Under the pieces are notes generated by a model. It saw only the letters and a program-made list of their open reading frames with translations. It made no database searches and was not told the DNA's origin. The position numbers were made by a program, and so were the translations under genes. From Candidatus Methanoperedens sp. (GTDB taxonomy: Archaea; Halobacteriota; Methanosarcinia; Methanosarcinales; Methanoperedenaceae): 64,000 nucleotides of DNA. The DNA is taken from the NCBI GenBank assembly GCA_028717345.1, contig JAQUNZ010000001.1:1-64000 (forward strand), in the 5' to 3' direction. The first letter of the stretch is position 1. Each line of letters opens with the position of its first letter. This document shows, in pieces, positions 1-64,000 of this stretch.

Positions 1-10
1 ACTTGTGGAA

Positions 11-643
11 TTAAAAACCGTTATGCTGTTCCACGGCTTCTTCAAGTGTCATTTCACCTTTTGCCACTGCCCTGGCAAGAAGGCGGGGGATAGTAGAGCG
101 CCCGTTCGAGTGTTCCCTGCTATGCTCCTGGATTACCCTTACTTCACCCTGCGACGGCTCTATGAACTGTTTTCCAACTTTTTTTCCTTTGATCCTTGCG
201 ATGTTTATGGCTGCGATAATATCTGATACGACCTGACCGTGAACCCCCCTTCCAAGACGGGGGGTTGTACCGGTCTCATCCACCATTTCAATATGAAGCC
301 CAAGATCAAGGAGGTCATTGATAAGCCGGGAGCGAACAAGCCTCGCTCCATGCCCGATACGCACCAGGACATTCTTACCATCAAACTCTCTCAATATTTT
401 TTTTATGAGCGGGCAGACCTCTCCTGCTGAAACATGGTGAACAGAAATGGTTTTCCCATTTCCGAGAACTGCGATACCCGGGAATTTTCCAGGATCTATC
501 CCGATCACGATCTCATCGAATTCTTCAGAATATAAAAGAGAACATGCCCTGTCAAGCGCAGCCTGAGGTCGCCCGTCAGCTATGATGATCCTGTCACGAT
601 TGAAATCGATAATATGGGATTCTTCTTCAGTAGTAATGATCAC
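11..643 (-). CDS. Conserved archaeal protein with RNase H/RuvC-like fold motif (IGIDPGKFPGIAV)
   Basis: Track ORF; motif VIGIDPGKFPGIAVLGNG. The open frame with plausible protein sequence continues upstream to about 772 without a canonical start. Confidence 0.7.
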   Translation of the reverse strand: MIITTEEESHIIDFNRDRIIIADGRPQAALDRACSLLYSEEFDEIVIGIDPGKFPGIAVLGNGKTISVHHVSAGEVCPLIKKILREFDGKNVLVRIGHGARLVRSRLINDLLDLGLHIEMVDETGTTPRLGRGVHGQVVSDIIAAINIARIKGKKVGKQFIEPSQGEVRVIQEHSREHSNGRSTIPRLLARAVAKGEMTLEEAVEQHNGF

Positions 644-849
644 TGCGACGCTTGAAGGAATGGGCTCAGGTGGACTGAGAACCAGAATGTCAAGTTTGCC
701 ACGCTCCCGCGACTCCTCTATAATAGAATGATAAACAGGGAAGTCGTCTGTGACAAGGGCTATTCGTCTAAACCTTTAAAGCCCTCCATTAATGTGTTTC
801 ATGAGTTTTACTCATTAATAATATTATAGTTCAGGGTATATTACTCTTT

Positions 850-2187
850 TCAATCCTCAGGTTCCTTCCTGTTAATAAATCCCCTGCCGGGAATTACTCT
901 TCCACGCCCTCTTTTTCCAATTATTTCACCATCTTCTGCCACTATTTCCCCCCTTGATATCGTCATTTTGGGAAAAATACCCTGCATTCCAGCGTACGGC
1001 GTCCATCCTGCCTTGCTGTGCATCTTTTCCTTACGTATCACCGCAGGTTCGCCCGTTAACACAAGATCTGCATCATATCCCTGAGCTATAGCTCCTTTTG
1101 GAAGCCCGAAGAGCCTTGCAGGATTTGTGCACGTTACTTCAAGTAAACGCTTCAGTGTAATAAGATTGCGTTTAACAGCAAAAAGCATTAATGGCATCAT
1201 GGTCTCAACACCAGGAACTCCTGCAGGGGCGCTCCAGATGTCTGTCATTTTCTCATGCTCAAGATGGGGAGCATGGTCTGAGGCAATAATATCAATGGTG
1301 CTGTTATTCAATCCTTCCCACAAACTCTGCTGAGATTGGTAATCCCGAAGCGGGGGGTTCATTTTTCCAAGTGTTCCAAGGCGCTTATAGTCCTTTGTGG
1401 AAAGGAACAGATGATGAGGCGCTACCTCGCAGGTTATGTTTTTATTGTTGGTTTTTTCGTTTTTTATTGTTTCAAGGCTTTCGCCAGCACTGATATGACA
1501 GAAATGCAGGTTTGTATTCCCTGCCATTTTTATCGCCTTTTGAACAGCTATCTTCTCAGACAGTGGGGGTCGCGACTTTGAGTATGATTCGGGCTGCGAA
1601 GCGCCTTTCAGTATATGAACGAACCGTTTTCTTGTTTCCTCATCCTCAGCATGGATGCATGCAACAGCGCCCAGGGTTCCGATGATGCCAAGCGCCTCTT
1701 CCAGCGTCCTGTCATTCACATTAAGTGCGCCTGTTGATTCTGCCATGAATATCTCCCCGAACGCGGTTGCACCAAGTTCCCACAGGGGTTTCAGGTGTTT
1801 CAGGTTATGCGTAACGCCTGAATTTATCCCGTAATCGATTATTGACTTTTTCGCTTCCTTCTGTTTTTTCTTGAAAGAATCTGGGTCTATAGTCGGAGGA
1901 ATAGTGTTTGGATGGTCGATCACTGTAGTGACACCTCCTGCCGCCGCCGCGCAGGAGCCGGTGTACCAGTCCTCTTTTTTTGTCATTCCAGGGTCGCGAA
2001 AGTGAACATGCACATCAATGGCTCCAGGAAGAACAAGTGCATTTTTAGCATTTATGACTTCGTTAACGTCTTTTGCATCGATGATCTTTCCGACTTTTGT
2101 TATTTTCCCGTTATCTATTGCGATCTCGGCTGGCTGTATAGCATTGTCGATAAAAATCCTGGCATTTTTTATTACAAGGTCTGGCAT
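850..2187 (-). CDS. pyrC: Dihydroorotase
   Basis: 445 aa; metal-binding DVHVHFRDPG, IASDHAPH, amidohydrolase architecture. Confidence 0.93.
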   Translation of the reverse strand: MPDLVIKNARIFIDNAIQPAEIAIDNGKITKVGKIIDAKDVNEVINAKNALVLPGAIDVHVHFRDPGMTKKEDWYTGSCAAAAGGVTTVIDHPNTIPPTIDPDSFKKKQKEAKKSIIDYGINSGVTHNLKHLKPLWELGATAFGEIFMAESTGALNVNDRTLEEALGIIGTLGAVACIHAEDEETRKRFVHILKGASQPESYSKSRPPLSEKIAVQKAIKMAGNTNLHFCHISAGESLETIKNEKTNNKNITCEVAPHHLFLSTKDYKRLGTLGKMNPPLRDYQSQQSLWEGLNNSTIDIIASDHAPHLEHEKMTDIWSAPAGVPGVETMMPLMLFAVKRNLITLKRLLEVTCTNPARLFGLPKGAIAQGYDADLVLTGEPAVIRKEKMHSKAGWTPYAGMQGIFPKMTISRGEIVAEDGEIIGKRGRGRVIPGRGFINRKEPED

Positions 2188-2277
2188 GGTATGTTACTCG
2201 ATTGGATACTTGAATTTAGATATAAGGCTTCATTATTATCGTGCCGTTACTTTACATGTTGGTATAATTATTATTTC

Positions 2278-3579
2278 TTACCTGATAGTACAGCCGATAC
2301 CTTTGAGAAGTGTCTCCACACTTCCCTGGACAAGAGCCGCATTGCTATCCCCAAATATTGTGATACGATAAGTAACACTTGTATCGTTTTGTTTTTTGAA
2401 TACATCAATGATATCAGATGAAACAACGCCATCCACGCCATTTAGAACAGTTTTCAATATTTCCGGGTCAGAACCGTGCGGTATAAAAACTGATACATCC
2501 CGTGTAACATTTTTCATGGATGTGGTTTTCCATGCTATCAATTCCAGTTCATCCAGCAGCCGGACATTCTCTATTAAAAGCTCGGTCGTTTTTCCTCCCC
2601 GCTCTAAAATAACACTTCTGGGACCTACTTTTTTCACATTCCCATAGTGTACAACTCCAGAATAGATGTGCTTGAGCGCTCGTTGCTTTCCAATTCCGCG
2701 CACAAGCTCATCATGCTCGGCTATCTTTGTGCCTATGAGCTTCTCAGACCTGCGAAGCGCCGACTCCGTATCCCCGAAATGAGCGGCTGCCTTTTTCATG
2801 TTGTTCACAAAAGCTTCGATGTCTTTGTTTTTGACCATGTCTGCCATCCGGTTGCACTGGCAGATATAAGCCCTGTGTACCTTCGCTACCTCAGGGTTCA
2901 TCTGTATCATGGCATAGAGATACGGGTTCTGTGCCAGTATCCGTCCCACAAGGTCAAGCATGATATCATACATCGGGCTCATGAAACGTCTGGATCTTGC
3001 TACATCGAATTCAAGCTCCATGAACACGGAACCAATTGAGATGTATGCGAAATGCGTGAGCCCCTGCACAACTGCCATCATCCTGTCATGCTCTGATGTA
3101 TCCATGATCTCGATATGCGCGCCGTTCTCCTCATACAGGCTCCTGATTACAGGGAACCATCTCCCGGATCTTCCCTCAATCGGTGTAAAGATGACGATCT
3201 GCCCCCTGATATCAGGTATTGAGGGACCGAACATGGGATGGGTTCCAAGTATTTCGACATCCACTGGTGCGAATTTTTGCATGGCAGCCACAGGTCCGGT
3301 CTTAACAGACGTTATGTCCATGAGAAGGCTTCCAGATGGCATTTTTGGAGCTATTTCCTGTATCGTTTTTTCAGTGATGTTTATCGGGACTGATATCATA
3401 ACGATATCACTTGTTCTTATCTCATCATCAAGGTCATCGGCAAACCTCACGCCAAGGGTCTCTGCTATGTCTTTTTTCTTATTTACGCCCCATATCGCCA
3501 CATCAAAGCCGTGTTTCTTGTAGAACTTCACGAACCACCTTCCTGTCTCGCCTGTCCCACCGATAATAAGTATTTTCAT
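2278..3579 (-). CDS. tyrA: Prephenate dehydrogenase (archaeal TyrA with C-terminal extension)
   Basis: N-terminal Rossmann IIGGTGETGRWF, GTHPMFGPS motif; overlaps aroE by 4 nt. Confidence 0.88.
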   Translation of the reverse strand: MKILIIGGTGETGRWFVKFYKKHGFDVAIWGVNKKKDIAETLGVRFADDLDDEIRTSDIVMISVPINITEKTIQEIAPKMPSGSLLMDITSVKTGPVAAMQKFAPVDVEILGTHPMFGPSIPDIRGQIVIFTPIEGRSGRWFPVIRSLYEENGAHIEIMDTSEHDRMMAVVQGLTHFAYISIGSVFMELEFDVARSRRFMSPMYDIMLDLVGRILAQNPYLYAMIQMNPEVAKVHRAYICQCNRMADMVKNKDIEAFVNNMKKAAAHFGDTESALRRSEKLIGTKIAEHDELVRGIGKQRALKHIYSGVVHYGNVKKVGPRSVILERGGKTTELLIENVRLLDELELIAWKTTSMKNVTRDVSVFIPHGSDPEILKTVLNGVDGVVSSDIIDVFKKQNDTSVTYRITIFGDSNAALVQGSVETLLKGIGCTIR

Positions 3580-4391
3580 GAAAGCTTCTCCCTCACGGCT
3601 TTTTCCATAACGTCAACTGGAGGTGTCTTTCCAGTCCATATCCTGAAAGCTTCTGCACCCTGGAAAACAAGCATCATCACGCCATCAATGGCTTTTGCTC
3701 CTGCTTTTCTTGCCTTGCGAAGCAGCATTGTGTCCTGCGGATTATAGACAATATCAAAAACTGCAAGGTCTTTATGCATCATATCAGATGTTACAAGGGT
3801 TTCGGATGTTTTCGGGTACATGCCAACAGATGTTGAGTTTATCAGTATGTTGCTGTCCTGTATCAAACTTTTAAGATCTTCATAACCCGAAGCCTGCGCT
3901 TTACCAACTTTTTTCACATCTCCTGCAAGCGCTTCTGCCCTGTCTATCGAGCGGTTGGCAATGGTGACGCTTGCACCATCTTTTGCAAGCTGGAAAGCTA
4001 TGGCGCGCGCAGCTCCCCCGGCACCAAGCAGCAGGACATTCTTACCCTTAACTTCAATACCGTTGTGGGAGAGAGCCATTTTTGCCCCGATGCCGTCCGT
4101 ATTATATCCTACCATCCCTTCCTTAAGATCAACTGTGTTTACAGCTCCGATCTGCCTTGCAAGTTCTGTGGCATTTACGATACCAAGAGCTTTTTCCTTC
4201 AAAGGTATGGTCAGATTCAGCCCCCCGAATCCCAGCGCATGGGCGCCGTGCAGGGCTTTTTCAAGATTATCAGGACTGACCCTGAATGCATGATATTCGC
4301 AGTCCATTCCAAGAGCTTTGAAGGCTGCATTATGCATGACAGGTGAAAGACTATGAGATACCGGGTCTCCAAGAACGCCGAACAACTTCAT
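3576..4391 (-). CDS. aroE: Shikimate dehydrogenase
   Basis: GDPVSHSLSPVMHNAAF, NLTIPLKE, GAGGAARAI motifs. Confidence 0.95.
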   Translation of the reverse strand: MKLFGVLGDPVSHSLSPVMHNAAFKALGMDCEYHAFRVSPDNLEKALHGAHALGFGGLNLTIPLKEKALGIVNATELARQIGAVNTVDLKEGMVGYNTDGIGAKMALSHNGIEVKGKNVLLLGAGGAARAIAFQLAKDGASVTIANRSIDRAEALAGDVKKVGKAQASGYEDLKSLIQDSNILINSTSVGMYPKTSETLVTSDMMHKDLAVFDIVYNPQDTMLLRKARKAGAKAIDGVMMLVFQGAEAFRIWTGKTPPVDVMEKAVREKLS

Positions 4392-4455
4392 GCATCTTAA
4401 TTATAAGTGTTAGTTGAAAAATATTTTGATGCATGGAAAAAAATAGAGAAACGAA

Positions 4456-4761
4456 TTACATACCTGACAGGACTTTTACAAGGGGATGAGTAAATTCCTG
4501 GTGTATGAAGTTCTCATTGCTGATAACGGGATTCTCATATGTCCTTGACCTGAAGGTATCTTCAACACCAGTAATGATCTGCCTGGCTCTTGTTGAATAA
4601 TACTCTTCCTCGCATTCACAGCATTTTACATAAGGCTGTGAACCCTTATGGACAAAAACATGGAAATAGAATTTGTGTACGTCCCTGTTTCCGCAAACTT
4701 CACATGGCATGAATTCTTGTATTACTTCACGAATTTTCATGATGATTTCAAAAAGGTGCAT
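4456..4761 (-). CDS. Small protein with two CxxC zinc-binding motifs
   Basis: CEVCGNRD...CCECEEEY; 101 aa ORF. Confidence 0.55.
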   Translation of the reverse strand: MHLFEIIMKIREVIQEFMPCEVCGNRDVHKFYFHVFVHKGSQPYVKCCECEEEYYSTRARQIITGVEDTFRSRTYENPVISNENFIHQEFTHPLVKVLSGM

Positions 4762-4873
4762 GGGTGTATATATAATTTATTATCGAGATAATATAAATAC
4801 TAATAATAATAATCATAACAACTGCAAAGCCGATGCAAAGCATTTAACCTTTTAAGATAATTACAGCCTCCAG

Positions 4874-5821
4874 ATGAAAAAGTCAAGTATTATTGTTCAG
4901 ACAATTATCGGCATTGCTATTATAATTTTTATTCTGAATAAACTTGATCTTGGCGAGGTGTTCTCCACACTCAATAGAACAAAACCACAATTCTTTCTTC
5001 TTGCCTGCATTTCTTATGTTCTCCTGAATGTTGTCCTGACATCACGCTTAAGATATCTCCTTACCCGGATAGGATACAGGTTTAAATTTAACGATGTGTT
5101 TTTTTCACACATGGGTGGGATGATGGTTGGTGACATCACTCCTGGCAGGAGCGGATATTTTCTGACCCCCTCCCTTCTGAAAAAAAAAGTCGGAAGCAAG
5201 GTAACAGACGGCATGGCATGCATTTTTGCGCCGCAGGGTATTGAGTTCATCCTTAAAGTCGGGGGCGCTGCTGCTGCCATCATTTATATTTCTACATTTC
5301 CCGGCATAAGCAATGATCTGTTGATATCCGCATCTATTGGCGCTGCGATACTTCTTGTTGCGGGTATTATCATGCTGATAATAGCTTTCAGGGACGAAAA
5401 AATAACTTCAAAATTCCTGAGAAAGGTGCCGATCTTAAAAAATTATGTCGCAAATCTGTCGTCCTTTAAAGAACGAAATCTCGGTATAAAAGAGAACATG
5501 AATGCGATCTTGTTGTTCACGATGATAGGATGGGTCTTTGCAGCGCTGCACTGGTATTTTCTTGGAAAGGCGCTCGGGCTGGAACTATCCTATTTTGATT
5601 TCTTTCTTCTCCACCCGCTTCTGACCATACTGATGTTCGTGCCAATATCGCCCGCAGGTTTCGGGTTGCTGGAAGGTGGAGCCATCCTTGTATTTTCCCT
5701 TTTTACGATCTCAGCTGAACCAGCAATGGCTTTTATTTTGCTTATGAGAGCAAGCATACTCCTGGTCGATCTGCTCGGTCTCAAAACAATTATATCAGCA
5801 CTTCGCGATCTGGAGATATAA
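4874..5821 (+). CDS. Lysylphosphatidylglycerol synthase TM region/UPF0104-like flippase family protein
   Basis: 315 aa polytopic; G.M..DITPGRSGYF...P.S.AGFGLLEG motifs. Confidence 0.8.
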   Translation: MKKSSIIVQTIIGIAIIIFILNKLDLGEVFSTLNRTKPQFFLLACISYVLLNVVLTSRLRYLLTRIGYRFKFNDVFFSHMGGMMVGDITPGRSGYFLTPSLLKKKVGSKVTDGMACIFAPQGIEFILKVGGAAAAIIYISTFPGISNDLLISASIGAAILLVAGIIMLIIAFRDEKITSKFLRKVPILKNYVANLSSFKERNLGIKENMNAILLFTMIGWVFAALHWYFLGKALGLELSYFDFFLLHPLLTILMFVPISPAGFGLLEGGAILVFSLFTISAEPAMAFILLMRASILLVDLLGLKTIISALRDLEI

Positions 5822-5826
5822 CCAGA

Positions 5827-6543
5827 TCATAATCTTACCCCTGGCACAATTCTCTTTGCAACTTCCCGATATGCTGCCACAAGGTCTCCCTTGTCGAACC
5901 TGAATACATCCTTATCAAGTGATTCTCCAGTAGTCCTGTCCCAGAACCTGCAAGTATCACAGGATATCTCATCAGCAAGGACTATCTTTCCTTTGCGCCT
6001 TCCGAACTCAAGCTTGAAGTCGGGAAGCAGGAGGTTTCTTTCGGCAAGGTATTCAATAAGTATGGAATTTATCCTGAGAGCGAGTTTTCGGATCTCTGCA
6101 AGTTCGGCTTTTGTGGCAAGCCCCATTGCAAGCGCCATATCATCGTTTATCATAGGATCTCCAAACTGGTCGTTCTTATAATCAAAAATGATGATCGGTG
6201 GGTCAAGTTTGTCCCCGGTTTTGAAAGGATATTTTTTAGTAAGAGAGCCGGCTGCAATATTCCTGACAATGACCTCTATCAGGACAATTTCCACAGAATC
6301 CACGATCATCTCTGTGTCCGAAAGCATGCTGTCAAAATGCGTTTTGATGCCGTTCTCCCCAAGAAGCTGGAGAAGCGTGGCAGATATCTGGGCGTTGTAG
6401 TATCCTTTCCCTTTTGCTTCGCTCTTCTTCTTGCCGTCAAAAGCCGTAAGGCTGTCCCTGAATTCCATTATTAATTTATCCGGTTCGTCGGTTTTATATA
6501 CCGTTTTTGCCTTTCCTGAGTATAGCGCCTCTTGCCTCATCAT
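5827..6543 (-). CDS. purC: Phosphoribosylaminoimidazole-succinocarboxamide synthase
   Basis: [46 protein letters not shown]. Confidence 0.95.
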
Positions 6544-6636
6544 GAATCGACTTAATGTAATTAAATGGATATAAAAGAGACGTTTATTAACAACAAAATA
6601 TATCTACACAAATAGTATATTAAAAGACGTGACGAC

Positions 6637-7770
6637 ATGAAAAAAATTAACCAGTTTTTAATTTCTTTAATACTGATAGCTATATTGACCAACCCGGTTC
6701 TTGGATATGCTGGAATGGGAGGTAACAGTTCAGGAATAAATGTTAATAACATCTCTCAAAACCCTGAGGAAGCTATTGATCTTGCCAATGCTACACAATC
6801 TGACATGGACATAATGTTGATCCAGCATCTCATCGAGGTGGATGCAGCCCAGTTTGAAGCGCAAAACAAGATATATGTGCGCGAAACCCTTATTTTTAAA
6901 AACATCGGGGAAAAGAACTTCTCAGGTACGCTGAGGACCTGGGTTCCTGACGGGCTTGAAGGGCTAAAAGTAGGAAAAGTACCAATGACGATGGGTGGAA
7001 GCGTCATACCAATTAATGCTATCCAGAATGGGAACGTTATTAGCTGGAATGATTATATTAAATCAAATAATCCACTTCCACCCCTGTATGCAGTGGAATA
7101 TGTGCTTTCTGCCGAACCCAAAGGCACATTCAGCAAATCGAAATTTTATACAAAAAAACTGGTGTACCCCACACTGGTCAATAAAGCCCCTTTGAACGTT
7201 GTACTTAAGGTAACCAGGGGCAGCGGAGAAACCATAACTTTGAAAGATGAAGTTGGAAGCAGCATTTCAACATCAGTGAAACCTTTGGATGAAGATAACA
7301 GCGTTCTGTACAACTGGGAAACACCCAAATTCAAGGAGATCAATATCGAAATTTCAAAGTCCGCGATCGACCTGTCACAGATAGCGATTTATTTGATCAT
7401 CGGTCTGTTGATAGTACTTGTCCTGTCATATCCGGTTATCAGGAAAAAGAGTCCAAAGCTAATGGAGATAGAAGAGAAAATAAGGACATCCCTTAAGAGG
7501 GAACCAGGGAATGAAGAACAGCAGGAAGCAGTCGAAGATACTCCTGAAGAAGAGCTGGAAGAAGAACAAGAAGAACCTGCCCCTGATGAAGAGCTTCCAG
7601 AAAAAACAAAAGACGAGCTTGAAACAGAGAAAAGCGAACTTATTTCAAAGCTCGATGAACTGGAAAAAGATTATGCTTCAGGTAACATGATAGATGAAGA
7701 ATATGAGGAATTAAGGAATTCATATCAGAAAAAGCTCAAAAATATTAACAGAAGGATAGAACGATCATGA
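6637..7770 (+). CDS. Secreted/membrane protein with signal peptide, one late TM and acidic coiled-coil C-terminus
   Basis: N-terminal hydrophobic signal, TM IAIYLIIGLLIVLVLSYPV, Glu-rich tail. Confidence 0.6.
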   Translation: MKKINQFLISLILIAILTNPVLGYAGMGGNSSGINVNNISQNPEEAIDLANATQSDMDIMLIQHLIEVDAAQFEAQNKIYVRETLIFKNIGEKNFSGTLRTWVPDGLEGLKVGKVPMTMGGSVIPINAIQNGNVISWNDYIKSNNPLPPLYAVEYVLSAEPKGTFSKSKFYTKKLVYPTLVNKAPLNVVLKVTRGSGETITLKDEVGSSISTSVKPLDEDNSVLYNWETPKFKEINIEISKSAIDLSQIAIYLIIGLLIVLVLSYPVIRKKSPKLMEIEEKIRTSLKREPGNEEQQEAVEDTPEEELEEEQEEPAPDEELPEKTKDELETEKSELISKLDELEKDYASGNMIDEEYEELRNSYQKKLKNINRRIERS

Positions 7771-7774
7771 GGCT

Positions 7775-8368
7775 CTATCCTATCATTTTTAAGAAATAAT
7801 GATGTATCCTTGGATCATCCGTAAGTTCAGGATGGAATGCAAGGGCAAGCATATTTTTTTGTCTTGCTGCAATAATAACGCCATTGTACTCTGAGAGGAC
7901 TTCCACACCTTTACCGAACCAGGTGATGCCTGGCGCCCGGATAAACACCGCATTGAAAGGTGAATCAAGACCTTTAAATTCTATCAAGCATTCGAATGAT
8001 TCTTTCTGGCGCCCGAATGCGTTCCTGTTAACAGTTATATCCATTATGGAAAGAAGTGACTGACCTGTTTTCTTAACCTGTTCATCACCCCTCTTTGCCA
8101 GCAGCACAAGACCGGCGCAAGTCCCCATAATAGGGACGCCTGCTTTCGCGACCTTTCGTATCTCTTCAGATATGCCTTCTTTTTCCATCAATCTTCCAAG
8201 AGTTGTGCTCTCACCACCCGGAAGAATGAGCGCGTCGCATGCAGGGACGAGTCCTTTATGTTTTATCTTTATGACTTCTGCTCTGCGACCCGTCCTGTCA
8301 AGCGCCTTTTGAATTGCATTCACATGCTCTTCTACATTGCCCTGAATTGCTATGACACCGATGCGCAT
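7775..8368 (-). CDS. pdxT: Pyridoxal 5'-phosphate synthase glutaminase subunit PdxT
   Basis: MRIGVIAIQGNVEEH, LILPGGESTTLGRL, GTCAGLVLLA; start moved to the internal ATG at 8368. Confidence 0.93.
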   Translation of the reverse strand: MRIGVIAIQGNVEEHVNAIQKALDRTGRRAEVIKIKHKGLVPACDALILPGGESTTLGRLMEKEGISEEIRKVAKAGVPIMGTCAGLVLLAKRGDEQVKKTGQSLLSIMDITVNRNAFGRQKESFECLIEFKGLDSPFNAVFIRAPGITWFGKGVEVLSEYNGVIIAARQKNMLALAFHPELTDDPRIHHYFLKMIG

Positions 8369-8454
8369 GCATCCAGAATTAATGGGCAGGAATATAAATT
8401 GTTTTGTTATTAACAATATTTTTATATCAATACGAATCTATTAATCTTCAGATT

Positions 8455-9420
8455 ATGGAAAAATTTACAGAAGTTATGGAAGCTTCAAGACCCACCGTGT
8501 CTATCATCGGTCTTGGGGGCGCTGGCTGTAACATCACGACCTACCTCTCAGAAAAAGGGGTAGGAGGCGCTAAAATTATAGGCGCCAATACTGATATTAA
8601 CCATCTGGTGCTGCAAAAGGCAGATAAGCTCATGCTGCTTGGGAAAGAGACCTGCCGTGGTAAAGGATGCGGGGGTTTTCCCGAAGTCGGGATGCAGTGC
8701 GCCGCAGAAAGTGAAGAAGAGTTAAAAAAGGAACTTGAAGGAAGCAATATCATTTTCATCGTTGCTGGTCTTGGCGGAGGGACAGGCACGGGGTCAGCTC
8801 CTGTAGTTGCTGAAATAGCCCATGCAATGGGCGCGGTTACAATAGCATGCCTGACAATGCCATTTGAGATCGAATCCCTGAGGCGCCAGAATGCATTCGA
8901 TGCTATCCGCGCCCTGGAAAGTACATGCGATTCCGTTGTATTGATCGATAATACAAAACTTCGCAAATTTGCCGGTAAATTGCCTCTCAAGACCGCTTTT
9001 GCAGTCGCGAATTCCCTTATCGGGGCGCTGGTCAAGAGCATTACAGAGACCATCACAGAACCAAGCCTTATGAACCTTGATTTTGCAGACCTGAAAGCAG
9101 TGCTTGAAAAAGGGGGTATCTCCTCGTTCGGGATAGGTGATGCGGAAGGTCAGGATCGCGTCGAAAAAGCAGTGAGTCGCGCAATATCCACACCGCTTCT
9201 TGATACTCCGGCAATATCTTCCCCGTATGGACTGCTTATTAATATAATCGGTGGCAGGGATATGACGCTTGACGAAGTGGCAAAAATAGGAGAGCTAATG
9301 ACTCAGCGTGTGCCTGACTCAAAGCGGGTCATCTGGGGTGCCAGAGTGAATGATGCCATGACCGGACGTATCCAGATAATTGCACTATTTTCAAGTGTGG
9401 GTAATCCATTTGGGCAGTAA
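8455..9420 (+). CDS. ftsZ: FtsZ/tubulin-family GTPase (divergent archaeal FtsZ)
   Basis: GLGGAGCN, AGLGGGTGTGSAPVVAE tubulin signature; ATG at 8455. Confidence 0.85.
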   Translation: MEKFTEVMEASRPTVSIIGLGGAGCNITTYLSEKGVGGAKIIGANTDINHLVLQKADKLMLLGKETCRGKGCGGFPEVGMQCAAESEEELKKELEGSNIIFIVAGLGGGTGTGSAPVVAEIAHAMGAVTIACLTMPFEIESLRRQNAFDAIRALESTCDSVVLIDNTKLRKFAGKLPLKTAFAVANSLIGALVKSITETITEPSLMNLDFADLKAVLEKGGISSFGIGDAEGQDRVEKAVSRAISTPLLDTPAISSPYGLLINIIGGRDMTLDEVAKIGELMTQRVPDSKRVIWGARVNDAMTGRIQIIALFSSVGNPFGQ

Positions 9421-9626
9421 CACAATCTGCATGATTTGGAATGAATTTGGGTATAAATCTGGGAAAATCCTATTATATAGGGGAACATGGTTGATACTTG
9501 TAGAGGATAAATAACAATTATGATTCACTTCCTATCCTATCCAAAAATCATATAATCCTCTACCTTTTCTATTCATTTTTATTTTACAACAAGCTTTACA
9601 TATCTGCGCCAGTATTATACATGTAA

Positions 9627-9914
9627 ATGAAACAACCTGCTGTTCTTGATGAGAAAGTAAAAAGATATGAGAACCTGTTAAGCAGGGCACTGTTGGCATT
9701 TGAAGTCTCAGCGCAGGATAATTCTCATCTGAGGAAAGTGGCTGATGATTTTTCCACGATGGCTCAGGCATATTATGATGACGGCAGGTTCTTTCTTGAA
9801 CAGGGGGATAAAGTGAATGCCCTTGCGTGTTTCAGTTACGGGCACGCCTGGCTTGATGCAGGTGTTAAGCTCGGTGTGTTCAAAGTTAGTGATGGGAACC
9901 TGTTTACGATCTAA
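9627..9914 (+). CDS. DUF357 family protein
   Basis: 95 aa; A..YY.DG..FLE.GD.VNALACFSYGHAWLDAG pattern. Confidence 0.75.
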   Translation: MKQPAVLDEKVKRYENLLSRALLAFEVSAQDNSHLRKVADDFSTMAQAYYDDGRFFLEQGDKVNALACFSYGHAWLDAGVKLGVFKVSDGNLFTI

Positions 9915-9926
9915 GAGAGGAATAAA

Positions 9927-10316
9927 ATGACGAATTATATTGTTACACTGGAAGCCGCCTGGCTTGTGAAGAGTGTGGATAGCGTCGAGGACGCAATGAA
10001 CATAGCAATATCAGAAGTGGGAAAAAAGCTCAATCCAGACCTGAATTTCGTTGAGATTGAGGTTGGCTCAACAAACTGCCCTGCGTGCGGGGAGGCTTTT
10101 GACAGTGTCTTTATGGCGGCGGGCTATGCGCTTGTGGGCATACTGCTTGAGATGAAAGTTTATGATGCTGAAAGCGAGGAACATGCTGCAAGGATAGCAA
10201 AATCCACTATCGGTAAAGCCTTGAAGGATACTCCGCTTGATGTTGTGGACGTTGAGGAATTCGAGGGCGGAAAAGAGAAAAAGGAAAAGAAGAAAAGGTC
10301 AGAATTCGACGAATGA
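9927..10316 (+). CDS. DUF555 (UPF0212) family protein
   Basis: 129 aa; [24 protein letters not shown]. Confidence 0.8.
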
Positions 10317-10981
10317 AACTGGCTGCGTTGATATCAGGGGGCAAAGACTCATCTTTTGCCATATACAGGGCGATCAAGGAAGGTCATGTGGTAACAGACC
10401 TGGTAACAATAATGCCTGAGAATGAAGACTCTTTTATGTTCCATTCTGCGAACATCCATCTTACGCATCTCATTTCAGAGGCATGCGGGATCCCCCTGAC
10501 CTGTGCGCCTTCGTCTGGTGAGAAGGAAAAGGAACTTGAAGACCTCAAGAGTGCGCTTGGCAGTGTGAAAGTTGATGGTGTCGCTGTCGGCGCCATAGCA
10601 TCTGAATATCAGGCTTCGCGCGTTCAGCGTATATGCGATGAGTTCGGAATTACGATGTATGCGCCTTTGTGGCATAATGAACCTGAAGCTCTCCTTCGTG
10701 AAATGATCAAATTGATGGATATAAGGATGGTCAAGGTAGCAGCAGGGGGGATGGATGAGTCATGGCTTGGGCGAAGGTTTGATGAAAAACTGATCGAGGA
10801 TTTGTTGGCGCTTAACAGGAAGTACAGAGTGCATCTTGCGGGGGAGGGAGGGGAATATGAGACGCTGGTGCTGGATGCGCCTTATTACAGAAAAAGGATC
10901 AATTTATTGGAGACTGAGGTGGTGTGGATTAGGGATCATGGGATGATGAGGGTTATAAGGGCGGAACTGGGGGAGAAATAA
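10313..10981 (+). CDS. Dph6-like ATP-pyrophosphatase (diphthamide synthase family)
   Basis: [32 protein letters not shown] overlap with upstream CDS. Confidence 0.85.
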
Positions 10982-11141
10982 GACCACAGAGATTAGAGTA
11001 ATGGATTTTACCACTGATGGGCGCCGCACATTTATCACTCTTTAAATATTAATTAATCCATGGCGCCGATATTCTCTCTCCAATCAGGATATGATAAGCT
11101 ATATAATCCATGAAGTAAAACATGGTAAAACGGTGTATAAC

Positions 11142-11369
11142 ATGGAAACCTCAAAAGTCAGCATAAAAGGACAGATAGTAATACCGTCAAGGCTCAGAAA
11201 AAAATATGGGTTTAAAACAGGCGAGAAAGTGACCTTCATAGAGGAGGATAAATATATAATAATCAAACCAAAAACCAAATTGGTAGATCTATGCGGATCA
11301 GTAAAGCCATTATATACACCGGAAGAAGCAAGAAAGAAATTGAGAGAAATGCGAGAGAATTGGAGATAG
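11142..11369 (+). CDS. AbrB/MazE-family (VapB) antitoxin
   Basis: VSIKGQIVIPSRLRKKYGFKTGEKV swapped-hairpin domain. Confidence 0.85.
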   Translation: METSKVSIKGQIVIPSRLRKKYGFKTGEKVTFIEEDKYIIIKPKTKLVDLCGSVKPLYTPEEARKKLREMRENWR

Positions 11370-11374
11370 AATAG

Positions 11375-11782
11375 ATGAATAAGATCCTGATCGATACAAT
11401 GCATATTCATGACCTCCTCACAACTCAGGATAGTTCGTATGTGAAACTTTCACAGGCAATTGATGACGAAAAAATCAAAGGGGTAATTTCAGTTACTACC
11501 CTGTCTGAATTGCTTATTTTCCTTGGTCAGGACATTTACAAGAAAAAATTAAACGAATTGCTTTCCTCAAACATAGAGATCGTAGATACTGATCGGACAA
11601 TGGCAATACGTGCAGGTGAGCTGCATATGATATACAAGATTCCACTTGGTGATTCTTTGATTGCTGCTACCGGTATAATTGAAAATATCAAGCATGTTTT
11701 AACAGACGATGCTCATTTTGATTTAGTACAGAATTTCATCAAGCCAATTAACCTGAAAACTGCTTTAAAAATGGGCAGGTGA
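11375..11782 (+). CDS. PIN-domain toxin (VapC)
   Basis: ILIDTM...TLSEL...GDSLIAATGI...LTDDAHF; adjacent to AbrB-type antitoxin. Confidence 0.85.
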   Translation: MNKILIDTMHIHDLLTTQDSSYVKLSQAIDDEKIKGVISVTTLSELLIFLGQDIYKKKLNELLSSNIEIVDTDRTMAIRAGELHMIYKIPLGDSLIAATGIIENIKHVLTDDAHFDLVQNFIKPINLKTALKMGR

Positions 11783-11809
11783 GATAAGAAGGTTAATATA
11801 TATAACAAA

Positions 11810-12217
11810 TCACCCCATCCTCTCCAACCTCATCCTGAACTCCTTCCTGTGCCGCTTCTCCTCATCCAGTATGTGCTTCAGGACACCAACTATTTCAGCA
11901 TCGTCGATAAGCCCGATCTGCTTCTTATACATCTCTATAGCCTCTGTTTCATGGACAACCTGCTTCTCTAACTGGCTTCTCAGGTCATCCCCGCCAAAAT
12001 CAAGCTCTTTATGCTCCATGCTGGGTTTGCCGCCCAGTTTCACTATCAGGTCAGCAAGCCAGTTCATGTGTCTCATCTCATCGACAGCTATTGCTTCCGT
12101 GACCCTGCTCGGGTCGCACTGGGGGATGACAAAGGCATTGCGCACGTATATCATAGTAGCTTCGATCTCATGGACAAAAGCTTCATTCAGCAGGCGGATC
12201 GTTTCTTTGGTATCCAG
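11810..12217 (-). CDS. Ferritin-like/bacterioferritin-family protein
   Basis: ExxH motifs (VDEMRHMNWL, LDEEKRHRKEF). Frame continues upstream of the track ATG (12154) as LDTKETIRLLNEAFVHEIEATM; probable CTG start at 12217, GGAGG 8 nt upstream. Confidence 0.7.
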   Translation of the reverse strand: MDTKETIRLLNEAFVHEIEATMIYVRNAFVIPQCDPSRVTEAIAVDEMRHMNWLADLIVKLGGKPSMEHKELDFGGDDLRSQLEKQVVHETEAIEMYKKQIGLIDDAEIVGVLKHILDEEKRHRKEFRMRLERMG

Positions 12218-12230
12218 ATACTGTTCCTCC

Positions 12231-14933
12231 TTATTTTTTCAGTTCTCCTTCCCCTGACTGCTTTTCTATTGTCCCGGAACCAGGCTTTCCTTTTGCCGTC
12301 AGGAAGTAAATCACCACAGCTCCGACAACGATTATTATGCCAAGCACAAGGAATACATTGAACGGCGCTTCCTTTACTTCTACAGTCTTCTTCTGTCCCA
12401 GTACCTCGACAGTATAATTACCCGGGAACTGAGACACTTCTTTGCTGAAAGTTACTTCCTTAACTTCCCCTGCAGCAAGAGTTACCGGCATTGAGTAAAT
12501 CTCAGTGTTGTTGACTATGAGCCCTACTGGAAGCGTCGCTGCTTTTGTGCCAATATTTGTGATATTTGTCTTTATTTCAGCTTTTTCGTTCGAGAACACA
12601 ACATTTTTTACGCTGATATCAATAGCCTTGAACTCTGCAAAGGGAACCCTGACCTCTATGTCCCTTGCAACTTTTGCAAATCCTGTCATAGATGCGTATA
12701 TTGTATGCATTCCACTATCTTCAAGCGTATATTTCAGTTCGCCATTTTTATCAGTTACACCTATATCCTTATCATCAAAGCTCACTGACGCCCCGGCAAC
12801 CGGCTGGTCTTTGTTCAACACCCTTATCGTTATGTTCCCAAGCTGGTTTCCTTTTGCAGGCGCATCAATACTGAGCCTGTTCTCAACATAGCCCTGGACA
12901 ACCAGTTCTTTGCTTGTCTTTTCGTAGCCGAGTTTGGTCGCTGTTATGTTGTAAGTACCGCCTTTCATTGTTTTCTTCAGGGTTAAGTTCAGCAACCCAT
13001 CAATGTCTGTCTGCCCCATGTCTGAATTGATGGAAATAAATGCCTCTTCAACTGGTTTTCCTCCTGCTGTGACCTTTATCTTTATAGCCTCTCCAGCAGT
13101 GGCTTTGAGAGGTGCATCGATTAAAAGCTGGCTTGAAATCATATCAGGTGTTACATAAACAAATGGATAAAATCTCACATCGTCAGAATTAGCCACCCTG
13201 AAGCTTATGTTCCCAAATAATTCCACTGTACTACCTGAAGAAAGGTCAATAGAATTTACATTTGCCATTTCAATGCTGCCTGTATTGACTGTTTTCACTT
13301 CCATCGCCCCGAATCTGTCGCCCGGTTTTACTGACGTGAAAGATTCTGATATTTGGAAAACGCCCCTTACAGAGACCATGTTTGTTTCCCTGCCCAGGAA
13401 TATGTTATCAATATGCACTGCTATAATAGGAAGGTCGTCCTTGCTCCCAAATTTCTTAGAGAAGAGATAATCATCACTTCCTGTTATTACGTCAGTATCA
13501 ACTTCAACTCCATCTTTCAGCAATGAAATCAATGCCTGTCGCGGGCCCGCTCCGACATCAACATCTTTTATCTTAAGTACATATCCCTCTTTCAATGTCA
13601 ACGTGGTGCCATCTGTAACCTTTCTATTTGTGTCATCATCAATAAGCACTTTATGCAATTCGAGCCTCCCCAGGGTACTTTTTGTTTCTTTGTTTGATAT
13701 CATGCTATTCGAGGTATAACCTGCGAAATACCTGTCAGCCATGAATCCTATGATCTGGTAACTGCCGAATTTTGGATATTCAAAGTCCACGTCTTCTGAT
13801 GTTGTTGAATATATCAGGTCTCCCTCTTCAATAGTTCTATCGCTTATTCTTTCTATCCTGAGACTTTCTTTTCCCACGTCTTTGTCCATGTCATAGTAAA
13901 ATCCAAGGTTCGTCCCTCCGATGTTAAGACCGAAGTTCATCGGGTTCCATTCAAAAGTCCTGGGATGCGAAGAGGGATAAATTGTACCCCTCATCTCAAA
14001 AGCCCCAGTCCTCTCTACTGACAGGGCAAAACGAAGTGTGTCGCTATCTGCGACTATTATCTTAAGATTGCCAACAAGATCAACGGTATTACCCGGAGAC
14101 AGGGATAATGAGTTCCTGTTGGTCATGTCTATCCCACCAGAACTGACACCGCTGATCTCAAGTTCTCCGTATCGATCTCCACTTCTTACTTTTGTAAAGG
14201 ATTCAGATATCTGGAAGATACCCCTGACAAACGCTGCGTTCACTTCCCTGCCTCTGAACACGTTTTCAAAATGAACCGCCAATAGCGGGACATCTTTTTC
14301 ACCGCCTAATTTTGTAGAATAAACATAATTATCATTCCCGGAAACCACATCACTGTCAACTTCGTCCCCGTCTTTTAAAAGGGTCACCCATATCTGTCCA
14401 GGTCCTGCGCTGATATCGACTTCTGTCATTTTCAGCACATATCCTTCTTTCAGCGTCAGGGTACCACCCTCATTGATCACACGCTTTTCTTTATCGTCAA
14501 GCAGGACCTTGTGAAGCTGATTTCTGCCAAGCAGGCTTATCGCATCATTTCCAGATATGACGCTTTCCCCGCCATATCCCGCAAAATATTTATCAGCCAT
14601 GAAACCGATGACCTGGTATTTTCCGAATTTCGGGTATTCAAAATCCACTTCGATCGGCATTGTGGTATATGTAAGATCCCCCTCTTCTATCGTTCTATCG
14701 ATATCAGTAATTGTAAGTTTTTCAGTGCCAAGGTTCTCGTCCAGGTTATAATAAAACCCGGCAAAACTGTGCGAGTTCCAGGTATATGTGGTTGGCATTC
14801 CTTCTTTCCATACCCTGTTTCCCGATGCCGCTTCTACCGGCCCGATAAGCAATAATAAAAATATCGTAATTCCGATCACTAATATTAAAGATTTTCTTCT
14901 GAAAAGTTTCTCTGCTATCATTTGTATCACCAT
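12231..14933 (-). CDS. S-layer protein: two tandem Methanosarcinales-type S-layer domains, carboxypeptidase-regulatory-like repeats, CARDB-like domain, C-terminal TM
   Basis: 900 aa, signal peptide, repeated ...DRTIEEGDL.Y...VDFEYPKFG.YQVIGFMADKYFAGY..., C-terminal VFLVLGIIIVVGAVVIYFL. Confidence 0.85.
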   Translation of the reverse strand: MVIQMIAEKLFRRKSLILVIGITIFLLLLIGPVEAASGNRVWKEGMPTTYTWNSHSFAGFYYNLDENLGTEKLTITDIDRTIEEGDLTYTTMPIEVDFEYPKFGKYQVIGFMADKYFAGYGGESVISGNDAISLLGRNQLHKVLLDDKEKRVINEGGTLTLKEGYVLKMTEVDISAGPGQIWVTLLKDGDEVDSDVVSGNDNYVYSTKLGGEKDVPLLAVHFENVFRGREVNAAFVRGIFQISESFTKVRSGDRYGELEISGVSSGGIDMTNRNSLSLSPGNTVDLVGNLKIIVADSDTLRFALSVERTGAFEMRGTIYPSSHPRTFEWNPMNFGLNIGGTNLGFYYDMDKDVGKESLRIERISDRTIEEGDLIYSTTSEDVDFEYPKFGSYQIIGFMADRYFAGYTSNSMISNKETKSTLGRLELHKVLIDDDTNRKVTDGTTLTLKEGYVLKIKDVDVGAGPRQALISLLKDGVEVDTDVITGSDDYLFSKKFGSKDDLPIIAVHIDNIFLGRETNMVSVRGVFQISESFTSVKPGDRFGAMEVKTVNTGSIEMANVNSIDLSSGSTVELFGNISFRVANSDDVRFYPFVYVTPDMISSQLLIDAPLKATAGEAIKIKVTAGGKPVEEAFISINSDMGQTDIDGLLNLTLKKTMKGGTYNITATKLGYEKTSKELVVQGYVENRLSIDAPAKGNQLGNITIRVLNKDQPVAGASVSFDDKDIGVTDKNGELKYTLEDSGMHTIYASMTGFAKVARDIEVRVPFAEFKAIDISVKNVVFSNEKAEIKTNITNIGTKAATLPVGLIVNNTEIYSMPVTLAAGEVKEVTFSKEVSQFPGNYTVEVLGQKKTVEVKEAPFNVFLVLGIIIVVGAVVIYFLTAKGKPGSGTIEKQSGEGELKK

Positions 14934-15000
14934 AGTAATATAAAGTTAATATGCCCTTTTGGCATTAACAGGGTGATTCCTGTAAAGTATAAAAACTCTG

Positions 15001-16308
15001 CTACGGTTCTGTTCTTATTCTAGAGTTCTGCACAGTTTCGGCGCACCTGAACCCTGCAACAATTGACCCGTTCATGCTCCTTTCAGGATAGTTCGCCTCT
15101 GAGAACATGCCAGCCAGGTAAAGCCCTTTAATATTTGTCTTATATGGAAGCACTTTTTTCCCGTATCCGACCTCATACACAGGTGCAGTGTCAATATCTC
15201 TGCGTAAGCGCCACCAGTTCACTTTTCCCCTGATCCCCGGGAAGAGCTTTTCAAGACCCTTTATATAAAGCTCGACAACCTCATCATTGCTCTTTTTCCA
15301 CAGGGCACTCTCAGGGTTCTGGAAGTAAGATGTCACATACATCAAATGCTCTCCATAATCCTGCTCAGGAATGAAGTTGGTATGCTCGATCACAGCGCCG
15401 AAAGGGACATCTTCTTTGATGTTGAGCCAGTAGGTATCTTCCATGACCTTTTCCTTGAGCCCGAAAAGCACGCAAGCAGTGCCCTGATAACTTATATTAG
15501 TGTTAATTCCTGAATGTTTTGTATCCATTATTTTTTCAAGGACATTCGGAGCGACAGTTGAGATAACCCGATCGCATTCAATGCGTTTTCCATCCACAAC
15601 AACGCCTTTGACAACTCCGTTAATTATATCTATCGTATAGACGTTCCCCTTTAATATTTTACATCCTTTCTCTTTAAGCTTATCAGCCATTGCTTCAACA
15701 AGTGCGTGGAATCCCCCGCGCATGTACCCAAGCCTCTCACCTTTTGCGCCCCTGTTGGAGCGTATCTGCACGCGTCCCAACAACCAGGCAGCAGAGACTT
15801 TATCTTTATTGTCTCCGAACTTACTTGAAAGAAGCGGAAGAAAAAAATTATTATAAACCGATTCCCCGGCAGTTTCAAGTATCCACTGTTTCGCAGTGAT
15901 ATCATCAAAAGGAGTCCTGTCCTTTATGGTCCTGGCTTTCATTACAAGCCATGTCAGCCTGATAACATCCATCAACGGGAGAGCACGCAGTATCTCAAGG
16001 GGCGTGTTCATCGGGTATATCCTGCCGTTGAAAAAATATCCTGTTGTCCCCCGCAACCACTCAAGCCTGCTGCCAAGCCCCAGTTCTTCTATAAGAGAGA
16101 TAAGTTCCCTGTCGCTTGCAAAGATATGATGGTAATATTTCTCGATATGATATACGCCATTTTTTGAACCAGGAATTTCAATGCTGTAGCTTGATGCCAT
16201 GCCCCCAAGTTCATGATCTCTCTCGATGATGGTTATTTCATCCTTTCCAGCAAGCCTGTAAGCTGCAGCAAGCCCTGCAAGTCCGCCTCCGATGATGATC
16301 GTTTTCAT
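15001..16308 (-). CDS. FAD-dependent oxidoreductase (amine oxidase/protoporphyrinogen oxidase-like)
   Basis: MKTIIIGGGLAGLAAAYRLAG...ERDHELGGMASS; start moved to ATG at 16308. Confidence 0.85.
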   Translation of the reverse strand: MKTIIIGGGLAGLAAAYRLAGKDEITIIERDHELGGMASSYSIEIPGSKNGVYHIEKYYHHIFASDRELISLIEELGLGSRLEWLRGTTGYFFNGRIYPMNTPLEILRALPLMDVIRLTWLVMKARTIKDRTPFDDITAKQWILETAGESVYNNFFLPLLSSKFGDNKDKVSAAWLLGRVQIRSNRGAKGERLGYMRGGFHALVEAMADKLKEKGCKILKGNVYTIDIINGVVKGVVVDGKRIECDRVISTVAPNVLEKIMDTKHSGINTNISYQGTACVLFGLKEKVMEDTYWLNIKEDVPFGAVIEHTNFIPEQDYGEHLMYVTSYFQNPESALWKKSNDEVVELYIKGLEKLFPGIRGKVNWWRLRRDIDTAPVYEVGYGKKVLPYKTNIKGLYLAGMFSEANYPERSMNGSIVAGFRCAETVQNSRIRTEP

Positions 16309-17576
16309 GAGCTGTGGATATGGTCTTGTGGATATATATGGTTTCTTTTCGGCATAAGAACGACAAGCATAACCGCCGCCACAAGCGCAGTCGCGCTCCC
16401 GAACAGGAACGGCGCGCCCGCTCCTGCAAGATCCCACAGCAATCCCGCTATAATGCTTGAAATAAGAGCCATGAGCCCTGTCGCTGTATAATAAAGACCG
16501 ATAGCTGTGCCTCTTTTATCAGCAGGGACAAGATCCACTGCGTATGCTTTGCTAACCCCGTCTGTCATTGCGATATAGAAACCGTATATTGCGAACAGGA
16601 CCCAGACCATGTATCCGGCGTTAGCAATCGCAAAACCAAGATAGACAATGGAGAATATCAGGAAGCCGCCTATCATAACATTCCGTCGCCCGATCCTGTC
16701 TGAGAGCATGCCCGCAGGCATTGACAAGAGGGAGTAAGTGATGTTATAAACTACATAAGTCAATATTACAACTGCAATGATTCCGATTGAGCCGAATGTG
16801 GATGTGATGATCAGGGGAACGCCCCCGAAGTTCTCAAAGATGTCCTTTGTGCGAAGTATCAGGAATGCGTTGCTTGAATTGCCGATGGCAAAGACCACAG
16901 ATATCAGGAGAAATATCTTGAAATCGCGGCTGAAATCAGATAATCTGAACTTCAATCCGTCCTTTCTCTCACCTGCTTTCTCGGTGACAAAGAACAGCAG
17001 GAGCAGCACGCTGATAAGCGCCGGGATGAACGCTATCAGGAATATCATCCTGTAGCTTGCGTCAGTATCCCATTTGCTGATCTCAAAATAGTACATCAGC
17101 ACAAGGGCGATAAGCGGACCTATGACCGCCCCAACGCTGTCAAGCGCGCGGTGGAAACCGAAGGCTTTTCCCCGGTACTGTGTTTCTGTGGAATCCGCGA
17201 TGAGCGCATCCCTTGCTGATGAGCGGATGCCTTTCCCGAACCTGTCAAGAAAGCGCGCAGCAAGCACGAAATGCCATGTTGCCGCGAATGCCAGCAGGGG
17301 TTTGGCAATAGTGGACAGGCTGTATCCATAAATCACAAATGGTTTTCTTTTTCCTGACTTATCCGAAAGCCATCCTGATACCACTTTAAGGAAGCTGGCT
17401 GTACTTTCTGCGATACCTTCTATCAGTCCGACAACGGACATCGGGGCGTGAAGAACTGCTGTGAGGAAGATAGGGATTATGGGGTACAGCATCTCGCTGC
17501 TGATGTCGGTGAAGAAGCTGACAAGACCGAGGATAAATACGTTCTTCTTTACGCCTTTGATGATGTCTTTGTCCAT
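16305..17576 (-). CDS. MFS transporter
   Basis: 12-TM pattern, GWLSDKSGKRKP, DRIGRRNVMIGG; 4-nt overlap with 15001-16308. Confidence 0.85.
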   Translation of the reverse strand: MDKDIIKGVKKNVFILGLVSFFTDISSEMLYPIIPIFLTAVLHAPMSVVGLIEGIAESTASFLKVVSGWLSDKSGKRKPFVIYGYSLSTIAKPLLAFAATWHFVLAARFLDRFGKGIRSSARDALIADSTETQYRGKAFGFHRALDSVGAVIGPLIALVLMYYFEISKWDTDASYRMIFLIAFIPALISVLLLLFFVTEKAGERKDGLKFRLSDFSRDFKIFLLISVVFAIGNSSNAFLILRTKDIFENFGGVPLIITSTFGSIGIIAVVILTYVVYNITYSLLSMPAGMLSDRIGRRNVMIGGFLIFSIVYLGFAIANAGYMVWVLFAIYGFYIAMTDGVSKAYAVDLVPADKRGTAIGLYYTATGLMALISSIIAGLLWDLAGAGAPFLFGSATALVAAVMLVVLMPKRNHIYPQDHIHSS

Positions 17577-17729
17577 GGGACTGCCTTTATCTTTTTTTAG
17601 GATATAAAATGATGGGGATATGGATGATTATTATTGTTCAATCATTATTTTGATTGATGATTACAGAATTTCCTGGCTCAGTTTGTTCAGCGACCTTCAG
17701 TATGGTCGAATTCAATTCCGGCAGTGACT

Positions 17730-17938
17730 ATAAAAAGAAGGTGCTTTTCACTACACATGCATTGAACCAGATGAATCTGGCAGAACAATTCATGTGGTAT
17801 GTGCGCCGAAGGATGATTATCTGGCAATCATCACGGCTTATATACCATCATCCGGTAAGTGGGAAAAGAATCTAAAAAGCAGGAGGAAAATATAATGGAA
17901 TGTCATTTTTGCGGAAGGAGAGATTCAGGGCAGAGATG
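17730..17938 (+). pseudogene. Decayed DUF4258 / YgiT-type zinc-finger toxin-antitoxin pair
   Basis: KKVLFTTHALNQMNL followed in another frame by GRTIHVVCAPKDDYLAIITAYIPSSGKWEKNLKSRRKI*, then MECHFCGRRDSGQR* (17895-17939). Confidence 0.55.
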
Positions 17939-18162
17939 ATGACTGCGGAATGCAGGGAAGAAATGAAGAGAATATGGGACTTGTCTCAGAAGAAGGAGGT
18001 ATTCCTGGTATGCTATGAAAAAGATGGTAGTCTCCAGATTTAGAGTTTATTCATCTTCATCCTTGCCTTTTTGCAAGATTTTCATATGCTTTTGCTCTTT
18101 CAGGAGTTCCGCTTCGATACGCCTGCACTCTTCCAGTGCTTTCCGTTTTTCCTCTGGCGACA

Positions 18163-18417
18163 TCATTGCTTCTGGCCTCTTACACTGGAGTTTAGCGATA
18201 AGTTTTGCAACGCATTCTGATTTGGATATTTCTCAAGCCAGTATGCAGTAAAACCGCCACCGTCATTGAAAGTTTGCAGTAGTCTCTTATCTACAAGGTT
18301 CTCCACTAGCTTTTCTGACTCCTTCTTGGTGATAGCAAAACACTTTGCTATCTGAGAAAACGTTACACCGATTTCTGAGTAAAAGACGTAGTCATACACT
18401 TCTTTCTTTATTACCAT
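18163..18417 (-). CDS. Small winged-helix-like protein
   Basis: 84 aa; VTFSQIAKCFAITKKESEKLVENLVDKRLLQ pattern; divergent from 18521. Confidence 0.5.
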   Translation of the reverse strand: MVIKKEVYDYVFYSEIGVTFSQIAKCFAITKKESEKLVENLVDKRLLQTFNDGGGFTAYWLEKYPNQNALQNLSLNSSVRGQKQ

Positions 18418-18458
18418 TTCAATACCTGCGATATTTTCTTCTCCTTAAGTACAGGTCA

Positions 18459-18482
18459 ATATATCGGATTTTTCCGATATAT
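18459..18482. promoter_or_regulatory. 24-bp inverted repeat ATATATCGGA-TTTT-TCCGATATAT in divergent promoter
   Basis: Perfect 10-bp arms, 39 bp upstream of HTH ATG at 18521 and 42 bp upstream of the divergent gene. Confidence 0.6.
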
Positions 18483-18520
18483 AGTTTTTGTTTAAATGCA
18501 CATATAGATATACCCAGATT

Positions 18521-18745
18521 ATGGGTATTATCGGCGAAACTAAAAAACAGATTTTAGAGGAAATCAATAAAAGCCCTGTGCATGGGTATCAGATTGCTAC
18601 TACTCTTGGAATCCCGTTATCGACAGCATACGAACATTTAAAAGACTTGCAAGAGAACAATTTAGTTGAATATAAGATATCAGGGAGAAGGAAATTATAT
18701 TACCTGACAGATAAGGGAAAATCATTTTTAAAATTATTAGAATAA
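18521..18745 (+). CDS. Winged-helix (PadR/ArsR-like) transcriptional regulator
   Basis: GETKKQILEEINKSPVHGYQIATTLGIPLSTAYEHLKDLQENNLVEYKISGRRKLYYLTDKGK. Confidence 0.8.
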   Translation: MGIIGETKKQILEEINKSPVHGYQIATTLGIPLSTAYEHLKDLQENNLVEYKISGRRKLYYLTDKGKSFLKLLE

Positions 18746-18751
18746 AAAGAA

Positions 18752-18904
18752 ATGAGTATCGTAAAGGAACTGGCAGCGCACCAAGTTCCTCGTTGTACCC
18801 CAAGCCTCGTGATATGTAACGGCGAGCTTGCGCCCATCTGCGACCATGCTATCATGCATATGCTGCGGATTCTGGAGGAGAAGGAGCGCACCATCCCTGT
18901 TTAA
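18752..18904 (+). CDS. Small hypothetical protein (50 aa), not in track
   Basis: MSIVKELAAHQVPRCTPSLVICNGELAPICDHAIMHMLRILEEKERTIPV*, 6 bp downstream of the HTH gene. Confidence 0.4.
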   Translation: MSIVKELAAHQVPRCTPSLVICNGELAPICDHAIMHMLRILEEKERTIPV

Positions 18905-18944
18905 TTATTTTTTCTCCTCATGTTATTCCTGAAGCGATCTCACA

Positions 18945-21900
18945 TCAATTTGATCTTAAACCGCTATGATACTCGCCCATGGATTGTATCGTTATCTTCC
19001 CCTTATTCATCGCCTCGATAGCATCTGCCGCAGCCAGTGCAGCCTGAATGGTAGTAATATAAGGCACGCTGAAATCCACAGCAGCGCGCCGTATCTGGAA
19101 ACCGTCCTTCACTGTCTGCTTGCTGCTGGGTGTATTGATGATCAGGCTAACTTCCTTCTTATGTATCATGTCAACGATATTATGACCCCCCTCGCTCACT
19201 TTGTTTATGATATCCATCTGTATCCCATTCTGCGACAGGAATTTCACAGTGCCGCGCGTTCCTATCAGATGCAGTCCTGCAGCCTCCATTTTTTTTGCCA
19301 CCTTTGCTATTTGAGTTTTATCTTCGTCCCGTATTGACATGAACACGGTCCCTGATAGCGGTAGTATGTTATCAGCAGCCCATTCAGCCTTGAAGAATGC
19401 GCGCCCGAAATCATAATCTATACCCATTACCTCACCTGTGCTTTTCATCTCAGGACCAAGCAACGGGTCTGCGCCCGGGAGTTTATCAAAAGGCAGGAGG
19501 ACTTCCTTCACTGAAACATGTTTTGTTACCGGGTCGCCCTTGAATCCGAGTTCTTTCAGCGTATGACCCACCATGACCCGTGCTGCGATCTTTGCAAGCG
19601 GAAGCCCGACAGCCTTACTAACGAATGGGATCGTGCGGCTTGACCTGGGATTTGCCTCAAGCACATAGACCACGCCGTTCTTTGTTGCCATCTGGATATT
19701 CACTATCCCGACAACACCAAGAGAGAGTGCTATCTTCTTAACATAATCGCGAACAATAGCAAGGATCTCAGGCTTCAGTGACTGCGGAGGGATAACGCAG
19801 GCTGAATCACCAGAATGAATGCCCGCTTCTTCGATGTGCTCCATTATCGCTCCTATAAGCACTTCCTTCCCGTCGCAAATGGCATCAACATCTATTTCAA
19901 CGGCATTATCAAGAAAATCATCTATCAGCACGGGATGTTCATTAGATACTTTGACAGCTTCTTTCAGGTAACGCGCAAGATCCTTATCATCATATACTAT
20001 TTCCATCGCCCGTCCGCCGAGAACGTATGACGGGCGGACAAGCACCGGATAGCCGATCCTTTTTGCTTCGTTGAACGCTTCACTGTAATTGGTGGCGCAT
20101 CCTGCCTCTGGCTGGAGGATACCCTGCTGTTTCATCATTGCATTGAAACGCCCTCTATCTTCCGCAATATCCATGTTGTCGGGCGTGGTGCCGAGGATAA
20201 CAGTGTTCAGGTCAGTCCTGCGGTCAAGCTCTTTCTTAAGCGGGATGGCAAGGTTCACAGAGGTCTGACCTCCGAACTGCACCATTACGCCGTAAGGGCG
20301 CTCCCTATCAATAACGTTCATGACATCTTCAAGTGTGAGGGGTTCAAAAAACAGCTTGTCTGAAGTATCATAATCAGTTGAAACTGTTTCAGGATTATTG
20401 TTTATTATGTGTGTTTCAATCCCTTCCTCACGAAGGGCAGTGACCGCATGCACTGTGCAGTAGTCGAACTCGATGCCCTGCCCGATGCGGATAGGACCTG
20501 AACCAATGATGAGTACCTTCTTCCTGTTCGTTGGGGCGGCTTCACACTCGTCTTCGTAAGTAGAATAATAATACGGTGTGGCAGCCGCGAACTCTGCCGC
20601 ACAGGTATCTACCATTTTGTATGTGGGATTGATGCCATTAACTCTACGCATGTCGTTAATTTCTTCGCGCGTCCTGAGGCAAAGGGAAGCGATTTTTTCA
20701 TCGGTCAAACCCATGCGCTTTGCTTTTCTAAGAATTTCGATCGAAAAGTCATTCTTTACCGCATCTTCGATATCGATGATGTTCTTTATCTTTCTTATGA
20801 AGAAGGGGTCGATATTTGTCATTCTGCATATTTCATCACTTGTCGTGCCGTTTCGAAGTGCCTGGTATATGACGAAGAGGCGCTCGTGCGTGGGATGGCG
20901 CAGGATGTCTATTATTTCTTCATCGCTCCACTCTTTGAACCCGAAGAACATATCAACTTCAAGCGAGCGGACTGCTTTCTGCAGTGCCTCCTCGATCGTG
21001 CGCCCGATAGCCATCACTTCCCCGGTGCTTTTCATGGCTGTGGTAAGATGCATATCTGCTGTCACGAATTTATCAAATGGCCAGCGCGGGATCTTGACAA
21101 CAGTGTAATCGATTGTGGGTTCAAACGATGCTGGTGTCTTTTTTGTGATGTCGTTAGTTATTTCATCAAGCGTCATACCGATAGCGATCTTGGCAGTAAC
21201 GCGCGCTATGGGATAACCGGTTGCTTTTGATGCCAGTGCTGATGATCGCGAAACCCTGGGGTTTACTTCTACGATCCTGACCTCATCATCACGAACTGCG
21301 AACTGGATGTTGCATCCTCCTTCTATTCCAAGCGCCCTGATTATCTTTATAGACGCGCTTCGGAGTTTCTGGTGGTCAGTATCAGATAAGGTCTGCGATG
21401 GCGTGACGACAATTGACTCACCGGTATGTATCCCCATAGGGTCGATGTTCTCCATGTTGCATATAACGATACAGGTGTCGTTTTTGTCTCTCATTACCTC
21501 ATATTCGAATTCCTTCCATCCGATGATGCTTTCCTCTATCAGCACCTGATGGATGCGTGAGCGTGTAAGTCCCCGTTCTGTTATCTCAAGAAGCTGTTCT
21601 TTTGTGTACGCAATGCCGCCGCCTGCGCCCCCAAGCGTGTATGCGGGGCGTATTATGAGCGGAAGACCAAGTTCATCGATCAAGGCTTCTGCTTCCTGCA
21701 GTGTTTTCACAGCCTTTGAACGGGGAACTTTTTCTCCGATGCTTATCATTTTTTTCTTGAAAAGGTCGCGGTCTTCAGAATCTTTTATTGCCTGAAGCGA
21801 TGTGCCAAGAAGTTCGACACCGAATTTATCAAGGACCCCATTTTCTGCAAGTTCAGAGGTAATATTAAGCCCGGTCTGCCCACCCAGACCTGCAATGATG

Positions 21901-22154
21901 CCATCCGGCATTTCTTTTTCTATAATCCGTGCTATTATCTCAGGTTCAAGGGGTTCGATATAGATGGCATCAGCCATGTCTGTATCTGTCATTATGGTTG
22001 CAGGATTGCTGTTGACAAGGACGACCTTGATACCCTCTTCCCTCAGTGAGCGGCATGCCTGGCTACCTGAAAAATCAAACTCTGCCGCCTGTCCTATCAT
22101 GATAGGACCTGAACCTATCAGCAGGACTTTTTTTATGTCGCTTCTTTTCGGCAT
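18945..22154 (-). CDS. carB: Carbamoyl-phosphate synthase large subunit
   Basis: Duplicated ATP-grasp architecture, [45 protein letters not shown], C-terminal MGS domain. Confidence 0.97.
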   Translation of the reverse strand: [1069 protein letters not shown]

Positions 22155-22306
22155 TCTACCTCGCAATTTTAAGGCTAAATGTCATGCAGTGTTATTAATT
22201 CTATCCATTGAGCTCTTATGTTCGTATATTAAACTGTAGTTTGTATAGTTTTATGACGACTAAGTATATCTCAATAACCTGCCAATATGTTATCGAGGTG
22301 AATTAA

Positions 22307-22471
22307 ATGCCTGAATGGAAATATACAAACAAAACAGTAACAAAAGAAGAAGCACAGAAGTCGTTGGCGGCTGTAAAAAGCGCATGTTTCAAATGTGAAA
22401 AACATGCCTCCGGCTGCCCGATATCCAGAACAGCAGGTGAGATAAAAGCAATGACTGAGGAAAAATCATGA
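22307..22471 (+). CDS. 54-aa Cys-containing microprotein
   Basis: MPEWKYTNKTVTKEEAQKSLAAVKSACFKCEKHASGCPISRTAGEIKAMTEEKS*; ATGA overlap with the next microORF. Confidence 0.6.
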   Translation: MPEWKYTNKTVTKEEAQKSLAAVKSACFKCEKHASGCPISRTAGEIKAMTEEKS

Positions 22472-22536
22472 GCGATTTTCCCTTTAAGAGCGCAAAAAAA
22501 GTTGCGGATGTAATAGTTGAAAGAGCAGGGCTCTAA
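22468..22536 (+). CDS. 22-aa microprotein translationally coupled to 22307-22471
   Basis: MSDFPFKSAKKVADVIVERAGL*; ATGA overlap. Confidence 0.4.
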   Translation: MSDFPFKSAKKVADVIVERAGL

Positions 22537-22570
22537 AGCCCTGTTTATTTTATCTCAAATAGTGATCAAC

Positions 22571-23098
22571 ATGAAAAGAATAAAACTTGTAGAGAATTAC
22601 GAAGCAAGTGACGAGGTTAAGGCGGTCTATAAAGATATAGAAGCAGCATTCGGGATGGTTCCGAACCTTTTCAAGACATACGCCAATTTTCCAGCGCTTC
22701 TCAAAGTGAACTGGGAAAAGACAAAGGTCTTGCTGATGGGGGGCGAACTTCCACGGGAGCTTAAGGAACAGATAGCAGTAGTGGTATCTGCTGCAAATAG
22801 CTGTAAATACTGTGTAGCTTCACACTCAATGGCGCTTTCGATGATGGGATTCAGCCAGGAAAGAATAGATGACCTCACAAATAACATCGAGAGTTCCCTG
22901 ATTTCGCCCAGGGACAAATTGATCCTGAACTATGCAAAGAAAGCAACACTGACCCCGCATAAGATTACTGACGCTGAAACAAGGGAACTAAAATCTTTCG
23001 GTCTTACAGAAAGCCAGATCGTAGAGGTGCTTGGGGTCATGGAACTGTTCACAGGCTACAATAAATTCCTTGATTCTCTTGCTGTACCGCTGACTTAG
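22571..23098 (+). CDS. Carboxymuconolactone decarboxylase/AhpD-like peroxidase-family protein
   Basis: SAANSCKYCVASHSMALSMMG (CxxC...H); ATG at 22571. Confidence 0.85.
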   Translation: MKRIKLVENYEASDEVKAVYKDIEAAFGMVPNLFKTYANFPALLKVNWEKTKVLLMGGELPRELKEQIAVVVSAANSCKYCVASHSMALSMMGFSQERIDDLTNNIESSLISPRDKLILNYAKKATLTPHKITDAETRELKSFGLTESQIVEVLGVMELFTGYNKFLDSLAVPLT

Positions 23099-23129
23099 AT
23101 AAAAAAAGATTTTCAGGAGGTATAATTAT

Positions 23130-23870
23130 ATGAAAGTTATAGGAATAAGTGGCAGTCCGACAAAGGACAGCAACACGGATACGCTGATAAATGCGATACT
23201 TGATGCAACAGGGGCAGAAACAGATTTCGTAAAATTATCGGAAATTAATGTAGGTCCCTGTATCGCCTGCATGAAATGTGTTGATACCAATGAATGTGTT
23301 ATCAATGACCATTTTAAGTGGGTTTCAAAAAAAGTGATGGAAGCAGATGCCATAGTTGTCGGTTCGCCAACATATTATGGCGCAGCAAGCGCTTTTACAA
23401 AGGCGTTCATAGAGAGGCTTTATTCAAAGAGGCATGTAAAACTCCAGACCGGTGGGAAACTTGCTGCAACAGTAGCAGTAGGAGTAGCTGCTGAAAAGAT
23501 GGTAGCTGAGTGGATGGGAAATGCCCTTCGCGCCGGGGGGATGGAAATCGTAGGCAGCATGACTGCGAAAGGTACGCCGTGCTGTTTTGTGTGCGGTCCG
23601 GGAGAGACGTGCAATTATACTGTCTGGAATGCGTACTCAAAAGAACTGACAGGTATGGATTTGGGTGTTGAGGAAGCGTATAAGGGTTATCTTGAACTCC
23701 TTCCTGATAACAAGCCGTATGCACACGGCTCTGCTAAATTCCTGAAAAGTTACAGGTCTGTAAAAGATGAACCCTATGTGATGGATGAAGCCAGGAGGTT
23801 GGGGAAACTCATTAAAGAGAAAATCAAGAACCGCAGTAGAAAAGCAGGTGATTTAAAATGCGGGTGTTAG
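23130..23870 (+). CDS. Iron-sulfur flavoprotein / NADPH-dependent FMN reductase family
   Basis: GISGSPTKDSNTD; CIACMKCVDTNECV cluster motif. Confidence 0.88.
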   Translation: MKVIGISGSPTKDSNTDTLINAILDATGAETDFVKLSEINVGPCIACMKCVDTNECVINDHFKWVSKKVMEADAIVVGSPTYYGAASAFTKAFIERLYSKRHVKLQTGGKLAATVAVGVAAEKMVAEWMGNALRAGGMEIVGSMTAKGTPCCFVCGPGETCNYTVWNAYSKELTGMDLGVEEAYKGYLELLPDNKPYAHGSAKFLKSYRSVKDEPYVMDEARRLGKLIKEKIKNRSRKAGDLKCGC

Positions 23871-24511
23871 GAATAAGCGGGAGCCCTGTTAAAAACAGCA
23901 ACACCGACAGGCTGGTCAAAACAGTGCTTGAAGCTACTGGCATTGATTACGAATTCATTAAACTTTCAGACTACGATATCCATCCGTGCAGGGCATGTCT
24001 TGGCTGCACTAAGGACAACATTTGCAAGCAGAAGGACGACTGGCATATCGTTGAAACCAAAATCAAAGAATGTGACGCACTTGTTATTGGCGGCTATCCT
24101 ACCTACGGCACTCTTGATTCAAGAACAAAAATGCTGACTGAACGCATGTACTCCATGCATCATCAAAGAATGCTTAATAAAGGTAAGATCGGAGCAGCCG
24201 TGGCAGTCGGGGTCGGGCGGGGAATACCAAGCGTAGACCAGGCTGCTGACCAGATCGCCGCTTTTATGCAAATGGAAGGGATCAATGTTGCCGGGAAAGT
24301 AAGCGGAACAGGGAACATCGCATGCCTTTCATGCGGGCATGGAGGGACTTGCAAAATAAGCGGAGTTCCGCTGTTATTCGGCAAAGGAGCAGTGCCATCA
24401 AAGGATAAATATATTGCAATAGAAGACCAGAAGGATATCATTGAGAAAGCAAAAGAAATCGGGCATAAAATCAGGGAGATGCTGGAAAAGGAAATAGGTG
24501 AGGCCACATAA
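23858..24511 (+). CDS. Iron-sulfur flavoprotein, tandem paralogue
   Basis: GISGSPVKNSNTDRLV; CRACLGCTKDNICK. Confidence 0.88.
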   Translation: MRVLGISGSPVKNSNTDRLVKTVLEATGIDYEFIKLSDYDIHPCRACLGCTKDNICKQKDDWHIVETKIKECDALVIGGYPTYGTLDSRTKMLTERMYSMHHQRMLNKGKIGAAVAVGVGRGIPSVDQAADQIAAFMQMEGINVAGKVSGTGNIACLSCGHGGTCKISGVPLLFGKGAVPSKDKYIAIEDQKDIIEKAKEIGHKIREMLEKEIGEAT

Positions 24512-24515
24512 TATA

Positions 24516-25508
24516 ATGAAGAGAATAATAGCGCCACTGGCTGCGGTTTTGTTGGTAGTTTTTATGTTCTTTGCAGCATCTGCGACCTTTGGCGAAGAAA
24601 TTATTTTTCCTGAAATTGCCACTTTAATTATTGCCGCCTGGCTGATAGAGAATTCACCATTGGCAGATAAACCCCTTTACTTATGGTTGTCTCCCACTTT
24701 AGCTGCAATAACCGGTGTAGGGATACTTCACTTTCTGCCTTATAATCCGGAAATCCTGATTACTTTTACTTTTATCCTTGTCGGTTTGCAGTTATACCTG
24801 TTGCGTTCGAACGTTTTACCATCAATATCAGCCGGTATTCTACCGATTTTTTTAAATTTCGATAGTCTTTATTATCCGCTTTCTGTCTTCATATTCTCAG
24901 GGTGCATCGTTGCAGGCAGGGATTTGTTGACCCGCTTTCATTTTAGCGGGTATTCGCCAATCAGGTTAACCTCCAATTTAAACATAGAGGAGAGGAAACC
25001 ATGGGAAACAATGAAAACCAGTCACTGGTTAATGCTTTTTATCGGGGTCATTTTTGTTTTAATAATTGCTTTTAAATCAAAATTTATATATATTATATCA
25101 CCACCCTTGATCGTTACTTTTATTGAATTTTCCAACCCGTGCGGTCAGGTCTGTCAAAAGCCACTACGTCTTCTCCTGTTGCTTTTGCTTGCTTCTATTT
25201 CAGGGATACTGTGGGTGGAAGTGACTCACTTTTTGTTAAATTGGCCTTTATGGGTTACAGCTGCATGTATTGTTATATGGATATTCTTTTTATTCCGCCG
25301 GATGCAATTTGTCTTTCCTCCTGCCGCAGCGATATCACTGTTACCGACAATTATTCCAAGAGAAATGCTTCTGTTATATCCCTTACAGGTAGCGATCGGT
25401 GTTGTTATTTTCATCGTTATCGGAAAAATAATTATAGCAATTAACCTCAAATCAACAGATATCGGTTCAGGGATGACTGGTGGGCTTAACCGGAGATCGA
25501 TGAAATAA
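24516..25508 (+). CDS. Polytopic membrane protein, HPP-family-like
   Basis: Many TM segments; PPLIVTFIEFSNPCGQ...PPAAAISLLPTIIP HPP-like module. Confidence 0.5.
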   Translation: MKRIIAPLAAVLLVVFMFFAASATFGEEIIFPEIATLIIAAWLIENSPLADKPLYLWLSPTLAAITGVGILHFLPYNPEILITFTFILVGLQLYLLRSNVLPSISAGILPIFLNFDSLYYPLSVFIFSGCIVAGRDLLTRFHFSGYSPIRLTSNLNIEERKPWETMKTSHWLMLFIGVIFVLIIAFKSKFIYIISPPLIVTFIEFSNPCGQVCQKPLRLLLLLLLASISGILWVEVTHFLLNWPLWVTAACIVIWIFFLFRRMQFVFPPAAAISLLPTIIPREMLLLYPLQVAIGVVIFIVIGKIIIAINLKSTDIGSGMTGGLNRRSMK

Positions 25509-25510
25509 AC

Positions 25511-26571
25511 TTAAGCAAAGTGAGACTCTCACGATAAACCAATTGCCATCAACTTTAAAAGTTAACAGCCGGGTGATCCAGCAAGAAAATCTTCTGTACA
25601 ATACCTCGCGCACAGATACAAACTATACTTTGTATACCGAAACAGGAAAGAAGGTTGATAATGGTCTTGCAACCGGATTTATTAAGAGCACAACAGGAGG
25701 CAAATATGCCCGGCTTGGCTGGTTCGGAACTCTTTTCGTAGCAGTGAACGGTAAAGCGAATAAGTTAGCCAGGCTGATAAAAGAGCAGAAGAAGGAAGAA
25801 AAACAGACCCTGAAGCTGGGAACATCCTGGAACCTTGGAGAAGGTTACAACCTTACGGTTGAATCACTCGATACAACCATATCTCCAAGACAGGCGTGGC
25901 TTAATTTCACTAAGGATGGTAAAACCATAGACAGCAAAGTTGTGAATGAGGGAGAAGTTTATTCCTATGTTGAGAAAAGCGTAAGCGGTGAATCTAATGT
26001 ACCAGTATTTGTCACTTATGTGGAAAGTATTTTCACAGGCGCAGAGGGAATGTCGGCTCTTGTCCAGCTCAGATACACATGGTTAATATCCCAGAATGTG
26101 CTCGACATCAAGGCAGGAGATAAGTTTGGAGTATTTGAAGTAAAGGAGGCAAAAGAGAGTTATGTGCTTCTCTACAATAAGGATAAGTCAATAAGTCTTG
26201 ATCAGAACACGGTTCAACCATTATATGGAGAATTGAAGTTCAAAGTGGCAGATAGTTCGACTGCGTTGCGGTTCTATCCTTTGTTCGAACATACTATCCT
26301 TCCACCAAAAGTGGAATTAAAAGCAGCAAGCACCGCAACTACCAATGCACCGACTGTAACAGCAACAGCAGTCGTAACACCAGTGTCTGTCTCTCAACCA
26401 TCCTCGCTGAATGCAGCAGCGCCATCTGGAACACTACAGCCAAATTTGGCACAGGCAGAGACACCGGTAAAAACACAGGGGGATACAGCCAAACCAGCGC
26501 AATGGAATTGGGTGTTGTATGCAATAGCAGGTTTTGTCGCGATAGTATATCTGGTAAAGAGGAGAGTCTAA
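25511..26571 (+). pseudogene. 5'-truncated S-layer domain protein
   Basis: S-layer domain homology begins abruptly (SETLTINQLPSTLKVNSRVI...) after a stop, no signal peptide or ATG; C-terminal Thr/Ala linker plus TM retained. Track ORF starts at TTG 25543. Confidence 0.6.
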
Positions 26572-26747
26572 ATACTCTCCGGTTCTCTTTTTTTAACGCA
26601 TTGTAGAATCCTGATTTTATTTGACCAGTAAATATATATAGTAATAAAGATATTTAATTAAACATAAGGATACCTGGCGAATCATATATCTAAAAACGGT
26701 AGCCTGGGTTAGTGTTGATACATCATAGGGCATCAGGTCGAAGAAAA

Positions 26748-27233
26748 ATGAGCATAGCGCAAGAACATCTGGATCAAATTGTTGTTTTTTCCATAGCTGA
26801 GCAGCGATACGCCCTGTATCTCCCAGCCGTTGTAAGAATTATCCGTGTGGTTAAAGTCACTCCTCTGCCGAAAGCGCCAGATATAGTCCTTGGTATAATC
26901 AATGTACAGGGGCGAATAATTCCGGTTATAAATATCCGAAAACGTTTTGGCTTACCTGAACGGGAAATTAGCCTCAGCGATCAGTTAATAATTGCACAGG
27001 CATCAAAACATGATCTTGCACTTCTTGTAGACACGGTAAGCGGAGTTATTCAATATTCGGAACATGAATTCGTAAGGGCACAGGAGGTTATTCCTGGCAC
27101 CTGGTATGTCAAAGGCATGATAAAGCTGGATGACGGAATAAATCTTATTCTTGACCTCGATACCCTTCTTTCTTTTGAAGAAGTCAGATTGCTGGGCAAT
27201 GCCATGAAAGAACCTCACGGGGGTGAACTATGA
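26748..27233 (+). CDS. cheW: CheW scaffold (WspB-like position)
   Basis: IVVFSIAEQRYALYLPAVVRIIR...LGIINVQGRIIPVINIRKRFGLP. Confidence 0.9.
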   Translation: MSIAQEHLDQIVVFSIAEQRYALYLPAVVRIIRVVKVTPLPKAPDIVLGIINVQGRIIPVINIRKRFGLPEREISLSDQLIIAQASKHDLALLVDTVSGVIQYSEHEFVRAQEVIPGTWYVKGMIKLDDGINLILDLDTLLSFEEVRLLGNAMKEPHGGEL

Positions 27234-28693
27234 TCTCTGCTATCCCAGATGATGTGCTTTCAAAGCTCAGAGAATCCGTGAGCTCAATGATAGGGATGAA
27301 CTTTCCGAGAGAGCGGTTTTGCGATCTTGAACGCGGGATACGTTCTGCGGCAGAAGAGTTTGGTTTTAAGGATACAGAATCATGCATCCGGTGGCTCATC
27401 AATTCACCGCTCACAAGAAAACAGATCGAGATCCTTGCAAGTAATTTTACTGTAGGTGAGACCTATTTCTTCAGGGAGAATAGGAGCTTTGAGGTTATCG
27501 AAGAGCACATTCTTCCTGATCTGATACGCCTGCGCAGCAATAAAGAGAAGTACATAAGGATATGGAGTGCAGGTTGTTCTACAGGCGAAGAACCCTATTC
27601 CATTGCAATATTGCTCAATAAAATGATCCCTGATCTTGTGGATTGGAATATTACTATTTTAGCTACAGACATTAACCCCTGTTTTCTTCAAAAAGCGACT
27701 GAAGGGGTATATAATGAATGGTCGTTCCGTGAAACCCAGGGCTGGATCAGGAAATATTTCAGGAAAACAAAAAGTGGTTTCGAGATATCACCTGACATAA
27801 AGAAAATGGTAACATTTTCTTATCATAATTTGGCAGAAGATACCTATCCATCTCTACTGAACAATACCAATGCCATGGATATTATCTTTTGCCGCAATGT
27901 ACTGATGTATTTCTCTACAGAGCTTACAAAGAAAGTTATCCAGAATCTCTATCATTCTCTCGTTGAAGGAGGATGGCTTATTGTCAGCCCTGTTGAAAGG
28001 TCTCATGTTCTTTTCTCTATGTTTGAAACAATCGATTTTGAGGGTATCAGCATCTATAAGAAAGACAGCATTAAATCCCACACGAGAGAAGAGCTTATTC
28101 CAATAATGATACCTTCCTGCCCACTCCCCGGGTTAATAAAGATCACACCCTTGCAACCCCCTGATTTTATACCTGAACTAAAAAAAGCTGAAGAACTGCA
28201 ACCGTATGAAGAAGCACTAATGCTTTACGAAAAGGGCAGATATGCAGAGGTAGTTGAAAAAATAGGTTCGCTGGCTTCGCTTGACCATGATACGAAAGCA
28301 AAGACTCTTCTGGCAAGAGCTTATGCAAACCAGGGAATATTGACCGAGGCGCTTGAGTGGTGTGAAAAAGCCATAGCCACTGACAATTTGAAACCGGGCT
28401 GCCATTATCTTCGCGCCACGATATTACAGGAACTTGGGCTGGTTGAGGAAGCAATGAAGTCCCTTAAGCGAGCACTTTACCTTGATCAGGATTTTGTGCT
28501 GGCTCATTTCGGTCTGGGGAACCTGAACAAATTGCAGGGGAAATTCAGGGAATCTGAAAAATCTTTTGGGAATGCTCTTATGCTCGTGAAACGGTTCAGG
28601 CAGGACGAAATTCTTCCAGGCTCGGAGGGGGTTACAGCCGGCAGGCTCTCTGAGATCATAACTTCAATTAAAGGAAGAAAGGAGCTGGCATGA
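27230..28693 (+). CDS. cheR: CheR methyltransferase with C-terminal TPR repeats (WspC-like)
   Basis: VGETYFFRE, IWSAGCSTGEEPYSIAI, CRNVLMYF; TPR repeats after residue ~310. Confidence 0.93.
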   Translation: MISAIPDDVLSKLRESVSSMIGMNFPRERFCDLERGIRSAAEEFGFKDTESCIRWLINSPLTRKQIEILASNFTVGETYFFRENRSFEVIEEHILPDLIRLRSNKEKYIRIWSAGCSTGEEPYSIAILLNKMIPDLVDWNITILATDINPCFLQKATEGVYNEWSFRETQGWIRKYFRKTKSGFEISPDIKKMVTFSYHNLAEDTYPSLLNNTNAMDIIFCRNVLMYFSTELTKKVIQNLYHSLVEGGWLIVSPVERSHVLFSMFETIDFEGISIYKKDSIKSHTREELIPIMIPSCPLPGLIKITPLQPPDFIPELKKAEELQPYEEALMLYEKGRYAEVVEKIGSLASLDHDTKAKTLLARAYANQGILTEALEWCEKAIATDNLKPGCHYLRATILQELGLVEEAMKSLKRALYLDQDFVLAHFGLGNLNKLQGKFRESEKSFGNALMLVKRFRQDEILPGSEGVTAGRLSEIITSIKGRKELA

Positions 28694-29253
28694 GCGACAG
28701 GATAGAAACTGCTGTTGAATCGGGATATACGCCTCAAATACCGGAAAAGGAGAGGATACTTAAAGCAAGAGCCGTGGCACTTGCAAAGCAGCCTGAAGAT
28801 ACTAAAGTGGACGATGAGTATATTGAAGTGGTGGAGTTTAAACTTTCATATGAAAATTATGGGATCGAATCAGGTTATGTTCGTGAGGTTTATCCACTGA
28901 AAGAACTCACACATGTACCATGCACACCACCTTTTGTTTTCGGGATAATTAACGTACGCGGACAAATACTATCGGTCATCGACCTAAGGAAATTTTTTGA
29001 GCTTCCTGAAACAGGGCTTAATGACATGAATCGAGCCATTATCGTTCATAATAGCAGGATAGAGTTTGGTATTCTTGCAGATGTCGTTCTTGAAGTGCAT
29101 TCAATCCCGCTTCGGGAAATCCAGCCACCCCTTCCCGCATTGACAGGTACCAGAGCCGAGTACCTGAGAGGGGTCACGAAAGAAAGGCTGGCTGTTCTTG
29201 ATATCGAAAAGATACTGTCTGATAAGAAGATCATAGTTCATGAGGAGATATAA
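28690..29253 (+). CDS. cheW: CheW scaffold (WspD-like position)
   Basis: [24 protein letters not shown]...[22 protein letters not shown]. Confidence 0.9.
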
Positions 29254-29255
29254 AT

Positions 29256-30722
29256 ATGACCATAGGTAAAAAAATAATCGGCGGATATGCCGTTGTATTG
29301 TTACTGATGATAATAGCAGTTGCAACAGGATATTATGCTCTCGCAGTTGTTGATAGTAACTACAACAAATTAGTTGAGATAAATATAGAACAAATTCGTA
29401 ATGCTGAAAGGCTCAAATATTTAGTGGATGAACAGAAAGGTGATTATCGGGGTTTTTTGGTTTACCCGGATGATCCAAAATCATATCTGGATTCATTGTA
29501 TATACACCGCCGGGAATTCGATGATGCGGTCATAAAAGCGCAAGAATCTGAGTTATCTGAAAACGATGAAGCAGGTCTTGGCATACTGCAGAACATTGCT
29601 AACCTCCAGGCTAAGTATAAGCAGGAACAGGAAAAGATTATATCACTATTAAATGCGGGGAGTCGTGCAGAGGCTATTAATGTCAGTATTAATGAAATCC
29701 GACCTGTAAGGGTTGAATTATTAGATGCAATTGACAAATATGTTGCCGTCCTGGAGAAAAAAGAGGTAGAATTTCATGCAGATATTGCTGCCACAAATTC
29801 ACGACTTTCCCAACTGATGATCGTCGGTTCAATAATTGCCCTTATTGCCGGACTTATCATTGGATTATATATTACACGTTCCATCTCAGGTCAACTGCGC
29901 GGCGCAGTTAGCCAGCTTACTTCCTCATCATCAGAGATCTTAGCCACGACCACACAGCTGGCATCCAGTTCAACAGAAGCTGCAACTGCTTCGACCCAGA
30001 CAAGCACGACTGCCGTAGAACTCAAGCAAGCGGCTCAACTTTCCAGTGAAAAAGCGAATAATGTTTCGGAAAGCGCCCAGAAAGCGGCTTCTGCTGCGCA
30101 GCAGGGTAAAACTGCTGTCGCCGGGAACCTGGAAGCAATAAAAAGGATCAAAGGACAGGCTGAGTTTGTTGCCCAGAGCATTGTAAAACTCAGCGAACAG
30201 ACCCAGGCTATAGGTGATATCACAACAACAGTGAATGATATAGCAGAGCAGTCCAACCTCTTAGCGGTCAATGCGGCAATCGAGGCAGCAAAAGCAGGAG
30301 AGCAGGGGAAAGGATTTGCTGTTGTAGCTGCTGAGGTCAAAAATTTGGCTGAGCAGTCAAAGCAGGCGACTATACAGGTGCGTATGATATTGAACGACGT
30401 ACAGAAAGCTGCAAATGCGGCGGTGATGGCAACAGAGCAGGTAAGCAAAGCTGTAGAAGCGGGTGTGAAGCAGGCAACTGAAGCAGGTGAGTCTATCAGG
30501 ATACTTGCGGATACCAATGCAGAAGCAGCACAGGCAGCTACCCAGGTTGCTGCATCCAGCCAGCAGCAGCTTGTTGGAATAAATCAGATAGCTTCAGCCA
30601 TGGAAAATATAAAACAGGCAGTCCAGCAAAATGCAGCAGGGGCAAAACAGGCAGAAAAGTCAGCGCAAGATCTTAACGAACTGGGGCAAAATCTGAAGTC
30701 AATGATAGAGGAAGGTAGATAA
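29256..30722 (+). CDS. Methyl-accepting chemotaxis protein with 4-helix-bundle type sensor, little or no HAMP
   Basis: Two TMs, hairpin tip [45 protein letters not shown]. Confidence 0.93.
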
Positions 30723-32975
30723 ATGGATGAAAATGAAGAAGAGTTCCTGATAAAGCTTATCTCAATATTCAAAGTAGAAGCAATAGAGCATATAAGCGCA
30801 ATAACCTCAGGTCTTATCGAGCTAGAGAAAGCTGATGCGAAAATGCAGATGGAACATATCGAGACCATCTATAGAGAGGCGCACAGCCTGAAAGGCGCTG
30901 CCCGTTCCGTAAACCTGAAAGAGATAGAATCGATCTGCCAGGCTATGGAAAGTGTATTTGCTGCCCTGAAACGCAAAGAGATCATTACTTCGCCCCAGCT
31001 ATTTGATATGCTTCACCAGGCTGTTAACTTCATCGGCAAACTTATTTCAAAAGATGATGAGATAACCGCCCTGGAAAAATCTCAAATTATTGAAAATATC
31101 AGGCACTTTGAAGATATCCTGAAAAATGCTGCTGTCACACCTCATCAAAGCTCTGTAAGAGAAAAACCAGAAGAGGAGACAAAACCAGAGATTCCTGAGA
31201 TCAGGCATTCAGCTATACATGAGGGAACGGTAAGAATCCCGACAGTTAAGCTTGACTCACTATTACTTCAAGCTGAAGAATTGCTTTCTTTGAAACTTGC
31301 AGCCAGTCAGCATGCTACTGAACTGCGAAAAATTAACGCTGTTTTTGCCTTATGGAAACAGGAGCTGGCAAAAGTCCATGCAGAGATCCAGAAAGGTCAG
31401 GGTTCACTCGAAACAAAAGATGTGAGGTTTAATCACATCCTTGAAATTCTTGATCCGAACAATGCCAGCATTAAATCGCTTGAGAGCAAATTGACTGCAC
31501 TGGCAAAGTCGGCTGAGATCGATCATAAATCGCTTGGTGGGATGGTAGACAATCTGCTTGATGATATGAAGACTGTGCTGATGCTCCCCTTTTCCTCGCT
31601 TCTGGGGGTATTCCCAAAGCTTGTGCGTGACCTTTCCCGTGATCAGGGAAAAGACGTGGACCTAGTAATCCAGGGAGAAGAGATCGAAATTGACAGGCGT
31701 ATCCTGGAGGAGATGAAAGATCCTCTTATTCATCTGGTGAGAAACTGTATCGACCATGGTATTGAAAAGCCTGAAGTGCGCAATCTTAAGAAAAAATCCC
31801 CCAGAGGGACAGTGAAGCTTGCGATCACGGCTAAAGATAGTAACAAAATAGAGATACTTGTTTCTGATGATGGGGCAGGATGCGATGCATCGGAACTGAA
31901 GTCCGTGGCAGTTAAGCGCGGCATTATATCCCAGAAGGAGGTTTCAAAACTTAACGAAAAAGAAGTGCTATCACTTGTTTTCGTATCAGGGGTTTCCACA
32001 AGTCCAATTATTACGGATGTTTCCGGCAGGGGGCTTGGTCTTGCTATTGTTCATGAGAAAGTAGAAAAACTCAACGGCATGGTTTCTTTTGAAACGAAAA
32101 TTGACACCGGGTCAACATTCAGGATCGTTGTACCTCTCACCCTTGCCACTTTCAGGGGACTCCTGGTCCATGTTAATGAACAGATGTTTGCCATCCCGGT
32201 CATAAATGTGGAACGGGTAGTAAGGGTTAAAACAGAGGAGATCAGGACTGTTGAAGGTCGGGATACTATTTCCCTTGACGGTCAGGTTGTTTCAATGATC
32301 AGGCTTGGAAATGTGCTTGAACCTGGAGAGGGAGAGAAAAATAAAACTGATGAGAATATCCAGGTAGTTGTTCTCCGTTCCGGAGAGAAACGCATGGCAT
32401 TTGTGGTGGATGAGGTTGTTCATGAACAGGAAATTCTTGTGAAAAGTCTTGGCAGGCAATTGTCCAGGGTACGGAACATTATGGGTGCAACGATATTAGG
32501 AAATGGCAGGATAGCGCCGATACTGAATGTCAATGATCTAATGAGATCTGCTGTAAAGGTTACTTATGCACCAGCTCAAGCTCCTGAAGAAGTTTTAAAA
32601 GATAAACCAAAAAGAAGATCTATTCTGGAAGTTGATGATTCAATAACGGCGAGGACGCTTTTGAAGAATATCCTGGAATCGGCAGGATATGATGTCAAAA
32701 CCGCTGTTGACGGAGTAGATGCATTTTCCACATTACAAACACAGGAATTTGATCTGATAGTATCAGATCTGGATATGCCCAGGATGAATGGATTTGACCT
32801 CACTTCAAAGATCCGTAATGACAGGAAACTTTCTGAGTTACCGGTTGTGCTTGTTACGGGACTTGAATCCCGTGAAGATAAGGAACGTGGTATCGAGGTC
32901 GGAGCAAATGCGTATATCGTGAAAAGCAGTTTTGACCATAGTAATCTTCTTGAGGTTATCCAGAGGCTGATATGA
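30723..32975 (+). CDS. cheA: CheA histidine kinase with C-terminal receiver domain (WspE-like)
   Basis: Hpt REAHSLKGAARSV; HATPase DHGIEKPEVR; CheW-like domain; REC VSDLDMPRMNGFDL. Confidence 0.95.
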   Translation: MDENEEEFLIKLISIFKVEAIEHISAITSGLIELEKADAKMQMEHIETIYREAHSLKGAARSVNLKEIESICQAMESVFAALKRKEIITSPQLFDMLHQAVNFIGKLISKDDEITALEKSQIIENIRHFEDILKNAAVTPHQSSVREKPEEETKPEIPEIRHSAIHEGTVRIPTVKLDSLLLQAEELLSLKLAASQHATELRKINAVFALWKQELAKVHAEIQKGQGSLETKDVRFNHILEILDPNNASIKSLESKLTALAKSAEIDHKSLGGMVDNLLDDMKTVLMLPFSSLLGVFPKLVRDLSRDQGKDVDLVIQGEEIEIDRRILEEMKDPLIHLVRNCIDHGIEKPEVRNLKKKSPRGTVKLAITAKDSNKIEILVSDDGAGCDASELKSVAVKRGIISQKEVSKLNEKEVLSLVFVSGVSTSPIITDVSGRGLGLAIVHEKVEKLNGMVSFETKIDTGSTFRIVVPLTLATFRGLLVHVNEQMFAIPVINVERVVRVKTEEIRTVEGRDTISLDGQVVSMIRLGNVLEPGEGEKNKTDENIQVVVLRSGEKRMAFVVDEVVHEQEILVKSLGRQLSRVRNIMGATILGNGRIAPILNVNDLMRSAVKVTYAPAQAPEEVLKDKPKRRSILEVDDSITARTLLKNILESAGYDVKTAVDGVDAFSTLQTQEFDLIVSDLDMPRMNGFDLTSKIRNDRKLSELPVVLVTGLESREDKERGIEVGANAYIVKSSFDHSNLLEVIQRLI

Positions 32976-34030
32976 TAAAAGTCCTTGTTGTCGAAGATTC
33001 ACCTGTTGCGCGTGAACTATTGGTTCATATCCTGACTCAGGATGCAAAAATAAAGGTGATCGGACATGCAAGAAGTGGAGAGGAAGCCATCGAGGTTCTG
33101 GAGCGACTGAAACCTGATGTTATCACTATGGACATCCACCTGCCGGAGATGGATGGGTTTGAGACAACCAGACGGATCATGGAAACGCATCCTTTGCCAA
33201 TAGTCATTGTGACAGGGACATCCAGGGCTAAAGACGTGTCTATGGCAATGAAGGCAATGGAAGCAGGTGCGCTTGCTGTTGTTCAAAAACCACGGGGTGT
33301 TGGTCATCCGGACTATGAGGGAGAAGCAGCGAAGCTTGTCCAGACCGTTAAATTGATGTCTGAAGTCAGGGTAGTGAGACGATGGGCACGCTATCGAGAG
33401 GAAGCGCAGGTTCAGACCAGGAATAAAGTTAAACTTGATCGATCAGCACAGATCAAGATGGTAGCCATTGGTGCATCTACCGGAGGTCCACCTGCCATTC
33501 AAAAAATCCTGTCAGGGCTTCCAAAAAATTTTCCTGTTCCCGTATTGATAGTTCAGCATATAGCTGAAGGATTTACTCAGGGGTTTGCGGAGTGGCTTGG
33601 GCAAACGTCCTCCTTACCTGTCCATGTGGCTCTTCACGGTGAATATATTCTTCCCGGACATGTTTATATCGCACCGGATGAACTCCAGATGAAAGTTAAG
33701 GTGGACAGAATATGGCTTTCAAAAGATGATCATGAGAATGGTCTTCGTCCCTCAGTTTCTGTTCTCTTTCTCTCTGTTGCAGAGGAATTCGGAAAAAACG
33801 CAATTGGGGTTTTGCTTACAGGCATGGGAAAAGATGGTGCAAAAGAGTTGAAATTGATGAAAGAAAAGGGCGCTATGACTATTGCGCAGGATAAAGAAAG
33901 TTCTGTTATTCATGGCATGCCTGGTGAAGCAATTAATCTTGATGCAGCTATTTACGTTCTTCCGCCAGAAAAAATTGCATGTGCACTGGCAGATTTAGTC
34001 AATAACAGCAATAAACAGATAGGTGGTTAA
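32972..34030 (+). CDS. cheB: CheB methylesterase/response regulator (WspF-like)
   Basis: REC TMDIHLPEMDG; esterase GASTGGPPAIQKIL, LTGMGKDGA. Confidence 0.95.
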   Translation: MIKVLVVEDSPVARELLVHILTQDAKIKVIGHARSGEEAIEVLERLKPDVITMDIHLPEMDGFETTRRIMETHPLPIVIVTGTSRAKDVSMAMKAMEAGALAVVQKPRGVGHPDYEGEAAKLVQTVKLMSEVRVVRRWARYREEAQVQTRNKVKLDRSAQIKMVAIGASTGGPPAIQKILSGLPKNFPVPVLIVQHIAEGFTQGFAEWLGQTSSLPVHVALHGEYILPGHVYIAPDELQMKVKVDRIWLSKDDHENGLRPSVSVLFLSVAEEFGKNAIGVLLTGMGKDGAKELKLMKEKGAMTIAQDKESSVIHGMPGEAINLDAAIYVLPPEKIACALADLVNNSNKQIGG

Positions 34031-34033
34031 TTT

Positions 34034-36163
34034 ATGGAAATAGAACATAATAGTGGCGAACAAGAAATACTAATTGTGGAAGACAGTCCTACACAGGCTG
34101 AACAACTGAAATTTCTTCTTCAAAAAAACAACTATCAGGTTTGCGTTGCACGCAATGGCAGGGAAGCAATTGATCTGATGAGACGGCAGATGCCAACTAT
34201 CGTTCTTAGCGATATTGTCATGCCTGAGATGGATGGTTATCAACTTTGCAGCTATATCAAATCTGATGAGGCATTCAAAAAGATCCCGGTAGTTCTTTTA
34301 ACATCTCTTTCTGACCCGGGAGATGTTCTAAAGGGTCTGGAGTGCGGAGCAGATAACTTCATGACAAAACCTTATGATGAGAAAATACTGGTATCGAGAT
34401 TAAAGTACCTGATCGTAAATAAACATCTGCGCGAAACTGATAAAGTGCAAATGGGCGTAGAGATATTCTTTGGAGGTCATAAATATTTCATAACTGCTGA
34501 ACGCCAGCAAATCCTCGATCTTCTTTTTTCCACGTACGAAACCGCGGTATGGAAAAATATTGAGCTGGTCAGGGTACAGGAAGAATTAAAGGCGCTGAAC
34601 GAACGACTTGAGGAAATGGTAGATGAAAGAACGGCAGCCCTTAAGGCTGAAATCGAGCAGCGCAAGCGGGCTGAAGATGAGATCAGAATTACCAAAGAAA
34701 AACATGAATCGTTTTTTAATAATACTTCAGATGCGATTAGTATCGTTGACTTGAACGAGAATATATTACAGGTTAACAAAGCCTTTGAAAAATTATATGG
34801 TTGGGATTCGCAAGAAATCACAGGAAAGAGATTACCAATGGTTCCTGAGCATTTGATGGCAGATGCACAAAGAATCATTGACGAACTTAAGGCAGGTCAA
34901 GTGATAAATTCTTATGAAACCATCAGAAAAGGAAAAGATGGAAGTTTGCATGATGTCAGCCTGACCGTTTCACCAATTTGCGATAAGGAGGGAAATGTTA
35001 CTGCCTATGCAGGAATATCAAGAGATATCACCGAGCGCAAACATGCGGAAGAGACGCTGCACGAAAGTGAGGAGCGGTACCGCACTATAATAGAACATTC
35101 CAATGATATGATCTGGACATTAGATCGGGAAGGCAATTTCCAATTTATCAATAACCGTTCTGAAGAGATAACAGGATATAAACCAGAGGACTGGCTTGGA
35201 AAATCCTTTATTCCACTGATCAACAAAGAAGATCTACCATATATTATGGAAGTATTCCAGAAAACGATTAGTGGGCATATACTGCAATATGAAGTAAAAA
35301 TTCAGCGTAAGGATGGCAGCGATCTGATCCTGTCAGTAAATACTGCACCTGTATATTCAAAAGAAGAGATCGTTGGCACAGTCAGCTTCGGCAGGGACAT
35401 TACTGAGTCCAGAAAAGCAGAAGAAATACGACTTGAAAATGAACGTCTTGTGTACGCAAGCAAAGCCAAGAGCGAGTTCTTAGCCAGCATGAGCCATGAA
35501 CTCAGAACCCCTTTGAATTCTGTCATCGGTTTTTCGGAACTTTTAAAGGAGAAGACAACCGGGGAGATAAACGAAAAACAGGACCATTATATAACTAATG
35601 TTATTACAAGCAGCAAATTCCTGCTCAACCTGATCAATGATATTCTTGACCTGAGCAAGGTAGAAGCTGGGAAAATAGATTTAGTCGTTGAAAAAATCTC
35701 TGTACCAGAGACTCTTGATGAGACTATCATTCTTATAAAAGAAAAAGCATCAAAGCATAATGTTTTTATTAAAAAAGAATTCGACCCTCAACTGAAATTT
35801 ATGGAAGCCGACAAACATAGGCTCAAGCAAATACTTTTTAATCTGCTGAGCAATGCAATAAAATTCAGTAAAAAGGAGGGAGGAACAGTAACTATTACCA
35901 CGAAAAAAGTAAAAGATATGGCACAAATCTCAGTTTCTGATACAGGCATAGGGATCAGGGAAGAAGATTTATGGAAATTATTCAAAGAATTCGGGCAGGC
36001 AAACCCGGGAATTTCAAAAGAATATGGGGGAACGGGACTGGGTCTTGCAATTTCAAGAAAGCTGGTTGAGCTGCATGGAGGAAAAATTTGGGTTGAGAGC
36101 AAGTATGGTGCGGGGAGTACTTTTACATTTTTGATACCATTGAGCCAGGAGGGGATGCAATGA
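34034..36163 (+). CDS. Hybrid REC-PAS-PAS-HisKA-HATPase histidine kinase
   Basis: REC LSDIVMPEMDGYQL; two PAS/PAC blocks; EFLASMSHELRTPLNSVIGFSELL; GTGLGLAISRKLVELHGG. Confidence 0.93.
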   Translation: MEIEHNSGEQEILIVEDSPTQAEQLKFLLQKNNYQVCVARNGREAIDLMRRQMPTIVLSDIVMPEMDGYQLCSYIKSDEAFKKIPVVLLTSLSDPGDVLKGLECGADNFMTKPYDEKILVSRLKYLIVNKHLRETDKVQMGVEIFFGGHKYFITAERQQILDLLFSTYETAVWKNIELVRVQEELKALNERLEEMVDERTAALKAEIEQRKRAEDEIRITKEKHESFFNNTSDAISIVDLNENILQVNKAFEKLYGWDSQEITGKRLPMVPEHLMADAQRIIDELKAGQVINSYETIRKGKDGSLHDVSLTVSPICDKEGNVTAYAGISRDITERKHAEETLHESEERYRTIIEHSNDMIWTLDREGNFQFINNRSEEITGYKPEDWLGKSFIPLINKEDLPYIMEVFQKTISGHILQYEVKIQRKDGSDLILSVNTAPVYSKEEIVGTVSFGRDITESRKAEEIRLENERLVYASKAKSEFLASMSHELRTPLNSVIGFSELLKEKTTGEINEKQDHYITNVITSSKFLLNLINDILDLSKVEAGKIDLVVEKISVPETLDETIILIKEKASKHNVFIKKEFDPQLKFMEADKHRLKQILFNLLSNAIKFSKKEGGTVTITTKKVKDMAQISVSDTGIGIREEDLWKLFKEFGQANPGISKEYGGTGLGLAISRKLVELHGGKIWVESKYGAGSTFTFLIPLSQEGMQ

Positions 36164-36216
36164 GCGCAAAACTCAAACATACCCTGCCTCTATCTTTTGT
36201 TTTTCCGAATAAATAG
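36160..36216 (+). pseudogene. Possible truncated start of a further operon cistron (18 codons)
   Basis: ATGA overlap with the kinase stop; MSAKLKHTLPLSFVFPNK*; ends 20 bp before the IS left end. Confidence 0.3.
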
Positions 36217-36236
36217 GACCAAACTTGCTGATATAT

Positions 36237-37109
36237 GATATTGTCAATTTAAAGGGGTATATTTAAATATCTTCATCGCCATATAATCTATTATGGCGGT
36301 CAAAAGAGAAGAGACTCATAAATGTCCAAAATGTGGAAGTCAGGAAAGTGTTTGGAGAGGTTACAGGTACAATCAATCAGGGAAAAAAAGATTGAGAAAA
36401 TGCAAAAACTGTGGATCAAAATTCTCCCCAGATGATGGATTCTTAAGACGACGTTTTAAGAAAGAACACATTGCAGAGGCAGTATCTCTATATCAAAGTG
36501 GTCTTTCATTAAGCAAGGTCAAAGATCACATGTGGCAGCACCATGGAGTAAAAGTATCTCGATGGATGATACTCCTATGGTGTCGTCACTTTTCCAAGGT
36601 AAGAAAAACTATTACTGGGGAGCTAAATACGTTTTCGAAAAAATAAGAAATGGCTGTATAGGTATTCCAAAAAATATCATTACCGATAAGCTTGCTCATT
36701 ATCGCAGAGCCTACAACATGTTTTTCTACAGGTTGCGAGGGAGTTGCAAACTTGTTCATGGTGTTCCTATTGGATGTAAAAAATATGGGCTTGAGCATAA
36801 CAATAATTGTGCTGAACGAGATAATGAGCGTATCAAGCAGAGATATAAAACCACAAGAGGATTTAAAAATTCAGAATCGGGAGAAGATTTATTGAAACTA
36901 ATGGATAATTGTTATAATTTCGTGCATCCACATATGGGATTGAAAGGAAGAACTCCTGCGGAAGAAGCAAACATAGTTTTAAAATTGGGGAGGAATAAGC
37001 TGTTGAATCTTATAAAAATTTTTCACGATTTTGAAATGAAGTATTCAGGGTCAATAAATGCCGAAATTCAAAGATGTGCTATTTTATCTCCCTATAATTA
37101 GACAATATC
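36237..37109 (+). mobile_element. Degenerate IS element with terminal inverted repeats GATATTGTC...GACAATATC
   Basis: 9-bp perfect (about 13 bp imperfect) inverted repeats flank a transposase-derived sequence. Confidence 0.65.
36293..37101 (+). pseudogene. DDE transposase (IS6-like, zinc ribbon + HTH) with internal deletion/frameshift
   Basis: N-part CPKCGSQESVWRGY...CKNCG...SRWMILLWCRHFSK; C-part IITDKLAHYRRAYN...GLEHNNNCAERDNERIKQRYKTTRGFK in a different frame; central region with the first catalytic Asp not found. Confidence 0.75.
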
Positions 37110-37165
37110 GCAGAACCGGAACGTTTATTAAACGATAGTATAATTATCTTTTAAGAAAACCTGAT

Positions 37166-39832
37166 TTGACATATCAGGCAGGAGTGATAAAAATGGGACC
37201 CAATGAACACAGCACATCAAAGAACTTTCTTTTATCATCCCTCTTCTGGTTGATATTATTCACCACATTCGGCTTCATTCTTGCCGTAAAATTTTTCGCA
37301 CCCGAGTTCCTGGGGCAGACTTCGTTTCTCACTTTCGGACGGGTGCGACCCATGCATGTCAACGGCGTAGCTTTTGGTTTTCTCTCCACAGGGCTTATCG
37401 GCGCAGCATATTATATCGTTCCGAGGCTCACTGGCACGAAGCTATACAGCGAAAAACTGGGAAACCTTACATTCATACTGTGGAACCTCGCAGTTGCATC
37501 GGGTACGGTCCTTCTTGCCCTTGGATACACACAGGCAAGGGAATACGCTGAGTATATCTGGGTAATCGATGTAGCTATAGTGATCACCCTGCTGCTTATC
37601 GGTTATAATATTTTTAAAACGGTGCAGAAGCGGACAGAGCGTAAATTATACGGTTCCTTATGGTACATAATGGGAACGTTTCTCACTTTCCCGATAGTTT
37701 ATTTCACAGGCAACGTGATGTGGCATCCCGACACAGGCTCACTTCAGGGTGCAGTGGACGGGGTCTTTAACTGGTTCTACGGGCATAATGTCCTGGGTCT
37801 CTGGTTCACCACTCTTGGCATAGCAGCCTGGTACTACCTCGTACCGGTCATTACCAGGCGCCCCCTTTACAGCCATATGCTCTCGCTGATAGGCTTTTTT
37901 TCCATTGTTTTCGTTTATACAGGTGTGGGCGGTCATCACCTCCTTCAGGCTCCCATCCCTGAATGGCTCAAGACCGTGGCTGTTGTGAACAGCGGTCTGA
38001 TGATGATACCCGTGCTTGCTTTCATCACAAATATACTTCTTACCATGCGCGGTAGCTGGAACCGTTTTATCGAAAGCATCCCGCTTCGTTTTATCCTTAT
38101 TGGCGCGTTTTTTTATTTCCTTGTCTCAGCGCAGGGCACTTTCCAGGCTATGCGCGATATAAATTCGTACCTGCATTTCAGCCAGTGGCCTGTCGGTCAT
38201 GCGCATCTTGCGCTACTTGGCAGTTTCGGGTTCCTTGTCATGGGCACTATTTATTTTATTATTCCAAGGGTGACAGGCAGGGAAATATTTTCGATGCGCC
38301 TTGCAAGCTATCACTTCTGGTTCACAATACTTGGTTTTTTGTTGTTCTTCGCTTCAATGACTAACCTTGGTCTTATCCAGAGTTCAGGATGGACGCAGAA
38401 CATAACAGTAGCTATCGTGCTCCTTCAATTAAAGCCGCTTTTCATAGTGAGGGCGCTTGCAGGCGGAACGATAATACTGGGGCAGTATATCTTTTTTTAT
38501 AATATGATGATGACCTTCAGGTCAGAACCTTCGACACGACCCACACCTTCGATCACTCCATCTCTTACGATCACAGAACAGAAGAAAGTCGAAAAATACA
38601 GGGAAAGCGCCCCGATTTTCACAATCGGAGCCCTGGGATTGTTCCTTACAATGTTTTTTATCGTTGTGATCCTTCCATATCTTCTCATGAATTATACCCC
38701 CACCGCAATAGCCCATCCTTATTCCGATGAACAGGCAAGAGGCAGGGAGTTGTACAAAAGCAACGGCTGCATATACTGCCATTCCCAGTTCGTAAGACCG
38801 CAGGACTGGGGGCTGGGGAGGACTTCCCTGTCGGGGGATTATTATTATGACCGCCCGCACCTTCTTGGCACTGAAAGGACAGGTCCAGACCTTGCCCAGA
38901 TAGGAGGCGTAAGGCCAAAATTATGGAACGTCATGCATCACAGGAACCCGCGGTCGGTAAGCCCGGGTTCGATCATGCCGAACTTCTCATACCTTTCGGA
39001 TACGGAAATTCACGATCTTGAAGTTTATATTGAGGGACTTGGAAACCGCAACCTCGAAACCCAGGATTTCCAGCCCTTGGTACCAGAACTTTACGCAGGG
39101 AGTAAAAATCCATATGATAGCATTATTGCCAATGCAGGTTCGGACAACCAGAGCAATGCTACCTATGCAGACCTGATAGACGGAGGAAAAGTACTTTTCG
39201 TTCAGCGCTGCCTGCCATGCCACGGAGCATCGGGCAGCGGTCAGGGTCCGTATGCGCGCCACGTAAATACCCATCCTGCCAACCTGAACGACCGGATCTC
39301 GAATTTCCCGGGCAGCAATTATCATTTCTGGCGGGTGATGGAGGGTGTCCCGGGCACAGCTATGCCGCCGTGGAAGCTTTCGCTGACCGAAGAAGCTATC
39401 TGGAATATTATCTCGTATGAGAGAACGTTCGTGGACGGAGTTGTAAGAGTGATTCCGGGTGATTTCTCGGACAGCGAAGCAGAGGATTTCGGGAAAACGG
39501 GGATAAGCTCACCCATTATCCAGGATGAAAAGAATTTCACTGAAGGAAAGAAAATATTCAACCTGTACTGCGCCCAGTGCCACGGTGTGAACGGGCTGGG
39601 GGACGGTCCCGCCTCTGTCTATATCATGCCGGAACCTGCCAATTTCACAGAGACCAACAATGATTTTACCATGCAGGGGCAGTGGTTCTGGAAAGTGAGC
39701 GAAGGTGTGGAGACCACGAACATGCCGCCCTGGAAATACGTGCTGCCAGAGGATGAACGCTGGAAGGCGATTTATTATATCCAGAAGAATTTCTCTGAGC
39801 CTGGTGTCTTTGATACGAAATGGAGGATTTGA
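37166..39832 (+). CDS. ccoNO: cbb3-type cytochrome c oxidase, fused CcoN-CcoO plus two CcoP-like cytochrome c domains
   Basis: CcoN motifs GHNVLG, FVYTGVGGHHLL, WPVGHAHLALLG; CcoO CIYCHSQFVRPQ and RTGPDLAQIGG; CLPCHGASG and CAQCHGVNG heme c sites. Confidence 0.88.
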   Translation: MTYQAGVIKMGPNEHSTSKNFLLSSLFWLILFTTFGFILAVKFFAPEFLGQTSFLTFGRVRPMHVNGVAFGFLSTGLIGAAYYIVPRLTGTKLYSEKLGNLTFILWNLAVASGTVLLALGYTQAREYAEYIWVIDVAIVITLLLIGYNIFKTVQKRTERKLYGSLWYIMGTFLTFPIVYFTGNVMWHPDTGSLQGAVDGVFNWFYGHNVLGLWFTTLGIAAWYYLVPVITRRPLYSHMLSLIGFFSIVFVYTGVGGHHLLQAPIPEWLKTVAVVNSGLMMIPVLAFITNILLTMRGSWNRFIESIPLRFILIGAFFYFLVSAQGTFQAMRDINSYLHFSQWPVGHAHLALLGSFGFLVMGTIYFIIPRVTGREIFSMRLASYHFWFTILGFLLFFASMTNLGLIQSSGWTQNITVAIVLLQLKPLFIVRALAGGTIILGQYIFFYNMMMTFRSEPSTRPTPSITPSLTITEQKKVEKYRESAPIFTIGALGLFLTMFFIVVILPYLLMNYTPTAIAHPYSDEQARGRELYKSNGCIYCHSQFVRPQDWGLGRTSLSGDYYYDRPHLLGTERTGPDLAQIGGVRPKLWNVMHHRNPRSVSPGSIMPNFSYLSDTEIHDLEVYIEGLGNRNLETQDFQPLVPELYAGSKNPYDSIIANAGSDNQSNATYADLIDGGKVLFVQRCLPCHGASGSGQGPYARHVNTHPANLNDRISNFPGSNYHFWRVMEGVPGTAMPPWKLSLTEEAIWNIISYERTFVDGVVRVIPGDFSDSEAEDFGKTGISSPIIQDEKNFTEGKKIFNLYCAQCHGVNGLGDGPASVYIMPEPANFTETNNDFTMQGQWFWKVSEGVETTNMPPWKYVLPEDERWKAIYYIQKNFSEPGVFDTKWRI

Positions 39833-39833
39833 A

Positions 39834-40040
39834 ATGCTTGGAGACCATGTTATGTCAGATGGTTTAATGCCCGGCGACCCTTCGATGTCGCTTGATTATC
39901 TCATAATCCTTATAGCAAGCGCGGTGATACTTATAATATTCCCGATCCTGCTTTACTGGGGATGGAGAAAAGGTCAGTTCAAGGATATTGAAGAAGCAAA
40001 GTACAGGATGATCGAGATGGAGGAGGAACATGCCGATTGA
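39834..40040 (+). CDS. CcoS-like cbb3 oxidase maturation/small membrane protein
   Basis: One TM followed by WGWRKGQFKDIEEAKYRMIEMEEE, resembling CcoS GQFDDLE.P..R; ATG at 39834. Confidence 0.6.
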   Translation: MLGDHVMSDGLMPGDPSMSLDYLIILIASAVILIIFPILLYWGWRKGQFKDIEEAKYRMIEMEEEHAD

Positions 40041-40281
40041 AGTTTCCCAGGCTCAGTTGCCTTCACTTATCCTGCTTTTTGTGCTCCTGGTATCAGTCGT
40101 TATCGCTATTTATCTTGGATTAAAGAGCGGGGATAAATATTCAGTTGAGGATGCAGAGAGCGATGCTGTGAGTTTTGCCGGGGAAGTTACGGAAGCTGAA
40201 GGACCGGTTACGACGTTTCTTAAAATTGCATATATTATCCTTATTTTGTGGGCTGTAGTCTATCTGGCGCTGTATCTGTGA
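40030..40281 (+). CDS. Small membrane protein resembling CcoP/CcoQ TM region
   Basis: Two TMs; E.EGPVTTFLKIAYIILILWAVVYLALYL; overlaps preceding CDS. Confidence 0.55.
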   Translation: MPIEVSQAQLPSLILLFVLLVSVVIAIYLGLKSGDKYSVEDAESDAVSFAGEVTEAEGPVTTFLKIAYIILILWAVVYLALYL

Positions 40282-40302
40282 TAAAGACAAGTTATCCCGC
40301 CC

Positions 40303-42018
40303 TTATAACAGCCCCAGCTCCCTCAGCCTCTCCTGCTTCGGTGCACCGTTCTCGTCCCATCCCCTCAAGAGGTAATACTCATCAAGCGCCTTCTCAAACT
40401 CCATCCTGTCAATTCCACCGCTCTCAAAGAACCTCTCAGGAAGAGTATCATCCTTTCTTGAGAATCCTGCTCTTATATTGAACATCCGTTCAAGGTTCCA
40501 TATCCTCTCCCCGCATTTTAAAAACTCCTCTGTGGAATAATCCACACCAGTAGCAGTTCTGAGCATTGCGGCAAACTCTCCATCAGCCATGGCGAGTGAT
40601 GAGAACAGGCACAGCACCAGGGAATCAAGAGATGCCGTCTCGTTCTGTAATTTCTGCACAAGTTCTGCCTTTCCTGAAAATGTAAATCTGTCAATCTTCT
40701 TTGGCTTTCCCAGTATCTCAGGCGCAACCATATATGCGCGCAGGTGGCATCCACCGCGATTGCTGGTGGCATACGAAAGCGCCATTCCGAGTACACTTCG
40801 CGGGTCATAGCCCGGAAGCTCAAGCCCTTTTGAGTGCATCGCAACATCTTTTCCATGAGATTTTGAAAGAGCCCTGGAACCCCTGCCAAGCTCCTTTCCG
40901 ATCCCGTCGCTTTCACCTATATTTTTAACGAGTTCGGAAAATTCTTTAAAATCTTGTCCCATTATCTCAGCGTAAGCAGCTATCGTGCTTCCCGATGATA
41001 TAGTATCTATACCATAATCATTACAGAGGCGGTTCGCCCTTATGACAGCTTCCAGATCCGAATTATTATTATCAGGACCGTAAGCCCACAGGGTCTCATA
41101 TTCAGGTATCTCAAGACCCTCAAGAGCGCCGCTTTTTATCACGTGCCTGCATGCTATTATGCAATTATAGCAGGTTTTGTTCATAATATCGTAATTCTCC
41201 TTGATGAAGTCGCCTGAAACCTTCTCTGCTCCACTAAATTCAGTATCCCGGAAGTTTCCAGATGGCAGTACCTTCAGGTAGTTCATCAGGTTCAATGCAG
41301 CTGATGTCCCATAGGTGTTAAGTCCTTTTGATGACATGGGTCCTTCTTTTATTAAGCGCAGTGCCACCTCTTTTGCCTTTCTGAATCCATCCTCATCTGC
41401 TATCAATGGTCTTTTATCCCCCCTTACCACGAGAGCTTTGAGTTTCTTCGAACCCATGACTGCGCCCATGCCGCCGCGCCCGCAGGCATGATTATAGTCG
41501 TTCATGACACTGGCAATGGGAACAAGCCTCTCACCAGCCCGACCAATACATGCCACGCGTCCCTGTGCTGAAAGTTTCCCTGTGCATGACCTGACGTTTT
41601 CTCCCCACAATCCGTCCGCAGGATGTATATTTATGTCATCGTTATTTATAGAAATATAGACTGGCGCTTCTGCAGCGCCTTTTATTACCAGGGCATCTAT
41701 CCCCGCGAATTTCAATTCTTTCCCGAAGAATCCTCCGCTGCTTGAATCAAATATCGTGCCTGTCAGTGGAGATTTTGAAACCATGGCGTGCCTGCCCGAC
41801 ATGGGCGCCAGAGTGCCTGTAAGAGGACCTGTGGCAAATATCAGGATATTTTCGGGGCTTAAAGGGTCGATAGAGGGGTCAACAGCATCATAATACAGTT
41901 TAACTCCAAGACCTCTTCCTCCGATAAAAGAATGAAGGATATTTGTATCACTTTTTGTTTCTGTAATACTGCTGTCTGTCAGATCGATCGTTACGGTTTT
42001 TCCTGTCCAGGCGTGCAT
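40303..42018 (-). CDS. Aldehyde ferredoxin oxidoreductase family (tungsten enzyme)
   Basis: GGRGLGVKLYYD, GPLTGTLAPMSGRHAMVSKSPLTGT, GRGGMGAVMGSKKLKA, CYNCIIACRH. Confidence 0.93.
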   Translation of the reverse strand: MHAWTGKTVTIDLTDSSITETKSDTNILHSFIGGRGLGVKLYYDAVDPSIDPLSPENILIFATGPLTGTLAPMSGRHAMVSKSPLTGTIFDSSSGGFFGKELKFAGIDALVIKGAAEAPVYISINNDDINIHPADGLWGENVRSCTGKLSAQGRVACIGRAGERLVPIASVMNDYNHACGRGGMGAVMGSKKLKALVVRGDKRPLIADEDGFRKAKEVALRLIKEGPMSSKGLNTYGTSAALNLMNYLKVLPSGNFRDTEFSGAEKVSGDFIKENYDIMNKTCYNCIIACRHVIKSGALEGLEIPEYETLWAYGPDNNNSDLEAVIRANRLCNDYGIDTISSGSTIAAYAEIMGQDFKEFSELVKNIGESDGIGKELGRGSRALSKSHGKDVAMHSKGLELPGYDPRSVLGMALSYATSNRGGCHLRAYMVAPEILGKPKKIDRFTFSGKAELVQKLQNETASLDSLVLCLFSSLAMADGEFAAMLRTATGVDYSTEEFLKCGERIWNLERMFNIRAGFSRKDDTLPERFFESGGIDRMEFEKALDEYYLLRGWDENGAPKQERLRELGLL

Positions 42019-42068
42019 ATGGATTTTACAATAGGGCGGTAATATATTAAAGGTATTTATGATGAAAT

Positions 42069-42602
42069 CTAGGTTAATTCTCTTTTTAAGATCTTATGCG
42101 CAATATTTAATTGCTTAAATTTCTCAGTGTCCCCTGTAGGCATATCAGGGTGTAATTCTTTTGCCATCTCTTTGTATTTTTTAGTAATTATCTCAAGATC
42201 GTTAAGATCATGGGCAACTCCAAAAAACTCTCGTGCCTCTTTGCGTTTATCATCAACATCTGAATCCTCCCTGAACTCTGAAATAAAATCGTCAAAAGTC
42301 TTCTTTTCAGAAAGAACCAGGCTGGACTCCATCTCAATTACCTTGAATAGAACATGGAGATTATCAACGAATTTACTTTGCATGTTATGGCTATAATACA
42401 TTCGGTGACCAGAATAGTACCAGGTCGCAGAAGCTTTAACTTTTTTTATCGCTATATTTTCAACAGGGACGTCAATGTCATTTTCGTTGATGCCAATACT
42501 TGTTAATAACTTAAAAATATTGTTTTTCAATTGAATGGCTCTTCGATTATGAGCATTCTTAAAAATTACTGTCTCTATTTCGTGTCCTTTTATTATTACC
42601 AT
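42069..42602 (-). CDS. Protein with C-terminal J domain
   Basis: YKEMAKELHPDMPTGDTEKFKQLNIAHKIL (HPD motif) at the C-terminus. Confidence 0.75.
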   Translation of the reverse strand: MVIIKGHEIETVIFKNAHNRRAIQLKNNIFKLLTSIGINENDIDVPVENIAIKKVKASATWYYSGHRMYYSHNMQSKFVDNLHVLFKVIEMESSLVLSEKKTFDDFISEFREDSDVDDKRKEAREFFGVAHDLNDLEIITKKYKEMAKELHPDMPTGDTEKFKQLNIAHKILKRELT

Positions 42603-42749
42603 TTAATTCACTCAAATTTGATAGCTCAACATTAAGCGAGCCAGCTCTTCTTATAATTACCATTGTGGCATATACTTACCCATCAAGTTTGCATTAAGCT
42701 CAGCTCACTGGCAGCAAATGTTTATTAACATAGTAAATGATCTTAACAT

Positions 42750-43337
42750 ATGGACAACGGGCGCGTCGTTGGGGTGTTATTATTCGGAGGTGCGTTGCTG
42801 GCGTTAATTGGAATTCATCTTGCAGAGTTCCTTTATCCAGGCTATAGCGTTTCAGGGAATTACATAAGCGACCTTGGCGCTACATGCCGCGCCACATGCA
42901 TCGTGTATCAGCCTTCTGCTTTTATCTTTAATACCTCTGTAATCCTTCTTGGCATTTTGATCATATCATCTTCTTTCTTAATATGGAAGGAATTCCACTC
43001 ATTAATTATTACTGCATTGTTTGGTCTTTCGGGGCTCGGAGCTGTTGGCGTGGGTTTGTTCCCTGAGACCGCGGGTTTTCTCCATGTGATCGTTTCATTC
43101 ATAACCTTCTTCTCTGGAGCCCTGGCAGCGATCGCAGCAAGCAGAATTGTTAAAGCGCCGTTTTCATATTTTTCTGTTCTGATGGGATTAGCAAGCATCT
43201 TCGCCCTTGTTTTGTATGGTCTTGAAATATACATGGGGCTGGGACCGGGTGGGATGGAGAGGATGATAGCATATCCGATCCTGCTATGGGCGATAGGTTT
43301 CGGAGGATATATGATGTCCCCTCAGCAAACAATGTGA
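42750..43337 (+). CDS. DUF998 family membrane protein
   Basis: Six TM, YPGYSVSGNYISDLGAT motif. Confidence 0.75.
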   Translation: MDNGRVVGVLLFGGALLALIGIHLAEFLYPGYSVSGNYISDLGATCRATCIVYQPSAFIFNTSVILLGILIISSSFLIWKEFHSLIITALFGLSGLGAVGVGLFPETAGFLHVIVSFITFFSGALAAIAASRIVKAPFSYFSVLMGLASIFALVLYGLEIYMGLGPGGMERMIAYPILLWAIGFGGYMMSPQQTM

Positions 43338-43376
43338 AGGATTTCCATTATAGATCGCCATGGAGTCTGATGATAA

Positions 43377-43409
43377 GGAACCGCAGATAAACGCGGATGA
43401 ACGCAGATT
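43377..43409 (+). repeat. Intergenic repeat GAACCGCAGAT.AACGC.GAT.AACGCAGATT
   Basis: Near-identical on the opposite strand to 49315-49347. Confidence 0.6.
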
Positions 43410-43423
43410 AAATGCATCGTCAA

Positions 43424-44374
43424 CTATCTTGCCCCTTCCATGATCTTAATGATAGAATCAATATCCACAGCCCCATTCAGACGTTCCCGCACACATTTTA
43501 TATTCTCCCTGTTCTTAAGGAACCTCTGCGCTTTTAGTTTCAGATCGTTGAATGTCAGCATGTCATATTTGCGGCAAAGTTGTACATACTCAAAAAAATC
43601 ATCCAGGCGTTTATCAAAAGTCCTCCGGGGAAGCAGCTCGCCTGTTTTAAGATAATGCGATATCCTGTGGAATATATACGGGTCACCGACCGCGGCACGA
43701 CCGATCATGAGCCCGTCGCATTGTGTATATTCAAGCGCGCAGGATGCCGTCTTTTCATCCCTGATATCCCCGTTCGCGATAACAGGGATGGATATGGAGC
43801 TCTTTATGGCTTTTATTGTTTCCATGTTTACCGTTCCAGAATAACCCTGCTTCTGCGTCCTCCCGTGTACTGTAAGTGCAGCAGCTCCGGCTTTTTCGAT
43901 AGTCTTTGCAACCTCAATAGTCATTTCAGGGCTATCCAGTATCCTGATCTTTGCTGTTACAGGCACATCCAGCGAACCTGTGAGCAATTCAATGATTTCC
44001 CTGATAATCCCCGTGTTATTAAGCAGCGCACAGCCGCATCCGCTCCTGACCACATCCTGCGCCGGACAGCCAAAGTTCAGGTCGATGATATCGGGCTTGT
44101 ATATTCTTTCAAGGGCAACGGCTGATCTTAGCAGTATTTCAGGTTCGGAACCCATCAACTGGATACCCACCGGTCTCTCCTGTGAAACGATCCTGCCAAG
44201 AGCCAAACTTTTCGGGTTCTCACGCACGACCGCTTCGCTTGAGATCATCTCTGAATAAACAAGAGACGCGCCGTATTTTTTGCACAGGAGCCTTAAAGGC
44301 AGGTTCGTTATGCCCGACATAGGGGCGAGAACGAGGTTTCCGGGTAGCTTTAGTTTTCCGATTTTCATGTCCAT
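43424..44374 (-). CDS. tRNA-dihydrouridine synthase
   Basis: APMSGITNLPLR, DLNFGCPAQDVVRSGCG, VHGRTQKQGYSG, IANGDI. Confidence 0.92.
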   Translation of the reverse strand: MDMKIGKLKLPGNLVLAPMSGITNLPLRLLCKKYGASLVYSEMISSEAVVRENPKSLALGRIVSQERPVGIQLMGSEPEILLRSAVALERIYKPDIIDLNFGCPAQDVVRSGCGCALLNNTGIIREIIELLTGSLDVPVTAKIRILDSPEMTIEVAKTIEKAGAAALTVHGRTQKQGYSGTVNMETIKAIKSSISIPVIANGDIRDEKTASCALEYTQCDGLMIGRAAVGDPYIFHRISHYLKTGELLPRRTFDKRLDDFFEYVQLCRKYDMLTFNDLKLKAQRFLKNRENIKCVRERLNGAVDIDSIIKIMEGAR

Positions 44375-44392
44375 AAACTATAAATACTTTTG

Positions 44393-44408
44393 TTCGTATA
44401 TATACGAA
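44393..44408. promoter_or_regulatory. 16-bp perfect palindrome TTCGTATATATACGAA upstream of dus
   Basis: Perfect palindrome 19-34 bp upstream of the ATG at 44374. Confidence 0.45.
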
Positions 44409-44411
44409 TTA

Positions 44412-44464
44412 TAGTGGGCAGGGACAAAATCTTTTCTAACCACCACCCTCAAACCTGCCCACTA
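44412..44464. repeat. 11-bp inverted repeat TAGTGGGCAGG...CCTGCCCACTA
   Basis: Perfect arms in the hdrB-dus intergenic region. Confidence 0.6.
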
Positions 44465-44480
44465 CCTCCTTTTAATAAAA

Positions 44481-45389
44481 TTATATTTCAGTCTTATTGC
44501 CATTCTGTATCTGCGCGATCTTCTCTTCAAATTTCAGGTTCACTATTTCATTCAGGTGCAGCCCCACTTCGTCAGAAGTAAGTCCGAGCGCAAGCCCGAG
44601 CAGCTGGGTAAAATGAAGCACAGGAATATCATAATTCTTTCCAGATTTTTCAAGCTCAACCTGTCCTGCATCATACTGAAGGTGACAGAAAGGGCATGCA
44701 TCAATAATACAATCAACTCCTGCCTTTTGAATCCTGTCAAGCTTATATTCCGTCATCCTGAACGAGGTTTCAAGCATCGCTGACCGCACGCCTCCTCCTG
44801 CGCCGCAGCAGCTTGTCTTGCCTTCATAGGGAACACTTTTTGCGCCTGTGGCTTCAACCAGTTCGTCAAAGAAAACAGGGCATTCCGCACTTCCAAGCTT
44901 TCTATCTCTTGTAGGCTTGAGAAGGTGGCATCCATAATGCACAGCAGCCCTTATTTCAAGAGGCTTATCTATGGCATCGCCCAGTTTTTTCACGCCAATA
45001 TCAGTGTGGAGGAATTCTATTATGTGCCTGACTTCGATCGTGCCCCTGTACTCTTTACCGATCTTTTGGAGGTGGGCATTGACTTCGTTCCTGAGCCCTG
45101 CGTCGTTTTTCAGGATATTGTTGGCATCCATGAGCGAACTGAAGCACCCGTTGCAGATTGTCAGGATGTCGGTGTCCTTCTCCTCAGCCAGCACGAGGTT
45201 CCTTGAAGCGAGGGTGAGCCATGTTATCTTGTCGAAGGAGCGGTATATCCCGGGCGCAGGGCAGCATGCAGCCTCTTTAAGGTAGCTGCATTTGATCCCG
45301 AGCCTTTCAAGAACGAGCATTGTGGCTTTTTCAATGCCTGGATAGCGGTTAGGGATCAGGCATCCTGTGAAAAGGGATAATTTCTTCAT
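44481..45389 (-). CDS. hdrB: CoB-CoM heterodisulfide reductase subunit B
   Basis: FTGCLIPNRYPGIE, two CCG domains: ACCPAPG, SCCGAGGGVR. Confidence 0.92.
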   Translation of the reverse strand: MKKLSLFTGCLIPNRYPGIEKATMLVLERLGIKCSYLKEAACCPAPGIYRSFDKITWLTLASRNLVLAEEKDTDILTICNGCFSSLMDANNILKNDAGLRNEVNAHLQKIGKEYRGTIEVRHIIEFLHTDIGVKKLGDAIDKPLEIRAAVHYGCHLLKPTRDRKLGSAECPVFFDELVEATGAKSVPYEGKTSCCGAGGGVRSAMLETSFRMTEYKLDRIQKAGVDCIIDACPFCHLQYDAGQVELEKSGKNYDIPVLHFTQLLGLALGLTSDEVGLHLNEIVNLKFEEKIAQIQNGNKTEI

Positions 45390-45823
45390 CTTTTTACCAG
45401 CTCGTCGAATCCGGTTGACCTGAGAAGTACTTTGACTTCCTTGCGGGCTTTTTTCCAGGAAGCTTCGTCTGTCCTGAGGTTGAGTTTCTTCCTGATCTCA
45501 AGGTGTTTATCATCAAGCGGGATGGACTGTCCGGTTTTGATAAGAAAATTGCATACCTTCCTGTGAGCTGGAAGTATCTTTCCTTTTTTAACTGCCTCGC
45601 TCCTTAGCGTGAGCACTGCGTCAGTGACCTTTATCCCGCGAGGACAGCGCTCCTGGCAGTTGTAGCAGGTGGTGCACATCCAGAGTTCAGGCTGGTCTGA
45701 GATGTCTTTCTTGATAGAGTCCCTCACTATCTTCCTGATGTTAAGGCTGGTGTATTTTCCAGATGGGCAGCTTGCATGGCATGTGCCGCACTGGAAACAG
45801 GTGAGTATATCGGGGTTTTTCAT
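45386..45823 (-). CDS. hdrC: CoB-CoM heterodisulfide reductase subunit C
   Basis: CFQCGTCHASCPSG, CTTCYNCQERCPRG; start at ATG 45823. Confidence 0.92.
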   Translation of the reverse strand: MKNPDILTCFQCGTCHASCPSGKYTSLNIRKIVRDSIKKDISDQPELWMCTTCYNCQERCPRGIKVTDAVLTLRSEAVKKGKILPAHRKVCNFLIKTGQSIPLDDKHLEIRKKLNLRTDEASWKKARKEVKVLLRSTGFDELVKR

Positions 45824-45932
45824 TGGATTAAATATGGGGAAACTAATATTTAAGCGTATAACTGAATAACTCATTTTATATATTCCTGAAAAATTTCGGA
45901 TACAGGTAATACATATAAAAACGAAGAATAAA

Positions 45933-46868
45933 TCACCAGACGATTGCACCTTCGTTACGTGCTGTTGTGGTAAATACCAGTGCCTTCTCTCCAAGAAATT
46001 CCCCGGCTAGCTTCCTGAGTTCCTCCGCATCTTCCCCGAATGCATATACAGTAGGTCCGAAAGAACTCATTCCTGCTCCGTATGCCCCTCCTTCCCTGAG
46101 TATCTTCATCAATACGTTTGAAACAGGCTGATGCCTTACCTCTTTTTTCTTAAATCCAAGCTCCTGGATTGCATTTATGCTGCTGCCGAATGTTGATATA
46201 TCCTCTTCAAAAAGTGCGGGAAGAAGCTGCATCAGGATTATGTGTGAGAGTTCTTCAACCTCGCGCAGTGGAACCGGGCATTCTGTCTGGAAAATGTTTT
46301 CTTCTTTTTTCATCGAGGCGCCCTTCTGCTGGGGAATCGCGATCATAATATCCCATTCAGGGAAATCTTTTCTCAACAGGACAGGAGCAGGTGGAAGCCT
46401 GCTTGCTGCGGATGGGAGGAAGGCTTTTTTTTCGCTGAATTTGTGCCCCCCATCAAGTATGAATCCGCCGTTTTCAAATGCAGCAACACCTATTCCGCTA
46501 GTCCCACCCCTGCCAACTTTTAAAGCGATCTCGTTCACACTTAAACCCAGGTCGTACAGTCTGTTCACAGCCATACCAGCGGCAAGAGCAGCCTGCGTTC
46601 CCGAACCCATACCGATGTGGGATGGGTAATCCTTTTCAATATTAATTCGTATCCCTTCTCTATCGGGCAGTAGGGCTACCGCGCTGTTTTTCATGCGCTG
46701 TGCGTGTTCGCCGTTTCCTGTCACCTCAATTACATCGGATTTTTTAGCAGTGATGCTGATTACTGGATTATCAAGCGTAAGCCCGATACTGCCGTCCACA
46801 CGCCCGCGTGAGGCATTCATGTCTATAAGGGTCATGTGCAGGCGGGAGGGGGTGGTTATTTTTAACAT
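45933..46868 (-). CDS. Beta-ribofuranosylaminobenzene 5'-phosphate synthase (GHMP family)
   Basis: TPSRLHMTLIDMNASRGRVDGSIGLTL; GHMP motif PSHIGMGSGTQAAL. Confidence 0.88.
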   Translation of the reverse strand: MLKITTPSRLHMTLIDMNASRGRVDGSIGLTLDNPVISITAKKSDVIEVTGNGEHAQRMKNSAVALLPDREGIRINIEKDYPSHIGMGSGTQAALAAGMAVNRLYDLGLSVNEIALKVGRGGTSGIGVAAFENGGFILDGGHKFSEKKAFLPSAASRLPPAPVLLRKDFPEWDIMIAIPQQKGASMKKEENIFQTECPVPLREVEELSHIILMQLLPALFEEDISTFGSSINAIQELGFKKKEVRHQPVSNVLMKILREGGAYGAGMSSFGPTVYAFGEDAEELRKLAGEFLGEKALVFTTTARNEGAIVW

Positions 46869-47027
46869 GAAAATCATTAGCATTTATTGTGGATTTTTTA
46901 TTATATAGCCACATTTGTATAAATACTATTTGACATGATTTTCCGCTTGTGACAGGAGCCTAACATTACATCTTTCCAAGTGTCCTGTTATTCTGGCTTT
47001 TTCTCTTGTGTTTTCAGTCACAAACCC

Positions 47028-47290
47028 CGTACAAATGTACGAGGCATGTAGCTATCGTTTTCTTTATTTCTCTCTATTATATTCATACTTATCTTGTTCG
47101 CGAATATACTTTTCCACGACTTCCCAGCCATTCCCAACCGATCCAGGAAAACGGCAGGTGCCCAGAAGTGCTCACCACACCATTCGCATAAATGGGGAAA
47201 TTCTTTCCGCAATATCCTGCTTGAACTGCCTTAGATTCGTTTCGCAATGTAACTCAGGGAGTATTTCGGGGAGCTTTGAAAAAACATATA
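47028..47290 (-). pseudogene. Decayed IS200/IS605-type TnpA remnant with subterminal hairpin
   Basis: Minus frames: SSPKYSLSYIAKRI*GSSSRILRKEFPHLCEWCGEHFWAPAVFLDRLG then, shifted, GNGWEVVEKYIREQDKYEYNREK*; hairpin CGTAC-AAAT-GTACG at 47028-47041. Confidence 0.65.
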
Positions 47291-47313
47291 TCCCAATAGA
47301 ATAATCAATAATC

Positions 47314-47916
47314 ATGCTTACTGAAAAAGAGGGGGACATAGCAGTTAAACTTGCCCGCAAAGCAATCGAAGAATACCTGGGAAGCGGGAAAAAGATCAAA
47401 CCAGATAATCTTCCACCCGTATTTCGTGAGAAACGCGGGGTTTTCGTCACACTGAACAAAACATCAGAAAAAAAAGAGCTTCGCGGCTGCATCGGAAGAC
47501 CATATCCTGTAATGCGGCTGGGGGAAGCTATAATCACATCAGCTATAAATGCAGCCCTGGAAGATCCGCGCTTTGATCCTGTAAGAAAAGAGGAGACAGA
47601 CAGCATAGTGATCGAAGTTACGGTGCTCACTGTTCCAGAACTTATCAAAGAAAAACCCCAGAAAATCCCTGAAAAGATAGTGATAGGAAAGGACGGGCTT
47701 ATCGTTGCAACAGCCAGGTCACAGGGGCTTCTCCTGCCTCAGGTGGCGGTGGAACATAATTTCGATGCTGTGGAGTTCCTCTGCCAGACATGCATGAAGG
47801 CAGGGCTCATGCCTGACGCATGGCTTTCTGGCGCACAGGTATATTCATTCGAAGGTCAAATTTTCGAAGAACTCCAGCCAGGCGGGGAGATAAGGGAAAA
47901 ACTATTAACCTCATGA
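47314..47916 (+). CDS. AMMECR1 family protein
   Basis: GVFVTLNK...[19 protein letters not shown]...A..DPRF. Confidence 0.9.
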
Positions 47917-47941
47917 TACATCTTTAAATTGGGTGATAAAA

Positions 47942-48331
47942 ATGGCTATTATCAATTTATATGAAAATTCATCCAGCAAGGAGGTACTTCCTGTTGCTAT
48001 GATGGTGCATGAACTATTCTCACTTCCCGTCACCATGCGAAGCAGGAACAAAAAAGGGGTAAGGATTGAGAAAGGAAAGGTCGTTGATATGGATTATACA
48101 GGTCCTGTACTTGAAGATGCGCTTTCCAGAAATTGTGTGATACATACAATACCTGAAAACGGGGCATATAAGGGCGTACCAGTTGTTGTCGCTCCGGTCC
48201 GGGACAGCAGCGGGGAAGCAGTAGCAGCTATCGGCGTTGTGGATGTGGTTTGCACGATCGACCTGGCGGCTGTGTTCGGAAGTTACCCCCAGATAGTGAA
48301 GCAGGTGGAGGAGCGGAAAAAGAAATTCTGA
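47942..48331 (+). CDS. DUF2111 family protein
   Basis: VLPVAMMVHELFSLPVTMRSRNKKGVRIE...GVPVVVAPVRDSSGEAVAAIGVVD. Confidence 0.75.
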   Translation: MAIINLYENSSSKEVLPVAMMVHELFSLPVTMRSRNKKGVRIEKGKVVDMDYTGPVLEDALSRNCVIHTIPENGAYKGVPVVVAPVRDSSGEAVAAIGVVDVVCTIDLAAVFGSYPQIVKQVEERKKKF

Positions 48332-48384
48332 GCAAAGGGTTAAATCTTATGACATTATAGTAGGCAGTCCACCAGAGGTTAAAT

Positions 48385-48543
48385 ATGGCAAGATTTCCAG
48401 AAGCGGAAAAAGTACTTTTACACATGCAGATTTGCATGAAATGCAATGCGCGCAATTCAATGCGAGCAACACGATGCAGAAAATGCGGATATACGGGTCT
48501 TAGACCAAAATCAAAGGAAATAAAAGGCAAAGGAACGTCGTAA
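48385..48543 (+). CDS. rpl40e: 50S ribosomal protein L40e
   Basis: [52 protein letters not shown]; absent from track. Confidence 0.93.
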
Positions 48544-48549
48544 GTTAAT

Positions 48550-49296
48550 ATGGGTATAGAGGACCGCCTCAACCAGATAGTAAAAAAAGACGGTGCCGTC
48601 CACCTGACCCTTCTTGATCCCGATTCCCAGCAGCCTGATGTTGCGGGAAATATGGCAAGAGAGGCAGAATCCGGCGGCACTGATGCGATCATGGTAGGCG
48701 GTTCTACCGGCGCCACAGGGGTAGTAGTTGAAGAGACCGTTAAAGCGATAAAAGCTGCATGTTCTCTTCCTGTAATTCTTTTTCCCGCAAACCCGGGAGG
48801 GGTAAGCGAAAGCGCTGATGCTATTTTTTTCATGAGCCTTCTGAATTCAAGGGACATTAATTACATCACAACAAGCCAGATGATAGGCGCGCCTCTTGTC
48901 TATAAGCATGGCATTGAACCCATCTCAATGGCGTATATCGTAATAGAACCAGGCGGAGCTGCAGGCTGGGTTGGAGATGCACGGTTAATACCCAGGAACA
49001 GACCTAAATTTGCAGTTGCTTATGCTCTTGCGGCAAAATATCTGGGCATGCATTACATTTATCTTGAAGCAGGCTCAGGCGCAGATAAACCAGTTCCTGT
49101 TGAAATGGTGGCTGCTGTGAAAAAAGCAGTCGGTGAAGAAACAAAAGTGATCGTAGGGGGCGGCATCCGCGACGGGAAAACAGCAAGAGAGCGGGTAAAA
49201 GCAGGAGCTGACATGATAGTGACTGGAACGATCGTGGAACAGGTCGAAGATGTCAGAGGGAAGATAGAAGAACTTGTCAGTGCAATCAAATCATAA
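48550..49296 (+). CDS. Geranylgeranylglyceryl phosphate synthase
   Basis: HLTLLDPDSQ, GTDAIMVGGSTG, YLEAGSGADKPVP, VIVGGGIRDG. Confidence 0.93.
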   Translation: MGIEDRLNQIVKKDGAVHLTLLDPDSQQPDVAGNMAREAESGGTDAIMVGGSTGATGVVVEETVKAIKAACSLPVILFPANPGGVSESADAIFFMSLLNSRDINYITTSQMIGAPLVYKHGIEPISMAYIVIEPGGAAGWVGDARLIPRNRPKFAVAYALAAKYLGMHYIYLEAGSGADKPVPVEMVAAVKKAVGEETKVIVGGGIRDGKTARERVKAGADMIVTGTIVEQVEDVRGKIEELVSAIKS

Positions 49297-49314
49297 ACGC
49301 AAAGCATAGCAATA

Positions 49315-49347
49315 AATCTGCGTTAATCAGCGTTCATCTGCGGTTTC
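49315..49347 (-). repeat. Second copy of the GAAACCGCAGATGAACGC... intergenic repeat
   Basis: Reverse complement GAAACCGCAGATGAACGCTGATTAACGCAGATT. Confidence 0.6.
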
Positions 49348-49350
49348 TTT

Positions 49351-50238
49351 CTAATTATTCTCAATAATCAAACTGATACTTTCTCCAAAAGATATTGGCT
49401 CAAATCCAAATATCTTTTTCAGGTCATTCGCCTCGCAGACCATATTGTTTCCCAGTGATTCAATAAGCCAGTAAACCACATTCGAGTTCACAGATGACAT
49501 TTTACCAAGTACCAGAGATGATAGCCAGTGCCATGAACCCGGAATATGAATAAAAATTCTGTTATATCCAAGCTCGCGCGCGTATTCCCGCATAAGTTCC
49601 TCATAAGTAAATACTTCAGAGCATCCGATGTCATAACATTTGTTCAGAGTCTCTTTTTTATCTAGACATTCCACAAGATATCGTATGACATCCCCGATAA
49701 AAATAGGCTGGACGCGGGTATTTGCCCAGTTAAAGACCGGAATTATTGGAACTCTTCTCACAGCGGTATCAAGTATCTCAAAGGCTGCGCCGCCCCTTCC
49801 TATAATCACAGATGCCCTGAATATCGTGTAGTTTATGCCGCTTGACCTTATTATTTCCTCAACCTCTTTCCTGCTTGCAAGGTGATGCGAGAGTTTTTCA
49901 CGCGGATCGCTCATCCCGGTCAGATGGATTATTCTTTTTACTCCATTTATCTTGCAGGCTTTCACCATGCTGGTTATTGCTCTCCTGTCAAGTATGTCGA
50001 ATTTCTCCTGTTCCTTTTGTTTCCCCATCATATGTATGAAATAATAAACAGTATCAACTCCTTGAGTGGCTTTCACAAGGGATTCAGGATCAAGGACATC
50101 CCCGGTCACATAAGAAATATTCGGGTTTTTTGAATCTACTGTTTTTCTCACAAGGCATCGTATCCTGACGTTTTTTTTTGATAGCTCCTTCAGAACAAGC
50201 CCGCCGATAAAACCAGTAGCTCCTGTGAGCAGGATCAT
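49351..50238 (-). CDS. NAD(P)-binding SDR/epimerase-like protein (NDUFA9-like)
   Basis: MILLTGATGFIGGLVLKEL...GDVLDPESL. Confidence 0.8.
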   Translation of the reverse strand: MILLTGATGFIGGLVLKELSKKNVRIRCLVRKTVDSKNPNISYVTGDVLDPESLVKATQGVDTVYYFIHMMGKQKEQEKFDILDRRAITSMVKACKINGVKRIIHLTGMSDPREKLSHHLASRKEVEEIIRSSGINYTIFRASVIIGRGGAAFEILDTAVRRVPIIPVFNWANTRVQPIFIGDVIRYLVECLDKKETLNKCYDIGCSEVFTYEELMREYARELGYNRIFIHIPGSWHWLSSLVLGKMSSVNSNVVYWLIESLGNNMVCEANDLKKIFGFEPISFGESISLIIENN

Positions 50239-50336
50239 GATATTATCTGATGATGCCGGCTGCCTTAAGACTTCCTGCCTGAAATAAACACCCTGAACCA
50301 CAAGGAATATAAATTCTTATAACAATCAGACCTCCA

Positions 50337-51635
50337 ATGAAAGTCTATAAATCATACGAGGACCTGCCCAGGATAAAACTCCCGCTGGGGCAGGATGTAT
50401 TTATAAGTGACAGCACTATCCGCGACGGCTCACAGATGGCAGGGATAGTGATGAAAAAAAAGCACAAGACCGAGATTTATGAATATCTTCATAAGATCGG
50501 GATCGAGAAGCTTGAGACTTTCGTCTATAATGAACGCGACAGGGAAGCAGTCAAAGAAATGCTTGACAGGGGTTATGAATTCCCGGAAGTTACAGGATGG
50601 GCGCGCGCCAATCCAAAGGATATTGATTTCGTACTGAGCATGGACGGCATAAAGGAAACAGGTATCCTCATGTCTGTTTCAGATTCTCATGTTATTGATA
50701 AGATGGGGCTTGCAAGCCGCGAAGAGGCAGAGAAAAAATATACCGATGCGCTGCAGTATGCAGTTGATCATGGTCTCAGGACAAGGGCGCATATCGAAGA
50801 TATGACACGTGCAGATAACGAAGGATTTGTATTCCCGCTTATAGAAAAACTTCTTGAGATCGACCCGGACTGCATTATACGCCTTTGCGATACAGTGGGC
50901 TTTGGCGTGCCGTTCCCTGAGGCTGATGAGCCATATGGTATTCCATATATTGTCAGGAGATTGCGCCAGATCGGGACAAAGAACATTGAAACTCATATCC
51001 ATGATGATTTCGGTATGTCAGTGGCATGTTCCATTGCAGGATACTGGTACGGCGCGAACTGGTCAAGCCTGACTTTCCTGGGAATAGGTGAACGGGCAGG
51101 TAATGCCGAACTTGAGAAAGTCGCCCTGTTCCTGATACAGCGTGTGGAAGGATTCCAGAAATACGACCTTAGATCAGTTACTGAATTTGCTGATTTTATG
51201 GAAAGGGAGATCGGAATAAGGGTGCCGCGCAACAAATCCGTAGTGGGGAAGAACATCTTTGCCCACGAGAGCGGCATACATACCGCAGGCATTATAAAAA
51301 ATCCATTCACTTACGAGCCCTATCCGCCTGAAATAGTTGGCGGAAAAAGGCAGTTGATGATAGGGGATTCTTCCGGACTTGAAGTGATAAGGTTCAAGGT
51401 AGAGGAGACGCTGAATGATCTGATGCATGTGGACACGAAGATCGATAAGAACGATCCGCGCGTGAAAGCAATACAAGCTGATATCCAGAAATTGTATAAT
51501 GAGGAGAAGCGCATATCTGCGATATCTGATGAGGAACTCAAGAAATTCGTTGAGAAATATTTCATGCTTGGGTCTATCATCGAGGAACACAGCGCCAACG
51601 GGATGCATAATTCGAAAAAAGCAAAGAAAAAATAA
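50337..51635 (+). CDS. 2-isopropylmalate/homocitrate synthase family protein
   Basis: ISDSTIRDGSQMAGI, HIHDDFGMSVA, HESGIHTAGI. Confidence 0.88.
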   Translation: MKVYKSYEDLPRIKLPLGQDVFISDSTIRDGSQMAGIVMKKKHKTEIYEYLHKIGIEKLETFVYNERDREAVKEMLDRGYEFPEVTGWARANPKDIDFVLSMDGIKETGILMSVSDSHVIDKMGLASREEAEKKYTDALQYAVDHGLRTRAHIEDMTRADNEGFVFPLIEKLLEIDPDCIIRLCDTVGFGVPFPEADEPYGIPYIVRRLRQIGTKNIETHIHDDFGMSVACSIAGYWYGANWSSLTFLGIGERAGNAELEKVALFLIQRVEGFQKYDLRSVTEFADFMEREIGIRVPRNKSVVGKNIFAHESGIHTAGIIKNPFTYEPYPPEIVGGKRQLMIGDSSGLEVIRFKVEETLNDLMHVDTKIDKNDPRVKAIQADIQKLYNEEKRISAISDEELKKFVEKYFMLGSIIEEHSANGMHNSKKAKKK

Positions 51636-51691
51636 TGCTTTTTCGGATGTAAACATATATAAACCCTTGAAGCGAATAGCTGACAGGGATT

Positions 51692-52684
51692 ATGAAATCA
51701 GAGAAAGTTATTGTAACACTGCTGGGTGCGATATTTGTTGTATCAATTGCCATTGTACTGATAAATAGCGATGCTCTCATAACTGAAAAAGAATACAAAC
51801 CATCTGCATACTTTTCCATACGCGAGATCGATGTAAAACCTGTTGAGGTAACAAGCTCCCTGATAGAGGTTAACGTCACCGCATACATTTATCACGGCGA
51901 AGGTGAGGCAAAGAACCCCATAATGCTGATACGTGCGATAAACAGCAACACTGGTCTGCATGAGGCTGAAGTCTCTACCCCCATACCTGAGAGCGACAGT
52001 GATAAAACAGTAACAGCTTCAGCGAAATTAAAAGTAGAACTAAACGGGAACTATGACCTCAGGATACTGCTATATGACAACGGCAGCATCAGGGAGAGCG
52101 GTTCGGTGGGAATAAAAGGTTTGAATGCGCTGACGCCTGCTGCAAAAAAGAGCGGTATCGAGGTCAATAATATTGATTTTATCGTAGCAGGAGCATCAGG
52201 CGGAATTGCATCAATAAGGTCTGATATATACCTTGAGAACAAATGGGCAGCGCCCTCTGAGAACATGAACATGATCGTCAAGGCGCGGCAGGCTGAATCG
52301 AACCTTCTTGCTGATAAAAAAACATCCGAGACAGGAGTCGTCGCAGGTGAAGCTACATCTGTAAAAAGCGTCCAGCTTGATGTGCCTGAGGGTTATAATT
52401 ATATGATGGTAGTAGAGCTCTGGAAAGGAGATGTTATGGTAAATACATGGGAGAAAGCGCTGATGCTGGCTCCCACAAAAACCGTCCCGAAAGAGAGCCA
52501 GGAGAAGAAGATGACCCTAGAAGTTTCTAAGTTCATGCGAGAGGGCGGCGCTGCGCCAGTTCCTGGAGCAACGATGGCTGCCGCTGCCGAGGCATATCCC
52601 ACAAAGAAACAGGAACCCGGGTTTGAGGTAATAGCAGCAATTGCTGCGCTGATATTGGTAATAGCATTAAGGAGGAGATCATAA
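51692..52684 (+). CDS. Secreted protein with PGF-CTERM-like anchor
   Basis: N-terminal TM/signal; C-terminal EPGFEVIAAIAALILVIALRRRS. Confidence 0.7.
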   Translation: MKSEKVIVTLLGAIFVVSIAIVLINSDALITEKEYKPSAYFSIREIDVKPVEVTSSLIEVNVTAYIYHGEGEAKNPIMLIRAINSNTGLHEAEVSTPIPESDSDKTVTASAKLKVELNGNYDLRILLYDNGSIRESGSVGIKGLNALTPAAKKSGIEVNNIDFIVAGASGGIASIRSDIYLENKWAAPSENMNMIVKARQAESNLLADKKTSETGVVAGEATSVKSVQLDVPEGYNYMMVVELWKGDVMVNTWEKALMLAPTKTVPKESQEKKMTLEVSKFMREGGAAPVPGATMAAAAEAYPTKKQEPGFEVIAAIAALILVIALRRRS

Positions 52685-52905
52685 TGATAAACCGGGAAAA
52701 ATTAGAGGATTATTTTTATCTTGGAACGTTCCTGATAGCAATGCTATTCGCATTACTGTCTGTAATTAAGATATATTTCTCTATTGAAGAACTTATTCGC
52801 GTCTGGTTCACCTACAAATATCAGAACATATTTCAGGCGCTTTATGGCATTTCAGTCCTGGCGATATGCGTCTATCTGATGAGGGAAAGACTCATAAAAA
52901 GATAG
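52684..52905 (+). CDS. Small two-TM membrane protein
   Basis: ATG overlaps the preceding stop; 73 aa. Confidence 0.5.
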   Translation: MINREKLEDYFYLGTFLIAMLFALLSVIKIYFSIEELIRVWFTYKYQNIFQALYGISVLAICVYLMRERLIKR

Positions 52906-52916
52906 AGTTGCTGTAG

Positions 52917-52985
52917 CCTGACACTAACCCGGAACTTCATCCGCTGGCGCATGCCGCTGTCCGTTGCCGTAACCCTAGTGTCAGG
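52917..52985. repeat. 10-bp inverted repeat CCTGACACTA...TAGTGTCAGG
   Basis: Perfect arms 52917-52926 and 52976-52985 in non-coding DNA. Confidence 0.6.
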
Positions 52986-53163
52986 CGATATCGCGTGTAC
53001 CGCATTGGGGTTGTCTGTACGGTCATAGATTTTGGCGTTGCCGTTCTCCCGCAAGGACCTATCAACACGATTTGCCCCAGATTTCGTAGGTCTGGAACAT
53101 TTATATATTGATTATTAAGTATATAGGGTTATCCACGACTGTCACGCCAGTCGATTGCGTGCA

Positions 53164-53258
53164 CACGTATGCCAGTGCGCTGGCATACGTGGACTTGAGG
53201 TATCACCGAATCACGCATCGGAAGGGCGTGTCCACGTATGCCCCGCAGGGCATACGTG
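53164..53258. repeat. Two hairpins sharing the stem CACGTATGCC
   Basis: CACGTATGCCAG-TGCG-CTGGCATACGTG (53164-53191) and CACGTATGCCC-CGCA-GGGCATACGTG (53233-53258). Confidence 0.7.
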
Positions 53259-53290
53259 TGCGCGGAGTCGAGAACCCGCCGGGTTTCGGT

Positions 53291-53848
53291 TCATCCACGA
53301 AGCATCTTCATAATATCGTGTTTTGTCACCATGCCTACCACTACCCCTTTTTCAAGAACAAGAACCGCAGGATTCTTTTCCAGTATCCTTGAGACCGTAT
53401 TTGCATCAGAGGTGAGAGAGACCGTAGGGAAGGACTCACCCATGATATTTCGCACCAGTAGATGCGAGACTTTCTTGATATCCTGATCAGTCATGGATGA
53501 CACTATCTGGTCAGTGGATATGCTGCCAACAGGAACTCCTTTATCTATTACCGGCATCTGGGAAAATCCATGTTCCTCAAGTATGCGAACAGCATCCTCT
53601 ATCGAGCTGTCTGAAGTAGTATGAATGATGGGTGAATGCATAACGTCCCTGACAAGCACCTTTTCTTTGCGCGCAGCATCAAACGCATCGAATATCTTAT
53701 GCAGTGTGGAAAGCCTTGGATCAACATCACCGGATTCGATACGCGCAATCAGGGGCTGGCTCACGCCTGCACGGGTAGCAAGGTCGTGCTGGGTAAGACC
53801 CAATTCCAGACGCAGTTTTTTGAAATCTTCGGGTGTTGGTAGGAACAT
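53291..53848 (-). CDS. Xre-type HTH protein with tandem CBS domains
   Basis: LGLTQHDLATRAGVSQPLIARIESG; two CBS motifs. Confidence 0.9.
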   Translation of the reverse strand: MFLPTPEDFKKLRLELGLTQHDLATRAGVSQPLIARIESGDVDPRLSTLHKIFDAFDAARKEKVLVRDVMHSPIIHTTSDSSIEDAVRILEEHGFSQMPVIDKGVPVGSISTDQIVSSMTDQDIKKVSHLLVRNIMGESFPTVSLTSDANTVSRILEKNPAVLVLEKGVVVGMVTKHDIMKMLRG

Positions 53849-53909
53849 AATATATTACTATGGGTAATTAAATGTATATCAATATTACTGTGGGATATAA
53901 TATCATATT

Positions 53910-54875
53910 TCACTCCCCCATTTTTCTCACAACAACGCTTCCGTCCCTCATCCTCACCAGCCTCTCCTTCATGATCCCATACTTATGATAACTCATCGCC
54001 TCCACATGCCCGATGCCCAGGCGCTTGATCATTACCTTTGCATCATCCTGCGACATAGAAAGCTCCTCAACAGGAGGCGCGGTTCTAATCTGTTTCTTTG
54101 CATAAATTACCCCGTCCTTGAGGTTAGCTCCTGCAAATCCCTTTGCATCATTCAATATCAGCGTCCCTCTCTTCATGTACGCGCCGGCGAACTCACCTGC
54201 CATGCCATCCACTATCACAATACCCCCATCAAGATGCGCTCCCGAATTCATACCCGCATCGCCTTTTACATGAACAACGCCTTTTCGCATCAGAATACCT
54301 GTGCCGTTGTAAGCATCCCCTTCCACCGAAACAAGGGTATCACAATAACACCGCGCCGATATTGTCCCGCGAAGTATGCCGTCGTTGAGAATAAGATGCT
54401 TTTTCTGCTCGATGTAATTATTTTTGATGAGAGTGTCTTTTCCCACCCCATTGCAGAGAATGTCTGTTATTGACCTGAATTTTCGATAACCCTGTTGGTC
54501 CGAGACGACTTCGACTATATTCCCCATAGGTTCTTCCACGTTCCCTTTTACATATATGATCCCTGCGACCATACCCATTCCCATCTCAGATGCCACATCG
54601 CCTTCAATATACAGTTTGCCTGCTTTTTCAACATTTCCAGAACCTCCGAACTGCCTGATATCAGCGCCCATGCTGTTGGCAAGTCGTTTCCCTGCATTTG
54701 CACGAATCCTGACTTCCCCCCCGCTTCTTAATTCATCCACAAGGTCTTTGAAGGTATAATTTGTATCCTCCTGGGACGGTATGATGTTGTCAGGGCGGAG
54801 TCTGCTGGCTTTCAATGTGAACGTGTAGGTATAATCACAGAGGCTGTCAATTTGCTCTTTCAGTTTCAGGTACAT
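53910..54875 (-). CDS. GXGXG-domain protein (GltB C-terminal/FwdC-like)
   Basis: Beta-helical repeats GGIVIVDGMAGEFAGAYMKRGTLILNDAKGFAGANLKDG. Confidence 0.8.
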   Translation of the reverse strand: MYLKLKEQIDSLCDYTYTFTLKASRLRPDNIIPSQEDTNYTFKDLVDELRSGGEVRIRANAGKRLANSMGADIRQFGGSGNVEKAGKLYIEGDVASEMGMGMVAGIIYVKGNVEEPMGNIVEVVSDQQGYRKFRSITDILCNGVGKDTLIKNNYIEQKKHLILNDGILRGTISARCYCDTLVSVEGDAYNGTGILMRKGVVHVKGDAGMNSGAHLDGGIVIVDGMAGEFAGAYMKRGTLILNDAKGFAGANLKDGVIYAKKQIRTAPPVEELSMSQDDAKVMIKRLGIGHVEAMSYHKYGIMKERLVRMRDGSVVVRKMGE

Positions 54876-54879
54876 TGTG

Positions 54880-55130
54880 CTCTTAGTTCTTGCTTTGATA
54901 TATTATATAGCCACTGCCAAAGCAATACGCAAAATTCACTCTGTAATGTTGCCTTTAGAATGGAGAGGGCATCAGCTATTTCCTTGGGTATTCTTACCGC
55001 GATACTGCCTCCAAGGTTGAAGGTTTTGCGCTTGAACAAATCCACAAGTCTGTCGTGTTCTTTTTCATCTATCCATTCATCTTTACATTGTGGACAGACC
55101 TCAACAGGGGATATTAAGAGGCTTGTTGTT
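54880..55130 (-). pseudogene. Possible frameshifted AbrB-like antitoxin remnant
   Basis: CPQCKDEWIDEKEHDRLVDLFKRKTFNLGGSIAVRIPKEIADALSIL then apparent frameshift; no clear start. Confidence 0.35.
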
Positions 55131-55264
55131 GGGACAACGAGAGAACCAAAAGGAGAATGGATACGCTCGCTGACGCTGCTTGAGAAGAACGGATAATTAT
55201 CAAGATGCTGTCGGCGGTCAGGATATGAAAAGTTATAAATACACTTATGAATACAGTTAATTCT

Positions 55265-55498
55265 ATGGCACATAAAACATTGACAATCTCTGAAGAAGCG
55301 TATGAAGCGCTTGCAGCACTTAAAAAAGAAGGGGAGAGCTTCACTGAACTGGTAAAGCGCATCACTGCACCCCTCAGGAAGAAAAAACTTAGTGAATTTA
55401 TTGGCATAATGGCCGGTCCGGAATATGATGATTTTGAAAAAGCTGTCCTGGAAGTAAGGCACTCCAAGAGTACCAGATTGGAAAGGATGAAACTATGA
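55265..55498 (+). CDS. vapB: VapB-type (DUF217-like) antitoxin
   Basis: MAHKTLTISEEAYEALAALKKEGESFTELVKRI; overlaps PIN gene. Confidence 0.85.
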   Translation: MAHKTLTISEEAYEALAALKKEGESFTELVKRITAPLRKKKLSEFIGIMAGPEYDDFEKAVLEVRHSKSTRLERMKL

Positions 55499-55899
55499 CT
55501 GTCCTTGATTCCAATTTTATAATAGACATCCTCAGAGACAAGGGGGTTTCGGAAATAACAGTGGATATGATTGATGACCCAAAAACGACCATAATAAATG
55601 TATTTGAACTTTATTTCGGAGCGAGACTTTCTGTAAAACAAGAAGAAAATATCTCAAACATCAATACTTTACTTAAATCCATAAAAATTATTGACTTTGA
55701 TAGATATGCGGCAGCAAAAGCTGCTGATATCCATGCAAAATTAAAGAATGCAGGAAAATACATTGACATCCTTGATGTTCTCGTTGCAGGCATCGTTATT
55801 GTAAATAACGAAGAGCTTGTGACCAGGAATCTTGATCATTTTAGGCGGATACCCGGTCTGAGATGCACCTCATGGCAGCCAGGGGATTATGGAAGATAA
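55495..55899 (+). CDS. vapC: VapC PIN-domain toxin
   Basis: VLDSNFIIDILRDKG...ILDVLVAGIVIVNNEELVTRNLDHFRRIPGL. Confidence 0.9.
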   Translation: MTVLDSNFIIDILRDKGVSEITVDMIDDPKTTIINVFELYFGARLSVKQEENISNINTLLKSIKIIDFDRYAAAKAADIHAKLKNAGKYIDILDVLVAGIVIVNNEELVTRNLDHFRRIPGLRCTSWQPGDYGR

Positions 55900-56173
55900 G
55901 AAGATTAAAGGAATAATGAATTATTCGGAAGAAGATGGAACAAAAGAGATACCAGGTATTAAAAATAGACTAAATGCTTTGAGACAAGATCTTGCAGAAT
56001 TGAATAATTACAGGGATAGATGGACAGATTTTGATGTGGCTGTCATTTGTTGGTTGGTGGCACGATCCTGACGAGATAGAATTCTGGAAAGAAACTGAAC
56101 TTTAAACCTGTTTTGATTCTATAATGATATATCCGGTATAAGGTGGCGTTTTTTCAAAAAAGTTCGATGTTGT

Positions 56174-56650
56174 TTATCTTACAACTACAACAGCATCAAC
56201 TACCATTGTCCCGAATGGCATAACAACAATTTTAACATCATATTTGGTGTTTGGCGAAAGCATGGGGGCAGTACCAATAGTGTAGCCAATAAACGTATTG
56301 TTTACAGTGTAGGAACTAGTACCATTTGTCAAATAAGTGGTGATTATCTGGTCTCCAACATTAAAATCAGAACTTGATATTTGATATACAGGCGATTCTC
56401 CTGCCGGAACTATTGATATCTTCCATGATCCTGATCTTAACGGGTCTCCGGATTTGTGCACGATTTTCAGATCATAAATATTGATCGTTTCTGGAACATT
56501 ACCTAATGTAATAACCGCAGTCGGCCCTTTTTGATTCATATTACTGCCAAAACCAAATCCGAATGCCGCAATTACTGCCGCTAATATGACTGTGATCGCA
56601 ACCATCAGGATAACTCCTATCACTGGTGATACTGCTGTTTCGTCCTTCAT
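56174..56650 (-). CDS. Archaeal type IV pilin
   Basis: [34 protein letters not shown]-terminal pilin motif. Confidence 0.9.
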   Translation of the reverse strand: MKDETAVSPVIGVILMVAITVILAAVIAAFGFGFGSNMNQKGPTAVITLGNVPETINIYDLKIVHKSGDPLRSGSWKISIVPAGESPVYQISSSDFNVGDQIITTYLTNGTSSYTVNNTFIGYTIGTAPMLSPNTKYDVKIVVMPFGTMVVDAVVVVR

Positions 56651-56726
56651 GATCGTTCTGCTATTGCCTAATATTAGATAAATAAAGATGCCCTCTGAAA
56701 AAAGAAAAAGAGGGCATGAGATAATT

Positions 56727-57245
<519 letters not shown>

Positions 57246-57446
57246 TTATTTTTCCTCTTGTTTCCTCTTAACGACTTTTTCGAGCTTTTTAGCCCACATA
57301 TCCTCAACGTGCGTATATTCGCAGTCAAGATAATGATGGACCGCTTTGGCGAGGGCATCTTTGGTAGCGGTTTCTCCAGTCTTATTTTTTAAAGCCTCGA
57401 GATCCTCTACCATAAGAACCGTCTGCACGTGCATGATCTTCGCCAT
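57246..57446 (-). CDS. Small hypothetical protein upstream of pilins
   Basis: 66 aa, closely spaced with pilin genes. Confidence 0.5.
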   Translation of the reverse strand: MAKIMHVQTVLMVEDLEALKNKTGETATKDALAKAVHHYLDCEYTHVEDMWAKKLEKVVKRKQEEK

Positions 57447-57633
57447 TATTCATCTCCTTTGATTGGGTATTCCCCGCAACAATTATTGCGGTCCAACCTT
57501 CTAATCATATCATTATAATGATAATGTATTTAAATGTTGCGCCATTAATGATAATTCACATAATTCTAATGACCAATAACGACCGGTTTTTCCATTTGAT
57601 CGCGATGAACTGAAAAAAATGAGATCTGGCCCT

Positions 57634-58806
57634 TTATATATGCTCCAGAGCCTGTTTTACATCTGCAATTATATCTTCGACATCCTCAAGCCCCACAGAC
57701 ATGCGCACAAGTTCGTCCTGAATGCCATATTTTAACCTGTTCTCTCGCGGGATGACGGCATGGGTCATTGACGCAGGATGCTGGACAAGGGTCGCTGTCT
57801 CACCCAGGCTCACCGCAAGGGTACACAGCTTCAGGGCATTCAGAAATACTGGGACATCTCCTGCATTTTTAAGAACAAAAGCTATCATTCCACCATTCCC
57901 CTTCATCTGCTTTCCTGCAATCTCTTTTTGCGGGAAGCTCAAAAGTCCGGGATATAGCACACGTTCTATCTTCTCATGACCCTCAAGGAACCTTGCAACA
58001 TCCATCGCATTTGAATTATGCCTGTCCATCCTTACAGCAAGCGTCTTCATCCCCCTGATTATAAGCCAGGCGTTAAAGGGACTTAATGCTCCACCTATGT
58101 TCTTTGCAGTGTGCCTTGTTGAGCTTATGAAAGAAGATGTGCCAACCACAATGCCGCCTATCGTGTCCCCGTGACCGTTCAGGTATTTTGTGGCGCTGTG
58201 CAACACCACATCTGCGCCAAGCGACAGGGGTCGCTGGAAATAAGGGCTCATATAGGTATTGTCCACAAAAACCAGTGACCCTTTCTCATGTGCAATATCA
58301 GATACAGCATTAATATCTGTCAGTTTCATGGTCGGATTAGCGGGAGTCTCAAAGAAAACAAGCTTTGTTTCCGCCAGGAATGCATTTTCAACGCTGTTGA
58401 GGTCAGAGGTATCCACAAAACTCACCTTTACCCCGAATTTTGCAAGGTCAACGAAAAGGTCGTATGTGCTTCCATATAGTACTTCATCTGCGATAATATG
58501 GTCACCAGATTTCACCGAGGATAATACAGCCGTACTGATGGCTGCCATCCCGGATGCCTGCGCCAGTGCAGCCTCCCCGCCTTCAAGATCAGCTATCTTT
58601 TCTTCAAGCACCTCAGTGGTAGGATTCATGCCACGGGAATACACATAACCTTTTTCTTTCCCGCTCATCAGCCTTGCCCCGTGGGCTGCGTCTTTGAATA
58701 CAAAAGGCGCGGTCTGATATATTGGAGGCACCATAGCTCTTAGCTCTGATTTTTTCTCACCTGCGTGGATAGCACGTGTGGAAAATCCGGTTTTCCTGAT
58801 GGTCAT
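57634..58806 (-). CDS. Cys/Met metabolism PLP-dependent enzyme (cystathionine gamma-lyase/methionine gamma-lyase family)
   Basis: TRAIHAGEK, YSRGMNPTTEVLEEKIADLEGGEAALAQASGMAA, HSATKYLNGHGDTIGG. Confidence 0.93.
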   Translation of the reverse strand: MTIRKTGFSTRAIHAGEKKSELRAMVPPIYQTAPFVFKDAAHGARLMSGKEKGYVYSRGMNPTTEVLEEKIADLEGGEAALAQASGMAAISTAVLSSVKSGDHIIADEVLYGSTYDLFVDLAKFGVKVSFVDTSDLNSVENAFLAETKLVFFETPANPTMKLTDINAVSDIAHEKGSLVFVDNTYMSPYFQRPLSLGADVVLHSATKYLNGHGDTIGGIVVGTSSFISSTRHTAKNIGGALSPFNAWLIIRGMKTLAVRMDRHNSNAMDVARFLEGHEKIERVLYPGLLSFPQKEIAGKQMKGNGGMIAFVLKNAGDVPVFLNALKLCTLAVSLGETATLVQHPASMTHAVIPRENRLKYGIQDELVRMSVGLEDVEDIIADVKQALEHI

Positions 58807-58826
58807 GAATTCCAGTTCACTCCTTG

Positions 58827-58907
58827 TTACCCATCTGCGCTATAGGTGAGACCGCATTCAGGACAGGAATAGGTGATAATATCCAGTCCCTTTTCGCTTT
58901 TTTTCAT
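58827..58907 (-). CDS. 26-aa CPxCG microprotein
   Basis: MKKSEKGLDIITYSCPECGLTYSADG*; starts 1 nt past the end of the 58909-59418 ORF. Confidence 0.4.
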   Translation of the reverse strand: MKKSEKGLDIITYSCPECGLTYSADG

Positions 58908-58908
58908 A

Positions 58909-59418
58909 TTATTCTGAATCCCCTCTTTGAGCCAGGGGCGAGCCACACCCGCCGCAGTACCTGTTTGATGTTGGATTTTCCCGTCCGCACGAACATGTTA
59001 TCCGTTTTTCGGTCAGGACGAAAAGTTCTGATAAGCGGTCTGAATTCTTATGAACGACTTCCCATAGAGAATATAACGGCACCATAATGAGCAGGAAAAA
59101 AACGATATGATAAATACCGTAAGGCAGGAATTCGGAATAAGGTCGAAATGTAACATACAATGTTATTATCACAAGCGTAAGAACAAGACCAGTTACTATA
59201 GACCGCGAGTCTTCATTGGTTATTACATTGTTGAACTCAAAGCCGAACTTCAGCAGTATTATTATCACAGCAATAGATAACGCAATATCCACAAAAGAAT
59301 AGAATTCCACAGTGTTCTTAAGTGTCAGCACGGCAGCGAATTTGATAAGTATTATAAGAATAAGAGCCGTTATCGCTCTTGCTATTGGTCTGTACAGTTC
59401 CTTGTTCATATCCCACAC
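58909..59418 (-). CDS. Membrane protein with C-terminal zinc ribbon
   Basis: Four TM; CSCGRENPTSNRYCGGCGSPL. Confidence 0.65.
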   Translation of the reverse strand: MWDMNKELYRPIARAITALILIILIKFAAVLTLKNTVEFYSFVDIALSIAVIIILLKFGFEFNNVITNEDSRSIVTGLVLTLVIITLYVTFRPYSEFLPYGIYHIVFFLLIMVPLYSLWEVVHKNSDRLSELFVLTEKRITCSCGRENPTSNRYCGGCGSPLAQRGDSE

Positions 59419-59508
59419 TTAAATTTCATGCAATATTAATGTAAGCCTATTTCAACCCTTAGCTTCATACAAATACCTTCATATATCTTTTGACTTATAT
59501 CAACGATC

Positions 59509-60039
59509 ATGGACATTCCTGGTCTTCACAAAGAAAACACACAGGCTTCACACAGATATGCAATACTTACTGTCAGCACATCAAGATATGCGAAATACGG
59601 GTCAACCGACCGACCCGAACGGGCTGAAGACGCATCAGGAAAGCTCATCTGGGGGATGATACAGGTGCAGGGTGGCGAAGTAGTGCATTACGAGCTGATC
59701 CCTGATGATATTGAAATGATAAGACACACTTTAAAGAATTGCCTGTATTCCGAAGCTGACGTTTTGATCTTTACAGGGGGAACAGGTCTATCTCCCACAG
59801 ACGTCACCATCGAATCTGTGACGCCATATCTTGAAAAAGAGATAACAGGTTTTGGCGAGCTTTTCCGACAAAAAAGCATCGACCAGATAGGAAATGCGGT
59901 CATGCTGACAAGAGCGATCGCCGGAGTTGCGAGAAAGAAAGCGATATTCTGCCTTCCCGGATCGCCGAACGCTGTCAAGCTCGCACTTGAGATCATGCTT
60001 CCTGAGATGGGGCATATCATAAAACATATAAAGGGATAA
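59509..60039 (+). CDS. moaB: Molybdenum cofactor biosynthesis protein B
   Basis: FTGGTGLSPTDVTIESV, LPGSPNAVKLALE. Confidence 0.92.
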   Translation: MDIPGLHKENTQASHRYAILTVSTSRYAKYGSTDRPERAEDASGKLIWGMIQVQGGEVVHYELIPDDIEMIRHTLKNCLYSEADVLIFTGGTGLSPTDVTIESVTPYLEKEITGFGELFRQKSIDQIGNAVMLTRAIAGVARKKAIFCLPGSPNAVKLALEIMLPEMGHIIKHIKG

Positions 60040-60110
60040 AAATCTGCGTTGAAGGTTTCGTCTGTTATGAGCAATATACTTATGTTAATGTACTATAAAT
60101 AGTGATAATA

Positions 60111-60392
60111 ATGCAAAAACTAATAGTCAAACATCCTTATATTACGAAAAAACCTGGAATAAGCAAGGGTAGTCCTATAATAGCAGGAACAAGGCTGAGA
60201 GTCCTGGATATTGTCATTGAATATGAATATCTTGGTCATTCTCCAGATGAAATTATTAGTGCACACCCCCATTTGATCCTTCCTCAGATACATGATGCTT
60301 TATCTTTTTATTATGAGCATAGGAAAGAGATGGATCAAGAAATCAGATCAAGAAAAGAGGCAATAGTAAAACTGCGTGAGAAGTTTACTTGA
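60111..60392 (+). CDS. DUF433 family antitoxin
   Basis: KKPGISKGSPIIAGTRLRVLDIVIEYEYLGHSPDEI. Confidence 0.85.
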   Translation: MQKLIVKHPYITKKPGISKGSPIIAGTRLRVLDIVIEYEYLGHSPDEIISAHPHLILPQIHDALSFYYEHRKEMDQEIRSRKEAIVKLREKFT

Positions 60393-60401
60393 AGAGGGCT
60401 T

Positions 60402-60746
60402 TTGAAAGAGAGAAAACTTCTCAGGATATACGCTGATGAGAATGTAAATATTGCAATTGTTGAAGGTCTGAAGCGCAGAGGTATAGAAGCCTGCTCCGCC
60501 ATAGAGAAAAGGAAGCTTGGTCTTAGCGACGAAGAACAATTGATGTACGCGATCAAGGAGGGAGCAACAATATTTACGCATGACGATGATTTTCTCAGCA
60601 TGGCTACTGAATCTAAAATTGAACACTGTGGGATAATATATGTTCATCAGGAGCATCTTTCTATCGGGGAATGCATACGTCGGCTGAAAGCAATAGTTGA
60701 AACCATGTCTCCTGAAGAAATGCATAATAGTATTTTGTTCCTATGA
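60402..60746 (+). CDS. DUF5615 PIN-like toxin
   Basis: LRIYADENVNIAIVEGLKRRG...FTHDDDFLSMA; TTG start. Confidence 0.85.
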   Translation: MKERKLLRIYADENVNIAIVEGLKRRGIEACSAIEKRKLGLSDEEQLMYAIKEGATIFTHDDDFLSMATESKIEHCGIIYVHQEHLSIGECIRRLKAIVETMSPEEMHNSILFL

Positions 60747-60807
60747 AAAAAGATTCCCGCTTTTACGGTCTAATCTGAGAACGTCAAGTTACGTACTCCG
60801 AATGAAC

Positions 60808-60990
60808 CTAACCCATCAGTTTCAGGAATATCTCCTCAAGGGAGGGCTCCACGTTCCTGATATCGATAATCTTTCCATTATTCTTTGCTACCCAGCCAGT
60901 TATCCTGTTAAATTCCTCGAGGTCGTTCGTTCTGGCAATATAATTCCCTTTATTCCTGACAGCTTCGAAATCGAGGTCTTTACCCCGGTC
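60808..60990 (-). pseudogene. C-terminal fragment of ABC transporter ATP-binding protein
   Basis: Minus frame: GNYIARTNDLEEFNRITGWVAKNNGKIIDIRNVEPSLEEIFLKLMG*; no Walker motifs upstream. Confidence 0.6.
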
Positions 60991-61407
60991 TTTATCTCAG
61001 GCGGTCTTATCATAGACATGGTCACTGAAGAATACGAAAGAAAAACGATTGATCTGCTTGAAGTTGCGCCAATGTCTTTTTCAGATATCTTAAACGGCAA
61101 GATGCTTGTTGCAGTGCATAATATATTTTGGATACTGATTGTAACAACTGTGATGGCAGCCCTTATAGTCCTGCTCGGAGCCATTATTGCCGTGAAATAC
61201 AGGGACAGGACTCTCTCACAATATTTGTATTCACTAATTCTTATTTTTTTATTCCTGGGTGCGTATCTATTTGCGGATTCGCCTTTCAATCTTGTGACAC
61301 GGCTGTCATCAGGTGCGGCAAGCGGAATGGATGCTTTTGTAAGCATTGCGCCGTATGCCGTTGCTGTTATCCCGTTGTACTTTTATTCAGGGAGGATGCG
61401 GGGATAA
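60970..61407 (+). pseudogene. C-terminal fragment of ABC-2 type permease
   Basis: PVFISGGLIIDMVTEEYERKTIDLLEVAPMSFSDILNGKMLVAV..., five C-terminal TMs; N-terminal half absent. Confidence 0.6.
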
Positions 61408-61465
61408 TTTTATATAACGTCACTACAGAAAACTTTTATAGAAATAGGTTATTATAATCATCATA

Positions 61466-61984
61466 ATGGAGAGATATTCTAACGACAGGGCGCAGACAAC
61501 CATAGACTATATGGTGGGAATGAGTATATTCCTTCTTACAGTGGCTTTTGTATTCCAGTTCATGAACAGCCTGTTCGCCCCTTTCGAGACAACGTCAGAT
61601 GATGTAACCCTGGCTGCTGACAGAGCAAGCACTGTACTTGTGGAGCGCCTGCTCATAGCAGATAAATCTGGAGCCATGAGCATTATAGATGAGGGGAAAC
61701 TTAATTATTTTAATAATACAAGATTAAATTACACAAACAAAACAACAGATAGTAATAATAAAACCAACTATCAGAACGCGCTTGATGAGCTGGGGCTGTT
61801 AAGTGAGTACATAATCTATGATATGAACATGTCGGTCACTGATCTAAATGGTTCGAAGATGTATATCAGCGGTCCCGAACTTCTGGAAAATGTGGATATT
61901 GGACAGACCAGGCGCCTCGTATTGATCCTAAATTCCACAACAGGCAACCAAACGAGAGCATTACTCTATGTGAGGGTATGGTAA
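61466..61984 (+). CDS. Pilin-like membrane-anchored protein (DUF7287-like)
   Basis: DRAQTTIDYMVGMSIFLLTVAFVFQFMNSLF. Confidence 0.65.
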   Translation: MERYSNDRAQTTIDYMVGMSIFLLTVAFVFQFMNSLFAPFETTSDDVTLAADRASTVLVERLLIADKSGAMSIIDEGKLNYFNNTRLNYTNKTTDSNNKTNYQNALDELGLLSEYIIYDMNMSVTDLNGSKMYISGPELLENVDIGQTRRLVLILNSTTGNQTRALLYVRVW

Positions 61985-62574
61985 TGTTCGATGAAAAAGC
62001 ACAGTTGCATACACTGGAAGGCGTGGCAGCAGCTTCGATCATGCTTTTAGTTATAATTTATGCAATAGATGCAACCTCAATGACGCCCCTGACCGCTTCA
62101 ACATCCAGCGTTCATGTAGAAGCCGAGCTTCGGGCAATGGGACAGGATATTTTTAACATCCTTGATTATGCCGAACCTAATTACAGCTCTAAGCTAAAAA
62201 TGGATATTACTTCATGGGACGGAAAGGAATACATCTGGAGCGGAGCGAATTATACAGTAAAAGGAACTACAAATGTGACCGGTAACTTCACCAATATCAC
62301 TGAACTGTTGAATGCAACATTGGTAAAGCAGGGCACAGCGCATAATCTTGATGTGACTTTCTTGAGCCGTAAACCAGATAATACGACGTATCCTGTTAAA
62401 ATACCGATCATATTCAACGGCGATCCCTCCAATAATGCTGTGATCGTTTCCAGGAAAATAGTATTGCAAAACAGTGATTTTAATGTAAATTACACAGGCC
62501 CCATAGAGGATATTGACCTTTCCTCCAATTTTTATAATATTTTAGATATTAAACTTACGCTGTGGAGGATGTAA
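61984..62574 (+). CDS. Pilin-like membrane-anchored protein (DUF7288-like)
   Basis: DEKAQLHTLEGVAAASIMLLVIIYAIDA; coupled to neighbours. Confidence 0.65.
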   Translation: MFDEKAQLHTLEGVAAASIMLLVIIYAIDATSMTPLTASTSSVHVEAELRAMGQDIFNILDYAEPNYSSKLKMDITSWDGKEYIWSGANYTVKGTTNVTGNFTNITELLNATLVKQGTAHNLDVTFLSRKPDNTTYPVKIPIIFNGDPSNNAVIVSRKIVLQNSDFNVNYTGPIEDIDLSSNFYNILDIKLTLWRM

Positions 62575-63410
62575 TGGGGTTAATAGAAGATCGCGATGCT
62601 CAGTTCATGCTTCTGGCAGGATTTCTTATCGCCATTGGGCTTGTGATAACAACTGTGATGCTCAACAGCATCATGTTCGAAGGCAACATGGCGATAGAAT
62701 CCGTAACAGAGAACTCAAAATATGAAATGATCAATCTGATGCAGATCACCACTGATGAAATAAGAAGCGCATACAGGAATGCCACTGAAAATGGCGGGAC
62801 AGTGCAAAACACAACTATCAATTTCACACGGCAGGTAAATAATTTCAGCGCAGATCTGCCTAAAATATACTCAATGTATGGGGGAGGCGCAAAGATAACG
62901 TTTGAAAACTGGACAAATAAAGGATATGCTAATTTTACTGAGAACGGGAGACCGGGTGGTAAGGACAACTGGACTGTGATAGAGGGCGTAAATGCCGGCT
63001 ATGTACGTGTTTTTAATATTTCGATCAATTTTACCGGGACTGCCGGAGCTATCTTTAAGATCGAAGCACACAACTCCACCGGTTATTCGGTTTGGTCAAT
63101 CGCATTTAACAACACAAACTATAATGTTACAAATGCCACAAATGCCTCAAATTACACTATTGGAAGCTTTAGTTCAGGCAGCCAGTACAATTTGACATCT
63201 CACCCATTTGACTTTAATTACTTATCATCTCCGGTATCAATTCATATTATTAATGGTAGCAATGCTTTTGGAACATACAGGATACAGGGGCTGCTGGCTA
63301 ACAACAGAAATTTTACTCGCGAACGTCATTATGTCCTGAACACCAGTGTCGCGCTCTCGACAGTTAAAGTCAGGGCGAATATTTCAATGCCTGTATCAGT
63401 ACCGTGGTGA
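62574..63410 (+). CDS. Pilin-like membrane-anchored protein
   Basis: MGLIEDRDAQFMLLAGFLIAIGLVITTVMLNSIM, many N-glycosylation sequons. Confidence 0.65.
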   Translation: MGLIEDRDAQFMLLAGFLIAIGLVITTVMLNSIMFEGNMAIESVTENSKYEMINLMQITTDEIRSAYRNATENGGTVQNTTINFTRQVNNFSADLPKIYSMYGGGAKITFENWTNKGYANFTENGRPGGKDNWTVIEGVNAGYVRVFNISINFTGTAGAIFKIEAHNSTGYSVWSIAFNNTNYNVTNATNASNYTIGSFSSGSQYNLTSHPFDFNYLSSPVSIHIINGSNAFGTYRIQGLLANNRNFTRERHYVLNTSVALSTVKVRANISMPVSVPW

Positions 63411-63414
63411 TAAC

Positions 63415-63891
63415 ATGGCTCTTAAAAGCATAATAAGGAACGAGGAAGCAGTTTCCATTTCAATTGGTTTCATTTTAATGTTCGCAGTTACGGTTATCGT
63501 TTTTACAGGAGTTATGATATCATTCTATTCATTATCCCGGAATATAGAGAAATCCGCTATGGAGGAAAGCTTTAAAATACTTGGAAGCGGGCTTGCAAAC
63601 AAAATAGCCACAGTTGACACTCTTGTCAATGTCAGCGCTTCTTTTGGCGCTACTGTTGAAAGTATTGAATATGAATTCAGGTTGCCAGCCACTATAGCAG
63701 GTAAAACATATTCTATTAATTTAACCAACACAACTCATGAGATAATACTGGAATCCGATAATGGAGCGCTTGTGGGTTCGCCGTTCAGTGTTTCAAATAA
63801 TTTTACAGAAAGAAAGTTCTACGGCGGGGCTGAGGATTATATAATTACATATGATAAAAATGGTAGTAAAATTTATATTGATGAACAGTGA
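63415..63891 (+). CDS. Archaeal pilin-like protein (DUF7266-like)
   Basis: RNEEAVSISIGFILMFAVTVIVFTGVMISFYSLS. Confidence 0.7.
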   Translation: MALKSIIRNEEAVSISIGFILMFAVTVIVFTGVMISFYSLSRNIEKSAMEESFKILGSGLANKIATVDTLVNVSASFGATVESIEYEFRLPATIAGKTYSINLTNTTHEIILESDNGALVGSPFSVSNNFTERKFYGGAEDYIITYDKNGSKIYIDEQ

Positions 63892-64000
63892 TATAAATAC
63901 TCAGCATTATAATCATTATGATAATCTTTAAGTAGGGACAGGCACAATATATTTTATATGGATGTATCCTTTAAAAAAAGCCATTCAAATTTAAAAGAAT

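Follow-up and report, generated by a model that had tools for sequence, protein, structure and literature searches.

On sequence grounds, the protein encoded at positions 37166–39832 of the window (the whole 64,000-nucleotide stretch of a Candidatus Methanoperedens sp. contig analyzed here) is best classed as a divergent C-type (cbb3) oxygen reductase and not as a canonical CcoNOP enzyme. Most likely it acts as a membrane-bound cbb3-like O2 reductase of the high-affinity type, which would probably let Methanoperedenaceae and some methanogens use or remove traces of O2 where oxic and anoxic zones meet. Textbooks describe methanogens and ANME archaea as strict anaerobes. Compared to an earlier note on this DNA, the analysis adds the CcoS-like and detached-anchor neighbors of the oxidase, its distribution including isolated methanogens, a Chloroflexota protein with the same fusion, and purifying selection in all domains.

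The oxidase gene is a single open frame of 888 codons on the forward strand, opening with TTG at 37166. Because a Shine-Dalgarno-like AGGAG (37180–37184) lies 8 nt upstream of ATG 37193, and most homologues align from residue 10–13 onward, this ATG is the more likely start and would give a protein of 879 aa (Table 1). Residue numbers in this text follow the 888-residue reading. The frame is not a chance one, since the nearest loci, in Ca. Methanoperedens MAGs from several independent projects, encode homologues with 74–90% identity, and the comparison with the nearest orthologue gives a dN/dS of about 0.07 (dN 0.051, dS 0.685). Each domain, taken separately, is under purifying selection as well. 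Pfam searches identified COX1 (270 bits, residues 19–433), FixO (above its threshold, residues 492–616) and, twice, Cytochrome_CBB3/Cytochrom_C. CXXCH motifs are present at residues 535, 682, and 802, and a helix in the predicted structure (residues 482–508) corresponds to the transmembrane helix of the CcoO-like part. Domains and motifs agree with the description in the earlier note of an 888-aa protein that combines CcoN, CcoO and two extra c-type heme domains.

Table 1. Features of the oxidase locus (window coordinates; residues in the 888-residue numbering).
Feature	Position	Strand	Remarks
Fused CcoN-CcoO-(heme c)2 oxidase gene	37193..39832	+	ORF opens at TTG 37166, ATG 37193 preferred
CcoN-like subunit I domain, 12 TM helices	37193..38524	+	H60, H207, Y251, H257, H258, H345, H347 conserved; Q323
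CcoO-like part: one TM helix and mono-heme c domain (FixO)	38609..39085	+	PF02433, 114.5 bits
CIYCH heme c motif of the CcoO domain	38768..38782	+	Met604 candidate distal ligand
CcoP-like heme c domain 1	39161..39436	+	CLPCH 39209–39223; Met733 candidate distal ligand
CcoP-like heme c domain 2	39524..39790	+	CAQCH 39569–39583; Met853 candidate distal ligand
CcoS/FixS-like small membrane protein	39834..40040	+	PF03597, 4.7e-7, 29.9 bits (gathering 23.1)
83-aa two-TM protein, putative detached CcoP N-terminal anchor (FixP_N-like)	40030..40281	+	overlaps the end of ccoS
Broken IS element, IS240-type DDE transposase in two frames	36293..37101	+	just upstream, outside the operon

Among PDB sequences, the cbb3 CcoN chains were matched first (E 4e-69 to 2e-61) and CcoO chains next, with cNOR at 4e-8. 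An AlphaFold model of the protein (mean pLDDT 60, which is moderate, with good values in most membrane helices) was used for a structure search, in which seven cbb3 chains rank first (TM-score by target 0.85–0.88), with NOR (0.81–0.83) and ba3 behind. In an IQ-TREE phylogeny the NorB sequences form a branch apart from the oxidase (100/100), which lies outside the NOR clade; three plasmid sequences were left out of the tree of relatives with residue comparison. The phylogeny and the structural model, both proposed in the earlier note as checks, therefore bear out its preference for a cbb3-type over a NOR-type enzyme, as do the C-type residues and the lack of a NOR motif described below. The score against the canonical ccoN equivalog TIGR00780 was 293.5 bits (cut-off 583) and that against the CcoNO-fusion model PRK14485 was 441.6 bits (cut-off 1080). 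As both scores are far below the cut-offs, we file the protein as a divergent cbb3 oxidase.

Residues of the active site and proton channel were compared in a MAFFT alignment with the CcoN chains of Pseudomonas stutzeri and R. capsulatus. Positions are given in P. stutzeri numbering, with which the numbering of the window protein coincides from residue 207 onward. All six metal-ligand histidines of subunit I are present, and the conserved positions comprise H60, E122, E125, H207, Y223, S240, Y251, H257, H258, T293, Y317, H337, H345, and H347, including the serine and tyrosines of the alternative K-channel (S240, Y317, Y223). The spacing of 44 residues that the earlier note measured from the histidine of GHN to the tyrosine of FVYTGVGGHH was confirmed, and the two residues fall on H207 and Y251 of P. 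stutzeri CcoN. A tyrosine in helix VII is a mark of C-type oxygen reductases, whereas NORs lack the cross-linked tyrosine and carry the motif H-X-Arom-X-E with the FeB glutamate (PMC3084760). In the window protein the position +4 of H207 is a glycine and not a glutamate (H-N-V-L-G). A NOR identity is thus rejected by the active-site residues, the tree placement and the PDB sequence matches. Of the positions checked, only E323 deviates from canonical CcoN, being replaced by glutamine. We rejected this as a peculiarity of the archaeal enzyme, as all relatives compared, archaeal as well as bacterial, have Q323, and glutamine was also seen by eye at this position in an Azoarcus plasmid enzyme carrying the annotation cbb3 subunit I. 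Q323 therefore marks a broad non-canonical group and not the window protein.

An enzyme of the cbb3 family could still have the reduction of NO (or of nitrite to N2O) as its main work, through a side activity protecting an archaeon that reduces nitrate or nitrite. NO and nitrite serve as substrates of C-type enzymes in vitro (PMC8780969), and the host lineage is capable of nitrate and nitrite reduction (PMC4683180). We nevertheless consider such a role unlikely, since all O2-reductase residues including Tyr251 are kept and the NOR motif is absent, the genome already has a true cNOR-like NorCB, the same operon is found in methanogens not known to denitrify, and oxygen reductases turn over NO slowly compared with NORs.

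The oxidase gene is followed by two small genes (Table 1). The CcoS/FixS-like gene begins 1 nt past the oxidase stop codon, and its homologues in other loci also score above the PF03597 threshold. For the 83-aa protein, the window copy scores 15.8 bits against PF14715 (FixP_N), below the gathering score of 24.9, whereas the orthologue in FeB_1 (locus L007) exceeds it with 26.0 bits; methanogen versions do not reach this score in the Pfam search. The match covers the second helix of the protein, and in most of the loci inspected an anchor-like gene sits downstream of the oxidase. Since the long chain ends in the CcoP-like heme domains and a FixP_N-like gene stands apart from it, the simplest reading is that CcoP is split, its heme domains being joined to CcoN-CcoO and its anchor forming a gene of its own. 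The view in the earlier note of a single CcoN-CcoO-CcoP polypeptide would then hold for the fused heme domains and fail for the CcoP membrane anchor (ORF 40030–40281). In two relatives from the Chloroflexota, separate genes encode CcoN, a CcoO bearing four additional hemes, and a small protein similar to the anchor-like one, which suggests that the split of CcoP may be older than the fusion of CcoN and CcoO.

In the window, CheR-, MCP-, CheA-, and CheB-like chemotaxis genes are found upstream of the oxidase (about 27.2–34.0 kb). In three Methanolobus-type loci, a gene for an 815-aa P-type-ATPase-like protein (identified by eye) adjoins the operon downstream (L076 11513–13960, L078 5693–8140, L080 10055–12502), and in one Methanoperedens genome (G006; L082 9166–12484) genes resembling those for isoprenoid-quinone synthesis (by eye) come right after it.

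The earlier note had proposed a search for ccoGHI assembly genes, which succeeded in part. Two Cu-ATPases (CopA-type) above the TIGR01511 cut-off are encoded in the genome, neither adjoining the oxidase operon, and CcoS was found; in profile searches of the same genome nothing exceeded the cut-off for ccoG and no FixH match was obtained for ccoH. The assembly of this cbb3 oxidase would consequently differ from the known route or use unrecognised factors.

Compared to canonical CcoNOP oxidases (P. stutzeri, 3mk7/5djq; R. capsulatus, 6xkw), the window protein shares the CcoN fold, all metal ligands, the helix VII tyrosine, the K-channel residues, the CcoO- and CcoP-type heme domains and the CcoS neighbor. 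It differs in that the N, O, and P heme domains form one chain with the CcoP anchor apparently in its own gene, in the glutamine at E323, in an identity of about 30%, and in that ccoG and ccoH were not found. The bifunctional cbb3 subunit I/II PRK14485 (NCBIfam NF011053) has the CcoN-CcoO fusion in common with it, but the window protein has two more heme c domains joined to this fusion. In the CcoO-cytochrome c fusion PRK14486 (NF011054), CcoO is likewise followed by one or more extra heme c domains; this model lacks CcoN, and the window protein scores 161 bits vs. 447. The cbb3-like clusters of Chloroflexota and Actinomycetota (L016–L030) are the sister clade; they share Q323 and a CcoO fused to heme c domains, and two of them (L016 and L022) have a separate anchor-like protein as in the window operon. 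In these clusters, unlike in the window, CcoN has its own gene, and the CcoO of Anaerolineaceae carries four extra hemes. The NorB of cNOR has the fold of the HCO superfamily and the six histidines in common with the oxidase, but differs in its H-Y-W-V-E motif, the missing helix VII tyrosine and its separate branch. A NorC/NorB-type cNOR of this kind is encoded elsewhere in the host genome (contig C47, about 10.0–12.7 kb; L060 4996–7735), with a gene for a diheme cytochrome c upstream and the FeB glutamate motif H-Y-W-V-E in NorB.

The contig carries archaeal markers, and assignment of the host to the Methanoperedenaceae (ANME-2d), a lineage with Mcr, is supported. The "methanogen-type" host of the earlier note is correct as regards the Mcr lineage and is better named Methanoperedenaceae (ANME-2d), though true methanogens carry the gene too. 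The oxidase gene was found in about 13 of 34 Methanoperedenaceae genomes (10 full-length copies, 3 fragmentary or split), eight of which also encode an McrA that exceeds the cut-off; the distribution is patchy, with many near-complete Methanoperedens genomes lacking the gene. In the genome of the window, the MCR_alpha search gave no match, and a longer McrA model detected short mcrA fragments in contigs C89 (9536–9652) and C18 (6–122), the latter at the contig start. We rejected a loss of Mcr in the host, as the fragments look like contig-end pieces and an assembly break is more likely.

Class-wide, five genomes from a second family of the order and a single genome from a third carry the operon at 55–57% identity, and one Methanoperedens genome (G006) has a copy of this second, methanogen type. 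No other group carries the fused oxidase among 394 genomes drawn from the phylum, at the search sensitivity used. Two of these genomes belong to isolates: a contig of G141 is 100% identical to a plasmid of Methanomethylovorans hollandica DSM 15978 (NC_019972.1), and a contig of G121 is a plasmid of Methanolobus sediminis (NZ_CP133593.1). The oxidase is located on the main contigs of these species (2,428,904 bases in M. hollandica and 2,794,531 bases in M. sediminis), which excludes MAG contamination for the oxidase family.

These data also bear on the question whether the gene is a product of faulty binning or assembly, or was acquired horizontally and is now decaying. A broken IS element lies directly upstream, and the copy of MAG UBA10536 is broken within the last CcoN helix (XII), where the two frames overlap, a pattern more like a frameshift than a border between subunits. 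Against this, the operon recurs in many independent MAGs and in pure-culture genomes, the latter refuting an artefact, dN/dS is about 0.07 and the contig has archaeal markers; we regard artefact or decay as very improbable. On the same grounds of markers and recurrence, a bacterial or chimeric contig was rejected.

In the phylogeny, the fused oxidases form one clade (100/99). The fusion is not exclusive to archaea: a Chloroflexota genome (G821; L131 8119–11436) has the same triple fusion in a three-gene operon with FixS-like and anchor-like genes, on a single contig of 2.09 Mb with dnaG- and sigma-like genes nearby (by eye). As its oxidase groups with the methanogen-type copies (100/98) and G821 is nearly alone with the fusion among 393 genomes of its class, a transfer of the fused oxidase between domains seems likely; the long branches counsel caution. 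An element-borne copy was rejected, with no viral contig match; plasmid cbb3-like sequences were at most about 39% identical among the matches listed.

From established cbb3 biochemistry we infer O2 as the substrate, the electron donor, proton pumping and the physiological role. Low-spin heme b would sit in the CcoN domain, together with a heme b3-CuB site that includes the His207-Tyr251 pair. Electrons from menaquinol would probably pass through a Rieske/cytochrome b complex, as described for Methanoperedens (PMC4683180), to c-type cytochromes, and from there via the three fused c hemes outside the membrane and heme b to heme b3-CuB. There O2 would be reduced to water with protons taken from the inside through the K-type channel residues, and proton pumping is plausible. 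The FixP_N-like protein would supply the CcoP anchor helices, CcoS would help in cofactor insertion, and copper could come from one of the two Cu-ATPases.

Within the O2-reductase reading, the enzyme might serve only as a scavenger, shielding Mcr and further O2-labile enzymes but supporting no growth by respiration. The hosts are considered strict anaerobes and the distribution is patchy, with the gene missing from many near-complete Methanoperedens genomes; yet the residues of the proton channel and the electron path through CcoO/CcoP are kept as in energy-conserving oxidases, and sequence cannot separate the two. We give this role slightly less than an even chance. More tentatively, some Methanoperedenaceae and methylotrophic methanogens, as Mcr-bearing methane-cycling archaea, might perform energy-conserving micro-oxic respiration with a one-chain cbb3 oxidase and detached CcoP anchor that was acquired and exchanged between domains, which we consider possible but doubtful.

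Full-text searches of open-access literature turned up no report of a cbb3-type oxidase for Methanoperedens or for methanogens, and neither a comparative genomics study of Methanoperedenaceae (PMC7327174) nor a metabolic model of Methanoperedens (PMC4683180) mentions cbb3; the fused oxidase is probably new to the literature on these archaea. An intact C-type oxygen reductase, maintained by selection in many Mcr-bearing genomes, hints at consumption of trace O2 or even respiration, and the cultivable carriers M. hollandica and M. sediminis make this question directly testable in pure culture. The fused chain with its split CcoP offers a compact variant for studies of cbb3 electron transfer and assembly. 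Use of O2, if true, would alter models of methane oxidation at oxic-anoxic interfaces.
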